The notes under the pieces are model-generated. The model worked only from the letters and a program-made list of their open reading frames with translations. It did no database searches and was not told the DNA's origin. Made by a program: the position numbers and the translations under genes. A stretch of 49,941 bases of DNA from contig DVNI01000103.1 of assembly GCA_018714505.1 (NCBI GenBank), positions 1 to 49,941 of the forward strand, read 5' to 3'. Positions 1 through 49,941 of this stretch are shown in pieces; position 1 is the first letter of the stretch, and the number at the start of each line of letters is the position of its first letter. Source of the DNA: Candidatus Avacidaminococcus intestinavium (GTDB taxonomy: Bacteria > Bacillota > Negativicutes > Acidaminococcales > Acidaminococcaceae).

Positions 1-1377
1 TTTGGAAAATAGTCCTAATGCCACTCGTACTGGCCGTTCACTACCATCTGATGGTTTATTAACAACCTGATTTTTTATAATCATCGCGCTAGAACCACCG
101 CCATCAAAATTCATCGCACTAATTGCGCCCAGCTTAATCATATAATCCGCTAACTCATTTAACGTAAGACCGCTGCTATAAACAGAGCGACCATCAACTA
201 CAACCAGTAAAATGCTGCCATCAGCTTTTACCCCAACAGCTGTACGTGGGGCTCGTCCTACTTTAATATCATTTGCAAAATTTTCCAGTTCTGCTAAAAC
301 TTTCTTGCGTCCTCCTTCAACTAACAGTGGTCCTGCTCCCACCAAAGAGTTTGTTTTTTCAAGACCCGTAACTGATAAATCGTGGGTAAGATAAACCCTA
401 TTACCTTTTTTTAATTTTTGCAAAAATTCAGCACCTGCACCATGACCAGATAGAACTTCACTACTTTCATCTAGCGTCATATTGCCAGTATTGCTTACTT
501 CAATAACCCTTCCGTCTTTAATACGCACTTCTATCCCATACTGATTAGTCGTTGTAGATGTACCAAAAAAACGATTATAAAGAATTAAATCATTATTAAT
601 ACGTTCTCGATTAACGCCAGTCAGTTGTTTTACATTACCTCCAGCTAAAACTTTGCCTTGGTAAGCAACTGGAGCTAAAATGCGCGTCTGTCCATTCTTA
701 TTAATAGCAAGTGCAGTTCTTGCTTGCATTTCAGCGCTAGCCCACACACCATCGATTTTTAAATTACCAATTACCCATTTCGTGCTATCAAAATAAGAAG
801 CATTAATCAAAGCTAGCGCCCCTGTATTAGCTGCGATAGCTGAAGGCTTCGCTTTATCAATCGTCGCAACTTTACCTAGAACTGGCCTTAATGCATAGTT
901 ACTAGCAGGCGTTGCCTCTACAACGTGTAGCCAAACTGGTCTCGTATCTTGGTAATCCCGCCAAGACAGATACGAAACACCTGGAGCAAGAATCGTACTT
1001 TGCTTTGCCAAAACAAAACGATAAAAATCAATAACTAAACGATCTGGTCCTTTCAGTAAGAACACCTTATAAGTCCCTGGTGCTTTCGCTAAATCAACAG
1101 TTAGCTCTGCACCTTTTTTCCCTTGTTTAATCAAAGTTACTTGCTTTATCCATTCACTTTTAGGTGTGAGCTGTACTTTTTTACTTGTTTTAGCGTCAAT
1201 AGTCACCTTGAGCTTGTCGCCAGCTAATTGCTCTGTATATTTCACTGGTTCATCAAGGTCAATGACAATCCTCGTCTTGTCTGGAGCCACTCCAGTACGT
1301 ACGCTTTTAATCACAGCAGCATCGACTGGTAAATAAAATAATAAAACAAAAATAATTGTTAAAAACTTTATACGCAT
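1..1377 (-). CDS. Secreted phosphodiester glycosidase (NAGPA/DUF2233 family), 3' end outside window
   Basis: The reading frame is open from the ATG at 1377 to base 1; no stop is reached, so the C-terminus lies outside, probably by only a few residues. A hydrophobic signal peptide (about residues 1-20, ending PVDAA) indicates export. Residues about 21-110 resemble an AMIN-type beta domain (SVRTGVAPDKTRIVIDL). The rest matches the phosphodiester glycosidase (NAGPA) domain: INASYF, RTALAINKNGQ, a second RTAVGVKADGS strand and the conserved NFDGGGSSAM near the end. Family members remove sugars from phosphodiester-linked glycans or act on cell-wall polymers; the substrate here is unknown. An AGGAGG at 1384-1389 sits six bases before the ATG. 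It follows mreB, suggesting an envelope role. Confident in family, not in substrate. Confidence 0.85.
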   Translation of the reverse strand, partial: MRIKFLTIIFVLLFYLPVDAAVIKSVRTGVAPDKTRIVIDLDEPVKYTEQLAGDKLKVTIDAKTSKKVQLTPKSEWIKQVTLIKQGKKGAELTVDLAKAPGTYKVFLLKGPDRLVIDFYRFVLAKQSTILAPGVSYLSWRDYQDTRPVWLHVVEATPASNYALRPVLGKVATIDKAKPSAIAANTGALALINASYFDSTKWVIGNLKIDGVWASAEMQARTALAINKNGQTRILAPVAYQGKVLAGGNVKQLTGVNRERINNDLILYNRFFGTSTTTNQYGIEVRIKDGRVIEVSNTGNMTLDESSEVLSGHGAGAEFLQKLKKGNRVYLTHDLSVTGLEKTNSLVGAGPLLVEGGRKKVLAELENFANDIKVGRAPRTAVGVKADGSILLVVVDGRSVYSSGLTLNELADYMIKLGAISAMNFDGGGSSAMIIKNQVVNKPSDGSERPVRVALGLFSK

Positions 1378-1402
1378 TTCAAACCTCCTACTAATGGCAA
1401 AA

Positions 1403-1420
1403 CACAGCCTCACGGCTGTG
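1403..1420 (-). terminator. Short hairpin after mreB
   Basis: On the minus strand CACAGCC-GTGA-GGCTGTG forms a 7-bp stem followed by TTTTG. It lies between mreB and the glycosidase gene. The U-tract is short, so it is a weak or partial terminator. Confidence 0.5.
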
Positions 1421-1435
1421 CCCCCTTAATTATTT

Positions 1436-2455
1436 CTATTTAGAATGAGTCATAATTACACTATCTTTTAGTTTGTCTAAAGAACTTAAAACTTTACCCG
1501 TACCGATGGCAACGCACTCAAGCGGATTATCAGCCACAAAAGTGGCAATTCCTGTTTCAGAATTAATTAATTCTGGCATACCATCAATCATAGCACTTCC
1601 CCCAGTTAAGACAATGCCTCGATCAATAATATCAGCGGAAAGCTCTGGTGGTGTTTTCTCAAGAATAGATCTAACGCAACCGACTAACATAGAAACTGGT
1701 TCTGCTAAAGCCGTATAAATTTCGTCTGACATTAAAGTTATTGTCGTAGGTAACCCGCTTACTAGATCTCGTCCACGCACATCAATAGTAGCCTGTCGAT
1801 TGCCTTTAAAAACAGTAGCGACTTTGATTTTGATTTCCTCAGCAGTCGGTTCCCCAATTAAAACATTATGTTTTTTCTTAACGAAACGAATAATCGCTTC
1901 ATCAAACTTATCGCCACCTACGCGCAAGGAATCACTAACCACAACGCCACCTAGGCTCATTACAGCAATATCGGTAGTGCCACCACCAATATCGACAACC
2001 ATGGCTCCTCTTGACTCACTAATCTCAAGTCCAGCTCCCATCGCTGCGGCGATAGGTTCTTCTACTAAGTATGTTTTAGACGCACCGGACTGTATTGCTG
2101 CTTCTAAAACTGCTCTTTTTTCTACCGTAGTCACACCGGACGGAATACAAATTACTACTTTTGGCTTAAAAAACATACTCTTACCAGCAACTTGCCTAAT
2201 CACATGCTCTAAGAGACTTTGCGTAATATCATAGTCGGCAATAACGCCTTCCCGCATCGGCCTAATCGCAACAATGTTCCCAGGAGTTCGACCCAACATC
2301 GTTTTAGCTTCATTGCCCATAGCTAAAATTCTATTTGTATTTTTATCAATGGCAACTACGGATGGTTCACGCAAGACAATACCTTTACCTTTTAAATACA
2401 CCATAATATTCGCGGTTCCCAAATCTATACCGATATCAGCCTTTTTAAATAACAT
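1436..2455 (-). CDS. mreB: Rod-shape-determining actin homologue MreB/Mbl
   Basis: A 339-residue bacterial actin that forms membrane-associated filaments and organises lateral cell-wall synthesis. The actin-fold nucleotide motifs are visible: phosphate-1 GIDLGTANI (residues 9-17), phosphate-2 DIGGGTTDI (155-163) and the adenosine motif VLTGGSAMIDG near 285. Length is normal for MreB/Mbl (330-345). The gene lies 30 bases after murA, an arrangement seen in many Firmicutes, where the murA-linked copy is usually Mbl; MreB and Mbl cannot be told apart from this window alone. The GGGAGA upstream is a modest ribosome site. It probably shares the murA transcript. No mreC or mreD follows. Confidence 0.93.
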   Translation of the reverse strand: MLFKKADIGIDLGTANIMVYLKGKGIVLREPSVVAIDKNTNRILAMGNEAKTMLGRTPGNIVAIRPMREGVIADYDITQSLLEHVIRQVAGKSMFFKPKVVICIPSGVTTVEKRAVLEAAIQSGASKTYLVEEPIAAAMGAGLEISESRGAMVVDIGGGTTDIAVMSLGGVVVSDSLRVGGDKFDEAIIRFVKKKHNVLIGEPTAEEIKIKVATVFKGNRQATIDVRGRDLVSGLPTTITLMSDEIYTALAEPVSMLVGCVRSILEKTPPELSADIIDRGIVLTGGSAMIDGMPELINSETGIATFVADNPLECVAIGTGKVLSSLDKLKDSVIMTHSK

Positions 2456-2485
2456 ACTATTCTGTTCTCCCTATATCCTTTTATA

Positions 2486-3745
2486 TTAAATATCACACCT
2501 TGATATTTCTGCTCCTAATGTACACAGTTTCTCTGTGATGTTTTCATAACCTCGATCAATATGATAAATATCACTAATCTCTGTCGTTCCTTCAGCAACT
2601 AGCCCTGCCAAAATCATTGCCGCTCCAGCTCTTAAATCAGTTGCTTTTACCTGACAGCCCATCAGTTTTTTTACGCCTTTGACCGTTGCACTACGACCTT
2701 CAGTATGAATATCAGCGCCCATACGAATTAATTCCTCGACATGCATAAAACGATTTTCAAAAACAGTTTCTGTCACTAGACTTTGACCATTCGCAATAGT
2801 CATCAAGGCCATTACCTGTGCCTGCATATCAGTTGGAAAACCCGGATAAGGCAAGGTTTTTATCGTGATTGGTTTTAACTTAGTAGGTCCAATAACTTGC
2901 ACACCACCTACATCTTCTTTGATTTCAGCTCCTGCTTCTTTGAGTTTGGCAATGAGTGGTTTTAAATGCTCACTTAAAACATTTTCCACACGTACATTGC
3001 CACCAGTCATCGCTGCAGCAACCATATAAGTGCCCGCTTCAATGCGATCTGGAATCACCGTATGTTCGGCACCATGCAACTTTTCTACCCCAGTAATCGT
3101 CACTACATTAGTACCAGCACCACGTACCTTAGCACCCATTACATTTAAATAATTAGCCAAATCAACAATTTCTGGTTCTTGAGCCGCATTTTCAATGGTT
3201 GTAACGCCCTGTGCCATACTAGCTGCCATCATTAGGTTTTCGGTCGCACCAACACTAGGAAAATCCAAATAAATCGTAGTTCCTACTAAACCATTGGGCG
3301 CTGAGGCTTCAATATAGCCATGACCAGTTTCAATCTTTACGCCTAAAGCTTCAAACCCTTTCAAGTGAATATCAATCGGTCTTGTACCAATTGCACAACC
3401 TCCTGGTTGTGAAATTCTAGCCCGTCCTTTTCGAGCTAGCAAAGAACCCATTACTAAAAAAGATGCTCTCATGCTACGCACCAATTCGTACGGAGCCTCG
3501 CAAGAAGTAATTTCTCGACTGTCGATGTTAAGAATTCCCGGTGTGCTTGCATCAATTTTTAAACCTAAACATTTTAATACTTCACAAATAGTACGCACAT
3601 CTTCCAATGCTGGTATTTCATCCAAGCGACTAGGTGTAGTCCCTAATATTGAAGCTGCAATGATAGGTAATACAGCATTTTTTGCACCGCTTACCTTAAC
3701 CGTACCAGCAAGAGCATTCCCGCCCTTGACAATCAGTTTTTCCAC
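2486..3745 (-). CDS. murA: UDP-N-acetylglucosamine 1-carboxyvinyltransferase MurA
   Basis: First committed enzyme of peptidoglycan synthesis: transfers enolpyruvyl from PEP to UDP-GlcNAc in the cytoplasm. The 419-residue length is standard. Substrate-binding Lys22-Asn23 (SGAKNAVLP) and the loop with catalytic Cys117 ([11 protein letters not shown]) are intact, so fosfomycin sensitivity at this enzyme would be expected from family knowledge. The start is a GTG at 3745-3743, preceded by a strong AGGAGGAG at five to eight bases. A 124-base leader with a long hairpin precedes it. Followed by mreB 30 bases on, so wall-precursor synthesis and the elongation cytoskeleton appear co-transcribed. Confidence 0.96.
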
Positions 3746-3770
3746 AAAAGCTCCTCCTAAAAACTATTCT

Positions 3771-3804
3771 ATTTCTTGCTTGCCAGTAAAGGCAAACAAG
3801 AAAT
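3771..3804 (-). other. Stem-loop in murA leader
   Basis: Fourteen-base arms (3771-3784 and 3791-3804) pair across a six-base loop, with one G-U in the minus-strand RNA. It ends about 25 bases before the murA ribosome site and lacks a T-run, so it looks like an mRNA-stabilising or regulatory leader hairpin, not a terminator. Confidence 0.5.
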
Positions 3805-3875
3805 GTAGCAGTCATATTCAAATTTATTTAGCACTAGCATGTGTTTTGTTAAAATCATACATCCTAATATTATAT

Positions 3876-3905
3876 ATTTTATCACTTGCTCAGTATCTTT
3901 GGCAA
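3876..3905 (-). promoter_or_regulatory. Predicted promoter of murA-mreB
   Basis: Minus strand: TTGCCA (3905-3900), 18-base spacer, TAAAAT (3881-3876). It lies downstream of the terminator of the preceding small gene and upstream of the leader hairpin. Confidence 0.5.
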
Positions 3906-3927
3906 TGCCATGTTTAAACAGCTAAAA

Positions 3928-3958
3928 GGCCAATCATCATTTTTTTTGACAATTGGCC
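3928..3958 (-). terminator. Terminator after the 157-residue gene
   Basis: GGCCAAT arms at 3928-3934 and 3952-3958, with a further TCA/TGA pairing inside after a two-base mismatch; followed on the minus strand by TTTTAGC. It ends the transcript of the gene stopping at 3977. Confidence 0.65.
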
Positions 3959-3976
3959 CACTCTCATTCATCAAAT

Positions 3977-4450
3977 TCATTCATCAAACATTTTTAACTT
4001 ATTTGCCGCTTCTCTGCTAACACGCAGCTTATTAGCAATCTCTTCTTGTTGTTGCAGACGCTCCTGCTTTAGTTCTTCTAGTCTTTGTTTTTTTAGAGCT
4101 AGTCGCTCTTCCTGTATTTTTTCAATTTCTTCAAGTGCTAACTTATTTTTTTCTTGTTCTTCTTGTTGCAAAAGTTCCATCGCTTTTCTTTGTTCTGCAA
4201 TTGTTTTTTTATTCTGTTCTGTCTGCTTCCGCAATTCAGCATCCAGCTTTTGTCGAAAAGTTAACTTTTGCACTGACCCTCCAGTTTTTTTGTAAAGATA
4301 ATAAACAAGAGCACCGGGTGGAAAAACAAAAGATAAGATAACCCAAAAGTTACCATACTTAATCTTATTTTTTCTACTATCTTGATAGACCCAATACGCC
4401 AAACCAAGACAAATAATTGTTTTTAATATAATTGGCATTAAACCATCCAT
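3977..4450 (-). CDS. Unknown protein: membrane-anchored coiled coil
   Basis: Not recognised as a named family. The 157-residue product has two hydrophobic stretches at about residues 5-22 and 33-52, the second (FWVILSFVFPPGALVYYLY) resembling the N-terminal segment of small PLD-nuclease-like membrane proteins. From about residue 65 to the end it is an almost uninterrupted charged helix rich in K, E and Q, predicted coiled coil facing the cytoplasm. Start chosen at 4450 with AGGAGA nine bases upstream. It lies downstream of a separate 61-residue gene, with a strong inverted repeat between them, and before murA. It might be a scaffold or membrane tether; this is inference only. Confidence 0.7.
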   Translation of the reverse strand: MDGLMPIILKTIICLGLAYWVYQDSRKNKIKYGNFWVILSFVFPPGALVYYLYKKTGGSVQKLTFRQKLDAELRKQTEQNKKTIAEQRKAMELLQQEEQEKNKLALEEIEKIQEERLALKKQRLEELKQERLQQQEEIANKLRVSREAANKLKMFDE

Positions 4451-4485
4451 CTGCCTTCATCTCCTTGTTTATTCAGGCAAACCCA

Positions 4486-4531
4486 CTATTGCTATTAAAG
4501 CACGCCCTACGGCGTGCTTTAATAGCAATAG
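4486..4531. terminator. Very long perfect inverted repeat (21-bp stem)
   Basis: Arms 4486-4506 and 4511-4531 are perfectly complementary over 21 bases around the loop CTAC. It lies just after the stop of the 61-residue gene and 36 bases before the start of the 157-residue gene. There is no clean T-run on either side, so it may act as an imperfect terminator or an mRNA-processing hairpin. Confidence 0.6.
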
Positions 4532-4534
4532 TTG

Positions 4535-4720
4535 TTACTGCAAACGTGCACGATCGGCAAGAATATTATAATGTGTTTCTTTTTCCATGATTTCTTTTTT
4601 TATTGCTGCAATTTTATCTGGATCATCAGTTTTCTTTAACAACTCACGTAAATCTTTAACCTCTTGGCGTAATTGTGCCATTTTATTACCTGAAACGGAG
4701 CTCAAAATATCATTACTCAT
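4535..4720 (-). CDS. Unknown 61-residue alpha-helical protein
   Basis: Small cytoplasmic protein with no signal or membrane segment; residues about 13-61 (MAQLRQEVKDLRELLKK onward) form a charged, probably coiled-coil helix. A strong GGGGAGG ribosome site lies seven to eight bases before the ATG. It has its own promoter-like sequence (4757-4785) and a long hairpin directly after the stop, which supports a real, independently expressed gene despite its size. Function is not recognisable. Confidence 0.7.
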   Translation of the reverse strand: MSNDILSSVSGNKMAQLRQEVKDLRELLKKTDDPDKIAAIKKEIMEKETHYNILADRARLQ

Positions 4721-4756
4721 AATAAATCCTCCCCTTTGTGATAGATCTTTCTTTTC

Positions 4757-4785
4757 ATTATAAACAAATTGAAGAAATAATTCAA
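4757..4785 (-). promoter_or_regulatory. Predicted promoter of the 61-residue gene
   Basis: Minus strand: TTGAAT (4785-4780), 17-base spacer, TATAAT (4762-4757), directly downstream of the atp terminator. Confidence 0.6.
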
Positions 4786-4796
4786 TCCGTACAAAA

Positions 4797-4824
4797 AAAG
4801 CAGGGGTTTTTAAACCCCTGCTTT
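4797..4824 (-). terminator. Terminator of the atp operon
   Basis: Thirteen-base arms AAAGCAGGGGTTT / AAACCCCTGCTTT around a two-base centre, followed on the minus strand by a run of T. It starts five bases after the atpC stop. Confidence 0.9.
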
Positions 4825-4828
4825 CGTT

Positions 4829-5245
4829 TTAACCGCGTGCTAATTTGACTGTACGAATACGTCCTTTTGCTCTTTTCAAATTCTGTCCTATAATTTCTAA
4901 ATCAATCGTAGGTTCAGGATTTTCAATATGCCCTAAAGCTCTGGCTTCAGCAGCCTCTGCTCTAGCAAGATCAATATTCTCAGCCATTTCTGCCACTGCG
5001 CTTAATATAATAACTTTATTATTGCTAATCTCAACAAAACCACCGTCGATAAACAAATAATGTTCTTTGTTATCTTCACTGCGATATTTAAGCGGTGATT
5101 CAGCTAGCGTACCAATTAGTGGCGCATGATTAGGCAAAATGCCAATTGGACCCACTACGGTTTCTGCATAAACATAAGCTACATCATCACGTTTTAACAA
5201 TGATTTGTCGGGTGTCACAATTTCTAATTGCATCAGTTTAGCCAT
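4829..5245 (-). CDS. atpC: ATP synthase F1 epsilon subunit
   Basis: The central-stalk subunit that binds gamma and the c-ring and can inhibit hydrolysis. The 138 residues comprise the N-terminal beta sandwich (LEIVTPDKSLL, VGPIGILPNHAPLI near residues 31-45, FIDGGFVEISNNKVIIL) and the C-terminal two-helix hairpin (DLARAEAAEARA onward). Length and motifs are normal. It starts five bases after atpD, is last in the operon, and is followed at once by a strong terminator. Confidence 0.95.
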   Translation of the reverse strand: MAKLMQLEIVTPDKSLLKRDDVAYVYAETVVGPIGILPNHAPLIGTLAESPLKYRSEDNKEHYLFIDGGFVEISNNKVIILSAVAEMAENIDLARAEAAEARALGHIENPEPTIDLEIIGQNLKRAKGRIRTVKLARG

Positions 5246-5249
5246 GCAA

Positions 5250-7600
<2,351 letters not shown>

Positions 7601-7606
7601 CAGTCA

Positions 7607-9457
7607 TCACCTCGCTTCGCCGGTGATTACAAAGGTGCTTTTGAAATCAGCTATTGCATTCTTCAAAGCCTCTTCAGTTGTTTCAGTAATTTTCTTTTCT
7701 GTACGAATAGAGTCACCTAGTTCTGGAGCATTTGCAGCAAGATATGCTAGCAAGCCTTTTTCAAAACGAGTTACATCATGTACAGGAACATCATCAATAT
7801 AGCCCTTAGCTGCCGCATAGAGTGACATTACTTGTTTCTCTACCGGTAGTGGTGCATATTGACCTTGTTTCAAGATTTCTGTCATGCGAGCACCACGATC
7901 AAGTTGTGCTTTTGTCGCTTTATCAAGATCGGAACCAAATTGAGCAAAAGCTGCTAATTCACGGTATTGTGCCAAGTCTAGGCGCAAAGTACCAGCAACA
8001 GATTTCATTGCTTTAATTTGAGCGGAACCACCTACACGGGATACGGAAAGACCAACGTTAATCGCTGGACGAATACCAGAATAGAATAATTCACTTTCCA
8101 GATAAATTTGACCATCTGTAATGGAAATAACGTTTGTTGGGATATAACCACCAACGTCACCAGCCAATGTTTCAATAATCGGCAGAGCCGTAATTGAACC
8201 ACCGCCAGCTTCTGCATTACGTCTAGCTGCACGTTCAAGCAAACGAGAGTGTAAGTAGAATACGTCACCTGGATATGCTTCACGACCTGGTGGACGGCGA
8301 AGCAACAAGCTCATTGCACGATATGCAACAGCATGTTTCGACAAGTCATCATATACACAAAGAACGTCTTTTGCTTGATCCATAAAGAACTCACCAATAG
8401 TTACACCAGTATAAGGTGCTAAGTATTGAAGAGGAGCACTGTCTGCTGCTGTCGCTGCCACAATAATAGTGTAGCTAAGCGCACCGTGCTGTTCAAGCGT
8501 ACGAGCAATACGAGCTATCGTTGATGTTTTTTGTCCGATAGCAACATAAATACAAATAACGCCTAAACCTTTTTGATTTAAGATAGTGTCAATTGCAACT
8601 GCAGTTTTACCTGTACCACGGTCACCGATAATAAGTTCACGTTGTCCACGGCCAATTGGCACCAAAGCATCAATTGCTTTAATACCAGTTTGCAAAGGAA
8701 CATCTACTGATTGACGATCAGCGATGCCCGGAGCCGGAGCTTCAATGCAGCGCATTGCTTCATGTTTAATTTCACCTTTACCATCAAGAGGTTGTCCAAG
8801 AGAGTTAACAATACGTCCAAGCATTGCGTCACCAACTGGTACTTCCATGATACGACCGGTGCGGCGTACGACGTCGCCTTCTTTAATGAGTGTTTCTCCA
8901 CCCATCAAAACAATACCAACTTCGTCAGCCTTTAAGTTCTGTACCATGCCTCTAACGCCATTCGGAAGCTCGACTAATTCGCCCGCCATAACACCATGCA
9001 TACCACTTACGGTAGCAATACCATCGCCGACTTTTTCAATTATACCGACTTCTTCCAAATTAACGTCCATTTTGTAATCTTCAACTTTTTTAGTAAGGGC
9101 CTCGGCAATACCTGCCGGTTTCTCAAGAGATTGACCTGCAACTTCGACCTTTCCCATTTCTCCGCCAACTTTTTCTAGTTGACGTTTTGTGCTGGCATCA
9201 AATACTTTATCGCCAATCTTGACGATAATGCCGCCGATAATGGTGGGATCTACGCTTGCTTCTAACTCAACCTTTTTACCCAACTTTTCAGCGAGAATTA
9301 CGGAAACAGATTCATATTCAGATACAGCAAGATCTTTAGCAGTAGTAACTAGTACTGAAACGATTTCTTTATCAGCGATAAAGGTAAGCTCTTTAGGGTC
9401 AAACGTCATCGCCGACAAATTGTCGCTAATCAAAGAAAATTTTTCGTTTTTTTCCAT
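7607..9457 (-). CDS. atpA: ATP synthase alpha subunit with N-terminal delta-subunit C-terminal segment (fusion)
   Basis: This 616-residue protein is about 110 longer than an ordinary alpha subunit (about 503). From roughly residue 115 it is a normal alpha: [15 protein letters not shown], the beta-barrel motif [10 protein letters not shown], the P-loop GDRGTGKTA (278-286) and [11 protein letters not shown]. Residues about 30-97 match the C-terminal part of delta (AtpH): [41 protein letters not shown]. The frame is continuous from a single ATG at 9457 with a GGAGGTGAT ribosome site. No separate atpH exists between atpF and this gene, and the six-helix N-terminal delta domain is not encoded here. 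Normally delta joins b to the tip of alpha; here the linkage would be covalent. The alpha part is certain; the delta match is by motif. Confidence 0.93.
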
Positions 9458-9583
9458 ACTGTATCAATCACCTCCGCATTACCCCAAAGCTTTAAAACTT
9501 CAGGTATATTTGTAAAACAAAAATCAACATAAATAACTATAAATCACATATCCTGATACTTTACTGACTGAAACGCTGAAGAA

Positions 9584-10069
9584 TCAACGTTTATTCAAAA
9601 CATCATCAGCAATATCGGCAACCATCTTTTGATCTCCTGTAGAGTTCAATTTTTGGTTAACAATCTTCCCTGCTATCAAAGTGCTTAATTTGATAACTTC
9701 AGATCTGATATCCAACAGTGCCTGTTGTTTCTCCTGTTCAATACGTTCTTTTGCGTTAGCCATCATGGCTTCCTGTTCCACACGCGCCTGCTCTACAAGT
9801 TCATCATGAAGATTCTGCGCAATTTGATTAGCTTTATTAACAATGTCGGTCGCTTCTTGCCGTGCGCCGGCTAATTGCTCTGCATACTGCTGTTTCAAAG
9901 CTTCTGCATCCAATCTACTTTGCTCAGCGGAATCCAAATCGTTAATAATTTTATTACGACGGTCATCCATTGCTTGCAACAACGGTTTATATGCGAATTT
10001 CGCAAGTATAAACAAAAGAACTAAGAAATTCAGGATCTGCGCAATAAGTGTTGCATTAATATCTACCAA
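9584..10069 (-). CDS. atpF: ATP synthase Fo b subunit
   Basis: Peripheral-stalk subunit of 161 residues: one N-terminal membrane helix (about 8-26, LIAQILNFLVLLFILAKFAY) followed by a long charged helix that dimerises and reaches F1. Length is normal, so it is not a b-delta fusion of the mycobacterial kind. It is followed by 126 bases without any delta-like coding before the delta-alpha gene. Its C-terminus (VADIADDVLNK) would have to contact the fused delta segment. Confidence 0.95.
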   Translation of the reverse strand: MVDINATLIAQILNFLVLLFILAKFAYKPLLQAMDDRRNKIINDLDSAEQSRLDAEALKQQYAEQLAGARQEATDIVNKANQIAQNLHDELVEQARVEQEAMMANAKERIEQEKQQALLDIRSEVIKLSTLIAGKIVNQKLNSTGDQKMVADIADDVLNKR

Positions 10070-10114
10070 TTATAGCACTCTCCTTTTTCCCCTTTTCGAA
10101 TTCCTGCGAAATTA

Positions 10115-10366
10115 TTAAATGAAGGGATTAGCAAAGACAAGCACGATAGCGATAACAGCAGAAATAATAGGAATAGACTCAACAAGACCGATAGCAATAA
10201 GCATATTTACTTGGAAAGTAGAAGCTGCTTCTGGTTGACGAGCCATACATTCTAAAGCTTTAGTTGCAACAGCGGCATCACCTTTCGTAGCACCTAGAGA
10301 TGCACCTACTGCGATAATAGCAGAAGCAAATACTGAAGCGGTAACAATAATAGCGTTTTCTGTCAT
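10115..10366 (-). CDS. atpE: ATP synthase Fo c subunit (rotor ring)
   Basis: An 83-residue two-helix hairpin forming the ion-carrying ring. Start placed at the ATG at 10366 because AAAGGA lies about 11 bases upstream; an ATG at 10378 directly abuts that site. The loop ARQPEA (42-47) is conserved. The ion-binding carboxylate is Glu63, followed by Ser64 (LVESIP), and Asp30 sits at the position of Gln32 of Na+-type rings (KGDAAVATKALE). Glu-Ser is typical of Na+ rings, but the Pro28 and Gln32 equivalents are absent, so ion specificity is unresolved. Confidence 0.95.
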   Translation of the reverse strand: MTENAIIVTASVFASAIIAVGASLGATKGDAAVATKALECMARQPEAASTFQVNMLIAIGLVESIPIISAVIAIVLVFANPFI

Positions 10367-10450
10367 TTTAAAATTCATCCTTTCGACTTCGAAAATTTTT
10401 CAAATTATTTAAATTTTTAATTTGAACTAAAATAAATATGAAACTTCTTT

Positions 10451-11149
10451 TTAATGATGTGTTCTAAAGACCGGCGCAATAGCCGTCATCGTTAGCATTG
10501 TAAAAATAAAGGCCTGCAAAAATCCTACAATCAAGCTGAAACCAACCCATAAATCAGGAATTACCCACGGTGCCAGCATGTAAAGAACAATCAATAATAT
10601 CTCACCAGCCAAAATGTTACCAAAAAGACGCAAGGCCATCGTAAGTGGTTTTGATAATTCTTCCAAAATGTTTAGCGGTAAGAATAAGAATGATGGCTGA
10701 ATAAAATGTTTAAAATAGCCAAGTCCATTTTTCAATACACCAATGGTATAAACCGTAAGTGAAACAGTTATAGCCATTCCTAATGTGACATTAATGTCAT
10801 TGGTTGGTGACGTAAAATGAGCTCCCACTTGTGGTAAAAGGCCAATTTCATTACCGACAAATAAAAATAAAAACAAGGTAATAATGAACGGAGCCATTGT
10901 TCTGCGGCCTTCAATACCAATGTTGCTATCCATCAAACCATTTAACCAATCAATAAAGACTTCTACCACATTTTGTATACCAGAGGGAATGATTTTTGGA
11001 TTACGTGTCGCCGCGAAAACAATAATAGCAACAACTGCCATTGTGAGCCATGACATATACATGGTTTGCATGTTGATTACTACGCCATCAAATATTTCCG
11101 TTGCTCCATAATGAATTATTTCACCGCTGGATGCTTCAGCACTTCCCAT
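10451..11149 (-). CDS. atpB: ATP synthase Fo a subunit
   Basis: Stator membrane subunit of 232 residues with at least five hydrophobic helices. The essential arginine lies in ALRLFGNILAGE, facing the c-ring carboxylate; the final helix (FLQAFIFTMLTMTAIAPVF) has the conserved Gln. Normal for the family. It is preceded by atpI and followed by atpE. Confidence 0.96.
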   Translation of the reverse strand: MGSAEASSGEIIHYGATEIFDGVVINMQTMYMSWLTMAVVAIIVFAATRNPKIIPSGIQNVVEVFIDWLNGLMDSNIGIEGRRTMAPFIITLFLFLFVGNEIGLLPQVGAHFTSPTNDINVTLGMAITVSLTVYTIGVLKNGLGYFKHFIQPSFLFLPLNILEELSKPLTMALRLFGNILAGEILLIVLYMLAPWVIPDLWVGFSLIVGFLQAFIFTMLTMTAIAPVFRTHH

Positions 11150-11180
11150 TTAATTCACTCCTTTCCTCACGAACAAAGAT

Positions 11181-11564
11181 CTACTTCCTCTTGAAGCCCG
11201 CGATAATAATCAAATTGATTAGCAAAAATATATGTGACAGCAGGAATCCCATAAATAAACCTAGGACTGGGAAATCCAACTTTAACATAACAAAAACAAG
11301 CGCTACCGCAAAAAACAATCTTTTAATTAAAGTCCTTTGCATTTCTTTTAGTGAGGCTTCGGCTGACATCTTCATGCCTTTTTTTATGCCATTAAACATA
11401 AAATAGGTATCAATAAATCCCCATAATAAGCCTAACGCCCACAGCAAAGCGGTCTGACTGCCTGCCAAAAAGAAAACAACTCCTATTACTAAGAAAGAAA
11501 AGCAAACATGACGAAAGAGCACCGTATTAAGGGATGAAAGAACTTCTTGTACCATCTCATTCAT
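11181..11564 (-). CDS. atpI: AtpI-like membrane protein (ATP synthase I)
   Basis: A 127-residue protein with four hydrophobic segments at about 14-31, 34-53, 78-95 and 98-117, at the head of the atp operon, where AtpI assists c-ring assembly or Mg2+ supply. Sequence similarity is loose, as usual for this family, so the call rests largely on position and topology. Start set at 11564 because AGGAAAA lies about ten bases upstream; an upstream in-frame start at 11585 has no ribosome site. Confidence 0.75.
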   Translation of the reverse strand: MNEMVQEVLSSLNTVLFRHVCFSFLVIGVVFFLAGSQTALLWALGLLWGFIDTYFMFNGIKKGMKMSAEASLKEMQRTLIKRLFFAVALVFVMLKLDFPVLGLFMGFLLSHIFLLINLIIIAGFKRK

Positions 11565-11683
11565 AGTGCTTTTTCCTAATAACAATATCTAAAATGTAAA
11601 AAGTAAATCGCCATTTGCTCAACAGTCCATGCTTCCTATCATCATATTTTAACAAAAACTGTCACAATCTTGGCAATCCCGAA

Positions 11684-11712
11684 ATTATAACAACTATATT
11701 TTAATAAAAAAT
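11684..11712 (-). promoter_or_regulatory. Predicted promoter of the atp operon
   Basis: Minus strand extended -10 TGTTATAAT (hexamer 11689-11684), with a poor -35 TTTTTA (11712-11707) at 17 bases. It lies in the 176-base gap between wecB and atpI. Other AT-rich -10-like sequences occur nearby, so the start site is uncertain. Confidence 0.45.
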
Positions 11713-11740
11713 CACAAATTTGACAATCTTTTTTTAGTCA

Positions 11741-12895
11741 TTATCGGGAAAACTCTGTAATTTCACCTACAGAATAGCCATTAGTCGCCAAAATAATTTT
11801 TATAATGCGCTCAGCCGCTTTACCATCACCATACGGATTGCAGGCATCAGACATCTTTTTATAATGCAAAGGATCTTCTAAAAGAGCCCTTGTTTCTGCC
11901 AAAATATCAGCGTAAGCAGTACCAATTAATTTTACAGTTCCAGCTTCTACCGCCTCAGGGCGTTCAGTTGTGTCACGCAAAACAAGTACTGGTTTACCAA
12001 GAGCGGGGGCTTCTTCTTGAATACCGCCCGAATCAGTTAGTACAATATCAACTTTAGCCATTAAATTAGCAAATGGCTCATAATCAAGGGGCTCTATTAA
12101 ATGCACTCGATCTAAATGACCTAGTTCTTGATCGACAATCTCACGAACTTTTGGATTTTTGTGCACAGGAAAAACAATATGTAAATCATCGTGTAAACGC
12201 AAAACTTCTTTCAAAGCTACATAGACATGGCGCATCGGTTCGCCAAGATTTTCACGCCGATGTGTAGTGAGTAAAAGTAAGCGTCCATTTCCCGCCAAGA
12301 TTTTTTGTAGTTCTTGATCAGCAAAAATATACTTATCATCAACAGTTTTAATCAAAGCATCAATAACGGTATTACCCGTCACAAAGATTTTTTCCGCAGA
12401 GATATGCTCTTGCAGTAAATTTTCTTTAGAGATATTGGTCGGTGCAAAATGATAATCTGCAATTGAGCCTGTTAACTTACGATTCATTTCTTCCGGAAAA
12501 GGTGAATATTTATCGCCTGTTCGCAAGCCTGCCTCTACATGACCAACCGGTATCTGCGCATAAAAAGCAGCTAGAGCTCCGACAAAGGTCGTAGTTGTAT
12601 CGCCATGTACCAAAACAAGATCCGGTTGAGCTTCACGCAAAACAGCGCTGAGTCCTTCTAGTGCTCTACCCGTGACATCATATAGAGTCTGCGAGGTAGT
12701 CATTATATTGAGGTCATAATCAGGTTCAATCTCAAACAAATGCAAAACTTGATCTAACATTTCTCGGTGCTGAGCTGTTACGGCCACAATTGGTTCAATA
12801 AGATCAGGGTACTTCTTCATTTCCAAGACAACAGGGCACATTTTTATCGCTTCTGGCCTTGTTCCAAAGATTGTCATGACTTTTAATTTCTTCAC
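11741..12895 (-). CDS. wecB: UDP-N-acetylglucosamine 2-epimerase (non-hydrolysing)
   Basis: Interconverts UDP-GlcNAc and UDP-ManNAc for surface polysaccharide synthesis. Motifs: GTRPEAIKM at the N-terminus, HGDTTTTFVGALAAFY, HVEAGLRTGD, TTHRRENLG, and LTDSGGIQEEAPALGKP with the UDP-binding region. The GTG at 12895 is chosen because AGGAG lies seven bases before it, giving 384 residues; an ATG 18 bases upstream lacks such a site. It follows wecA by a short gap; together they would start undecaprenyl-linked glycan synthesis, plausibly O-antigen or another envelope polymer. Confidence 0.93.
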   Translation of the reverse strand: MKKLKVMTIFGTRPEAIKMCPVVLEMKKYPDLIEPIVAVTAQHREMLDQVLHLFEIEPDYDLNIMTTSQTLYDVTGRALEGLSAVLREAQPDLVLVHGDTTTTFVGALAAFYAQIPVGHVEAGLRTGDKYSPFPEEMNRKLTGSIADYHFAPTNISKENLLQEHISAEKIFVTGNTVIDALIKTVDDKYIFADQELQKILAGNGRLLLLTTHRRENLGEPMRHVYVALKEVLRLHDDLHIVFPVHKNPKVREIVDQELGHLDRVHLIEPLDYEPFANLMAKVDIVLTDSGGIQEEAPALGKPVLVLRDTTERPEAVEAGTVKLIGTAYADILAETRALLEDPLHYKKMSDACNPYGDGKAAERIIKIILATNGYSVGEITEFSR

Positions 12896-12919
12896 GGTAG
12901 TTACTCCTGTCATAATTAA

Positions 12920-13930
12920 TTAGCGATCGTTCAAAATACCAATCTTTTTAGCGCAAAATCCAACCACTGCTACAATAGCTGAAACTAATAAAATAGAATA
13001 CAAGCCACCAATTTCAGTTAATAAAATAGCACTGGTACCTAATAATGCACTGACTAAATACATCAGAAGAACAACTTGTCTTTGTGATAAACCCAATGCT
13101 AAAAGTCGATGATGCAAATGTCCTTTATCTGGTTTGAAAATCGGTTTACCATTAATTTTTCTTCTGATAATTGCAAAGGCCGTATCCATAATAGGCAAGC
13201 CTAGGGCAATCGCTGGTACGACAAGCGCAATTGTAGCTGCGCTTTTGACTGCTCCAAAAATTGAGATGGCAGCCAAGGTATAGCCGATAAACATACTACC
13301 GGTATCCCCCATAAAAATTGTTGCCGGATTAAAATTATACCTTAAAAATCCAATTATTGCGCCTGCGAGCGCTGCACTTAAAGCGGCAACAGCAAAATAA
13401 CTCTCTTGCAGAGCAACTATAATGATAGTGATAGAAGCAATAGCCGAAACTCCTGCCGCTAAACCATCAAGACCATCCATTAAGTTAACGACATTGGTAA
13501 AACTTACAACCCAAAATACCGTAAACGGCACTGATAAATAATCAAGATAGAAATAACCACCCACAGGATTATTGAGCCACTCGATTCTAATATCAAACAG
13601 GACTAAGATGCAAGCAGCACCAATTTGTCCTAATAATTTCACTTTAGCTGGCAATTGATATTTGTCATCTAAAATTCCCACAACAACAATCGCCAAAGAC
13701 CCCAGCAAAATCCCTAAAACATCATTAGTTATTCCCATTGTTACAACCACCGAAAGCAAAAAAGCAACAAAAATTGCTAAACCGCCGAGTCGAGGCATAA
13801 CACGCGTATGAACTTTACGCTCATCCGGCTTATCAACAGCGCCAATTTTGAACGCAAGTTTTTTTACATAAGGGGTAAGTAAAAAGCTTATCACTAATGC
13901 TATTGCAAAAGCTGCAACATATGTATTCAA
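12920..13930 (-). CDS. wecA: Undecaprenyl-phosphate GlcNAc-1-phosphate transferase (WecA/TagO)
   Basis: Integral membrane enzyme with about ten or eleven hydrophobic helices in 336 residues. It transfers GlcNAc-1-P to undecaprenyl phosphate. Diagnostic motifs are NLMDGLDGLAAG (catalytic Asp pair), MGDTGSMFIGY and the cytoplasmic KGHLHHRLLALG. The start is TTG at 13930 with GAGGT about eight bases upstream; a nearby ATG is out of frame. It has its own promoter and hairpin leader and continues into wecB. Confidence 0.92.
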   Translation of the reverse strand: MNTYVAAFAIALVISFLLTPYVKKLAFKIGAVDKPDERKVHTRVMPRLGGLAIFVAFLLSVVVTMGITNDVLGILLGSLAIVVVGILDDKYQLPAKVKLLGQIGAACILVLFDIRIEWLNNPVGGYFYLDYLSVPFTVFWVVSFTNVVNLMDGLDGLAAGVSAIASITIIIVALQESYFAVAALSAALAGAIIGFLRYNFNPATIFMGDTGSMFIGYTLAAISIFGAVKSAATIALVVPAIALGLPIMDTAFAIIRRKINGKPIFKPDKGHLHHRLLALGLSQRQVVLLMYLVSALLGTSAILLTEIGGLYSILLVSAIVAVVGFCAKKIGILNDR

Positions 13931-13945
13931 TCAGATTACCTCTTT

Positions 13946-13975
13946 ACGATCATAAGGGACGGTACCTTTGATCGT
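13946..13975. other. Hairpin in wecA leader
   Basis: ACGATCA...AAGG pairs with CCTT...TGATCGT (11 bp with one bulged base). The centre GGGACGGTACC resembles short GGGACGG repeat fragments found in many Firmicutes genomes. It lies between the predicted wecA start of transcription and its ribosome site. Confidence 0.4.
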
Positions 13976-14038
13976 TATTTTTAAATTTTATTAATCTCTT
14001 TATAGTTAAGATTTTCTAAATCAGTTTGTTCTCACATA

Positions 14039-14067
14039 AGTATATACTGAAAAGGATATTTGGACAA
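14039..14067 (-). promoter_or_regulatory. Predicted promoter of wecA-wecB
   Basis: Minus strand: TTGTCC (14067-14062), 17-base spacer, TATACT (14044-14039), just downstream of the comEB terminator. It would give a leader of about 100 bases. Confidence 0.6.
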
Positions 14068-14076
14068 GTTACATAA

Positions 14077-14106
14077 AAAAATAGGAATACAAAGATTCCT
14101 ATTTTT
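14077..14106 (-). terminator. Terminator after comEB
   Basis: Twelve-base arms (14077-14088 and 14095-14106, AAAAATAGGAAT) with a run of T following on the minus strand; 14 bases after the comEB stop. It separates the glyA-upp-comEB unit from wecA. Confidence 0.85.
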
Positions 14107-14119
14107 GATTGTCGCACCA

Positions 14120-14578
14120 TTATCTTTCGCTAGGTTCCCACACCGAGATTGCCAAATGTTTTGCCTCGTCCATCATCTCTTCTGCTAAAGCATCCGGATA
14201 AGGATTGGCATAGACAATCCTTACAATTCCTGCGTTAATAATCATTTTTGTGCAAACAACACACGGCTGATGCGTACAATACAAGGTTCCTCCGTCAACC
14301 GACACACCATGCACCGCTGCTTGAATAATTGCATTTTGCTCAGCATGAATACCTCTGCACAGCTCATGCATTTTACCAGACGGTACATTTAATTGTGCCC
14401 TTAAACAGCCAACTTCTTCACAATGAGGCAACCCTTTAGGTGTACCATTATAACCAGTCGACAATATTCTTTTATCTTTAACGATAACGGCACCAACCTG
14501 GCGACGAAGGCAAGTAGCCCTTTTAGCAGCAACCTGCGCCATTTCCATAAAATAACTATCCCAATCAGGTCTATCCAT
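14120..14578 (-). CDS. comEB: dCMP deaminase (ComEB family)
   Basis: Zinc-dependent deaminase making dUMP from dCMP for dTTP synthesis. The catalytic zinc motifs are present: HAEQNAII (His plus proton-shuttle Glu) and PCVVCTKMI (the Cys pair). The start at 14578 lies two bases after the upp stop, implying translational coupling; a GTG extension at 14605 lacks a ribosome site and would overlap upp. The product is 152 residues, normal for the family. In B. subtilis the orthologue sits in the competence comE operon; here it accompanies pyrimidine salvage. Confidence 0.9.
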
Positions 14579-14579
14579 T

Positions 14580-16479
<1,900 letters not shown>

Positions 16480-16547
16480 AATATTTAGTACCCTCCTCAA
16501 AATAATAGCCTCTTGTCAATCACTAAGACTTCTTCTGTACTTTTTAT

Positions 16548-17096
16548 CTATATCTCATAAACAGCGCGCGGTCCACCAATATAAGGCGGTCGTGTTCTTG
16601 CTGCTGAAAGTACAGCTGCGCCAATAGTTTTTTGCGTAAGCCTAACTGGAACCACTACTCTTTTAAGATGCATACCGATAAAAGTCTGCCCGATATCTAG
16701 TCCTAAATCCGCCCGCAACTGCTCAATAACAACTGGTTCCTGAAACGACTCATATGCTGTTGCCGCCAAAGCTCCACCAGCATTAAGCACCGGTTTCACG
16801 GCAACTCGTTCTAAGCCAAAAGTATCAGCGGTACTCTTTTCAACAACCAAAGCACGATTAAGATGCTCGCAACATTGGATGGCCAAATGAACACCGCACT
16901 GCTCTGTTACTTTCTGTAAAGCAGTAAAAATATTGCGAGCAATTTCTAGCGACCCTGCCGTACCAATACGCTCACCAGCAACTTCACTAGTGCTACAGCC
17001 CACGACTAAGATTTGACCCTTGACGTTTTGACCTGTACTACGCATTAATTCTGCAAGTGCTAGCTCTACTTCCCCAGCAACTATACTCTTATCCAT
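16548..17096 (-). CDS. ywlG: DUF436 / TIGR01440 family protein (YwlG-like), function unknown
   Basis: A 182-residue conserved protein found between rpiB and glyA in many Firmicutes. Recognised by GQILVVGCSTSEVAGERIG near residues 24-42, the CCEHLNRALVVEK segment near 100 and the ending RPPYIGGPRAVYEI. No signal peptide or membrane helix. No catalytic role is established for the family. It starts four bases after rpiB, so they are co-transcribed. Confidence 0.88.
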   Translation of the reverse strand: MDKSIVAGEVELALAELMRSTGQNVKGQILVVGCSTSEVAGERIGTAGSLEIARNIFTALQKVTEQCGVHLAIQCCEHLNRALVVEKSTADTFGLERVAVKPVLNAGGALAATAYESFQEPVVIEQLRADLGLDIGQTFIGMHLKRVVVPVRLTQKTIGAAVLSAARTRPPYIGGPRAVYEI

Positions 17097-17100
17097 CTTT

Positions 17101-17544
17101 TCATCGATCCTTATCTAAATTTGTTATCTTAGCAGTTCGTTTTGTGTGCCGACCGCCTTGAAAAACACCATGTAGCCAAGTATCAGCTATCATTTCTGCA
17201 TGCCCTACGCCTAGAGTACGCTCACCAAGGCAGAGAATGTTTGCATCATTATGTTCGCGACTCATCAAAGCCGAAAAAACATCTGCGCACAAAGCTGCTC
17301 TTATGCCACGGATTTTGTTAGCAGCGATTGAAATACCAATACCAGTACCACAAATCAAGATCCCTCTTTGCGGTTCACCCGCCGCTACAGCGCGCCCAAC
17401 CTTTTCTGCAATATCAGGGTAATCAACAGATTCCTCTGAGAAAGTCCCGAAATCTAGCACCTCAACACCCTGATTAGTCAAATACTGTTTCAGATGTTCT
17501 TTCAAATGAAAGCCGCCATGATCACTGCCTATCGCAATTTTCAT
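17101..17544 (-). CDS. rpiB: Ribose 5-phosphate isomerase B
   Basis: Interconverts ribose 5-P and ribulose 5-P or related sugar phosphates. A 147-residue RpiB/LacAB fold: IAIGSDHGGFHLKEHL, DFGTFSEESVDYPD, the catalytic Cys in LICGTGIGISIAANK, and LCADVFSALMSREHNDANI. Start at 17544 is preferred over the in-frame ATG at 17553, which directly abuts the AAAGGGG site. It has its own promoter-like sequence upstream. Confidence 0.94.
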   Translation of the reverse strand: MKIAIGSDHGGFHLKEHLKQYLTNQGVEVLDFGTFSEESVDYPDIAEKVGRAVAAGEPQRGILICGTGIGISIAANKIRGIRAALCADVFSALMSREHNDANILCLGERTLGVGHAEMIADTWLHGVFQGGRHTKRTAKITNLDKDR

Positions 17545-17579
17545 TTCTCTCATACCCCTTTCGGTCTCAGTTTATACAA

Positions 17580-17608
17580 ATTATACAGCTATTTTATCAT
17601 AAAAACAA
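17580..17608 (-). promoter_or_regulatory. Predicted promoter of rpiB-ywlG
   Basis: Minus strand: TTGTTT (17608-17603), 17-base spacer, TATAAT (17585-17580). It overlaps the 3' end of the sua5 gene. Confidence 0.55.
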
Positions 17609-18676
17609 AGGTTCTGTACCATTTTGCACGAAAAGTTTTTGACCCAAATCTGCTCGCAAGATATTATTACCAGCAGCTTTGCGCAAACGATTCATGACTG
17701 CTAGTCCTAACTCATCTTCGCTAAGGCCTTCCGCTAAAATAATATCGCTGCCTGCTCGGTCAAATTCTCTTAGCCAACTATATAGGTTTTTAGCTAAGAT
17801 TACGCTATCATTTTGCCAATTCTTGGCTAACACCCCGGCAAGCTGTAAGCTTGAACCAAGCAAAACTGCTGGTTTAAGCCCTTGCTTCACGCAAGTCGCT
17901 GCTGCGCTAGCAATCGCTGCCCGCGCGTTAGTTCCTACAAAAAGAAACATCGGTGCAACCGGGGCATAATGACGATATTTCATGCCTGGCGCTTTAGCAA
18001 CCACTGCGGTATTACCCAAGACGGCGGGATCAAGCAAAACCTCGCCAACCACCTTTTCGAGCATTTCTTTAGTAATACTACCCGGCCTTAAAATAATCGG
18101 CACCCTACCAGTAGTATCGACAACCGTTGATTCTACGCCGAACTTAGCAGGGCCACCGTCGATAATACCTGCAATCAAGCCAGCCAAATCTTCACTAACA
18201 GCCTTTGCATCTGTCGGGCTGGGGCGTCCTGATTTATTAGCAGATGGCGCCGCCAGCGGCCTGGCGGTCAAGTGAATTAATCTTTGCGCAATAGGATGCA
18301 CTGGCATTCGTACGGCAACACTATCAAGTCCAGCACTCACACTATCAGGCACAATACTCGTCTTCTTTACAATTAAAGTGAGTGGCCCTGGCCAAAAAGC
18401 AGCCGCTAACTTTTTAGCTAAAGGTGAGACTTCTCTTGCCAACAACTCTAAATCTTCAAACTGGGCTATATGTAAAATCAAAGGATTGTCGACTGGTCGA
18501 CCTTTGGCCTTAAAAATCTTGTGTACAGCTTTATCATTTAAACCATCAGCGCCTAAACCATAGACTGTTTCTGTCGGGAAAGCTACCACCTCTCCGTCAC
18601 GCAAACATTGCGCTGCTTCCTGCAATAGCGTGTCATCGACTGATGAATTATTCAATTTCCATAAGCGCGTTTCCAT
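17597..18676 (-). CDS. ywlC: Threonylcarbamoyl-AMP synthase (Sua5/YwlC type)
   Basis: Makes threonylcarbamoyl-AMP for the t6A modification of ANN-decoding tRNAs. The YrdC domain covers about residues 12-205 (GEVVAFPTETVYGLGADGLN, KAKGRPVDNPLI, ARPLAAPSANKSGRPSPTDA, RPGSITKE) and is joined to the C-terminal Sua5 domain (GMKYRHYAPVAPM, then about 130 residues), so it is the long two-domain form. Start at 18676 with GAAGGA seven bases upstream, giving 359 residues and a 29-base overlap with prmC. Confidence 0.93.
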   Translation of the reverse strand: METRLWKLNNSSVDDTLLQEAAQCLRDGEVVAFPTETVYGLGADGLNDKAVHKIFKAKGRPVDNPLILHIAQFEDLELLAREVSPLAKKLAAAFWPGPLTLIVKKTSIVPDSVSAGLDSVAVRMPVHPIAQRLIHLTARPLAAPSANKSGRPSPTDAKAVSEDLAGLIAGIIDGGPAKFGVESTVVDTTGRVPIILRPGSITKEMLEKVVGEVLLDPAVLGNTAVVAKAPGMKYRHYAPVAPMFLFVGTNARAAIASAAATCVKQGLKPAVLLGSSLQLAGVLAKNWQNDSVILAKNLYSWLREFDRAGSDIILAEGLSEDELGLAVMNRLRKAAGNNILRADLGQKLFVQNGTEPLFL

Positions 18677-19556
18677 AATCCGATCCTTCTTTCGCCGCAA
18701 AAATATTACGTTCTATGCCGGCATAATCCTTACAAATAACAATTTTACTAAAACCGGCTTGCTTACATAAGTCACTTACCGCTTCCGCTTGATAAATGCC
18801 TATTTCAAAAGCCAATAAACCATCTTCTTCTAAATAATGCTGAGCCTCACTAATGATTTTTTCATAAAAATCTAGTCCCCCACTACCACCATCTAAAGCC
18901 ATATGTGGTTCTTTTTGGACATCATTAGCTAATAGCGCAATCTCATTATGCTTAATATAGGGCGGATTTGACACAATAAAAGAAAACTTACTAGTCGGAG
19001 CAAGCTGCTGAAAAAGATTGGAATGCACTCCTTGCCAGCTTGCTTTGACGCCTAGATTTATCGCATTTTCTTCTGCTACAACTAAGGCCTCTTGTGATAG
19101 ATCCACCGCCACTGCCACCGCTGTTGGTAATAGTTTAAGCAATGAAATACTAATAGCTCCGCTACCAGTACCTATATCCAAAAAGCTAACCTTTGGTCTT
19201 TTTTTATTAAGTAGCACCAAACGCTCAACCAAAAGTTCTGTTTCTGGTCGTGGAATTAAAACAGCAGGCGTAACTTTAAACGTAAAATCTAAAAACGCTT
19301 TTTCTCCTAGAATATAAGCAATAGGCTCGTGATTTGCACGCCGCACTACTAAAGCCTTATAACTTTTTAATTCCTCTGGACTTAACGGCCGATCAAAATG
19401 CACATAAAGATCAATACGTGGACAGTTTAAAACAGCACAAAGCAGTATCTCCGCATCCAAGCGAGGGTTTTCCACTCCCTTGTCAGCGAAATACTGCCTA
19501 GTCCAATCCAAAATTTTTACTATTGTCCACACCGTAATTTCTTGTGTTGTTCCCAT
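18648..19556 (-). CDS. prmC: Release factor glutamine methyltransferase PrmC
   Basis: Methylates the Gln of the GGQ motif of release factors, using SAM. The 302-residue protein has an N-terminal helical domain (DAEILLCAVL), the SAM-binding motif FLDIGTGSGAISISL and the catalytic NPPY (SNPPYIKHNE). Its ATG directly abuts the prfA stop codon, so the enzyme and its substrate PrfA are co-expressed. An AGGTGA lies inside the end of prfA. Confidence 0.94.
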   Translation of the reverse strand: MGTTQEITVWTIVKILDWTRQYFADKGVENPRLDAEILLCAVLNCPRIDLYVHFDRPLSPEELKSYKALVVRRANHEPIAYILGEKAFLDFTFKVTPAVLIPRPETELLVERLVLLNKKRPKVSFLDIGTGSGAISISLLKLLPTAVAVAVDLSQEALVVAEENAINLGVKASWQGVHSNLFQQLAPTSKFSFIVSNPPYIKHNEIALLANDVQKEPHMALDGGSGGLDFYEKIISEAQHYLEEDGLLAFEIGIYQAEAVSDLCKQAGFSKIVICKDYAGIERNIFAAKEGSDYGNALMEIE

Positions 19557-20624
19557 TTATTTCACCTGTTGCAAACGCTCACTCTGTGCGGCTGTAACCA
19601 AAGCGTCTAGTAATTCATCAAGCTCACCATTTAATACCATATCCAATTTATGCAAAGTCAGACCAATGCGATGGTCAGTAATTCTACCTTGCGGGAAATT
19701 ATAGGTGCGAATGCGTTCACTACGATCGCCTGTACCGACTTGACTTTTTCGATCTTCAGCCGTTGCAGAACGTTGATCCTCTTCAGCTTTTTCTAATAAA
19801 CGTGCGCGTAATACCCGCATACATTTCTCGCGGTTTTTAAGCTGCGACTTTTCATCTTGGCACTGTGCAACTATGCCTGTTGGCAAGTGCGTAATCCGTA
19901 CGGCAGACTCCGTCTTATTAACATATTGACCGCCAGCACCGCCCGCCCGATAAGTATCGACGCGCAAATCCTGTGGATTAATATCGATATCGACATCTTC
20001 TGCTTCTGGCAAGACAGCGACCGTAACCGTTGAGGTATGAACACGCCCCTGAGATTCTGTTTCCGGTACACGCTGCACACGATGTACGCCACTTTCAAAT
20101 TTCAGCCGACTAAAAACGCCTTGCCCGTTAATCTGAAAAACAACTTCTTTAAAACCACCAAGTCCTGTGGGGTTAGAATCCAGTATTTCAGTGCGCCAAC
20201 CACGCATTTCAGCATAACGAGTATACATGCGAAACAAATCGCCCGCGAAAAGTGCCGCTTCGTCGCCACCCGCACCACCACGAATTTCCACAATAACATT
20301 CTTATCGTCGTTAGGATCAGAAGGCAACAACAATATTGTTAAGCGTTCTTCGTAGCCAGCCACTAATGGTTTTAATTCTTTGAGTTCTTCTTCGGCCATT
20401 TCAATAAGATCAGCGTCTTTACTCTCGCGCAAAATTTCCTGCGCCTCTTTTATCTGTTGTAAAAGCACTTTGTATTCACGAAAAACTTCTACAATATCCG
20501 TTAATTTAGCGTGTGCTTTAGTACATTTTTGCCATTCAACTTGATTGGCAATGATCTCGGGATTGCTAATTCTTGCTTCTAAATCTAAGAACTTATCTTC
20601 CAATGCTTGTAATTTATCCAACAT
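19557..20624 (-). CDS. prfA: Peptide chain release factor 1
   Basis: Recognises UAA and UAG and triggers peptide release. The 355-residue length is normal. The GGQ loop reads [16 protein letters not shown] (about residue 230), and the domain contains [17 protein letters not shown] and [17 protein letters not shown], with the stop-codon PxT-type element in the latter (RVPETE). The start lies 11 bases inside the end of the upstream DUF1385 gene, and prmC follows without a gap. Confidence 0.96.
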
Positions 20625-21540
20625 TTGCTTCTGCTCCCATATCAGGTTCTGATAAACTTTCTATTCTTTGCAATTCATCGTCGGGCAATACTGCTTTAAG
20701 CGCAGCAATAGCGACTTCAACTTGACTATCATCGGGTTCACGTGTCGTTAATTTTTGCAGATATAAACCTGGCAAAATAGCAGTCCTCACCCATCCTTTT
20801 TCACTGTTACGTCCAGCGTAGCGAATAACTTCGTAACTAATACCGGCGATAAAGGGCATCAAAATAATTCTGGAAGCAATTCGTTCCCACAAATCAGGCC
20901 AACCCAAAAATGTGAAGACGAATAAACTAACCATCATTACTATCATTAAAAAATTAGTGCCACAACGTGGATGTAAAGTTGTGAATTTTTGCACATGAGA
21001 AGGCTCTAAAGGCACTCCTGCTTCATAAGCAAAAATCGTTTTATGTTCAGCGCCATGATACTCAAACACTCTTTTAATATCATTCATTCTAGAAATTATT
21101 GTAATATAAGCTAAAAAAATTCCGATGCGCAACAAGCCTTCGGCCAAATTAAGTGCAATATGACTTTCGGTCCACATCCGCAGAAAGCGCATCGACCAAG
21201 TAGGCAAAATAATGAACAAACCGATTGCCAGCAGCATCGAGAAAGCAATAGTCATCACCATTTCTTTATCAGAAATTTGTTCTTCCTCTTCGCCCGACAA
21301 CTGCGCCGAATGCGATAATGCTTTCATACCAATTAACAACGATTCACCAAGAACTACCACACCACGTAAAAATGGTTTTTTCAAAATAGGATATTTATCC
21401 GTTATACTAACCGTGTCCAAGCTATCGATAACTATTTCACCGCTAGGTTCACGCACGGCAACGGCAGTATTTCCCGATGCACCACGCATCATAACCCCTT
21501 CAATAACGGCTTGTCCACCGACATATGGTTTCTTTTCCAT
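20614..21540 (-). CDS. yqhQ: DUF1385 membrane protein (YqhQ-like)
   Basis: A 308-residue protein with an N-terminal soluble motif [14 protein letters not shown] typical of DUF1385, then about four hydrophobic segments (two near residues 95-125, then about 155-175 and 190-245) and the conserved [14 protein letters not shown] and [12 protein letters not shown]. Its role is poorly defined in any organism. Start at 21540 with AGGAG eight bases upstream; an upstream frame to 21597 runs through the rpmE terminator and is rejected. It commonly neighbours prfA and rpmE in Firmicutes. Confidence 0.88.
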
Positions 21541-21572
21541 GTTTTTTTCTCCTAGAGCAAAATATATAAACA

Positions 21573-21594
21573 CAGCAGAGCGGGAGCTCTGCTG
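21573..21594 (-). terminator. Terminator after rpmE copy 1
   Basis: CAGCAGAGC-TCCC-GCTCTGCTG on the minus strand, followed by TGTTTATATATTTT; six bases after the rpmE stop. Confidence 0.7.
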
Positions 21595-21599
21595 CATAC

Positions 21600-21806
21600 T
21601 TACTTCTCTTCTGTTTTATAACGTTTGTTAAATTTCTCAATGCGACCACGCGCCGTCATATTTCTTTGCTGCCCAGTAAAAAACGGGTGACATTTAGCGC
21701 AAACATCGACACGCAATTCAGGTTTTACAGAACCTGACATAAATGTATTTCCACAAGCACAAACCACTTTGGTTTCGCTATATTTCGGATGAATTCCTTC
21801 TTTCAT
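21600..21806 (-). CDS. rpmE: 50S ribosomal protein L31, copy 1
   Basis: A 68-residue zinc-ribbon (C+) L31: the four cysteines are in VVCACGNTF and [10 protein letters not shown]. The ribosome site GAGGTG is seven bases before the ATG. It is 66/68 identical in protein to the second copy at 22959-23165, with about 24 base differences in 207. Independent promoter and terminator flank it. Confidence 0.95.
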
Positions 21807-21850
21807 CTTGTAACACCTCTCTCAAATAACAATTCTTCTTCAGCCAATAA

Positions 21851-21880
21851 ATTATAACACAATCCTTTCAAGAGGTGCAA
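21851..21880 (-). promoter_or_regulatory. Predicted promoter of rpmE copy 1
   Basis: Minus strand: TTGCAC (21880-21875), 18-base spacer, TATAAT (21856-21851). Close in sequence to the promoter of rpmE copy 2 (both read GTGTTATAAT at the -10). Confidence 0.65.
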
Positions 21881-21886
21881 TATTTT

Positions 21887-22249
21887 TTACGGCTTAGCGG
21901 TTTCTATTCTAAACAGAATAATATAATATTTAACAATTACCAAACAAATAATTACTGCTCGCATATAAATATTATCAATTTTTAAAAAAGGTATGGCAAT
22001 CATTAAACTTGCCAATAACAAAATCCGCCACTTTGTGCCTAGTGGCAACGCTCTATTTTCTTCAAACGGTTGTAAATGTTGATGATACAATTTTGTTGAT
22101 GTAAACCAGCGATGAAAGCGCCCCGACCCTTTAGCAAAAAAGTATGATGCTAAAAGCAAAAATGGTACGGTAGGTAAAATCGGTAAGAATACACCAATTG
22201 TGCCTAATACTAAAAAGAAACAACCAAGCCCCACATATATATGTTTCAT
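21887..22249 (-). CDS. DUF454 (YbaN-like) inner-membrane protein
   Basis: A 120-residue protein with three to four hydrophobic helices (about 5-23, 26-38, 75-88 and 93-114). The conserved start VGLGCFFLVLGTIGVFLPILP and FFAKGSGRFHRWF identify DUF454. No function is known. Good ribosome site GAGGAG before the ATG. It is transcribed divergently from the neighbouring thioesterase and toward rpmE copy 1. Confidence 0.85.
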   Translation of the reverse strand: MKHIYVGLGCFFLVLGTIGVFLPILPTVPFLLLASYFFAKGSGRFHRWFTSTKLYHQHLQPFEENRALPLGTKWRILLLASLMIAIPFLKIDNIYMRAVIICLVIVKYYIILFRIETAKP

Positions 22250-22353
22250 AAAATCTCCTCTTTAAATTATTGTACTAAGTGAAAATAGCTCTGTCCACAA
22301 CTTTTTATCTCGCTGGACAAAATAATCAGACAAAAAAGGACCGTCCCCCTGTC

Positions 22354-22382
22354 TTGCTACGTATCTTTTAGTATGCTATATT
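22354..22382 (+). promoter_or_regulatory. Predicted promoter of the thioesterase gene
   Basis: TTGCTA (22354-22359), 17-base spacer, TATATT (22377-22382), about 43 bases before the GTG start. Just upstream is a TGTCCA/TGGACA inverted pair (22292-22297, 22314-22319) of unknown meaning. Confidence 0.55.
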
Positions 22383-22424
22383 AAAAACAGAGGATTTACT
22401 GCAATTGAGAGAGGAGCAACTTCT

Positions 22425-22886
22425 GTGAACAAAAAACAACCGGCTGATAGTTTAGTTTATATTAGCCAAGTAATGATGCCGCAGCAAGCGAATGTTGCTG
22501 GCAATATACATGGTGGGGAAATCATCAAGCTCATGGACTCTGCGGCTTATGCTTCTTCGCGGCGTTACGCCAAAGCAAATACTGTGACGGCTAGAATTGA
22601 CGAGGTTGAATTTCATTTACCAATTATGATTGGTGATTTAGTGACTTGCACAGCGCAAGTCGTCTATGTAGGAACTTCTTCCATGGAGATAGCGGTCAAG
22701 GTAGAGGTGGAGGACTTAGAAACGGAAGGCAAAAAACCTGCTTTATCGGCTTTTTTTACAATGGTGGCCATCGATAAAAAAGGTCGTCCTTTTCCTGTAC
22801 CAAGGCTCAATTTAGTAACAGCTGAAGATCAGCTGGCCTTTGAAGAAGGCGCTAAAAGATATGCTGCACACAAACAACGAAAGTAA
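22425..22886 (+). CDS. Acyl-CoA thioesterase, hotdog fold (YkhA/YciA type)
   Basis: Hydrolyses acyl-CoA thioesters. The 153-residue sequence has the family pattern MMPQQANVAGNIHGGEIIK (the ANVAGNIHGG catalytic/CoA region with Asn and Gly) and a second half IGDLVTCTAQVVYVGTSS. Start is GTG at 22425 with GAGAGGAG upstream. One of only a few plus-strand genes here. It lies between the two rpmE copies and ends at a shared bidirectional terminator. The natural substrate cannot be read from sequence. Confidence 0.9.
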   Translation: MNKKQPADSLVYISQVMMPQQANVAGNIHGGEIIKLMDSAAYASSRRYAKANTVTARIDEVEFHLPIMIGDLVTCTAQVVYVGTSSMEIAVKVEVEDLETEGKKPALSAFFTMVAIDKKGRPFPVPRLNLVTAEDQLAFEEGAKRYAAHKQRK

Positions 22887-22901
22887 AAACTATGCCTAAA
22901 T

Positions 22902-22941
22902 AAAAAAGACTTCACGCTTATTTTAGCGTGAAGTCTTTTTT
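22902..22941. terminator. Bidirectional terminator between thioesterase and rpmE copy 2
   Basis: Seventeen-base perfect arms (22902-22918 and 22925-22941) with A-run and T-run ends, so it can end both converging transcripts. Confidence 0.92.
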
Positions 22942-22958
22942 GTTTAGGATATCCTATT

Positions 22959-23165
22959 TTATTTCTCTTCAGTTTTATATCGTTTGTTAAATTTCTCAAT
23001 ACGTCCGCGCGCAGTCATGTTACGTTGTTGTCCGGTAAAAAACGGGTGACATTTAGCGCAAACATCAACACGCAATTCTGGTTTTATAGAACCAGACATG
23101 AATGTATTGCCGCAAGCACAAACTACTTTGCATTCGCTATATTTCGGATGAATTCCTTCTTTCAC
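22959..23165 (-). CDS. rpmE: 50S ribosomal protein L31, copy 2
   Basis: Second C+ L31, 68 residues, all four zinc cysteines kept ([19 protein letters not shown]). Start assigned to a GTG at 23165: this exactly matches copy 1, where GAGGTG is followed seven bases later by ATG; here GAGGTG is followed seven bases later by GTG. The longer open frame to an upstream ATG crosses its own promoter and is rejected. An extra Cys (SECK for SETK) lies near residue 11. Confidence 0.92.
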
Positions 23166-23228
23166 TGTCATACACCTCACTTTACCAAAAACTATATGCA
23201 ACATAATAGCTGAATATTCATGCCCATA

Positions 23229-23257
23229 ATTATAACACACTGCTTTAGCAGTTGCAA
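23229..23257 (-). promoter_or_regulatory. Predicted promoter of rpmE copy 2
   Basis: Minus strand: TTGCAA (23257-23252), 17-base spacer, TATAAT (23234-23229). It parallels the promoter of copy 1, suggesting that the duplication included the promoter. Confidence 0.65.
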
Positions 23258-23299
23258 ACACATCTCATAATCTGCTGTTTTAAGTTATAACTTCGCCAT

Positions 23300-26176
23300 T
23301 TATTCACGGTTCTTTTGCTCTACTAATAATTGTTTATAGCTCTCTACTAAGATAGGCTTAGAGTAGTAATAACCCTGTGCCAAATCACAGCCGATTGCTT
23401 GCAAAAAACGAATCTGCTTTTCTGTTTCTACTCCTTCGGCGACTACTACCATACCTAATCGATGGGCCATTAAAACAATAGCTTCTACGATATGTATCCC
23501 TTTTTCTTCACGTAGCTTATCTAAAAAGAACATTCGATCTAGTTTCAAGGTGTTAAAAGGCATCGTATGTAAGACGTTAAGCGAAGAGTAACCACTACCA
23601 AAATCATCGATAGCCAGTCGCATCCCTGTTTTAGCTAACTTATGCAAGATTTCTACATAATCTTCTGCGTTCAAGGGAATCTCTTCCGTTAATTCTAGTT
23701 CTAATAAATAGGGTGGAATCGCATACTTTTTTAATAGCACTTCATAATCTTCAACAAGATTACTACTAAAAAGATGTAATCTTGATAAATTAACTGATAC
23801 GGGTAATACTTGAATACCTTCGTCTAACCAGGCTCTTAGTTGGCGGCAAACCTCTTCAAATACATACATATCGAGTTTTATTATAAAGCCGTTACGTTCA
23901 AAAATACCAATGAATTCACTTGGTGCACGTACTTTATCTCCATCTTTCCACCTAACTAAGGCTTCTGCACCACTAATATTTCCTGACTTAAGCGCATACT
24001 GCGGTTGATATACAACAAAAAACTCTTTTTTCTGTAAAGCACTCTCCATCTTAGCTTCGATCTCGGCCGCTTGTAATAATGCTTCTTGATAAATTTTTTT
24101 ATAAAAAGCAATGGGTTTCTTTTCTTCTTTGGCTTTCATCCGCGATAAATCTGCTAAATCCATCATGCGTTCTATATCTAATTTTTCTTGAGTGGGGCGA
24201 TAAATACCAAAAACTAAAGATAATTTACAGAAAAATCTTTCGCGCTCGCACATTAATTCTAACTCAGTCTGTATCGTTTTCAGGCGTTCAATCAAAATAT
24301 CATCATCAGCATCATATAATAAACAGGCAAAATAGTCGTTGCCCCCATGAGCTAATAATTCTTTTTGTCCAAGCGCTTTATGTAATTCAGCGCACATTTT
24401 TTGCAATAATCTACGGATACCATTGTGACCAAATAAGGCAATAATACCATGAAAATTATTAATATCAAACATGACTACAACATATTTATCATTTTTTATT
24501 AATCGTTCTGCATCGAGCACAAATTTATCAAAATTGGCTTCTCCAGTTATTTTATCGTAAAACGCAATATACTCTAATTCGCGTTCTTTTTTTCGTTCCA
24601 TCATTAAGTAATACAGAGCAAACAACAAAAGGACAGTAAACACTAACACGATAATTTCGTAAATATAGCTACTTAAGACAAAACCAAAGTTTAGTGCATG
24701 CGGCGTTTTGGCAATCGTATTTGCTAAGATTTTATCACGTTCTTCAACGCTTATACTAGCTAAGGCTTTATTAATGATCCGCAACAACATCGGATCGTCT
24801 TGCGCAATCGCAAAACTAAAAGATAATCCTTGGTTATCAACAGGAATAATATGTTTGCGATTATCACGTGTCTCTAACAGTAGTCGCTGTAAGACATAGG
24901 TATTATCGACAAAAAAATCTACTTCTTTTTTCTCAATAGCGGCTAAAGCCGCTTCGGCCGTTTCATAGTGCTTAATTACCGAGTAGGGATATTTTTTGCG
25001 AATACGGTTTTCAGTACCAATTCGATTATAGACCGTCGCTACCGTAAAATAATTATTAGGCATTTTACCTGGCTCTGTTAAAAAAGCTAAGGGCAACTTT
25101 GCATAACTATCACTGCTTACCACATCATACAACACTTTTCTTGTATTCTCTTGCTCAACAGCTGCTAGCATCTCTGCTTTATCTGCTTGGATAGCTTTGT
25201 AATATTCTTCATTCTTAACCTTAACAAATTCAAACCGTAGTCCAGTTGCTGTACTAACTTGATCGAGCATATCAACAGCAATTCCTTGCACTGAACCAGT
25301 GGTCTTATCAGCAAAAGCCAATATATTCTTCACATCATGATACGCCACTCGAATAACAGGGTGGTCGTGAATGTAATTAGTTTCTTCACGAGAAAATAAG
25401 ATATCACGTGCTGCTACTTCACTATAATATTTATCTTGTAAACTTCTGTTATACAAAGGATTTTCCGCTAACACCTTACTATACGCAACATCAATTTCAT
25501 CTAATAAATGTTCATTTTGCTTTGGCGCGACAAAAAAAGTTAAAATAGGCTGCAACCGTGCAACTATTCTGTTTTGTCTTAAATCATGTCTACTACTCAA
25601 TAAAACGCCATCAATATAGCCAACTTGCAAGTCTTGCAGCATCGCATTAACTGTATCATATTCTTTATAGTTAGTTTTAAAACCATAGCGTAAGCTATAG
25701 TTTCGCATGTATTGCGGCAAAATACTATTTTTAACATAACCAAGATCCATATCATTAAATTGCGAAAAATCTTCATAATATAAATCTTGATACTCTGGAT
25801 TGACCGCCATTACGCCATTAATCGTGCTGAAAGCATAAGTTGAAAAAACATAATCTGTTTTTTTAACTGCTTCTTTTGGTATGCTAGCAACAATATCGAC
25901 TTTGCCAGTAGCTAGGTTCTCCATACATTCAGCGATTGTACCATAGATAAATTCATATTCTTGACCATTATAACGACTGATATCTTGTAAAAGCTCATAA
26001 CTGTAACCAGAAATGCCATTACCATCAGCAGTAAAGGCATAATCTTCAATCCGATAATAACCAACTTTAACAGGAGCGGCTGCTACGGGTAATGTAAAAA
26101 CAAAAAACAGGCACAAAGAAAGTGTAAGAATCAATAAATTTACTTTCTCGTGTCTGTTCATTTTCTTCAGCAACAT
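23300..26176 (-). CDS. Membrane sensor c-di-GMP phosphodiesterase (two SBP_bac_3, degenerate GGDEF, EAL)
   Basis: About 958 residues: signal peptide or first membrane helix (about 12-34), two tandem periplasmic amino-acid-binding-like domains (about 35-255 and 265-490), a membrane helix (about 500-525), a GGDEF-like domain (about 540-660) and a C-terminal EAL domain (about 690-945). The GGDEF signature is degenerate (AHGGNDYFACLL), so diguanylate cyclase activity is unlikely. The EAL domain keeps EALVRW, VNLSRL, ELTEE, DDFGSGYSS, LKLDR, VVAEGVE and AQGYYYSKP, so c-di-GMP hydrolysis is likely. The start is uncertain; the ATG at 26176 is preferred over an upstream TTG. It likely couples a periplasmic ligand to biofilm or adhesion control. 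Confidence 0.93.
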   Translation of the reverse strand: MLLKKMNRHEKVNLLILTLSLCLFFVFTLPVAAAPVKVGYYRIEDYAFTADGNGISGYSYELLQDISRYNGQEYEFIYGTIAECMENLATGKVDIVASIPKEAVKKTDYVFSTYAFSTINGVMAVNPEYQDLYYEDFSQFNDMDLGYVKNSILPQYMRNYSLRYGFKTNYKEYDTVNAMLQDLQVGYIDGVLLSSRHDLRQNRIVARLQPILTFFVAPKQNEHLLDEIDVAYSKVLAENPLYNRSLQDKYYSEVAARDILFSREETNYIHDHPVIRVAYHDVKNILAFADKTTGSVQGIAVDMLDQVSTATGLRFEFVKVKNEEYYKAIQADKAEMLAAVEQENTRKVLYDVVSSDSYAKLPLAFLTEPGKMPNNYFTVATVYNRIGTENRIRKKYPYSVIKHYETAEAALAAIEKKEVDFFVDNTYVLQRLLLETRDNRKHIIPVDNQGLSFSFAIAQDDPMLLRIINKALASISVEERDKILANTIAKTPHALNFGFVLSSYIYEIIVLVFTVLLLFALYYLMMERKKERELEYIAFYDKITGEANFDKFVLDAERLIKNDKYVVVMFDINNFHGIIALFGHNGIRRLLQKMCAELHKALGQKELLAHGGNDYFACLLYDADDDILIERLKTIQTELELMCERERFFCKLSLVFGIYRPTQEKLDIERMMDLADLSRMKAKEEKKPIAFYKKIYQEALLQAAEIEAKMESALQKKEFFVVYQPQYALKSGNISGAEALVRWKDGDKVRAPSEFIGIFERNGFIIKLDMYVFEEVCRQLRAWLDEGIQVLPVSVNLSRLHLFSSNLVEDYEVLLKKYAIPPYLLELELTEEIPLNAEDYVEILHKLAKTGMRLAIDDFGSGYSSLNVLHTMPFNTLKLDRMFFLDKLREEKGIHIVEAIVLMAHRLGMVVVAEGVETEKQIRFLQAIGCDLAQGYYYSKPILVESYKQLLVEQKNRE

Positions 26177-26235
26177 ATTACACACCAACCTAGATATTGA
26201 TACATATTGCTATTTTTTGTACTCTTTTCATCTAT

Positions 26236-26263
26236 ATTCTATCATAATAATAAGGATTGGCAA
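26236..26263 (-). promoter_or_regulatory. Predicted promoter of the EAL gene
   Basis: Minus strand: TTGCCA (26263-26258), 16-base spacer, TAGAAT (26241-26236). Confidence 0.5.
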
Positions 26264-26270
26264 ATAGCTA

Positions 26271-26840
26271 TTATCTATTTTTCTTATTATATTCTTGCAT
26301 CACTGCTTCTATGCCTTGCTCTAGCCAACACTCCACAGCATCAGCGGTCTTTGTAAGAGCTTCTTCAATCAAGTCTTTTTCATCAGCATAAAACCCTTGT
26401 AGAACATGTTTAATAACATTTTCATGATTACCTGTTGGATGACCAATACCAACTTTAAAGCGCGTAAACTCTCCGCTGGCGAGTTGTTCTTGAATCGATT
26501 TAATACCATTATGACCGCCGGCTGATCCTTTTCGTCTAATTCTTATTTGCCCGCAAGGTAAATCTAAATCATCTTGAATTATCGCAATGTCCTCTAAAGC
26601 AATATGATAAAAATTAACAAAATCACGCACTGCAAAGCCACTTAAATTCATATACGTAGTTGGTTTAATCAAAAATATTTTTTCTGACGTGCGTCGCTCA
26701 AGATATAGAGCATTATCCCCTTCTTTCCAGTTGGATAAGTCCCAGCGTTTTGCTAACACATCAGCAACCATAAAGCCGATATTATGTCTAGTATTTTCAT
26801 ACTTTGTGCCAATATTTCCTAAACCTACAATCAATTTCAT
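26271..26840 (-). CDS. pth: Peptidyl-tRNA hydrolase
   Basis: Recycles peptidyl-tRNA released prematurely from ribosomes. The 189-residue protein has the signature LIVGLGNIGTKYENTRHNIG (catalytic His in TRHNIGF), KPTTYMNLSG, DDLDLPCGQIRIR and GSAGGHNGIKSI. Length is normal. It starts two bases after the deacetylase stop. In B. subtilis pth (spoVC) also lies downstream of prs. Confidence 0.96.
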   Translation of the reverse strand: MKLIVGLGNIGTKYENTRHNIGFMVADVLAKRWDLSNWKEGDNALYLERRTSEKIFLIKPTTYMNLSGFAVRDFVNFYHIALEDIAIIQDDLDLPCGQIRIRRKGSAGGHNGIKSIQEQLASGEFTRFKVGIGHPTGNHENVIKHVLQGFYADEKDLIEEALTKTADAVECWLEQGIEAVMQEYNKKNR

Positions 26841-26842
26841 AA

Positions 26843-27640
26843 TTAATCCTTTCCGGAATACAATAGTTCCTCTACCGTAACAAATTCATAGCCTTCACCA
26901 CGCAAAATATCAATAGCTTTTCCTGTTGCAGCCACGGTCTGTGCTCTGCTAGATTGATTGTAAGGACTATCACCATCATGTAGTAGTACAATCGCACCTG
27001 GACGCGCAGCTTTTACAATCTTATTTACTAAATTTTCTATTCCTGGATTTGTCCAATCACGTGGTAATACATTCCAATTCACCACTGTAAGTCCAAGTGT
27101 CGCTGCTTCTTTGAGCACCGCAAAATCTTTAAAGCCATGCGGTGGCCGAAAGAGTACTGGTCTTTTACCTGTTAGTGCTTCAATTGTTGCGCAGCTCTGC
27201 ATTAGGTCCATACGCATCTTCGCTCTACTCAATCTCAAAAAATCTCGATGTTGCCAAGCATGAATGCCAATTTGGTGTCCGCCTTGTGCAACTGCTTTGA
27301 CTAACTGCGGGTTTTTCACTGCATTTTCACCGACCATAAAAAAGGTTACTCGCACGTTTTTTTGTTGGAGCACTGCTAAAAGATCTTTAGTATAAGGTTC
27401 ATATGGTCCGTCGTCAAAGGTCAATGCAATTTTTTTGGTCGTAGCCACGCCGTTAATACTAACTGGTCCATAAAATTGCGTCCAAGGTAAAACTGCAGCT
27501 ACTAAAAAGAAAGCACCACTCCCCCAACAAAGTAAAGCGCCTAGCAACGCTGATTTTTTGTTTATTCGCTTAGTATAACCAAGAAAAAGTAACACCAAAC
27601 ATAGTACTGTCAGCGGAGCTAGTATTTCAATTAAGCGCAT
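26843..27640 (-). CDS. Polysaccharide deacetylase (NodB domain), membrane-anchored
   Basis: A CE4 metal-dependent deacetylase acting on GlcNAc-containing polymers outside the membrane. Two N-terminal hydrophobic segments (about 8-23 and 30-52) anchor it. Catalytic motifs: TFDDGPYEPYT (metal Asp pair), GIHAWQHRDFLRLS (His-x3-His), RPPHG, and the closing LLHDGDSP. The 265-residue length is typical. Substrate (peptidoglycan or an exopolysaccharide) is not evident. Confidence 0.9.
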   Translation of the reverse strand: MRLIEILAPLTVLCLVLLFLGYTKRINKKSALLGALLCWGSGAFFLVAAVLPWTQFYGPVSINGVATTKKIALTFDDGPYEPYTKDLLAVLQQKNVRVTFFMVGENAVKNPQLVKAVAQGGHQIGIHAWQHRDFLRLSRAKMRMDLMQSCATIEALTGKRPVLFRPPHGFKDFAVLKEAATLGLTVVNWNVLPRDWTNPGIENLVNKIVKAARPGAIVLLHDGDSPYNQSSRAQTVAATGKAIDILRGEGYEFVTVEELLYSGKD

Positions 27641-27670
27641 AACAGTTTCCTCTTTTCCGATATGTTAAAA

Positions 27671-27716
27671 TGGGGCTTTTTCAGAATAGATTCTTATCTA
27701 CTTTGAAATAGCCCCA
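27671..27716 (-). terminator. Terminator after prs
   Basis: TGGGGCT-ATTTCA pairs with TGAAA-AGCCCCA across a loop that can itself fold (TAGATAAGAATCTA); followed on the minus strand by TTTTAAC. It separates prs from the deacetylase-pth unit. Confidence 0.7.
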
Positions 27717-27771
27717 ATCTTGTTCATCTACTTTTGCAAGTCTAACATAATCAAGCAAGCCTTCGCTGCTT

Positions 27772-28728
27772 TTAATCTTCAAATAATTGGCTGACTGACA
27801 ATTCATTAAAAATACGTAAAATTGTTTCTGCCAAAATCGGTGCTACAGACAAGACTTTGATTTTCGGATGTTGCTTTTCTGCTGGTAACGGAATGGTATT
27901 AGTTACAATCAATTCTTTAATATCAGAATTAGCAATTCTTTCTAATGCGGGATCCGTTAAAACAGGATGTGTACAACAAGCATAGACTTCTTTTGCGCCA
28001 AACTTTTTCAAAGCTTTTGCGCCTTCCGTCAACGAACCTGCTGTATCAACCATATCATCCACCATAATAGCTGTCTTATCTTTTACACAACCAATTAAAT
28101 GCATAACTTCTGCAACGCCTGGTTCTGGGCGTCTTTTATCAATAATAGCAATACTACAATTCAACTTGTCAGCAATTAATCTAGCTCTGCTAACACCACC
28201 CAAATCTGGAGAAACAACAACTGGATTCTCTAGTTGTTTCCCTTTGATATACTCAGCTAGGATTGGCCCACCAGGCATATGATCAACGGGAATATTAAAA
28301 AATCCTTGAATTTGTGCAGCATGCAAATCGATAGTAACCAAACGAGTAATACCTGCTGTTGCTAGCAAATCTGCCATCAACTTTGCGGTAATAGGTTCAC
28401 GACCACGAGCTTTGCGATCTTGACGCGCGTAACCATAGTAAGGCACAACAGCTGTAATATGCTTAGCCGAAGCACGTTTAAAAGCATCCACCATAATTAA
28501 CAATTCCATGATGTTGTCATTTACTATAGGTCCGCAAGTCGGCTGAACAACAAAAATGTCTTTACCCCGTACACTTTCATTAATCATTACTTGTACTTCA
28601 CCATTGTTAAAACGATTAATTGCTGCATCACCAACACTGGTGCCCAAATATGCGGCAATCTCATGGGCTAGTTCAGGGTTAGCATTCCCCGAAAAAATCC
28701 TTAACGCTTTAGCGCTGTCAACCAACAT
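27772..28728 (-). CDS. prs: Ribose-phosphate pyrophosphokinase (PRPP synthetase)
   Basis: Makes PRPP from ribose 5-phosphate and ATP; this feeds upp and the PRPP-sensing PurR in the same window. The 318-residue protein has ATP-binding YYGYARQDRKARGREP, the flexible-loop region DLHAAQIQGFF, and the PRPP loop IMVDDMVDTAGSL. The ribosome site GGAGG is nine bases before the ATG, and there is a promoter between glmU and prs. Confidence 0.97.
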   Translation of the reverse strand: MLVDSAKALRIFSGNANPELAHEIAAYLGTSVGDAAINRFNNGEVQVMINESVRGKDIFVVQPTCGPIVNDNIMELLIMVDAFKRASAKHITAVVPYYGYARQDRKARGREPITAKLMADLLATAGITRLVTIDLHAAQIQGFFNIPVDHMPGGPILAEYIKGKQLENPVVVSPDLGGVSRARLIADKLNCSIAIIDKRRPEPGVAEVMHLIGCVKDKTAIMVDDMVDTAGSLTEGAKALKKFGAKEVYACCTHPVLTDPALERIANSDIKELIVTNTIPLPAEKQHPKIKVLSVAPILAETILRIFNELSVSQLFED

Positions 28729-28778
28729 TACGCAAAACCTCCAATAGTTTTTAAATCTAACTTGCCGATTTCTATAAT

Positions 28779-28807
28779 AGTATACAACGCAAGTACATTA
28801 CTCGCAA
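28779..28807 (-). promoter_or_regulatory. Predicted promoter of prs
   Basis: Minus strand: TTGCGA (28807-28802), 17-base spacer, TATACT (28784-28779), in the 89-base glmU-prs gap. Confidence 0.6.
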
Positions 28808-28817
28808 GTCGGATTTT

Positions 28818-30188
28818 TCATCTTTTTCTGTATTTCTCCGCCCAATCTTTAATGTTGGTTTGTTTAGCTCTAGCAACTGCTAAATCATTTTCTTCTACTT
28901 CTTTAGTAATTGTTGAACCTGCTCCAACATAAGCGCCTTTACCAATCGTCACTGGTGCCAAAAGATTACTGTTGCAACCAATAAAAGCATCATCGGCAAT
29001 GACCGTGCGGTGTTTTTGCTTACCATCATAGTTAACCGTAATGCAACCACAGCCAATATTAACTCGTTCTCCGATATCGCTATCTCCGATATACGAAAGA
29101 TGCGGTAACTTACTGCCTGCCCCAATCTCAGAGTTTTTCACTTCCACAAAGTTGCCAACTTTAACAGCTGCCCCAATCTTAGTCTGCGGTCTTAAATGGA
29201 CATATGGCCCCACAGTTGCACCTTCGCCAATGCTACACTCATGTCCATAGGTAAACTGCAAATTAGTTGCTGCCCCGACCTGCACGTCAGTTAAACGTAC
29301 ATTAGGTCCCACTTGACAGTCCTTGCCGATTACTGTTGTACCTTCAAGCCAAGTAAAAGGATAAATAACCGTATCTTGCCCAACCACAACACTTTTGTCA
29401 ATAAAAGTACTAGCGGGGTCCATAATCGTGACGCCATTTTCCATTAATTGATCTAAGGTGCGACGACGCATAATACCTTCAGCTTCCGCGAGTTGCTTAC
29501 GCGAATTAATCCCCATAATCATTTCAAAATCTGCCGTCTTGACGCCACCAACGGTTTTACCAAGCTCAATTAGTTTCACTAAAACATCAGTCAGGTAATA
29601 CTCACCTTGCGCATTATTACAACTTAATTTGCTCAATGCTTCAAAGAGGAGTGGTGATTCTAAGCAATAAATACCTGTATTGATTTCACAAATCGCTTTT
29701 TGCTCCATCGTAGCATCTTTTTCTTCTACTATGCCTAAAACATGCTGCTCACTATCTCTTAAAATCCGGCCATAGCCAGATGGGTTTTCCACAACAGCAG
29801 TCAAAACACTCGCCGCCACAGCCGACGCACGATGTGCCTCATAAAACTTACGTAATTCTTCGGCTTCTAGAAGTGGTGTATCACCACAAATTACCATAAC
29901 TGTACCATGAAAATCTTTCAGTAATGGTTCCGTTTGCAAAACGGCATGCCCTGTTCCTAATTGCTCCGTTTGCACGGCGCTCTCAGCTTGATCGCCCAAA
30001 AACTCAACTACTTGCTCTGCGCCATAACCCACAACTACAATGTTTCGGCTTGCGCCCGCTTGCTTTGCAACCTGCAAAACATGACTGAGCATTGGCGCAC
30101 CACCAATTTTATGTAAAACTTTTGGCAAACGCGACTTCATGCGTGTACCTTTACCTGCCGCTAAGATAACTGAGACCATTTTTGACAT
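28818..30188 (-). CDS. glmU: Bifunctional GlmU: GlcN-1-P acetyltransferase / UDP-GlcNAc pyrophosphorylase
   Basis: Makes UDP-GlcNAc, the substrate of MurA and WecB/WecA elsewhere in this window. The N-terminal pyrophosphorylase domain has LAAGKGTRMKSRLPKVLH and VICGDTPLL; the C-terminal left-handed beta helix with hexad repeats starts around residue 250 and includes GNFVEVKNSEIG, LSYIGDSDIG and CGCITVNYDGKQKHRT. The 456-residue length is normal. Confidence 0.97.
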   Translation of the reverse strand: MSKMVSVILAAGKGTRMKSRLPKVLHKIGGAPMLSHVLQVAKQAGASRNIVVVGYGAEQVVEFLGDQAESAVQTEQLGTGHAVLQTEPLLKDFHGTVMVICGDTPLLEAEELRKFYEAHRASAVAASVLTAVVENPSGYGRILRDSEQHVLGIVEEKDATMEQKAICEINTGIYCLESPLLFEALSKLSCNNAQGEYYLTDVLVKLIELGKTVGGVKTADFEMIMGINSRKQLAEAEGIMRRRTLDQLMENGVTIMDPASTFIDKSVVVGQDTVIYPFTWLEGTTVIGKDCQVGPNVRLTDVQVGAATNLQFTYGHECSIGEGATVGPYVHLRPQTKIGAAVKVGNFVEVKNSEIGAGSKLPHLSYIGDSDIGERVNIGCGCITVNYDGKQKHRTVIADDAFIGCNSNLLAPVTIGKGAYVGAGSTITKEVEENDLAVARAKQTNIKDWAEKYRKR

Positions 30189-30215
30189 ACTACATTCTCC
30201 TTAGTATTAACCCAT

Positions 30216-31430
30216 TTAAATAAAATCAACATGATAGCCAGCACGTCTTAAAGCCAGAATAAGCCCTTCACCGTGCTCATGATTACTAATTTCCAAGTCC
30301 ATTTCCACAAGGGTCTGTCCAATAGCTAAATCTTTTCCCGTCCGCTCATGCGAAATGTAAATGATATTAGCTCGATATTCTTTGATATAAGAAATAAATT
30401 TTAATAATTCACCAGGACGATCGAGTAAACTAGTGACGATTTTCATCCGTCTGCCCGATTTAACTAAACCATTTTCAATAATTCGAGAAATCATATTAAC
30501 ATCAATATTACCTCCCGAAAGCACAGCCGCCGTTTTTTGTCCTAACGTTAAACTGCCATGCATAATGCCAGCTAGAGCAGTTGCGCCAGCCCCTTCAGCA
30601 ATTAGTTTTGCTCTTTCCATCAGCAAAAGTACTGTAGCAGCAATATCATCATCAGTCACCACTACAATATCATCAACATATTTTTCGATTAAATCAAATG
30701 TTACTTTACCTGGTTTCTTAACAGCAATACCATCGGCAATCGTATTAACTTCCGGCGTCGCCACCCATTTATGGGCATGAGTTGATAAGTACATCGCCGA
30801 GGCACCTGCTGCTTGTACGCCATAAACTTTAATACGAGGATTAGTTTCTTTAATCGCAACAGCCATTCCAGCTAATAGGCCGCCACCACCCACGGGTACT
30901 ACCACCGTGTCTAAATCTGGTTGTTGCGCCAATAGTTCTAAACCAATCGTACCTTGACCAGCAATTACATCCGGCTGATCATACGCATGCACAAAGGTCG
31001 CTCCTGTCTTAGCTTGCAAAGCTAATGCGGCCGCTTGCGCTGCATCATAATCAGCTCCAGCCAATACCACTTCTGCACCATAGCCTTTAGTTGCTTCTAT
31101 TTTTGCTAGTGGTGCCGCCTCTGGCATCACAATCGTTGCTTTAATCCCTAGTTCAGACGCCGCCCTAGCTACGCCTTGTGCGTGATTACCAGCCGATGCG
31201 GTAATTACTCCACAAGCTTTCTTCTCTGCAGGCAAGTTTTGAATACAATTTGCTGCCCCACGAACTTTAAAAGAACCTGTACGCTGCAAATTTTCTAGTT
31301 TTAGGAACAACTCCGTTCCTGCCATTTTACTGAAGGTATGATTCCTTTCAAGTGGTGTACAATAGACAACCTGCGCTAATTTTTGCGCAGCCGCTTTGAC
31401 ATCTTGTAAGGTTACGGATGGTTTTACCAA
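30216..31430 (-). CDS. ilvA: Threonine ammonia-lyase (threonine dehydratase)
   Basis: PLP enzyme converting threonine to 2-oxobutanoate and ammonia. The PLP lysine lies in RTGSFKVRGAANC (about residue 60); the glycine-rich phosphate loop is VVPVGGGGLLAG; a C-terminal ACT-like regulatory region covers about residues 325-404 (VTSLLDRPGELLKFI). The 404-residue, single-ACT form is common to both biosynthetic and catabolic types, so ilvA versus tdcB is open. It is inserted, relative to B. subtilis, between purR and glmU. Confidence 0.92.
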   Translation of the reverse strand: MVKPSVTLQDVKAAAQKLAQVVYCTPLERNHTFSKMAGTELFLKLENLQRTGSFKVRGAANCIQNLPAEKKACGVITASAGNHAQGVARAASELGIKATIVMPEAAPLAKIEATKGYGAEVVLAGADYDAAQAAALALQAKTGATFVHAYDQPDVIAGQGTIGLELLAQQPDLDTVVVPVGGGGLLAGMAVAIKETNPRIKVYGVQAAGASAMYLSTHAHKWVATPEVNTIADGIAVKKPGKVTFDLIEKYVDDIVVVTDDDIAATVLLLMERAKLIAEGAGATALAGIMHGSLTLGQKTAAVLSGGNIDVNMISRIIENGLVKSGRRMKIVTSLLDRPGELLKFISYIKEYRANIIYISHERTGKDLAIGQTLVEMDLEISNHEHGEGLILALRRAGYHVDFI

Positions 31431-31448
31431 TTTGCTCCCGTCCTTTCC

Positions 31449-32258
31449 TTAAAAATTTGATTGGATATCTATACTTTTAGTTACATCATCAATATCATTT
31501 AAAACAAATAATGAAAAATATTCTGCAACCATTTTCTTAATCGGTTCTTTAGTTGCAACCAATACACTGACGCCGACAACCTCAGCTCCAACTTCTCCAA
31601 CTAAATCCATTAGGCCTTTTGCCGTACCGCCGGCTTTCATGAAATCATCAACAATCAATACTTTGGCCCCTTTTGGCAAAGCACGTTTGGGCAATGACAT
31701 CGTTTGAATTCTTTTCGTTGAACCACTAACATAGTTAATGCTAACTGCAGAGCCTTCCGTAATGCGGCTTTCACGTCTAGCCATAACAAGGGGAACATTA
31801 TAAGCACGTGCTACAAATAAAGCCAGTGGAATGCCCTTCGTTTCAACCGTCATTATGTAGTCGGGAGCCTCATTTTGACCATGGTTCATTAAAATTTCAC
31901 CTAAACGCATCAAAATTCTTGGCGTTAAGACCAAATCATTCATATAAATCATACCACCAGGCAAAATTCTTTCTGGCTCTGCCATACGCACTGCTAAATC
32001 TTGTAAAAACTCCGTATCAGCAATACGTGAGTGATAGGGAATGAAGCGAACGCCACCAGCTGCTCCTGCCATGGTTTCAATCGTGCCCAAGTCATAAGCA
32101 ACCAAACCGTTTTTAATCGCTTGTACATCTTCACTTAAGGTTGACTTTGCAACATCAAATCTTTTGCAAAAATCCGTAAAGGAGTACAGCTTTAACGGAT
32201 TATCAACTAATTCTTTAGTTAACGCCGCTACCCTTTCTATTCTTTTAATCCTACCCAT
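31449..32258 (-). CDS. purR: Purine operon repressor PurR (Gram-positive type)
   Basis: A PRPP-responsive repressor: N-terminal winged helix (RIERVAALTKELVDNP, FDVAKSTLSEDV) and a C-terminal phosphoribosyltransferase-fold effector domain with the PRPP loop VLIVDDFMKAGGTAKG. Start at 32258 with GAGGTG six bases upstream, giving 269 residues. In family members PRPP releases it from PurBox DNA; prs is nearby. It is unrelated to the LacI-type PurR of E. coli. Confidence 0.93.
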   Translation of the reverse strand: MGRIKRIERVAALTKELVDNPLKLYSFTDFCKRFDVAKSTLSEDVQAIKNGLVAYDLGTIETMAGAAGGVRFIPYHSRIADTEFLQDLAVRMAEPERILPGGMIYMNDLVLTPRILMRLGEILMNHGQNEAPDYIMTVETKGIPLALFVARAYNVPLVMARRESRITEGSAVSINYVSGSTKRIQTMSLPKRALPKGAKVLIVDDFMKAGGTAKGLMDLVGEVGAEVVGVSVLVATKEPIKKMVAEYFSLFVLNDIDDVTKSIDIQSNF

Positions 32259-32260
32259 TA

Positions 32261-33070
32261 CTAACACCTCTTACTAGACATTGTTTTGTGTGCAGCCGAA
32301 TGCTTAAAATGTTCGCTGACGAAAACCCAGTCTGATTCTTTATCTATATCCATACCTATTTCTGCGTATTCAGTTATAATCGCCTTACCTTTAAAACCCA
32401 ATAATACCGATACACGTTCTTCAATATCTGCAACAGTTAATCTCCGCAAAAGAAATTTTAAGACAAATGACCACCCCAGCCACTTACATAAAGCGACCGG
32501 TGCCTTGCGTCTAGCGAAAACTTCTTCAGCACCAGCTTTACAACTCGCAACAACACTCGACTGTACTAAAAAAATATTACCACCAGTAAAAATACCATCC
32601 TTTAACTTTACTAAGGTTCGTTTCACCCGTGGAAATTGTTGCAAACAACTATCTTGACTAATAATAGGATAAAACACATCGGCGACTTCGCCTTGCGTTC
32701 TTTGCAAAAAATCCTCCACTGCTTCTGTAGTGAGAAGTGGAATGTCATCCGTGACAAATAAGACCTCGCCGCTAACTTTCGTAGCTTGCAATGCCGTTAA
32801 TGCATTATCTAGCATCGAACCACCTGCCGCATCGACTATTTTAACTTCGTTAGAACAGTTTAATGCCTGTAATGCTTCGCGCGGTCCGACAATCGTAATT
32901 CCTGCAATAAAAGCACTCTTTTGCAGCGCTTCTATCATATAACTAATTAACGGTTTACCCCCTAATTGTGCCATGGCTTTACAGCTATTTAAGCCCATCA
33001 TTTCCAGCCACTTACAATTACCGCCCGCTAAGATAATTACCTCAAAAGTTTTTTGTCTTTGTTTTTCCAA
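32261..33070 (-). CDS. Nucleotidyltransferase-like protein (NTP_transf_3/MobA fold)
   Basis: A 269-residue GT-A-fold protein. The N-terminus FEVIILAGGNCKWLEMMG corresponds to the nucleotide-binding LAGG-GxRM loop but has lost the usual Gly-x-Arg, while KAMAQLGGKPLISYMIEAL and FVTDDIPLLT (the metal-binding Asp) are recognisable. Such proteins activate sugar phosphates, polyols or molybdopterin. No substrate can be assigned; degeneration of the loop may mean altered chemistry. It lies between gntR and purR with gaps of two bases on both sides, so it is firmly in the ispE operon. Confidence 0.75.
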   Translation of the reverse strand: MEKQRQKTFEVIILAGGNCKWLEMMGLNSCKAMAQLGGKPLISYMIEALQKSAFIAGITIVGPREALQALNCSNEVKIVDAAGGSMLDNALTALQATKVSGEVLFVTDDIPLLTTEAVEDFLQRTQGEVADVFYPIISQDSCLQQFPRVKRTLVKLKDGIFTGGNIFLVQSSVVASCKAGAEEVFARRKAPVALCKWLGWSFVLKFLLRRLTVADIEERVSVLLGFKGKAIITEYAEIGMDIDKESDWVFVSEHFKHSAAHKTMSSKRC

Positions 33071-33072
33071 GA

Positions 33073-33753
33073 CTATTCTCTCGACTCTTCAATCGCCTTT
33101 AGTAACGTATGCTCAGCATTTTCCATATGCTCACGTGCCGCCACTTGCGCTTTATCAACATTACGATGAGCAATACTTTCCACAATTGCTCGATGTTCTT
33201 CTAACGTATCTCGCAAACGCCCTGGATAGTGCATAGAGCGCCCTCGTAGAGTAGTAATCTGTTCCCTAAGATTACTAATAATATTGCCTAAACGCTCATT
33301 ACGACTTGCTTGATAAAGCACGTCATGAAAAGCCGTATCCGCCTCTACGATTTTTTCCATATCATCATCTTCCATATGCTTACCTATTTCTACTAATAAA
33401 CGTTGCATTTCTTGAAGCTCATCATCGCTAATCCGCTCCGCAGCTAGACCTGCCGCCAAGATTTCTAACGCCGTCCTTATCTCATAAACTTCTGTAATAT
33501 CCTTAATAGAAATATCAGCGACGTAAGTGCCACGACGCGGAATCATGACAATAAATCCTTCTAATTCTAACTTGCGAATCGCTTCACGCACCGGAGTACG
33601 ACTCACACCCATCTCTTCAGCCAGCTGAATCTCCATCAACCTTTCTCCCGGTTTAAAAACTCCAGCAGTGATAGCCTGCCTAATTTTTTCACAAACTAGT
33701 TCGCGTAAAGGTTTGTAGCTATCTAGTTTTATTGGCTCTAAATGACCGCTCAT
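33073..33753 (-). CDS. GntR-family regulator (FadR/FCD subfamily)
   Basis: A 226-residue transcription factor: N-terminal winged helix-turn-helix (GERLMEIQLAEEMGVSRTPV, about 37-56) and a C-terminal all-helical FCD ligand domain with likely metal ligands in EADTAFHDVLY, TLEEHRAIV and AAREHMENAEH. The ATG overlaps the ispE stop by one base. Its ligand is unknown. A 10-bp inverted repeat upstream of ispE (34627-34660) is a possible autoregulatory site, which is inference. Confidence 0.9.
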   Translation of the reverse strand: MSGHLEPIKLDSYKPLRELVCEKIRQAITAGVFKPGERLMEIQLAEEMGVSRTPVREAIRKLELEGFIVMIPRRGTYVADISIKDITEVYEIRTALEILAAGLAAERISDDELQEMQRLLVEIGKHMEDDDMEKIVEADTAFHDVLYQASRNERLGNIISNLREQITTLRGRSMHYPGRLRDTLEEHRAIVESIAHRNVDKAQVAAREHMENAEHTLLKAIEESRE

Positions 33754-34607
33754 TATATCGTCCTCCTTGTCGTCTTAGTAATCTTAACCTCTAAAGCATA
33801 TTTGTTTTTTAGAAAATTTGCAATACGTAAACCATTTTCCTCGCTCTCTAAAATACCAAAAACAGTTGGCCCGCTCCCGCTCATGAGACTAACTAGCGCT
33901 CCTGCTGCTAAAAGATCTGCTTTGATTGCTGCAAGTACTGGAAATTCATTAAAAGCCACTGTTTCTAAAACATTACCCATATTCTGGTAAACAGCGGGTA
34001 AGTGCGCCTGCTCTACTGCTTTTTGTAACGCAAGTATATCTGGTGAGTTCCCTCTTTTATTTAGACTGAATTGCTGGTAAGCCCAAGCTGTAGAAATTGC
34101 AAAAGGTGGTTTTGCTACTAGCACCACTAATTCCGGTAAATCTACTAGCGACTGGACTACTTCGCCCCGTCCTGTCGCTAGCGCTGTCCCACCTCGCACA
34201 CAAAAAGGTACATCTGAACCAAGCTCCGACGCAAGACTTTCTAGCTCGGCAAAGCTTAAACCTAATTGCCAAAGTTTGTTGAGTCCCCTAAGCACCGCTG
34301 CGGCATCGGCACTTCCACCAGCAAGCCCCGCCGCTGTAAAAATTTTCTTACGAATAGAAATACGAACGTTCGGGGGCTTAGCAAATTTATGCGCCATCAA
34401 CATCGCTGCTCGATAAGCCAAATTATTAGGACCATTTGGTACCTCCGGCGTGTTCGCGTTCACTTGTAAAGTCGTAGCTTCTACAAGCTCTACCTCATCA
34501 GCTAAAGCAATACTTTGCATAATCATTGCCACTTCATGGTAGCCATCTTCTCGTTTTCCTAGGATATCCAATCCTAGATTAATCTTTGCATAAGCTTTTT
34601 CTAACAT
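33753..34607 (-). CDS. ispE: 4-diphosphocytidyl-2-C-methyl-D-erythritol kinase
   Basis: ATP-dependent kinase of the MEP isoprenoid pathway, supplying undecaprenyl carriers used by WecA. GHMP-kinase motifs: AYAKINLGLDILGKREDGYH, the phosphate loop AAGLAGGSADAAAVLRG, and the C-terminal SLMSGSGPTVFGI. The 284-residue length is normal. It heads the ispE-gntR-NTase-purR-ilvA-glmU unit. Confidence 0.95.
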   Translation of the reverse strand: MLEKAYAKINLGLDILGKREDGYHEVAMIMQSIALADEVELVEATTLQVNANTPEVPNGPNNLAYRAAMLMAHKFAKPPNVRISIRKKIFTAAGLAGGSADAAAVLRGLNKLWQLGLSFAELESLASELGSDVPFCVRGGTALATGRGEVVQSLVDLPELVVLVAKPPFAISTAWAYQQFSLNKRGNSPDILALQKAVEQAHLPAVYQNMGNVLETVAFNEFPVLAAIKADLLAAGALVSLMSGSGPTVFGILESEENGLRIANFLKNKYALEVKITKTTRRTI

Positions 34608-34626
34608 AAATTACTCCAAAAGTTTT

Positions 34627-34660
34627 AATGTATAATGAATACTATCTCTAATTATACATT
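34627..34660. repeat. Perfect 10-bp inverted repeat upstream of ispE
   Basis: AATGTATAAT (34627-34636) and ATTATACATT (34651-34660) around a 14-base centre, 20 bases before the ispE start. It contains -10-like TATAAT and TATACA sequences, so it overlaps the probable promoter. Consistent with an operator for a dimeric regulator. Confidence 0.55.
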
Positions 34661-34823
34661 ACATTTTATCTTTCTGCTCGCTCCATGGCAAGAGGAAAAC
34701 ACGAAATTTCTTTGCTATTTTTAAAAATTTGTCCATATTTTTTCTAAAGGAAAAATATTTTCAATTTAGACATATAAATTGTGTTAGAATGTTTGTGAAT
34801 TGAATAGCCTAGGAGGTTAAATT

Positions 34824-35690
34824 GTGCGCAAATTTATTTTCAAACATTTAACGATATTAATAGGATGCATGCTAATGGGTATAGCGGTCAATGCCATTTA
34901 TATCCCCCATCATCTTTTAAGTGGTGGTATTATCGGCTTTGCCGTCATTTTATATTATCTATTCGGCTGGTCCATTGGCTTAATTAGCATTATTTTAAAT
35001 ATTCCTCTTTTTATTCTTGCTTATTATTATATGGATCGCTCTTATCCGCTGACTGCTCTTTTTGGAATGTTAGCGTATTCTTTCTCACTTGACTTCTTCA
35101 GTTTTCTTATACCATATAATCCAATTCAAGATACCTTATTCGCTTGTATTATTGGCGGCACATTATCTGGTATGGGCGCCTCCTTCATATATCGAGTAGG
35201 TAGTAGTACTGGTGGAACCGATATCATTGGTGCCATTGCCAATAAATATTATAGTATTCCAATTACTACGCCTGGCTTTATCATCAACATCGGGTTAATG
35301 GTTTTTGCCGCATCACTCTTCGGTTTAGAACCCGCTCTTTATACTTTACTAGCTTCCTTTGTAGCTTTTAAAGTTGCTAATACATTTACCAATGGCTTCG
35401 ATTACAAAAAGAATATTCTCATCGTGAGTTGTCATTCTGTTCAAATATCTGAAGAAATTATTAAAATCGTTGGTCGCGGCGTTACTTTTTTACATGGTGA
35501 AGGCGCTTTTACGCATCAGCCACGCGAAGTCTTAATGGTCGTAGCTAAGTTAACCCAATTAGCACAAATCAAAAATATTGTTAGCGAAATTGATCCACAT
35601 GCTTTTATGATTATTCATGATGTTACCGATGTAATGGGTAAAGGCTTCTCTAATATTCCAACAGAAAAAAATAAAATACATAAAAAATAA
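34824..35690 (+). CDS. YitT family membrane protein (DUF161/DUF2179)
   Basis: A 288-residue protein on the opposite strand to its neighbours. About five or six membrane helices occupy residues 8-200 (ILIGCMLMGIAVNAIYIPH, with the family motif GTLSGMGASFIYRVGSSTGGTDII), followed by a soluble C-terminal DUF2179 domain (about 205-285, GRGVTFLHGEGAFT). Start is GTG at 34824 with AGGAGG upstream. Function of the family is not established; transport has been proposed. It ends at its own terminator. Confidence 0.9.
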   Translation: MRKFIFKHLTILIGCMLMGIAVNAIYIPHHLLSGGIIGFAVILYYLFGWSIGLISIILNIPLFILAYYYMDRSYPLTALFGMLAYSFSLDFFSFLIPYNPIQDTLFACIIGGTLSGMGASFIYRVGSSTGGTDIIGAIANKYYSIPITTPGFIINIGLMVFAASLFGLEPALYTLLASFVAFKVANTFTNGFDYKKNILIVSCHSVQISEEIIKIVGRGVTFLHGEGAFTHQPREVLMVVAKLTQLAQIKNIVSEIDPHAFMIIHDVTDVMGKGFSNIPTEKNKIHKK

Positions 35691-35699
35691 TTTGTACTG

Positions 35700-35741
35700 G
35701 GTTGAGCTTCTGCAAAAAAAGGCTCAGCCACTTTCTTTTTT
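35700..35741 (+). terminator. Terminator after yitT-type gene
   Basis: GGTTGAGC (35700-35707) pairs with GCTCAGCC (35722-35729, one G-U), followed by ACTTTCTTTTTT. Confidence 0.75.
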
Positions 35742-35767
35742 AGTAAAGGGACTTTTATTGTCCATGC

Positions 35768-35796
35768 TGGACAATTATTAACCTGTATGCTATACT
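35768..35796 (+). promoter_or_regulatory. Strong predicted promoter of the 19-codon gene, with an inverted repeat
   Basis: TGGACA (35768-35773), 17-base spacer, TATACT (35791-35796). The -35 is the right half of an inverted repeat ATTGTCCA-TGC-TGGACAAT (about 35757-35775), which may be an operator. Confidence 0.65.
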
Positions 35797-35826
35797 CTTG
35801 CTAAAGCACTACGAGGAGGAATTATT

Positions 35827-35886
35827 ATGACATTCAAAAAATTTTTTCAAGCACTCATCAATACGCACTTTTATTTGGTACACTAA
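35827..35886 (+). CDS. Possible 19-residue peptide
   Basis: A short frame beginning MTFKKFFQALINTHFY with a strong GAGGAGGA ribosome site about seven bases before the ATG, a near-consensus promoter 31 bases upstream of it and a strong terminator 38 bases after the stop. The peptide is basic and amphipathic at its start and lacks a long hydrophobic core. It could be a true small protein, a leader peptide, the head of a decayed gene, or incidental to a small RNA of about 160 bases. The signals are clear; the peptide's reality is not. Confidence 0.45.
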   Translation: MTFKKFFQALINTHFYLVH

Positions 35887-35923
35887 CTCATGCCAATAAG
35901 TGAAAACAACACATCTAACGGTT

Positions 35924-35963
35924 AAAGGGCACATTTTCTTAAGGAAAAGAAAATGTGCCCTTT
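35924..35963. terminator. Strong terminator between the 19-codon gene and ksgA
   Basis: Seventeen-base perfect arms (35924-35940 and 35947-35963) around a six-base loop. On the plus strand it is followed by TTTACTTTAATTGTTTTT; on the minus strand by TTTAACC, so it may also end the ksgA transcript. Confidence 0.88.
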
Positions 35964-35977
35964 ACTTTAATTGTTTT

Positions 35978-36838
35978 TTAGCTAACTACTTTAAGCGTTA
36001 CATAAACGTTAGCGAGCTTCGCAAATTCAGTGAGACTTAGCGTCTCACCACGTCTCTTACCATCAATACCGGCTGCTTCTAACCACGTTTTAACTTCTTC
36101 AGCTGTAATACCCATGTTTTTCAAAGCATTATTTAACATTTTTCTGCGTACAGAAAAAGCTGCCTTTACTACACGAAAGAAGATTTTTTCGTCAGTCAAT
36201 GTTACTGGCGGTTGCTTTCTAACCTCACAAACGATTACTGCTGACTCCACATTCGGTGCTGGTATAAAAGAAGTTGGTGGAACTTTGAAAGCAATCTTAG
36301 GTTCAGCATAATACTGCACCGCAACGGATAAAGCTCCGTAATCCTTACCACCAGGTTTAGCGACCATTCTTTCAGCGACTTCTTTTTGTACCATTACTAC
36401 CAAACGTTCCATCGGTAATTTTTGTTCTAATAAGTGAAAAACAATCGGCGTTGTGATGTAATACGGTAAATTAGCAACAACTTTAAAACTCTGATTATTA
36501 ACTGCTTCTTTAATATCTAATTGTAGAATATCCGCATTTATAATATTAACATTAGGATAAGCGGCTAAAGTTTCCTTTAGCACCGGCAATAAACGTTTAT
36601 CAAGTTCAACAGCGGTCACCGCCGCTCCCTTTTCAGCCAGGGCCTGCGTTAAGGTTCCTATACCAGGTCCAATTTCGAGTACACAATCATCTTGTTGCAA
36701 CGTCGCCGCTTCTACAATTTGCGCCACAATCTGTTCATCTGTCAAAAAGTTTTGCCCTAATCTTTTGTCAGCGCGAATATTAAAGCTTTTTAAAATATGA
36801 TTGGTAACGTTTTTTCGTGCAATAATTGGTTGTTCCAT
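35978..36838 (-). CDS. rsmA: 16S rRNA m6(2)A dimethyltransferase KsgA/RsmA
   Basis: Dimethylates the two adjacent adenosines near the 3' end of 16S rRNA. The 286-residue protein has RLGQNFLTD, the SAM motif VLEIGPGIGTLTQAL, catalytic NLPYYI and a C-terminal helical domain. It starts one base after the rnmV stop, preserving the order seen in B. subtilis (rnmV-ksgA), and is last in its operon. Confidence 0.96.
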   Translation of the reverse strand: MEQPIIARKNVTNHILKSFNIRADKRLGQNFLTDEQIVAQIVEAATLQQDDCVLEIGPGIGTLTQALAEKGAAVTAVELDKRLLPVLKETLAAYPNVNIINADILQLDIKEAVNNQSFKVVANLPYYITTPIVFHLLEQKLPMERLVVMVQKEVAERMVAKPGGKDYGALSVAVQYYAEPKIAFKVPPTSFIPAPNVESAVIVCEVRKQPPVTLTDEKIFFRVVKAAFSVRRKMLNNALKNMGITAEEVKTWLEAAGIDGKRRGETLSLTEFAKLANVYVTLKVVS

Positions 36839-36839
36839 C

Positions 36840-37385
36840 TTACTCCTCCAAAGCCTGTACGGCTTTTAGGAATTCTTCCCTGGTCACACCGTAACTATTT
36901 AACCGATTAGTAAACTGCTTAGCATTCGCATAGCCAATTCCTAAAAGCATACCGAGTTGCGCTCTACGTTTAGTTGCCGCTAGCTGTCCACTCAAACCAT
37001 GTCGTAATAAATCTTGACTAGTAAACTCTGTTCGTCTTATGCATTCATGATAACGAACTTTACTGAGTGCCAAGCGTATCGCCTCAGGCGTAGCCTGCTC
37101 AATACCGACATCATTATTTGCTGTCGCATCAACTCTTGGTACAAAGGCTTGACCAGCCTTGGGGAAACGTTCCGTTAAAAATTTACGAATGCGTTCTCCC
37201 GCCCCATCAGGATCCGTTAAAATAATAATGCCTCTTTTTTCAGAGGCAACTTTAATTTTTTCAATTGTTCGCGCTGCCAGTGTAAAACCACCTGTTTCAA
37301 TGGTTTCTGCATCGACAGCTTTTTTGATAGCGACTGTATCCATTTTTCCTTCAACAACTATAACTTCCCGCAACAAATTCTTCAC
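36840..37385 (-). CDS. rnmV: Ribonuclease M5
   Basis: Toprim-domain nuclease that matures 5S rRNA. The 181-residue protein shows the toprim glutamate VVEGKMDTVAIK at the N-terminus and the DxD-type IILTDPDGAGERIRKFL, plus EQATPEAIRLAL typical of M5. It is three bases from the yabE gene and one from ksgA. Confidence 0.94.
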   Translation of the reverse strand: MKNLLREVIVVEGKMDTVAIKKAVDAETIETGGFTLAARTIEKIKVASEKRGIIILTDPDGAGERIRKFLTERFPKAGQAFVPRVDATANNDVGIEQATPEAIRLALSKVRYHECIRRTEFTSQDLLRHGLSGQLAATKRRAQLGMLLGIGYANAKQFTNRLNSYGVTREEFLKAVQALEE

Positions 37386-37388
37386 CTT

Positions 37389-38369
37389 TTATTCCAAAAT
37401 ATACATTTCTACATTACGTCTGCCAAATTGAATGGCCTCTCTGTAATTATCCATAAATAAATCGATACGATTACCAACAATGGCACCGCCGCAGTCTCCT
37501 GCAACAGCAAATCCGTATCCTGGAATATAAACCTTAGTACCATAAGGAATAACGTTAGGGTCTACAGCAATGATACCATGCCTAGGCACCAAGCCGATCG
37601 AGGTCAATCCTGTACCACTGCCTTCATGAATGGTATAAGCACTTGCTTCCATAATTTTTTTAGCAGCATATCGAGTCGCCCCTCGCGACGTTTCAATTAT
37701 TTTTCCTGTGCCAACTGCTACAATCTCATTCTGCGGGCTCTTAACTACAGCGGCGCCGATTTCCCGTTTAATGATTTTTCCGCCGACATTTTCTACCGCA
37801 ATCTGGACATTTTCTTCACCATTTACACCCGGTGCAATTACTTGCTCTGCACCCAAAGGTAAATGTGAATCTGGTCGTTTTTCTACAGAATACGGTATTA
37901 TTCTCTGTTTTTCCTCAACCAAAGTGTTTTTTTCTAAGATGCTGATTTCCATACCTGCTACCACTCGCGTCTCCGGAGATGGATAGACCAGGCGATCCCT
38001 ATGTCTTATATTTAATGCTTGCAATACTTCTTTTACTGTAGCGCGCCCAATCTTATATTCTGTCATCGTTCCATCTTGCCAAACTTTGACAGGCATAGCG
38101 CGCACAATCTCAATTATCGCTCCCTCTTCTAATCTTTTTTTATTAACAAGAAAATAACCATCGTTCTTTCCGAGAGTGACACCCGCATCCTTTAGCGCTC
38201 CGCTTACGGAAGTCGCCCTCGTTTCAACGTTAATCGTACCGCCGTCCGCTAGAACGGAAATCTGTTTCTTAGCGGTGGCAAAGCCTACAAAGCATATGGC
38301 TAGTAGTACGAGCATACCTAAAGCAAGCATTTTATAGGGACGGTTTAAGATAGTTTTTAATTCCATCAT
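37389..38369 (-). CDS. yabE: YabE-like cell-wall protein: DUF348, G5 and 3D domains
   Basis: A 326-residue secreted or membrane-tethered protein: N-terminal membrane segment (about 13-33), two DUF348 repeats (about 36-145), a G5 domain (about 148-225, EEKQRIIPYSVEKRPDS) and a C-terminal 3D domain (about 240-326) with the three Asp in VDPNVIPYGT, VAGDCGGAI and RIDLFMDN. This resembles resuscitation/stationary-phase lytic transglycosylases that cut peptidoglycan. ATG start with AGGAGGG upstream, and a fully consensus promoter. Confidence 0.92.
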   Translation of the reverse strand: MMELKTILNRPYKMLALGMLVLLAICFVGFATAKKQISVLADGGTINVETRATSVSGALKDAGVTLGKNDGYFLVNKKRLEEGAIIEIVRAMPVKVWQDGTMTEYKIGRATVKEVLQALNIRHRDRLVYPSPETRVVAGMEISILEKNTLVEEKQRIIPYSVEKRPDSHLPLGAEQVIAPGVNGEENVQIAVENVGGKIIKREIGAAVVKSPQNEIVAVGTGKIIETSRGATRYAAKKIMEASAYTIHEGSGTGLTSIGLVPRHGIIAVDPNVIPYGTKVYIPGYGFAVAGDCGGAIVGNRIDLFMDNYREAIQFGRRNVEMYILE

Positions 38370-38392
38370 AACCCTCCTTCTAAAATCACTCG

Positions 38393-38422
38393 ATTATATC
38401 ATGAGGTTTTTTTTAATGTCAA
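38393..38422 (-). promoter_or_regulatory. Consensus promoter of yabE-rnmV-ksgA
   Basis: Minus strand: perfect TTGACA (38422-38417), 18-base spacer, perfect TATAAT (38398-38393). Starts the yabE transcript about 18 bases before its start codon; one of the strongest promoters in the window. Confidence 0.8.
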
Positions 38423-38498
38423 ACTTCAGAAAGGTCGCCAGCGTTAAAAGTTACATTTTATTGATTAGAAAGCGGTTTTTATTTTATTTCTGTAATGC

Positions 38499-39272
38499 TC
38501 AAGCGATCTTAAAAAAGAGTTTTTTTACATTTTCTGTTGTTTTTTCAATTATTTCTTCTTCTGTTACACCACGCAAGAGAGCCGCATTGCGTGCAACAAG
38601 TTCAGTATACGCAGGGTTATTTCTTTTACCGCGAAAAGGAACTGGCGTAAGATATGGTGAATCTGTTTCTAATAAAATCCGATCAAGCGGAGCATATTTT
38701 AATACTTCTCGTACTTTTTCAGCATTTTTAAAAGTTGACGTGCCGCCAAACCCAAGATAAAATCCTAGTTTTAATAATTCTTTAGCTGTTTCTAACGAAC
38801 CAGAATAACAGTGAAAAACTCCAGTCAAATCACGACCGGTTGTTTTAAAGATTTCGAGCATATCACCATGCGCATCACGGTCATGCAAAATAACCGGCAG
38901 TTTACTCGTGCGCGCTACCTCAAGCTGTTCTAATAATCTTTTTTTCTGTAACGGACGTGGCGCCTCGTCATCATAATAATAGTCTAAACCAATTTCACCA
39001 ATTGCAACAACTTTCGGATGCTTAGTAAGTTCTAGCAAAAGCGTCAAATCATCATCAGTCATACGCGCTACTTCTTGCGGATGCCACCCGACTGCGGCAT
39101 ACACAAAAGCATATTTTTCAGCATAACTAATCGCTTTGTAAGAACTTTCCGTATCACACCCGGGGTTCACCATGCCACTAATTTTTTCTTTCAGCTCACT
39201 AAAAAGAAGCTCTCGGTCTTCATCAAATTGCTCCGCATCTAAATGAGCGTGCGAATCAAAAACTTTAGCCAT
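38499..39272 (-). CDS. tatD: TatD-family metal-dependent DNase
   Basis: A 257-residue TIM-barrel hydrolase. Metal ligands are visible in VFDSHAHLDAEQFDED, GEIGLDYYYDD, LPVILHDRDAHGD, GVFHCYSG and ETDSPYLTP. Proposed roles are DNA repair and D-aminoacyl-related processing; YabD in B. subtilis sits in the same place. The ATG abuts the metG stop. Confidence 0.93.
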   Translation of the reverse strand: MAKVFDSHAHLDAEQFDEDRELLFSELKEKISGMVNPGCDTESSYKAISYAEKYAFVYAAVGWHPQEVARMTDDDLTLLLELTKHPKVVAIGEIGLDYYYDDEAPRPLQKKRLLEQLEVARTSKLPVILHDRDAHGDMLEIFKTTGRDLTGVFHCYSGSLETAKELLKLGFYLGFGGTSTFKNAEKVREVLKYAPLDRILLETDSPYLTPVPFRGKRNNPAYTELVARNAALLRGVTEEEIIEKTTENVKKLFFKIA

Positions 39273-41219
39273 TTATTTCACCCTACTACCTGACGCAATA
39301 TTTGGGGCATCAGCTAATACTAAATTACCCTCATTATCTGAAGCAGCTAATAACATACCCTTTGATTCAATACCGCGCAATTTGATTGGTGCTAAGTTTG
39401 CAATAACAATTACATTACGACCAACTAACTCTTCTGCTGTATAGTGCTGCGCAATGCCCGAAACAATAATACGTTCTTCCATGCCAATTCTCACCATAAT
39501 CTTCATTAACTTGTCTGTTTTAGGCACACGTTCCGCCGTTACTATTGTCGCAACTCGCAAATCTAATTTTGCAAAATCCTCTATTGCCACTTCCGCTTTA
39601 ATCTCTTCTGTTTTAACTTTAGCGTTCACGCTCTTCGCCTCTTTTGCTACCTCTTGTTTTTTTAGCTCAGGCACGACTACTTCTTCTTCAATAATTTCAA
39701 TACGGGGAAATAATGGTTCTCCCTTTTGCGTCTGCGTTCCTTCAGGAACCCGACCCCAAACAGCATCTTTATGCGCAAAATGTTCTGGCAGAGCTAATCC
39801 TAATTGACTATAAATTTTCGGTGCTGTATGCGGCATAAATGGTTCGATTAAAATAGCAATAATTCTTAAAGTTTCTGCTAAATTATACAACACTGCTTGC
39901 AAGCGATTCGTTTGAGCTGGATCTTTAGCTAGTAGCCACGGACCTGTTTCGTCAATATATTTATTAGCTCTACTAATTAACGCCCAGACATCCTTAATGG
40001 CTGTATTTATTTCCATCTTACTCATTGCTTTTTTATAATTTTCTACCGTTTGAGCAACCAACGTAATCAAAGCTGCATCTACTTCGTGCTCACCACTTAC
40101 TTTATGCAAAATACCATCATGATATTTTTCGACCATGCTAATCGTTCTATGTAATAAATTACCTAAATCATTCGCTAAATCAGCATTAATTCTATTAATT
40201 AATGCATCACGAGAGAAGTTGCCATCACTACCCAAATTAATTTCACGCAACAAGAAATATCTAATAGCATCTGCGCCAAACTCGTCAATTAACGCCAACG
40301 GTTCAACTACGTTACCTTTTGATTTGGACATTTTATCGCCTTCAACAACTAACCAACCATGACCATAAACCTGTTTTGGTAACGGTAAATCAGCAGCCAT
40401 CAACATAATCGACCAAATAATAGAATGAAAACGCACGATTTCCTTACCTACCAAATGAAGATTTGCTGGCCAAAATTTATTAAACTTTTCGTCATTAACG
40501 CCGTACTCAATACCCGTCAAATAATTAATTAATGCATCGAACCACACATACACTACATGTTTGCTATCAAAAGGCACCTTAATACCCCAATCAAAAGTAG
40601 TACGAGTAATACACAAATCTTCTAAGCCTTGTTTGATGAAATTAATCATCTCATTACGGCGTGAAACCGGTTGAATAAAGTCTGGATGTTCTTCTATATG
40701 TTTAAGTAAACGATCTTGATATTTAGATAATTTAAAGAAATAGCTTTCTTCCGCCATCCGTTCCACTGGGCGCTTACAATCTGGGCACTTGCCGTCTACT
40801 AATTGACGTTCTAGCCAATAAGATTCACAAGGCACACAGTATAAACCTTCATAGTTTTTCTTATAAATATCCCCTTGGTCATAAATCTTTTGCATGATTG
40901 TTTGTACGACCTTCGCATGACGCTCTTCGCTTGTACGTAAAAAATCATCGTTGCTAATGCCAAGCTTTTCCCATAAAAGCTTGAAATTAGCGACGATAGC
41001 GTCAACATAAGCAATTGGTGTAACACCTTTTTGTTCTGCTTTGCGCTGAATCTTTTGACCATGTTCATCGCTACCAGTCAAAAAGAATACGTCTTCGCCC
41101 GCAGCTCTATGATAACGCGCGATTGCATCGGCAATCGAGGTGCAGTAAGCATGTCCAATATGCAAATTATCACTTGGATAATAAATTGGCGTTGTAATAT
41201 AAAAACTTGGTTTTTTCAT
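39273..41219 (-). CDS. metG: Methionyl-tRNA synthetase with C-terminal tRNA-binding domain
   Basis: Class I synthetase of 648 residues. HIGH-type motif SDNLHIGHAY, a zinc site CVPCESYW...GKCPDCKRP, and DKMSKSKGN are present. A linker with KEAKSVNAKVKTEEI leads to a C-terminal EMAP-II/OB domain (about 545-648, FAKLDLRVATIVTAERVP) that dimerises or binds tRNA. Start overlaps the rsmI stop by one base. No T-box or SAM leader precedes it. Confidence 0.96.
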   Translation of the reverse strand: MKKPSFYITTPIYYPSDNLHIGHAYCTSIADAIARYHRAAGEDVFFLTGSDEHGQKIQRKAEQKGVTPIAYVDAIVANFKLLWEKLGISNDDFLRTSEERHAKVVQTIMQKIYDQGDIYKKNYEGLYCVPCESYWLERQLVDGKCPDCKRPVERMAEESYFFKLSKYQDRLLKHIEEHPDFIQPVSRRNEMINFIKQGLEDLCITRTTFDWGIKVPFDSKHVVYVWFDALINYLTGIEYGVNDEKFNKFWPANLHLVGKEIVRFHSIIWSIMLMAADLPLPKQVYGHGWLVVEGDKMSKSKGNVVEPLALIDEFGADAIRYFLLREINLGSDGNFSRDALINRINADLANDLGNLLHRTISMVEKYHDGILHKVSGEHEVDAALITLVAQTVENYKKAMSKMEINTAIKDVWALISRANKYIDETGPWLLAKDPAQTNRLQAVLYNLAETLRIIAILIEPFMPHTAPKIYSQLGLALPEHFAHKDAVWGRVPEGTQTQKGEPLFPRIEIIEEEVVVPELKKQEVAKEAKSVNAKVKTEEIKAEVAIEDFAKLDLRVATIVTAERVPKTDKLMKIMVRIGMEERIIVSGIAQHYTAEELVGRNVIVIANLAPIKLRGIESKGMLLAASDNEGNLVLADAPNIASGSRVK

Positions 41220-42064
41220 TATTTATCCCCTTCTTCAAGTAAAATTAATCTATTATATAAATCCCTTTTAGGTATTTTATATGCTTTAGCCACGCTTTGC
41301 AAGGTTTCCTTCTTATCCTTGCCCTCAGCTAGTAGTTTTTGTACAACACTTAACGGATCTTCTTCCCTTAACTCAACGATCTTTGTTCCTTGAGCTATCA
41401 CTAAAGTAAATTCTCCACGTGGTTGCTGTAATTCTAAATGAGCTAAGGCTTCGGCTAGTGTGCCGCGAAAAAACTCTTCATGTACCTTAGTAAGTTCGCG
41501 GGCTAGTGCGATTTGGCGTTCACCCCAAACTGCCAAAATATCCTTGATAACTTCTTTCACGCGATGTGGTGCCTCATATAAAACAATCGTCGAAGGAATA
41601 TGCTGCCACTGCACTAACTGCTCTTTCCGATGCTTTTTATTCTTAGGCAAAAAACCACCAAAGAAAAAAGGGGCAGAAGGTAAACCAGATGCGACTAAAG
41701 CACTGAGAGCGGCGTTAGCTCCTGGCAAAGGCACTACGGTAATCCCTTCTTTAACAGCCTGATTTACTAATTGTTCTCCAGGGTCAGCAATACCCGGAAA
41801 CCCCGCATCACTGACAAGCGCAATATGATAACCTTTGCGCAATTCTTCCAGCAGTTTAAGCCCTTGTTTTTCTTTATTATGCTCATGATAGCTAACTAAA
41901 GGTTTCTTAATAGCAAAGTGATTAAGTAATTGCCTCGTCCGTCTGGTATCTTCCGCAGCAATTAAATCCACTTCACTCAGCACGGTCAAAGCTCTTTTAG
42001 TAATATCCCCCAGATTGCCAATTGGAGTTGCGCACATATATAAAAGACCTTTTTCTTCAGCCAC
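41219..42064 (-). CDS. rsmI: 16S rRNA (cytidine-2'-O) methyltransferase RsmI
   Basis: Methylates C1402 of 16S rRNA. The tetrapyrrole-methylase fold is recognised by YMCATPIGNLGDITKRAL, EDTRRTRQLLNHF, LVSDAGFPGIADPG and VLYEAPHRVKEV. The 281-residue length is normal. It overlaps the upstream methyltransferase by eight bases and metG by one. Confidence 0.95.
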   Translation of the reverse strand: MAEEKGLLYMCATPIGNLGDITKRALTVLSEVDLIAAEDTRRTRQLLNHFAIKKPLVSYHEHNKEKQGLKLLEELRKGYHIALVSDAGFPGIADPGEQLVNQAVKEGITVVPLPGANAALSALVASGLPSAPFFFGGFLPKNKKHRKEQLVQWQHIPSTIVLYEAPHRVKEVIKDILAVWGERQIALARELTKVHEEFFRGTLAEALAHLELQQPRGEFTLVIAQGTKIVELREEDPLSVVQKLLAEGKDKKETLQSVAKAYKIPKRDLYNRLILLEEGDK

Positions 42065-42791
42065 CAGTTTCTTCCCCCTTAGTCAAACCATATTTATTCA
42101 AAGTTTGCGCACTATAAGTACCATCATTATTGTACATAATTAATGGTTCCAGCACTTCTAGCCCTGCGGAACCGCCCTTTACAAACTCTGCTAAAAACGC
42201 CCAAGCCGGTTTATGGGCAAAAGAATGTAGCCATTGTAATCTTTTTAATTCCAAACCATACTTCTTCGCCAACTGCAAACATTCCGTAAACCGTTCTGGC
42301 AACTGGACTAAAGCATACCGTCCACGATATTTAACAGCATATGCCGCAGCTTGGAAAAAATCTTCTAAGTTAGCTGTAACTTCATGGCAGGCGGCTTGCC
42401 CAATACGCCTTTGCCTACCACTATTACGATAGGGCGGATTTGCTACTACTAAATCAAAGCTTTCTGCAGCATAATATTTACGCAAATTACGCAAATCACA
42501 CTGCGCAGCGCTCACACGATCCTGCAAATTATTCTCATTAATACTGCGCTTCATCAATTCCACTACAGTGTCGTTGCAATCAACACCCACAATATACTCT
42601 GCACCACGTGCCGCTAGTAATAAACTAATTGCCCCGGTACCACTTCCTAGTTCCAAAACACGTGCTTTTCTCACTAGATACGGAAACTGGGCTAAAAAAA
42701 CAGCATCTGTTGTAAAACAAAATTCATGAGCAGACTGCCAAAGCACATAATTACACCCTGGTAAACTGTCTTTACGACTCGTTAGGTCCAT
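42057..42791 (-). CDS. yabB: tRNA1(Val) adenine N6-methyltransferase-like (YabB/TrmN6)
   Basis: A 244-residue SAM-dependent methyltransferase. SAM-binding VLELGSGTGAISLLLAARG and the N6-adenine catalytic motif VVANPPYRNSG are clear. By synteny it is YabB, whose E. coli homologue methylates A37 of tRNA1Val. The GIY-YIG protein gene (yazA) that follows yabB in B. subtilis is absent here. Confidence 0.9.
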   Translation of the reverse strand: MDLTSRKDSLPGCNYVLWQSAHEFCFTTDAVFLAQFPYLVRKARVLELGSGTGAISLLLAARGAEYIVGVDCNDTVVELMKRSINENNLQDRVSAAQCDLRNLRKYYAAESFDLVVANPPYRNSGRQRRIGQAACHEVTANLEDFFQAAAYAVKYRGRYALVQLPERFTECLQLAKKYGLELKRLQWLHSFAHKPAWAFLAEFVKGGSAGLEVLEPLIMYNNDGTYSAQTLNKYGLTKGEETGG

Positions 42792-42794
42792 CGC

Positions 42795-43643
42795 TTATAA
42801 TTCGGCTTGCGCCGCTTCGACTATTTCATCCCATGAAACTTGGATTACATTATCCGGTGTCAATTGCACAGAAGCCGTTTTATCTTGATTATTAATACGC
42901 ACGACCTTGCCTTCACCTAGTGGCGTAACCACTAAACTACCTTTTTTAGGCGCTATCGTTTTTTCACGTTGGCAACATCCGCCACCACCACCGCAGCCTT
43001 TTTCACAATATAAGTGATTTTCATATTTTAAACAACACATTAATCGTCCACAAATACCGGATATTTTGGCAGGATTAAGTGAAAGGTTTTGGTCTTTAGC
43101 CATGCGAATTGAAACTGGTTCAAAATCACCTAGAAAAGTTGCACAACACAGTGGGCGTCCACAACAGCCAATTCCCCCAAGCATCTTCGCTTCATCCCGC
43201 ACACCAATTTGACGCAATTCAATCCGTGTACGGAAAACAGCTGCCAAGTCTTTTACTAATTCACGAAAATCAATACGTCCTTCTGCCGTAAAGTAAAAAA
43301 TTATTTTATTTACATCAAAAGTAAATTCAACATCAATGAGGTGCATCGGCAATTCATGAGTTTGAATCTTTCGCTCACAAATATTAAAAGCTTCTTTTTC
43401 TCTAATTTTATTCTCCTCAGACTTAGCCTGATCTTCTTCTGTTGCTTTTCTTAAAACAGGTTTTAAAGGGGAAATAATGTCTTTCTCCTCCACTTCTCTT
43501 GCACTAGTAACTACTTCACCAAACTCTATTCCGCGGGCAGTTTCGACGATCGCATGATCGCCTTTAGTAACACCAGTTGTTTCCGGTGCGAAATAATATA
43601 TTTTTCCAGCTTTTTTAAAGCGGATACCTACAACTGTCGGCAT
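42795..43643 (-). CDS. ricT: PSP1-domain protein RicT (YaaT)
   Basis: A 282-residue cytoplasmic protein of the RicA-RicF-RicT complex that in B. subtilis binds iron-sulfur clusters and steers mRNA maturation by RNase Y. Cysteine-rich motifs GCCGRPLCCATFLGDF, SGICGRLMCCLKYE and a CEKGCGGGGGCC cluster near 245 are present. Start at 43643 with AGGAGG seven bases upstream; its ATG shares one base with the holB stop. A longer frame to 43694 lies within holB and is rejected. RicA and RicF are not seen nearby. Confidence 0.92.
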   Translation of the reverse strand: MPTVVGIRFKKAGKIYYFAPETTGVTKGDHAIVETARGIEFGEVVTSAREVEEKDIISPLKPVLRKATEEDQAKSEENKIREKEAFNICERKIQTHELPMHLIDVEFTFDVNKIIFYFTAEGRIDFRELVKDLAAVFRTRIELRQIGVRDEAKMLGGIGCCGRPLCCATFLGDFEPVSIRMAKDQNLSLNPAKISGICGRLMCCLKYENHLYCEKGCGGGGGCCQREKTIAPKKGSLVVTPLGEGKVVRINNQDKTASVQLTPDNVIQVSWDEIVEAAQAEL

Positions 43644-44635
43644 TAGTAATCCTCCTTTAGGATCAAATTTATTTTTATCAGCAATGCTTCCCAAACTACT
43701 TTGCCAGAAGTATTTGCCGTAATTGCCAAGAAAGACTCTTGCACAAGTTTAATTATATTCTTTATTGCCTTTGAATGCCATGTTTTAAAATCTTTTTCTA
43801 TTTTTTCCTGCAGATCGCTATTATAAAGTGGTTCATATACACCCGCCTTTAATAATAGCGCATCCCGTAATATATAGATCATCAATTCTAATAACTTTAA
43901 GCCTTCCCTCGCTTCGGATTTCTCCGGCCAAGGAAATCGATTAATTAATTGAAGCACACCAGCTGTTGGCAAACTAGAAAAAAGCGTTAAAGCTTGCTCA
44001 CGCAAAGCTAAAATGTCTTGTCCAACCATATGTAAGGCTTCGCCTGCTGAACCATCCGCTAACCTTGCAGCAAGCTCTGCTTCAGCTGGTGGCACTTTTT
44101 TATCAGCCAAAATTTTGCTAATCATCGCTTCCGTTAATGGTGCAAACCTTAATTCAATAACTCGCGAGCGAATCGTCGGCAATAATCGTTCTGGATTCGT
44201 GGCAATTAGCACAAATAACCAATAAGCAGGCGGCTCCTCCAATACCTTAAGCAAACTATTAGCAGCCGTCGTTGTCATATAATCGGCCCCATCAAGCAAA
44301 CAAATCTTACGCTTAGCTAAACGTGGTGATAAAGCTGCCTGCTGAGAAATTTCTTTAATTTGTTCTATCAAGATAGGCTTACCTGCTGCTTTTGGTTCTA
44401 CAAGCAAGAAATCCGGATGTGCGTTAGCGACAAAACTTTGACAAGATGGACAATGCCCACAAGCAATGGCACCATCAGCTTCACACAAAAATGCTTGGGC
44501 AAAAGTATGCGCTATCGTTTTTTTGCCAACACCAGCTAAACCAAAAAATAGCAGCGATGAAGTTCTTTTACCTTCATTTAAAAAGCCCGCTAGAAACTCT
44601 TTATTTTTTTCATGCCCATAAATTTCATTCCACAT
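43643..44635 (-). CDS. holB: DNA polymerase III delta' subunit
   Basis: Clamp-loader subunit of 330 residues. The AAA+ P-loop is FFGLAGVGKKTIAH; the zinc module is CGHCPSCQSF with an upstream Cys; the Walker B-like ICLLDGADYMTTTAANSLLKVLEEPP and sensor IATNPERLLPTIRSR follow. Start at 44635 with GGGAG eight bases upstream is preferred to 44650. Order tmk-holB-ricT-yabB-rsmI matches B. subtilis, without yaaQ, yaaR and yabA. Confidence 0.94.
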   Translation of the reverse strand: MWNEIYGHEKNKEFLAGFLNEGKRTSSLLFFGLAGVGKKTIAHTFAQAFLCEADGAIACGHCPSCQSFVANAHPDFLLVEPKAAGKPILIEQIKEISQQAALSPRLAKRKICLLDGADYMTTTAANSLLKVLEEPPAYWLFVLIATNPERLLPTIRSRVIELRFAPLTEAMISKILADKKVPPAEAELAARLADGSAGEALHMVGQDILALREQALTLFSSLPTAGVLQLINRFPWPEKSEAREGLKLLELMIYILRDALLLKAGVYEPLYNSDLQEKIEKDFKTWHSKAIKNIIKLVQESFLAITANTSGKVVWEALLIKINLILKEDY

Positions 44636-44682
44636 TATCGAAACTCCCATACTGAGCTTACTTCACAATAAGCACTTACTTC

Positions 44683-45300
44683 TTAAAACACTTTACTTAA
44701 TCGTGCTAAGATTGCCGCCGTTACAGCCGCTTCTTCTTGTAACGCATCTACAACGAAAATACGCTCTGGTTCTTGCTCTGCTAAAGCCAGAAATGCTGCT
44801 CGAATCTTTTGCTGAAAAGCAATCCCCTCTAATTCAAATTTATCACTAACCGCCCGTTTAATTCTCCGTGCTAGTAGCGCCTCGGGATCACCGTCTAACA
44901 AAACTGTAAGTGCTGGTACAAGTGCTCCTGTTGCAAAAGAATCAAGCATTTTTAGTGACGCTAGTGGCACCCCACGCCCGCACCCTTGATAGACAAAGGT
45001 GGAATCACTAAACCGATCGCATAGCACAATTTTGCCGGCTTCTAACGATGGTTTAATCAATTGCGCCATATGGTCTGCCCGCGCTGCTAAATAAAGCAGA
45101 GTTTCCGTCTGATGAGCAATCTTAAGGTTTGCGTCTAAAACAAGATTACGAATTTTTTCCGCAGCTGGCGTACCGCCCGGCTCGCGCGTACAAACCACCT
45201 CATAGCCAAGACTCTTAAACCACTCGGCTGTTTTAGCAATCTGCGTAGTTTTACCGCTTCCATCCGCACCTTCAAAAGTTATAAAAACTCCTTTTTTCAT
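44683..45300 (-). CDS. tmk: Thymidylate kinase
   Basis: Phosphorylates dTMP to dTDP. The 205-residue protein has the P-loop FEGADGSGKTTQ, the DR(Y/F) motif VLCDRFSDSTFVYQG and TREPGGTPAAEKIR. Start overlaps the decarboxylase stop by four bases (ATGA), indicating coupling. With comEB (dCMP deaminase) it contributes to dTTP supply. Confidence 0.96.
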   Translation of the reverse strand: MKKGVFITFEGADGSGKTTQIAKTAEWFKSLGYEVVCTREPGGTPAAEKIRNLVLDANLKIAHQTETLLYLAARADHMAQLIKPSLEAGKIVLCDRFSDSTFVYQGCGRGVPLASLKMLDSFATGALVPALTVLLDGDPEALLARRIKRAVSDKFELEGIAFQQKIRAAFLALAEQEPERIFVVDALQEEAAVTAAILARLSKVF

Positions 45301-46721
45301 CTTTTCACCACCTGCACATGTTTCAGTGTACTATCACTTGGTCCGGTTATCGCTAGTCCAAGTTCTAACATTTTTATACAATAATCAATAACTTCTTCTG
45401 AAAAAACTTCTCCAGGAATAATGACGGGAATACCTGGCGGATAAAAAGCAATTTGCTCCGCACTTATTCTATTGTGAGCTGACTTTAAGGGCACCTCTTC
45501 TACCTCTTTATAAAAAGCCGCTTGCGTTGTCAGCTGCGCCCGTGGAGCTGGCAACTGCATAAAATTTGTTTGCTCAAGTGGCAGTAAAGCTCGTGCTTGG
45601 ACTTCCCTTAATACAGCGACAATAACTCTAACGACTTTTTTAAATTCCTCATTGTCATCGGCATAAGTTATTAAAAAAAGTATATTATTACGATCAACAA
45701 GTTCTACCGCAATGCCGCGAGAACGCAAAAGTGCCCCCGCCTCGCTACCGGTAATGCCCAGGCTGGCTACGCAAACCGTCACACGCGCCGCATCAAATCC
45801 TACCACTTCTTGACGCTTAAGAATATTTTCGTTTAAAACTGGCAAGCCTTCAATTTTACTAAGTTCCCTACGCAAAAAGGCAGCTGCGCGCAAAGCACTA
45901 TCTGCCATTGCTCTGCCTTGCTGCGCTAATTGCGCTCGTGCGGCATCTAAAGATGCTAGCAAAAGATAGTTAGGACTAGTCGTTGTTAAAACACTCAAGG
46001 TTTGTGCCACTCGTTGCGCATTTATGCGTGTTCCTTGGATGTGTAGCATCGAACACTGCGTCAATGCGCCTAAAGTTTTATGTGTGCTTTGAGCACAAGC
46101 ATCAGCACCACAGGCTAAGGCTGGTCGTGGCAACAACTCTGAAAAGCCTAAATGCGCACCATGCGCCTCATCCACTAAGAGTAAGGCATCATAGCGATGA
46201 GCAATTTGCGCAATTTGCTCCACATCAGCTGCCAAACCATAATAGTTAGGACTAGTAATTAGCACTGCTTTTATTGCTGGATCACTAGCTAGAGCGTGCT
46301 CAATTTGTTCTGGTAAAACCTGCGTATTAATGCCCCACTCGGCATCATATTCCGGCAATATAAACTTTGCCTCTAAACCGCCAAGTATGAGCGCTCCGGC
46401 TACGGAGCGATGTGCATTACGCGGCACTAAAATTTTATCTTGCGGTCGCAAAGTTCCCAAAAGCATTGCATGAATAGCCCCAGTGGTGCCATTAACAGCA
46501 AAAAAACACTGCTCACTACCATACAACTCAGCCGCTAATGCTTGCGCTTCTTTGATGCACCCCGTAGGAGTATGCAAGTCATCTAATTCAGCCATTAAAG
46601 ATACATCCATGCGCTGCCCCAGCTCACTTAAAGTCGCTTTGAATTCTGTATCCAAGCCCCGTCCGCCCTTATGACCCGGCGTATGTAACGGGTAAACTGC
46701 TTGCTTTTCGTAAGCAACCAA
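45297..46721 (-). CDS. Orn/Lys/Arg decarboxylase family protein (YaaO/SpeA-like), 5' end possibly frameshifted
   Basis: A PLP fold-type I decarboxylase of basic amino acids, 474 residues from a TTG start. PLP lysine in AQSTHKTLGALTQCSML; LHTPGHKGG at the N-terminus and the C-terminal AFYPPGIPVIIPGE are family hallmarks. The uninterrupted frame begins at TTG 46721, but six in-frame codons upstream already read KPLYKAL, as expected of the family's N-terminus. An ATG at 46750 with GGAAGG upstream would read in frame if the A5 tract (plus-strand T5, 46737-46741) had one more A. So either a real frameshift, slippage, or a sequence error exists. Substrate specificity (Arg, Lys or Orn) is undetermined. 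Confidence 0.88.
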   Translation of the reverse strand: MVAYEKQAVYPLHTPGHKGGRGLDTEFKATLSELGQRMDVSLMAELDDLHTPTGCIKEAQALAAELYGSEQCFFAVNGTTGAIHAMLLGTLRPQDKILVPRNAHRSVAGALILGGLEAKFILPEYDAEWGINTQVLPEQIEHALASDPAIKAVLITSPNYYGLAADVEQIAQIAHRYDALLLVDEAHGAHLGFSELLPRPALACGADACAQSTHKTLGALTQCSMLHIQGTRINAQRVAQTLSVLTTTSPNYLLLASLDAARAQLAQQGRAMADSALRAAAFLRRELSKIEGLPVLNENILKRQEVVGFDAARVTVCVASLGITGSEAGALLRSRGIAVELVDRNNILFLITYADDNEEFKKVVRVIVAVLREVQARALLPLEQTNFMQLPAPRAQLTTQAAFYKEVEEVPLKSAHNRISAEQIAFYPPGIPVIIPGEVFSEEVIDYCIKMLELGLAITGPSDSTLKHVQVVKR

Positions 46722-46789
46722 CGCTTTATATAAAGGTTTTTATTCTTCATTTGCACTAAACCTTCCATAATATATAATACTATCTGTTA

Positions 46790-46819
46790 ATTTTACCATA
46801 CTACAGCAAAAGGTAACAA
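46790..46819 (-). promoter_or_regulatory. Predicted promoter of decarboxylase-tmk-holB operon
   Basis: Minus strand: TTGTTA (46819-46814), 18-base spacer, TAAAAT (46795-46790). Confidence 0.45.
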
Positions 46820-46852
46820 TATCAGAAACACAAACCTTTTTTAATATAAAAA

Positions 46853-46895
46853 AAGAAACTGTTAGGTCACCTCTTTCAAGGCCTAACAGTTTCTT
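46853..46895 (-). terminator. Terminator after the adhesin gene
   Basis: Fourteen-base perfect arms (46853-46866, 46882-46895; AAGAAACTGTTAGG) followed on the minus strand by a T-run; nine bases after the stop. Confidence 0.92.
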
Positions 46896-46903
46896 AAGCT
46901 TAC

Positions 46904-48139
46904 TTATTTTAGTCCAGCAATCATTGCTCTCAATTCTTCTAGCTCTGCCGCCATTTTATTGTTAGAACTTTCCAAAGCGCCTAGCTTTTCAGAGAGTCTG
47001 TCATTTTCACTAGTCAAGGTTGACATATTCTTAACTAATTCTTTTTTACTAATATCTCTTGAACTTTTTTTGCCGTCTAAAGCAAAGGCCACACCTAGTC
47101 CATAAATGTTTTCGCCATTGCCCATACTAGCCGAAAAATTTACAAGCGTATTACCATCCGGTCTATAAAAAGCACCTAAAGCAACAGCACTAGAACCATG
47201 ATAGGAACCAACACCAGTGGCAAAGCTTAGCTTATCATCAGCATCATATTCAAGAGGATGCAAAGAAGCCATAGCTGCCGCACCAGCACCAACTTTATCA
47301 ATCTTACTATTGAGACTATTTAGCCGAACATTCACGCCACCATTAACATTATTAATCTGGCTCGCTAAATCATTTAACTGTGAACCATTAATCGCTTCCG
47401 TGCTACTTGCGCTAATTTCACCCTTAGCTACATTAGTAACTTTCCGCTCATTACCAACCGCACCAACAGAAACCGTATTATCAGCATCAGCTACAGAACC
47501 TTGTCCTAGTGCCACCGCATTATTCGCCGTAACCTGAGAATTTTGTCCCAGTGCCGTTGAGCCATTCCCACTAACATCACTGCCTTGCCCTAAAGCTGTA
47601 GAATTGTTACCAGTAACTTTAGAGAATTGACCAAAAGCCGAAGAGAAGTCTCCACTCACTGTGGTCGCCTGTCCAACCGCAGTCGCATTATTACCATCAA
47701 CTTTAGAAAATTGACCGAAAGCCGAAGAAAAATTCCCCGTCACCGTAGTCGCCTGTCCAATTGCAGTCGCATTAGCACCAGTAGCCGTTGCAGCTTCACC
47801 GACCGCGGTCGTCCAACCACCTGTTGCTTTAGAATGTTGACCTAAAGCTGACGCATGGTTACCTGATGCCACACTAGTTTGACCTAAAGCCGTACTCGCT
47901 AGCCCTTCAGCTTTAGCTCTTTGGCCAACCGCCGTGCTATAAGTACCACTAGCAAGAGCTTCACTACCAAGAGCTGATGCTGCTTCACCAGTTGCCTCTG
48001 CATTACCGCCAATAGCTGTGGTTGCTATATTGCCAGCAAATGCACCACCCCAATCATAGCCACCAAGCGCTGTGTTGGCATACACGTTTGCTGACTGTAG
48101 CGTTAAGAGTAATACTCCCAAAACTAATTTCTTATTCAT
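46904..48139 (-). CDS. Trimeric autotransporter adhesin (YadA-like) with C-terminal coiled-coil tail
   Basis: A 411-residue outer-membrane adhesin. Start at 48139 with AGGAGG eight bases upstream; an upstream ATG at 48172 is rejected. Signal peptide 1-21 (ending NVYA). Residues about 36-228 are some 13 YadA-head repeats of 14 residues (TAxGxxAxAxG pattern). A neck (ERKVTNVAKGEIS...AINGSQL, 231-255) leads to a short stalk, then the YadA anchor, about 285-355 (AAAMASLHPLEY, SAVALGAFYRP, YGLGVAFAL). Anchors normally end the protein; here 55 more residues follow (357-411), a charged predicted coiled coil that would lie in the periplasm. Its presence implies a diderm cell. Transcribed from a divergent promoter shared with the riboswitch region. 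Confidence 0.92.
   Translation of the reverse strand: MNKKLVLGVLLLTLQSANVYANTALGGYDWGGAFAGNIATTAIGGNAEATGEAASALGSEALASGTYSTAVGQRAKAEGLASTALGQTSVASGNHASALGQHSKATGGWTTAVGEAATATGANATAIGQATTVTGNFSSAFGQFSKVDGNNATAVGQATTVSGDFSSAFGQFSKVTGNNSTALGQGSDVSGNGSTALGQNSQVTANNAVALGQGSVADADNTVSVGAVGNERKVTNVAKGEISASSTEAINGSQLNDLASQINNVNGGVNVRLNSLNSKIDKVGAGAAAMASLHPLEYDADDKLSFATGVGSYHGSSAVALGAFYRPDGNTLVNFSASMGNGENIYGLGVAFALDGKKSSRDISKKELVKNMSTLTSENDRLSEKLGALESSNNKMAAELEELRAMIAGLK
47618..47785 (-). repeat. 84-bp tandem duplication in the adhesin head
   Basis: Two units, 47618-47701 and 47702-47785, encode nearly the same 28 residues (two 14-residue head repeats, each containing SSAFGQFSKV). This is a recent internal duplication within the larger repeat array, and a likely site of length variation by recombination. 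Confidence 0.75.
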
Positions 48140-48287
48140 AACAATAACCTCCTGAGTAAAAAGTTTATTCAAAAGGCGGAGAAGTTTAATTAGAAAGTAT
48201 ACCTTTTAAAGCAAAGAAATGTTTTCCATCTGAAATACAGTGCTTTATCGAATCTAGCATCGATTAGTAATTAGTATCATTTTACTT

Positions 48288-48317
48288 ATTATATCATGTG
48301 ATTATTCTGTCTTGCAA
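48288..48317 (-). promoter_or_regulatory. Predicted promoter of the adhesin gene
   Basis: Minus strand: TTGCAA (48317-48312), 18-base spacer, TATAAT (48293-48288). Gives a leader of about 140 bases. The self-complementary -35 is also usable by a plus-strand promoter. Confidence 0.6.
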
Positions 48318-48341
48318 GTTTATTCCGATAATTCGCATAAT
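48312..48341 (+). promoter_or_regulatory. Predicted promoter for the tandem riboswitch leader
   Basis: Plus strand: TTGCAA (48312-48317), 18-base spacer, CATAAT (48336-48341). It shares its -35 hexamer with the divergent adhesin promoter. Confidence 0.45.
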
Positions 48342-48403
48342 TACAGCATTTGTATTTCCTTATACTTTATACTACAATAAACAAGACAACAATTACATAT
48401 CGT

Positions 48404-48521
48404 TTGGTTTTAGGTATAAAATAAACTTTTTTATTTTATTTAATAGTTAAAACGGTAAAAATCCGTTGCGGTCTCGCCACTGTAATGCTTTAAAGCAAAG
48501 CCAGTTATCTGCCTAAACCAA
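48404..48521 (+). ncRNA. Cobalamin riboswitch 1 (compact)
   Basis: The core reads ACGGTAAAAATCCGTTGCGG, then TCTCGCCACTGTAA, then AAAGCCAGTTATCTGCC, matching the conserved order of cobalamin aptamers (CCGGTGAAAATCCGG, CCGCCACTGT, AGCCAGGAGACCTGCC). The closing P1 stem is visible: TTGGTTTTAGG (48404-48414) with CCTAAACCAA (48512-48521), one bulge. It is shorter and more degenerate than the second copy (B12 box GTTATC for GAGACC), so ligand preference or activity may differ. Followed by its own terminator. Confidence 0.8.
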
Positions 48522-48571
48522 GTTATGCTGCCATGCGAAAGATATGGTCAACAGGTACTTTAGTTCATTAT

Positions 48572-48597
48572 GCCTTTTTGCGCTTTCGCAAAAAGGC
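48572..48597 (+). terminator. Riboswitch 1 expression platform: intrinsic terminator
   Basis: GCCTTTTTGCG-CTTT-CGCAAAAAGGC, 11-bp perfect stem, followed by CTTTTATTTTTTC. The loop side CTTTCGCA (48583-48590) can pair with TGCGAAAG (48534-48541) in the loop of a small hairpin (48531-48547) just after the aptamer, a candidate antiterminator or kissing interaction. Confidence 0.8.
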
Positions 48598-48630
48598 CTT
48601 TTATTTTTTCTTCGCCTAGTTTAATACAAA

Positions 48631-48806
48631 AAAACAGGTGCCTGTGAGGGCTTAATCGGGAAGACCGGTGTAAATCCGGCGCAGTCCCGCTACTGTAACG
48701 ACGAGCTTTTTACGTTAAACCACTGATTGCTAAAATCTTAGTACAAAACTAACAATTGGGAAGGTGTAAAAAAGTGCTGACGCGAAGCCAGGAGACCTGC
48801 CTGTTT
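48631..48806 (+). ncRNA. Cobalamin riboswitch 2 (full-length)
   Basis: A textbook cobalamin aptamer: GGTGCC near the 5' end, GGGAAGACCGGTGTAAATCC, GGCGCAGTCCCGCTACTGTAA, a long peripheral region (48700-48770), then the B12 box GAAGCCAGGAGACCTGCC (48784-48801). P1 closes between AAACAGG (48632-48638) and CCTGTTT (48800-48806). It begins 34 bases after the terminator of riboswitch 1 and lies 134 bases before the recombinase ATG. No strong terminator follows; a hairpin CGTCTTG/CAAGACG (48819-48839) without a T-run might belong to its platform. Confidence 0.93.
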
Positions 48807-48940
48807 ACGATCTTTGTCCGTCTTGCGATGTACAAGACGACTAGAGTTCTTTTCCATCAAGGAAAGGGAATTTGTTTTTCAAATAGGGATCATTTGTTTA
48901 ACAAAAGGTGAAGTAAAAGAAACTTAAAAGGAGAGATTAT

Positions 48941-49525
48941 ATGGCAACTACAGATCCCATTAGAGACAAAAAAAATGTAAAAAGACTCATTAATTATTTC
49001 AAGGAACGCGATAAAACACGCAATTGCCTACTTGTTGTTATGGGTGTCCACACAGCACTGCGTATTAGTGATATTCTGAAACTAACCTGGCAAGATGTTT
49101 ATGATTTTGAAAAAAGACGCTTGCGCAAAACAATTTCCCTTACAGAAAATAAAACTGGCAAGAAAAAGACGATTGCTTTGAATAAAGATATTATTGAAAC
49201 ACTCACCCTTTATGCCAAAGAACGTAGTCCTCTTTTGCCTAAAGACTATATATTTCGCAGTCAAATTGCGCCCATGTCACATATCTCTCGAGTGCAGGCT
49301 TATCGCATCATTAAAGAAGCCGCTGTTAATCTCGGCTTAGAAGGTAACATTGCCTGTCATTCGTTACGTAAAACCTTTGGCTATCACGCCTGGAAAGGGA
49401 AGTTTCCCGTGCCCGTTATTATGGAAATCTATAATCACACCTCTTTCGACGTAACCCGTAAATACCTCGGTATCAGCCAAGATGATAAAAATAAAATCTA
49501 TCTCAATATGTCTTTTTTTAAATAA
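48941..49525 (+). CDS. Compact tyrosine recombinase (FimB-sized, catalytic domain only)
   Basis: A 194-residue member of the tyrosine recombinase/integrase family. All catalytic residues are visible: Arg41 (TALRISDIL), a beta-hairpin Lys near 71-76 (ENKTGKKK), His140 and Arg143 (CHSLRKTFG), His166 (YNHTSFDV) and Tyr175 nine residues later (RKYLGIS). Only about 20 residues precede the catalytic domain, so the usual core-binding domain is missing, as in FimB/FimE-type invertases (about 200 residues). A strong AAGGAGAG ribosome site is seven bases upstream. No other mobile-element gene is present. It is downstream of two cobalamin riboswitches and divergent from an adhesin gene. Target site unknown. 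Confidence 0.92.
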   Translation: MATTDPIRDKKNVKRLINYFKERDKTRNCLLVVMGVHTALRISDILKLTWQDVYDFEKRRLRKTISLTENKTGKKKTIALNKDIIETLTLYAKERSPLLPKDYIFRSQIAPMSHISRVQAYRIIKEAAVNLGLEGNIACHSLRKTFGYHAWKGKFPVPVIMEIYNHTSFDVTRKYLGISQDDKNKIYLNMSFFK

Positions 49526-49566
49526 AATAAAGTGGCACCTCAATTTTTGAGGTGCCACTTTATTTT
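49524..49566. terminator. Bidirectional terminator between recombinase and LysR remnant
   Basis: Nineteen-base perfect arms (49524-49542, 49548-49566) containing AGTGGCACCTCA around a five-base loop, with A and T runs at the ends; serves both converging genes. A recombinase site is a less likely reading. Confidence 0.88.
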
Positions 49567-49941
49567 ATGATTTAGCCAAAACTGCTTTACATACATCCAT
49601 GAAGGCTTCTAAACTTGGTGTTATAAATTTATTTTTGTGAGATACCAAGCTGTAGGATCGTCGCAAACTACTTCCAGCAAAAACAAGCTTATTAAGTTCT
49701 CCATTCTGCACTTCTTCACTTATCAAACTTTCAGAAAGCACTGCTATACCTAAACCCAGTTTTGCCGCTTTAATAATTGCACTAAAACCAGAACACTCCC
49801 ACCCTAACTGCCACGAAAACTCTCTACTAGCCATTTCTTTTTAGAATAACACTCTAGTTCCACTACCTTTTTCTCTCACCAAAAATTCTTCATCACGTAA
49901 ATCATATAAATCAATCTTCGTTTTTTTATAAAGACGGTGCG
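49565..49941 (-). pseudogene. LysR-type regulator, effector-binding domain, internal stop (5' part outside window)
   Basis: The C-terminal half of a LysR substrate-binding domain. Reading upstream of an ATG at 49834, the same frame continues as YDLRDEEFLVREKGSGTRVLF, then a TAA at 49843-49841, then KEMASREFSWQLGWECSGF, LGLGIAVLSE. Family proteins run through this point (LREKGSGTR...F-x-x-x) without a break, so one substitution (for example GAA to TAA) has interrupted an otherwise intact gene. The rest of the gene lies beyond the window edge. A residual 89-residue product from the internal ATG would lack DNA binding. A base-call error is possible. Confidence 0.8.

Follow-up and report, generated by a model that had tools for sequence, protein, structure and literature searches.

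The ATP synthase operon studied here lacks the six-helix N-terminal domain (NTD) of subunit delta, while the C-terminal domain (CTD) of delta is fused in frame to the N-terminus of a complete alpha subunit. We propose that three CTDs, covalently anchored to alpha, take the place of the NTD clamp and that up to three b2 stalks can assemble on them, a reading that builds on gene layout and on analogy to an engineered enzyme and to which we assign a probability of about 0.7. Taken alone, the first part of this reading (covalent anchors instead of the clamp) is well supported by the same two lines of evidence. For a native enzyme with more than one stalk and more than one a-subunit, the analogy gives about even odds.

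The operon lies on the minus strand of the window, i.e., the whole stretch of 49,941 nucleotides that was analysed, in the order atpI-B-E-F-[deltaCTD-alpha fusion]-G-D-C. It thus holds genes for a, c, b, alpha, gamma, beta and epsilon in the operon order of an F-type ATP synthase. The following features are needed here:

10451..11149, minus strand: atpB, subunit a, the sole PF00119 match in the genome
9584..10069, minus strand: atpF, subunit b, 161 aa, PF00430
9458..9583, no strand assigned: gap of 126 bases between atpF and the fusion, without NTD coding or remnant according to an NTD-profile search of its translations
9471..9475, minus strand: ribosome-binding sequence GGAGG for the fusion, at a distance of 13 bases from the ATG
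7607..9457, minus strand: deltaCTD-alpha fusion gene, 616 aa, from domain calls, Foldseek and sequence alignment
9377..9457, minus strand: N1, aa 1-27, N-terminal helix, judging from relatives probably derived from a duplicate of the N-terminal helix of alpha that has since decayed
9152..9376, minus strand: delta CTD, aa 28-102, from Pfam and the structural model
9053..9121, minus strand: N2, aa 113-135, the original N-terminal helix of alpha with the residues that follow, kept in place
7607..9052, minus strand: alpha body, aa 136-616 plus stop (barrel, nucleotide-binding and C-terminal domains), from domain calls

With regard to the gap, the first-pass annotation had counted 126 bases between atpF and the fusion, which agrees with an atpF end at 9584 and a fusion start at 9457 (minus strand). 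Its description of atpF as normal in length holds for the near-normal overall size but not for the end of the protein, i.e., the last few residues are missing that form a short C-terminal tail (e.g., GGLPC) in the b subunits of sister families. This tail is absent from the b subunits of the window's family (Acidaminococcaceae, f1) in general, while in sister family f2 the last codons of b overlap the ATG of delta; a missing tail is what would be expected if the loss of delta trimmed the end of b. The atpF gene is a separate gene that matches PF00430 alone and does not encode a single b-delta chain of the mycobacterial type. A promoter and terminator scan of positions 9300-9750 gave nothing above shuffled sequences that was worth following. 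As a side observation, subunit c (10115-10378) carries E-S at the ion site, and sister families share much of this pattern. At the position that we take, from an assumed alignment, to be Q32 of Na+-type c subunits, the window has D and Phascolarctobacterium has N.

Within the fusion, aa 28-97 match the Pfam delta/OSCP profile PF00213, of whose 172 positions only 98-168 are covered. The three domains of alpha all follow. The layout is that of an alpha subunit with an NTD-less delta in front, and no protein in the window combines the six-helix NTD and the CTD of a complete delta/OSCP subunit. An AlphaFold model of the whole fusion reaches a modest mean pLDDT of 62, and the N-terminal region modelled alone a similarly modest 59. 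For the whole model, the first three PDB ranks of Foldseek are three chains of 9JC1, an engineered Bacillus PS3 FoF1, whose sequence aligns to aa 36-612 of the fusion. For the N-terminal region alone, delta/OSCP chains occupy ranks 1-40 and 9JC1 rank 41 among the top 41 rows. Based on these models, the CTD of the fusion keeps the delta fold.

What such a layout can do is best judged from PS3, as described in the parts of Ueno et al. 2025 (PMC12229609) that we draw on. There, one alpha N-terminus binds the delta CTD while two bind the NTD, and the NTD sits on the three-fold axis and limits the stalks to one; the authors conclude that it enforces the single stalk. PS3 engineered by deleting the NTD and fusing the CTD to alpha is functional and forms up to three stalks, with a and b about two-fold up by SDS-PAGE, an H+/ATP ratio of 5.8 compared to 3.0 and half the threshold pmf (PMC12229609). 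The same source states that a single a-subunit is present in every ATP synthase complex described to date.

Transferred to the natural fusion, the mechanism would be as follows. The NTD, normally on the three-fold axis where it binds the alpha N-termini, is lost, and the b-binding CTD would be part of every alpha chain, such that each F1 head would present three covalently held CTDs. A b2 dimer could then dock on one or more of them via the canonical CTD-b contact, i.e., the NTD clamp would no longer be needed. Without the symmetry-breaking NTD, up to three b2 stalks might assemble, each with an a-subunit, and the extra stalks and a-subunits would raise the ion/ATP ratio and allow ATP synthesis at low ion-motive force. 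That is, three anchors per F1 may lift the one-stalk limit. The idea of the first-pass annotation that the fusion may replace the clamp by a covalent link gains support from both the domain layout and the engineered PS3 enzyme (PMC12229609, parts consulted).

The strongest competing explanation accepts the anchors but not the additional stalks. Here, all three alphas would carry a CTD, but Fo geometry, expression or a steric limit would allow only one b2 and one a-subunit to assemble, and the fusion would do nothing beyond replacing the clamp. Sequence does not reveal stoichiometry, and the layout is equally compatible with a lone b2 that occupies one of the three CTDs; we consider this explanation a serious contender that falls somewhat short of an even chance. 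It agrees with a single atpB, atpF and atpE gene in each atp operon that was read, with the one a-subunit gene of the window genome and with the triple-stalk form of PS3 being a small minority of the cryo-EM particles (PMC12229609, parts consulted). On the other hand, gene number does not tell how many copies of a subunit a complex contains, and the same layout in PS3 did raise a and b and doubled H+/ATP.

A second alternative concerns the composition of the alpha pool. If proteolysis or hidden internal starts produced some plain alpha, about one CTD per F1 might remain and the canonical 3:1 ratio would be restored. Limited proteolysis could indeed free alpha from some CTDs, and the linker between CTD and alpha (aa 91-135) is modelled with pLDDT under 50. 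This linker zone, however, holds alpha's own N-terminal helix, and a start codon preceded by a Shine-Dalgarno (SD) match was found there in only 1 of 39 fusions, so there is no conserved internal ribosome-binding site. An internal start that yields a separate, un-fused alpha is unlikely given this count, and we regard the mixed pool as a whole as unlikely. Beyond the tested zone, a GTG with GGAG is seen in G002, G016, G071 and G072. Compared to a mixed pool, three fused CTDs per F1 head remain our preferred reading.

A third alternative is that the NTD is supplied by a diverged or unassembled gene elsewhere, or that an unrelated protein takes its place in the crown. A profile is blind to an unrelated replacement. 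Since the window genome (G000; 1.63 Mb, 138 contigs) is only 86% complete, the absence claim rests on the 59 genomes of the family. We searched the 63 genomes of the order with an NTD-only profile of 24 rows, built from 24 full-length deltas of relatives. At E<=0.001, none of the 59 family genomes gave a match; many of these are near-complete, and one is the closed chromosome of A. fermentans (G023). In the sister families f2-f4, each of the four genomes gave a match with E<=1.2e-33. Weak matches in four family genomes range from E 0.09 to 0.37; the one in the window genome (L056) falls into a 45-aa frame in a stretch with efflux-type genes and was rejected as an NTD. Within the window genome, the fusion is the only PF00213 match.

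The gaps between atpF and the fusion give the same picture. In three-frame translations of these gaps from 39 fusions, the window's included, the best E-value of the NTD profile was 1.2, compared to 1e-36 to 1e-40 for three positive controls. Two genomes (G014, G061) show longer PF00213 alignments that start at position 6 or 13 and contain internal stops. We rejected these as NTD remnants, given that the NTD-only profile found nothing in the gaps, and read them as extensions into upstream sequence. The earlier claims that the gap holds no delta-like coding and that the six-helix domain is missing from the operon are borne out, whereas the accompanying alternative of a domain encoded elsewhere is disfavoured: neither a stand-alone NTD gene nor any other NTD match at E<=0.001 was found in the genome at its 86% completeness, and the comparison with sister genomes separates the family from its neighbours. 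We consider an NTD from another source, or an unrelated protein in its place, very improbable.

With respect to the spread of the fusion, PF00213 is matched in 50 of the 59 family genomes, none of which has an intact full-length delta; 48 of the 50 show the C-terminal part of the profile alone, and the other two are the longer, stop-containing cases G014 and G061. In most family genomes, the fusion frame comprises about 590-650 aa. Five genomes have shorter frames (G017, G025, G071, G073, G082), which we attribute to frame breaks or to the ends of contigs; G073 and G082 showed the fusion in pieces. The nine genomes without a PF00213 match (G021, G027, G031, G069, G070, G075, G077, G080, G081) show no F-type alpha either, and seven of them have no match to the whole fusion at all. 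The matches of the remaining two (G077, G080) are only about 29% identical and resemble V/A-type ATPases. Judging from these gene sequences, the delta-alpha fusion is family-wide in Acidaminococcaceae. That the fusion is an artefact of assembly or annotation in a single metagenome bin, conceivable for a 138-contig genome, is already refuted: dozens of genomes in the family show the same architecture, among them Phascolarctobacterium faecium DSM 14760 and A. fermentans with its closed chromosome, and it has been reported in print (PMC12229609, parts consulted).

Two side observations were made during this survey. One genome (G032) carries two fusion operons on different contigs (L050, L051) with the same subunit match figures, which could reflect assembly or strain mixing. 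Furthermore, public metagenome-assembled genomes titled Acholeplasmataceae (L080, L082, L085) carry an Acidaminococcaceae-type operon; these titles look wrong.

A possible origin of the fusion is suggested by sister family f2. In its two operons (G037, G040), b is followed by a full delta with a frame of 197 aa, then by a gene of its own that encodes 110 aa, and finally by alpha. The 110-aa gene, which we call delta-prime, is located as follows:

L032:3005-3334: delta-prime, 110-aa gene, G037
L033:4316-4645: delta-prime, 110-aa gene, G040

Delta-prime consists of an alpha-like N-terminal helix segment followed by a delta CTD, and its end overlaps the start of alpha; by its sequence, it is possibly an extra stator subunit in f2. 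The plan of the family's fusion (N1 helix, CTD, N2, alpha body) matches this f2 order, run on into alpha. To compare the helices, we scored each segment against a profile of the canonical alpha N-terminal helix using shuffled sequences. N1 is significant (p<=0.05) in 30 of 41 cases (39 fusions and two delta-primes) and N2 in 36 of 39, while delta's own segment before the CTD is so in only 4 of 24. The N1 count refers to unadjusted p-values and to a helix-core register that was chosen after an earlier register had given 3/41 at the same threshold. N1 of the window is not significantly alpha-like (p 0.15), the same applies to several Acidaminococcus (e.g., G023 with p 0.07), and N1 is lost in G014. 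Thus, N1 probably goes back to a duplicated and since decayed N-terminal helix of alpha in most fusions, which is clear only in less diverged relatives.

We infer a two-step path. In an ancestor shared by f1 and f2, the segment [deltaCTD + first ~20 codons of alpha] would have been duplicated in tandem, which would have produced the order delta, alphaN-deltaCTD, alpha; later, in f1, the complete delta would have been lost and the small alphaN-deltaCTD gene would have run into alpha. One such duplication would explain the f2 order exactly. A 17-genome tree of a+c+b+gamma places f2 as sister to f1 (95/95). In a tree of the CTDs, fusions and delta-primes fall on one side, with support (94/76) below the mark of the tool, and a grouping of delta-prime with the full f2 delta is not rejected (AU p 0.5). 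The unfused f2 intermediate would mark a stepwise evolutionary route without losing the stalk at any step.

Outside the family, a search of 380 genomes of the class with aa 28-135 found an uninterrupted fusion also in G607 (L148) and G608 (L147), whose host family (f15, genus g317) appears to be Selenomonadaceae-like. Their b, a, c and gamma (gamma in G608 only) are closer to f1 sequences such as those of G024 and the window than to two other f15 genomes; b, e.g., is 62% identical to G024 compared to 33-38% for the latter. In the 17-genome tree, both are nested inside f1 beside G024 (99/97). The simplest reading of these sequences is that the operon was acquired by horizontal transfer. Two open-looking candidates (G223, G311) turned out to be ordinary separate genes on inspection, and no further uninterrupted fusion was found at E<=1e-9 when 398 genomes sampled from the phylum were searched. 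The fullest version of our reading, i.e., two or three native a-subunits on one c-ring, a single tandem duplication, a transitional f2 enzyme, operon transfer and an N1-CTD three-fold cap in place of the NTD, is tentative, and we would bet slightly against it holding in all its parts.

Concerning the energy context, A. fermentans relies on sodium motive force and the decarboxylation of succinate has a small energy yield (-24.4 kJ/mol standard, a figure for another organism), according to the literature excerpts consulted. An ATP synthase working at low force would suit such life. The beta subunit of the Na+ decarboxylase (PF03977) was rejected as a correlate of low-energy life: it is class-wide, with matches in 313 of 380 class genomes and in 51 of 59 within the family, but none in the window genome (86% complete), and is thus not discriminating. 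The NTD-less layout is encoded by the whole family including the cultured members A. fermentans and Phascolarctobacterium faecium, such that natural multi-stalk ATP synthesis at low ion-motive force would be directly testable.

Among the closest known systems, the A. fermentans operon has the same NTD-less delta-alpha fusion; the window represents another genus (g1 vs g12). The A. fermentans fusion and its NTD loss were already noted, with UniProt G4Q3K6 and A0A1I2C5T3 as natural cases (Ueno et al. 2025, PMC12229609), and the consulted parts of that paper neither survey the family nor mention an intermediate, an extra helix or a transfer. Nor did we see the f2 intermediate, the duplicated helix, a family survey or the transfer in the open-access literature, in which the f2 gene was not sought by name; the same literature yielded no biochemistry or structure of a native Acidaminococcaceae enzyme. 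While the fusion and the missing NTD are thus in print for the family, the evolutionary path appears new. The engineered PS3 enzyme (PDB 9JC1) resembles the window in that the delta NTD is removed and the CTD is fused N-terminally to alpha in the same order. It is man-made, whereas the natural fusions have the extra N1 before the CTD and a natural linker. The mycobacterial b-delta fusion (PDB 7NKD chain d) is a delta fusion on the stalk side, and its delta domain matches the CTD fold of the window. In that enzyme delta is fused to b, and presumably an NTD is kept, while in the window the delta CTD is joined to alpha and no NTD is left. Finally, the canonical F-ATP synthases of E. coli and PS3 share with the window the order and domains of a, c, b, alpha, gamma, beta and epsilon, but they have one delta with NTD and CTD per F1, where the layout of the window predicts three CTDs and no NTD.

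What the first reader, a model, noticed from the sequence alone, without database searches (positions are those of the whole stretch)
46904..47071. Adhesin with a coiled-coil extension after its outer-membrane anchor
YadA-type proteins end at the last beta strand of the anchor, whose terminal aromatic is used in outer-membrane insertion. Here about 55 residues (357-411) follow the anchor and form a charged heptad-like helix. It would sit in the periplasm as a trimeric coiled coil, possibly linking outer membrane to cell wall, a role otherwise played in Negativicutes by OmpM-type proteins.
Basis: partly seen in the sequence, partly recalled or inferred. Interest (0 to 1): 0.6.

Follow-up and report, generated by a model that had tools for sequence, protein, structure and literature searches.

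The report
Adhesin with periplasmic coiled-coil tail
This is a surface adhesin of a Negativicutes bacterium whose outer-membrane anchor is followed by a roughly 55-residue helical tail; the tail is real, but every complete adhesin of this kind sampled in this bacterial class has such a tail, and a 2020 paper already reported the pattern, so it is an ordinary member of a known, still functionally unexplained, design.

Summary
ORF 46904-48172 (-) encodes a trimeric autotransporter adhesin (TAA): signal peptide, 12 YadA-head repeats, stalk and YadA anchor. An AlphaFold2 model shows the complete four-strand anchor, a loose linker, and one 46-residue helix (ORF residues 376-421, pLDDT about 94) with no strand in the tail. 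The helix is a clean heptad repeat (p = 3e-5). Neither refutation condition is met. The premise that YadA-type proteins end at the last strand holds for Proteobacteria but not for this class: all 147 complete anchors sampled have tails of 31-201 residues, either coiled coil alone or coiled coil plus an SLH domain. The same genome holds both kinds. Béchon et al. [quoted passage not shown] the coil's function was left open. I favour a periplasmic trimer clasp that stabilises the barrel and resists pull-out. Direct wall binding belongs to the SLH kind. A Braun-lipoprotein-like covalent link was tested and is disfavoured.

The parts
46904..48172 (-). Trimeric autotransporter adhesin ORF (422 aa from TTG; 411 aa from the more likely ATG at 48139)
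   Evidence: the ORF listing; Pfam YadA_head, YadA_stalk (below cut-off), YadA_anchor
48074..48139 (-). Signal peptide region (MNKKLVLGVLLLTLQSANVYAN), start at ORF residue 12
   Evidence: read from sequence; no signal-peptide predictor run
47444..48073 (-). Passenger head and neck region with YadA-head repeats
   Evidence: PF05658, 12 stretches, E 5.8e-31; outer limits approximate
47267..47386 (-). Stalk and pore helix, ORF residues 263-302
   Evidence: AlphaFold2 model; PF05662 at 244-281 below cut-off
47084..47230 (-). Four anchor strands, ORF residues 315-363 (three chains give a 12-strand barrel)
   Evidence: AlphaFold2; Foldseek to Hia/AtaA/YadA anchors; PF03895 308-363
47048..47083 (-). 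Periplasmic linker, ORF residues 364-375
   Evidence: low-confidence stretch of the model
46910..47047 (-). Periplasmic coiled-coil helix, ORF residues 376-421
   Evidence: AlphaFold2 helix, pLDDT about 94; heptad test p 3e-5; weak coiled-coil Pfam matches below cut-off
46847..46895 (-). Intrinsic terminator-like hairpin with T-run just after the stop codon
   Evidence: strand folding z -4.7

Best explanation
The protein is a class-typical Negativicutes trimeric autotransporter adhesin. After the fourth anchor strand the chain emerges in the periplasm, crosses a short flexible linker and forms a helix of about 46 residues that zips with its two copies into a trimeric coiled coil under the barrel (about 7 nm long at 1.5 angstrom per residue). 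The coil most likely acts as a clasp: it holds the three chains together at the membrane's inner face (helping trimer registration during assembly and stabilising the 12-strand barrel) and, being a bulky hydrophilic body that cannot cross the membrane, resists the adhesin being pulled out under load. It does not itself bind the wall; wall binding is an optional extra in sister proteins that add an SLH domain beyond a similar coil. Shown here: gene, complete anchor, helix, heptads, class-wide presence of tails, same-genome SLH sister. Inferred: trimeric state, periplasmic location (from topology) and the clasp function.
For: Complete anchor followed by one helix with strict heptads; 106 of 118 unique coil-only tails show heptads at p<0.05. 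All 147 complete anchors of the class carry a tail, shortest 31 aa. Coil-only tails (median 59 aa) resemble the spacer before the SLH domain (median 48 aa) and some of both kinds share an S[K/R]xA-type start; the two kinds interchange on an anchor tree (17 changes, only 2 forced by well-supported branches). F. nucleatum CbpF, which has a similar tail, was expressed in E. coli as residues S24-K479 with a Strep tag after the tail and gave an SDS-stable membrane trimer (PMC12012533), so such a tail is compatible with barrel insertion. In AtaA, simulations with a hydrophilic periplasmic partner (TpgA-N) bound under the barrel roughly doubled the extraction force even without wall coupling (PMC13082670). 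OmpM has a periplasmic triple coiled-coil stalk between barrel and SLH domain (PMC10628300).
Against: No experiment on any coil-only tail was found. The model is a monomer; Asn at two 'a' positions is more typical of dimeric coils (own knowledge). The AtaA extraction data are simulations with a partner protein, not a tail. A few tails in the class are poor heptads (for example L146, L113, L116), so a coil may not be strictly required.
Confidence: 0.55

Rival explanations
1. The coil-only tail is itself an outer-membrane-to-wall tether that touches or binds peptidoglycan non-covalently.
For: Length (about 7 nm) could reach toward the wall; SLH and OmpA-type wall-binding domains occur at the same position in related TAAs (PMC7549365).
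Against: No wall-binding domain in the tail; beyond heptads the coil sequences are highly variable (alignment A2); the genome already has three OmpM-type tethers and an SLH-tailed TAA.
Confidence: 0.15
2. The tail works like Braun's lipoprotein: a trimeric coil whose C-terminal lysine is covalently linked to peptidoglycan by a YkuD-type L,D-transpeptidase.
For: 56 of 91 coil-only tails end in Lys, as does this one; own genome has one YkuD gene; length is similar to Lpp (own knowledge).
Against: SLH-tailed proteins end in Lys nearly as often (15 of 32) against 8 of 43 other window genes (counted). Terminal Lys is not significantly associated with YkuD across genomes (28 of 33 with, 16 of 24 without; Fisher p = 0.12), and four related genomes with no detected YkuD have Lys at the end of all 9 sampled tails. 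A helix C-terminus favours Lys anyway.
Confidence: 0.05
3. The tail mainly serves biogenesis: it nucleates trimerisation in the periplasm before the barrel is inserted by a simplified BAM machinery, and has no load-bearing role afterwards.
For: A tail is universal in the sampled class while proteobacterial TAAs lack it; Negativicutes have a single Omp85 and a simplified BAM/TAM (PMC5491611).
Against: Isolated proteobacterial anchors trimerise without any tail (own knowledge); not separable by sequence from the clasp reading.
Confidence: 0.22

Closest known systems
Veillonella parvula trimeric autotransporters with post-anchor coiled-coil or SLH domain (Béchon et al. 2020, PMC7549365; Poppleton et al. 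2017, PMC5491611 for SLH)
   Same: YadA anchor not at the C-terminus, followed by a coiled-coil tail without other domain; same class of bacteria
   Different: Different family (relatives in the own family carry names such as Phascolarctobacterium, Succiniclasticum, Acidaminococcus); sequence of the coil is not conserved
Fusobacterium nucleatum CbpF (PDB 9GH4/9GH5)
   Same: YadA anchor plus about 50-residue heptad tail; phmmer aligns anchor and tail (F. vincentii homologue L248)
   Different: Different phylum; tail not resolved in the cryo-EM structure; function of the tail untested
Proteobacterial YadA, Hia, AtaA anchors
   Same: Four-strand anchor fold
   Different: Chain ends at the last strand; AtaA instead uses a separate wall-binding partner, TpgA
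OmpM / SlpA
   Same: Periplasmic trimeric coiled coil attached to an outer-membrane barrel
   Different: Coil and SLH domain are N-terminal to a porin barrel; they carry a wall-binding SLH domain, absent here

Membership tests
Trimeric autotransporter adhesin (type Vc) | YadA-type head repeats and YadA_anchor domain above curated cut-off | tested here: met
   PF05658 106.6 bits, PF03895 47.2 bits
Trimeric autotransporter adhesin (type Vc) | Four-strand anchor preceded by a pore helix, fold as in Hia/YadA | tested here: met
   AlphaFold2; Foldseek hits 3emo, 9vnj, 2gr7, 2lme
Trimeric autotransporter adhesin (type Vc) | Homotrimer | not testable with these tools
   Only monomer prediction available
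Proteobacterial-type TAA | Chain ends at the last anchor strand with terminal aromatic | tested here: not met
   59 residues follow the anchor match; eight proteobacterial plasmid TAAs (six distinct anchors) end there
Negativicutes TAA with post-anchor domain (Béchon et al. 2020) | Coiled-coil or SLH domain after the YadA anchor | tested here: met
   Helix 376-421, heptad p 3e-5; sister TAA in the same genome with coil plus SLH
Wall-tethered TAA (SLH or OmpA-like tail) | SLH or OmpA-family domain after the anchor | tested here: not met
   No such Pfam match
OmpM | N-terminal SLH domain, coiled coil, C-terminal porin barrel | tested here: not met
   Domain order and content differ; OmpM-type proteins are on contig C109
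Braun-lipoprotein-like covalent wall link | Terminal Lys used by an L,D-transpeptidase; co-occurrence with YkuD | tested here: inconclusive
   Terminal Lys present, but no significant association with YkuD across genomes (p 0.12)

The most novel reading that the evidence does not exclude
The post-anchor coil is an obligatory part of the trimeric autotransporter anchor in Negativicutes, a built-in replacement for periplasmic partners such as TpgA: it clasps the trimer under the membrane so that long adhesins are neither misassembled by a minimal BAM machine nor pulled out under load, with SLH domains added to some copies for wall coupling.
Probability: 0.35. Interest if true: 0.45.

Novelty: new member of a known kind. 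Interest (0 to 1): 0.25.

Why it matters
The single protein is ordinary for its class. The useful outcome is the class-wide count: every complete YadA anchor sampled in the class has a tail, of two interchangeable kinds, which turns the unexplained coiled-coil tail noted in 2020 into a clean test (delete the tail, or compare coil-only with coil plus SLH) of how diderm Firmicutes hold large adhesins in the outer membrane without the proteobacterial machinery.

Tried and rejected
Frameshift or read-through origin of the tail: rejected (terminator just after the stop; homologous tails in frame). Hidden final strand in the tail: rejected by the model. Braun-lipoprotein-like covalent link by the terminal Lys: tested through YkuD co-occurrence and terminal-residue counts, disfavoured. 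A simple Fourier hydrophobicity test was too weak on short tails (only 33 of 107 at p<0.05) and was replaced by a heptad count. A single-sequence scan of genome contigs found nothing; the alignment scan worked. The tree of anchors rests on about 80 columns and cannot give gain or loss direction. Two Neisseria hits in the plasmid search were not followed.

Full report
What is there. The stated interval 46904-47071 is exactly the last 55 codons plus the stop. A stable hairpin with a run of U follows the stop at once, so the gene truly ends there.

Is the tail outside the anchor? AlphaFold2 on residues 245-422, with 32 relatives from named genome contigs, gives the stalk/pore helix (263-302), four strands (315-324, 327-336, 342-351, 354-363), a low-confidence linker and one helix from 376 to 421 at pLDDT about 94. 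Foldseek retrieves the solved anchors of Hia, AtaA and YadA and nothing else of weight. The tail has 11 of its 14 large aliphatic residues on a/d positions of a single unbroken heptad register; 200,000 shuffles with best-of-seven registers give p = 3e-5.

How unusual is it? Anchors found by PF03895 in the own family (43 of 59 genomes) and class (141 of 301 genomes) were read to their stop codons: 31 loci, then 150 loci. All 147 with an in-frame stop have a tail of 31 residues or more; none ends at the anchor. Eighty further loci with named organisms (Phascolarctobacterium, Succiniclasticum, Acidaminococcus, Veillonella, Megasphaera, Dialister, Mitsuokella, Anaerovibrio and others) show the same; the two sets overlap, and together give 189 different tails: 123 without SLH (median 59 residues, nearly all coiled coil), 65 coil plus SLH (64 by pattern and L184 by eye), and one SLH-less long tail. 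By contrast eight gammaproteobacterial TAAs on plasmids (six distinct anchors) end at the anchor with a terminal W or F, and the four proteobacterial anchors in the PDB end within 3 to 5 residues of the match. A Fusobacterium homologue has a tail of about 50 residues, as has CbpF, 9GH4. Within the own genome the only other detected YadA anchor carries coil plus SLH plus a charged end, and three SLH proteins of OmpM size lie together on contig C109, of which the one read in full has the OmpM domain order.

What was known. Poppleton et al. 2017 described SLH domains after the YadA anchor in three V. parvula TAAs (PMC5491611). Béchon et al. 2020 stated that all V. [quoted passage not shown] The finding is therefore a further member of a described kind, in a different family of the same class.

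How it probably works. By the topology of the four-strand anchor the tail must be periplasmic (established for YadA/Hia; inference here). Three copies of a strict heptad helix fixed beneath one barrel will very probably form a trimeric coil. OmpM shows that a thermally stable triple coiled coil under an outer-membrane barrel is normal in these bacteria (PMC10628300). CbpF shows that a barrel followed by such a tail and a further tag still gives a stable membrane trimer in E. coli (PMC12012533). Simulations of AtaA show that a hydrophilic body bound under the barrel about doubles the extraction force without any wall coupling (PMC13082670). Together these favour a clasp that stabilises and retains the trimer; the wall link seems to be the job of the SLH variants, whose coil spacer (median 48 residues) is about as long as the coil-only tails. 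The two kinds interchange on an anchor tree (17 changes against 58 for shuffled labels; only 2 forced by well-supported branches), so they look like modular variants.

A tempting alternative, tested. Many coil-only tails end in Lys (56 of 91), recalling Braun's lipoprotein. But SLH tails end in Lys too (15 of 32), other genes of the window do so in 8 of 43 cases, and terminal Lys is not significantly more common in genomes with a YkuD transpeptidase (p = 0.12); four genomes of one genus without detected YkuD have Lys at the end of all 9 sampled tails. Incomplete assemblies could hide a YkuD gene, so this disfavours rather than excludes the idea.

Limits. The trimer was not modelled. Anonymised genomes come without names. 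Coil-only versus other tails was called by length and SLH pattern; a few (L146, and the Ala/Lys-rich tails L103, L104, L107, L109, L112-L115) are not convincing coils. No experiment addresses the coil-only tail directly.

Noticed in passing
L001 (G000:C127, anchor 67637-67801): The second TAA of the same genome has, after its anchor, a short coil, an SLH domain closely resembling OmpM's, and a conserved ...VERVRVN...DKYGS end found in many SLH-tailed TAAs; that end motif also survives in SLH-less tails (L007, L176, L195), suggesting a separate function.
   Followed up: partly
L053, L121, L131, L135, L140 and others (other families of the class): About 21 coil tails share a conserved block just after the barrel, RYKxGPISSVYVMQDE, unlike the S[K/R]xAMAKEI start of other tails; perhaps a distinct plug or docking element under the barrel.
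   Followed up: no
window 48941-49525 (+) and 49565-49834 (-): A tyrosine recombinase (PF00589) and a short LysR substrate-binding domain fragment lie between the adhesin gene and the end of the contig; possible mobile element or inversion next to the adhesin.
   Followed up: no
G022-G025 and G013-G018 (own family): No YkuD L,D-transpeptidase detected in several nearly complete genomes although most relatives have one to five, so the enzyme has a patchy distribution in this family.
   Followed up: partly
L237-L239 (G000:C109, 12.9-18.8 kb): Three OmpM-type paralogues near each other; the one read in full (L238) ends in the classical terminal aromatic (TFSF), whereas the adhesin's last strand is internal.
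   Followed up: partly
window 45297-46721 (-): An Orn/Lys/Arg-decarboxylase-like gene lies just downstream of the adhesin beside the thymidylate kinase gene; worth noting because Negativicutes decorate their wall with cadaverine or putrescine, though this neighbourhood may be coincidental.
   Followed up: no
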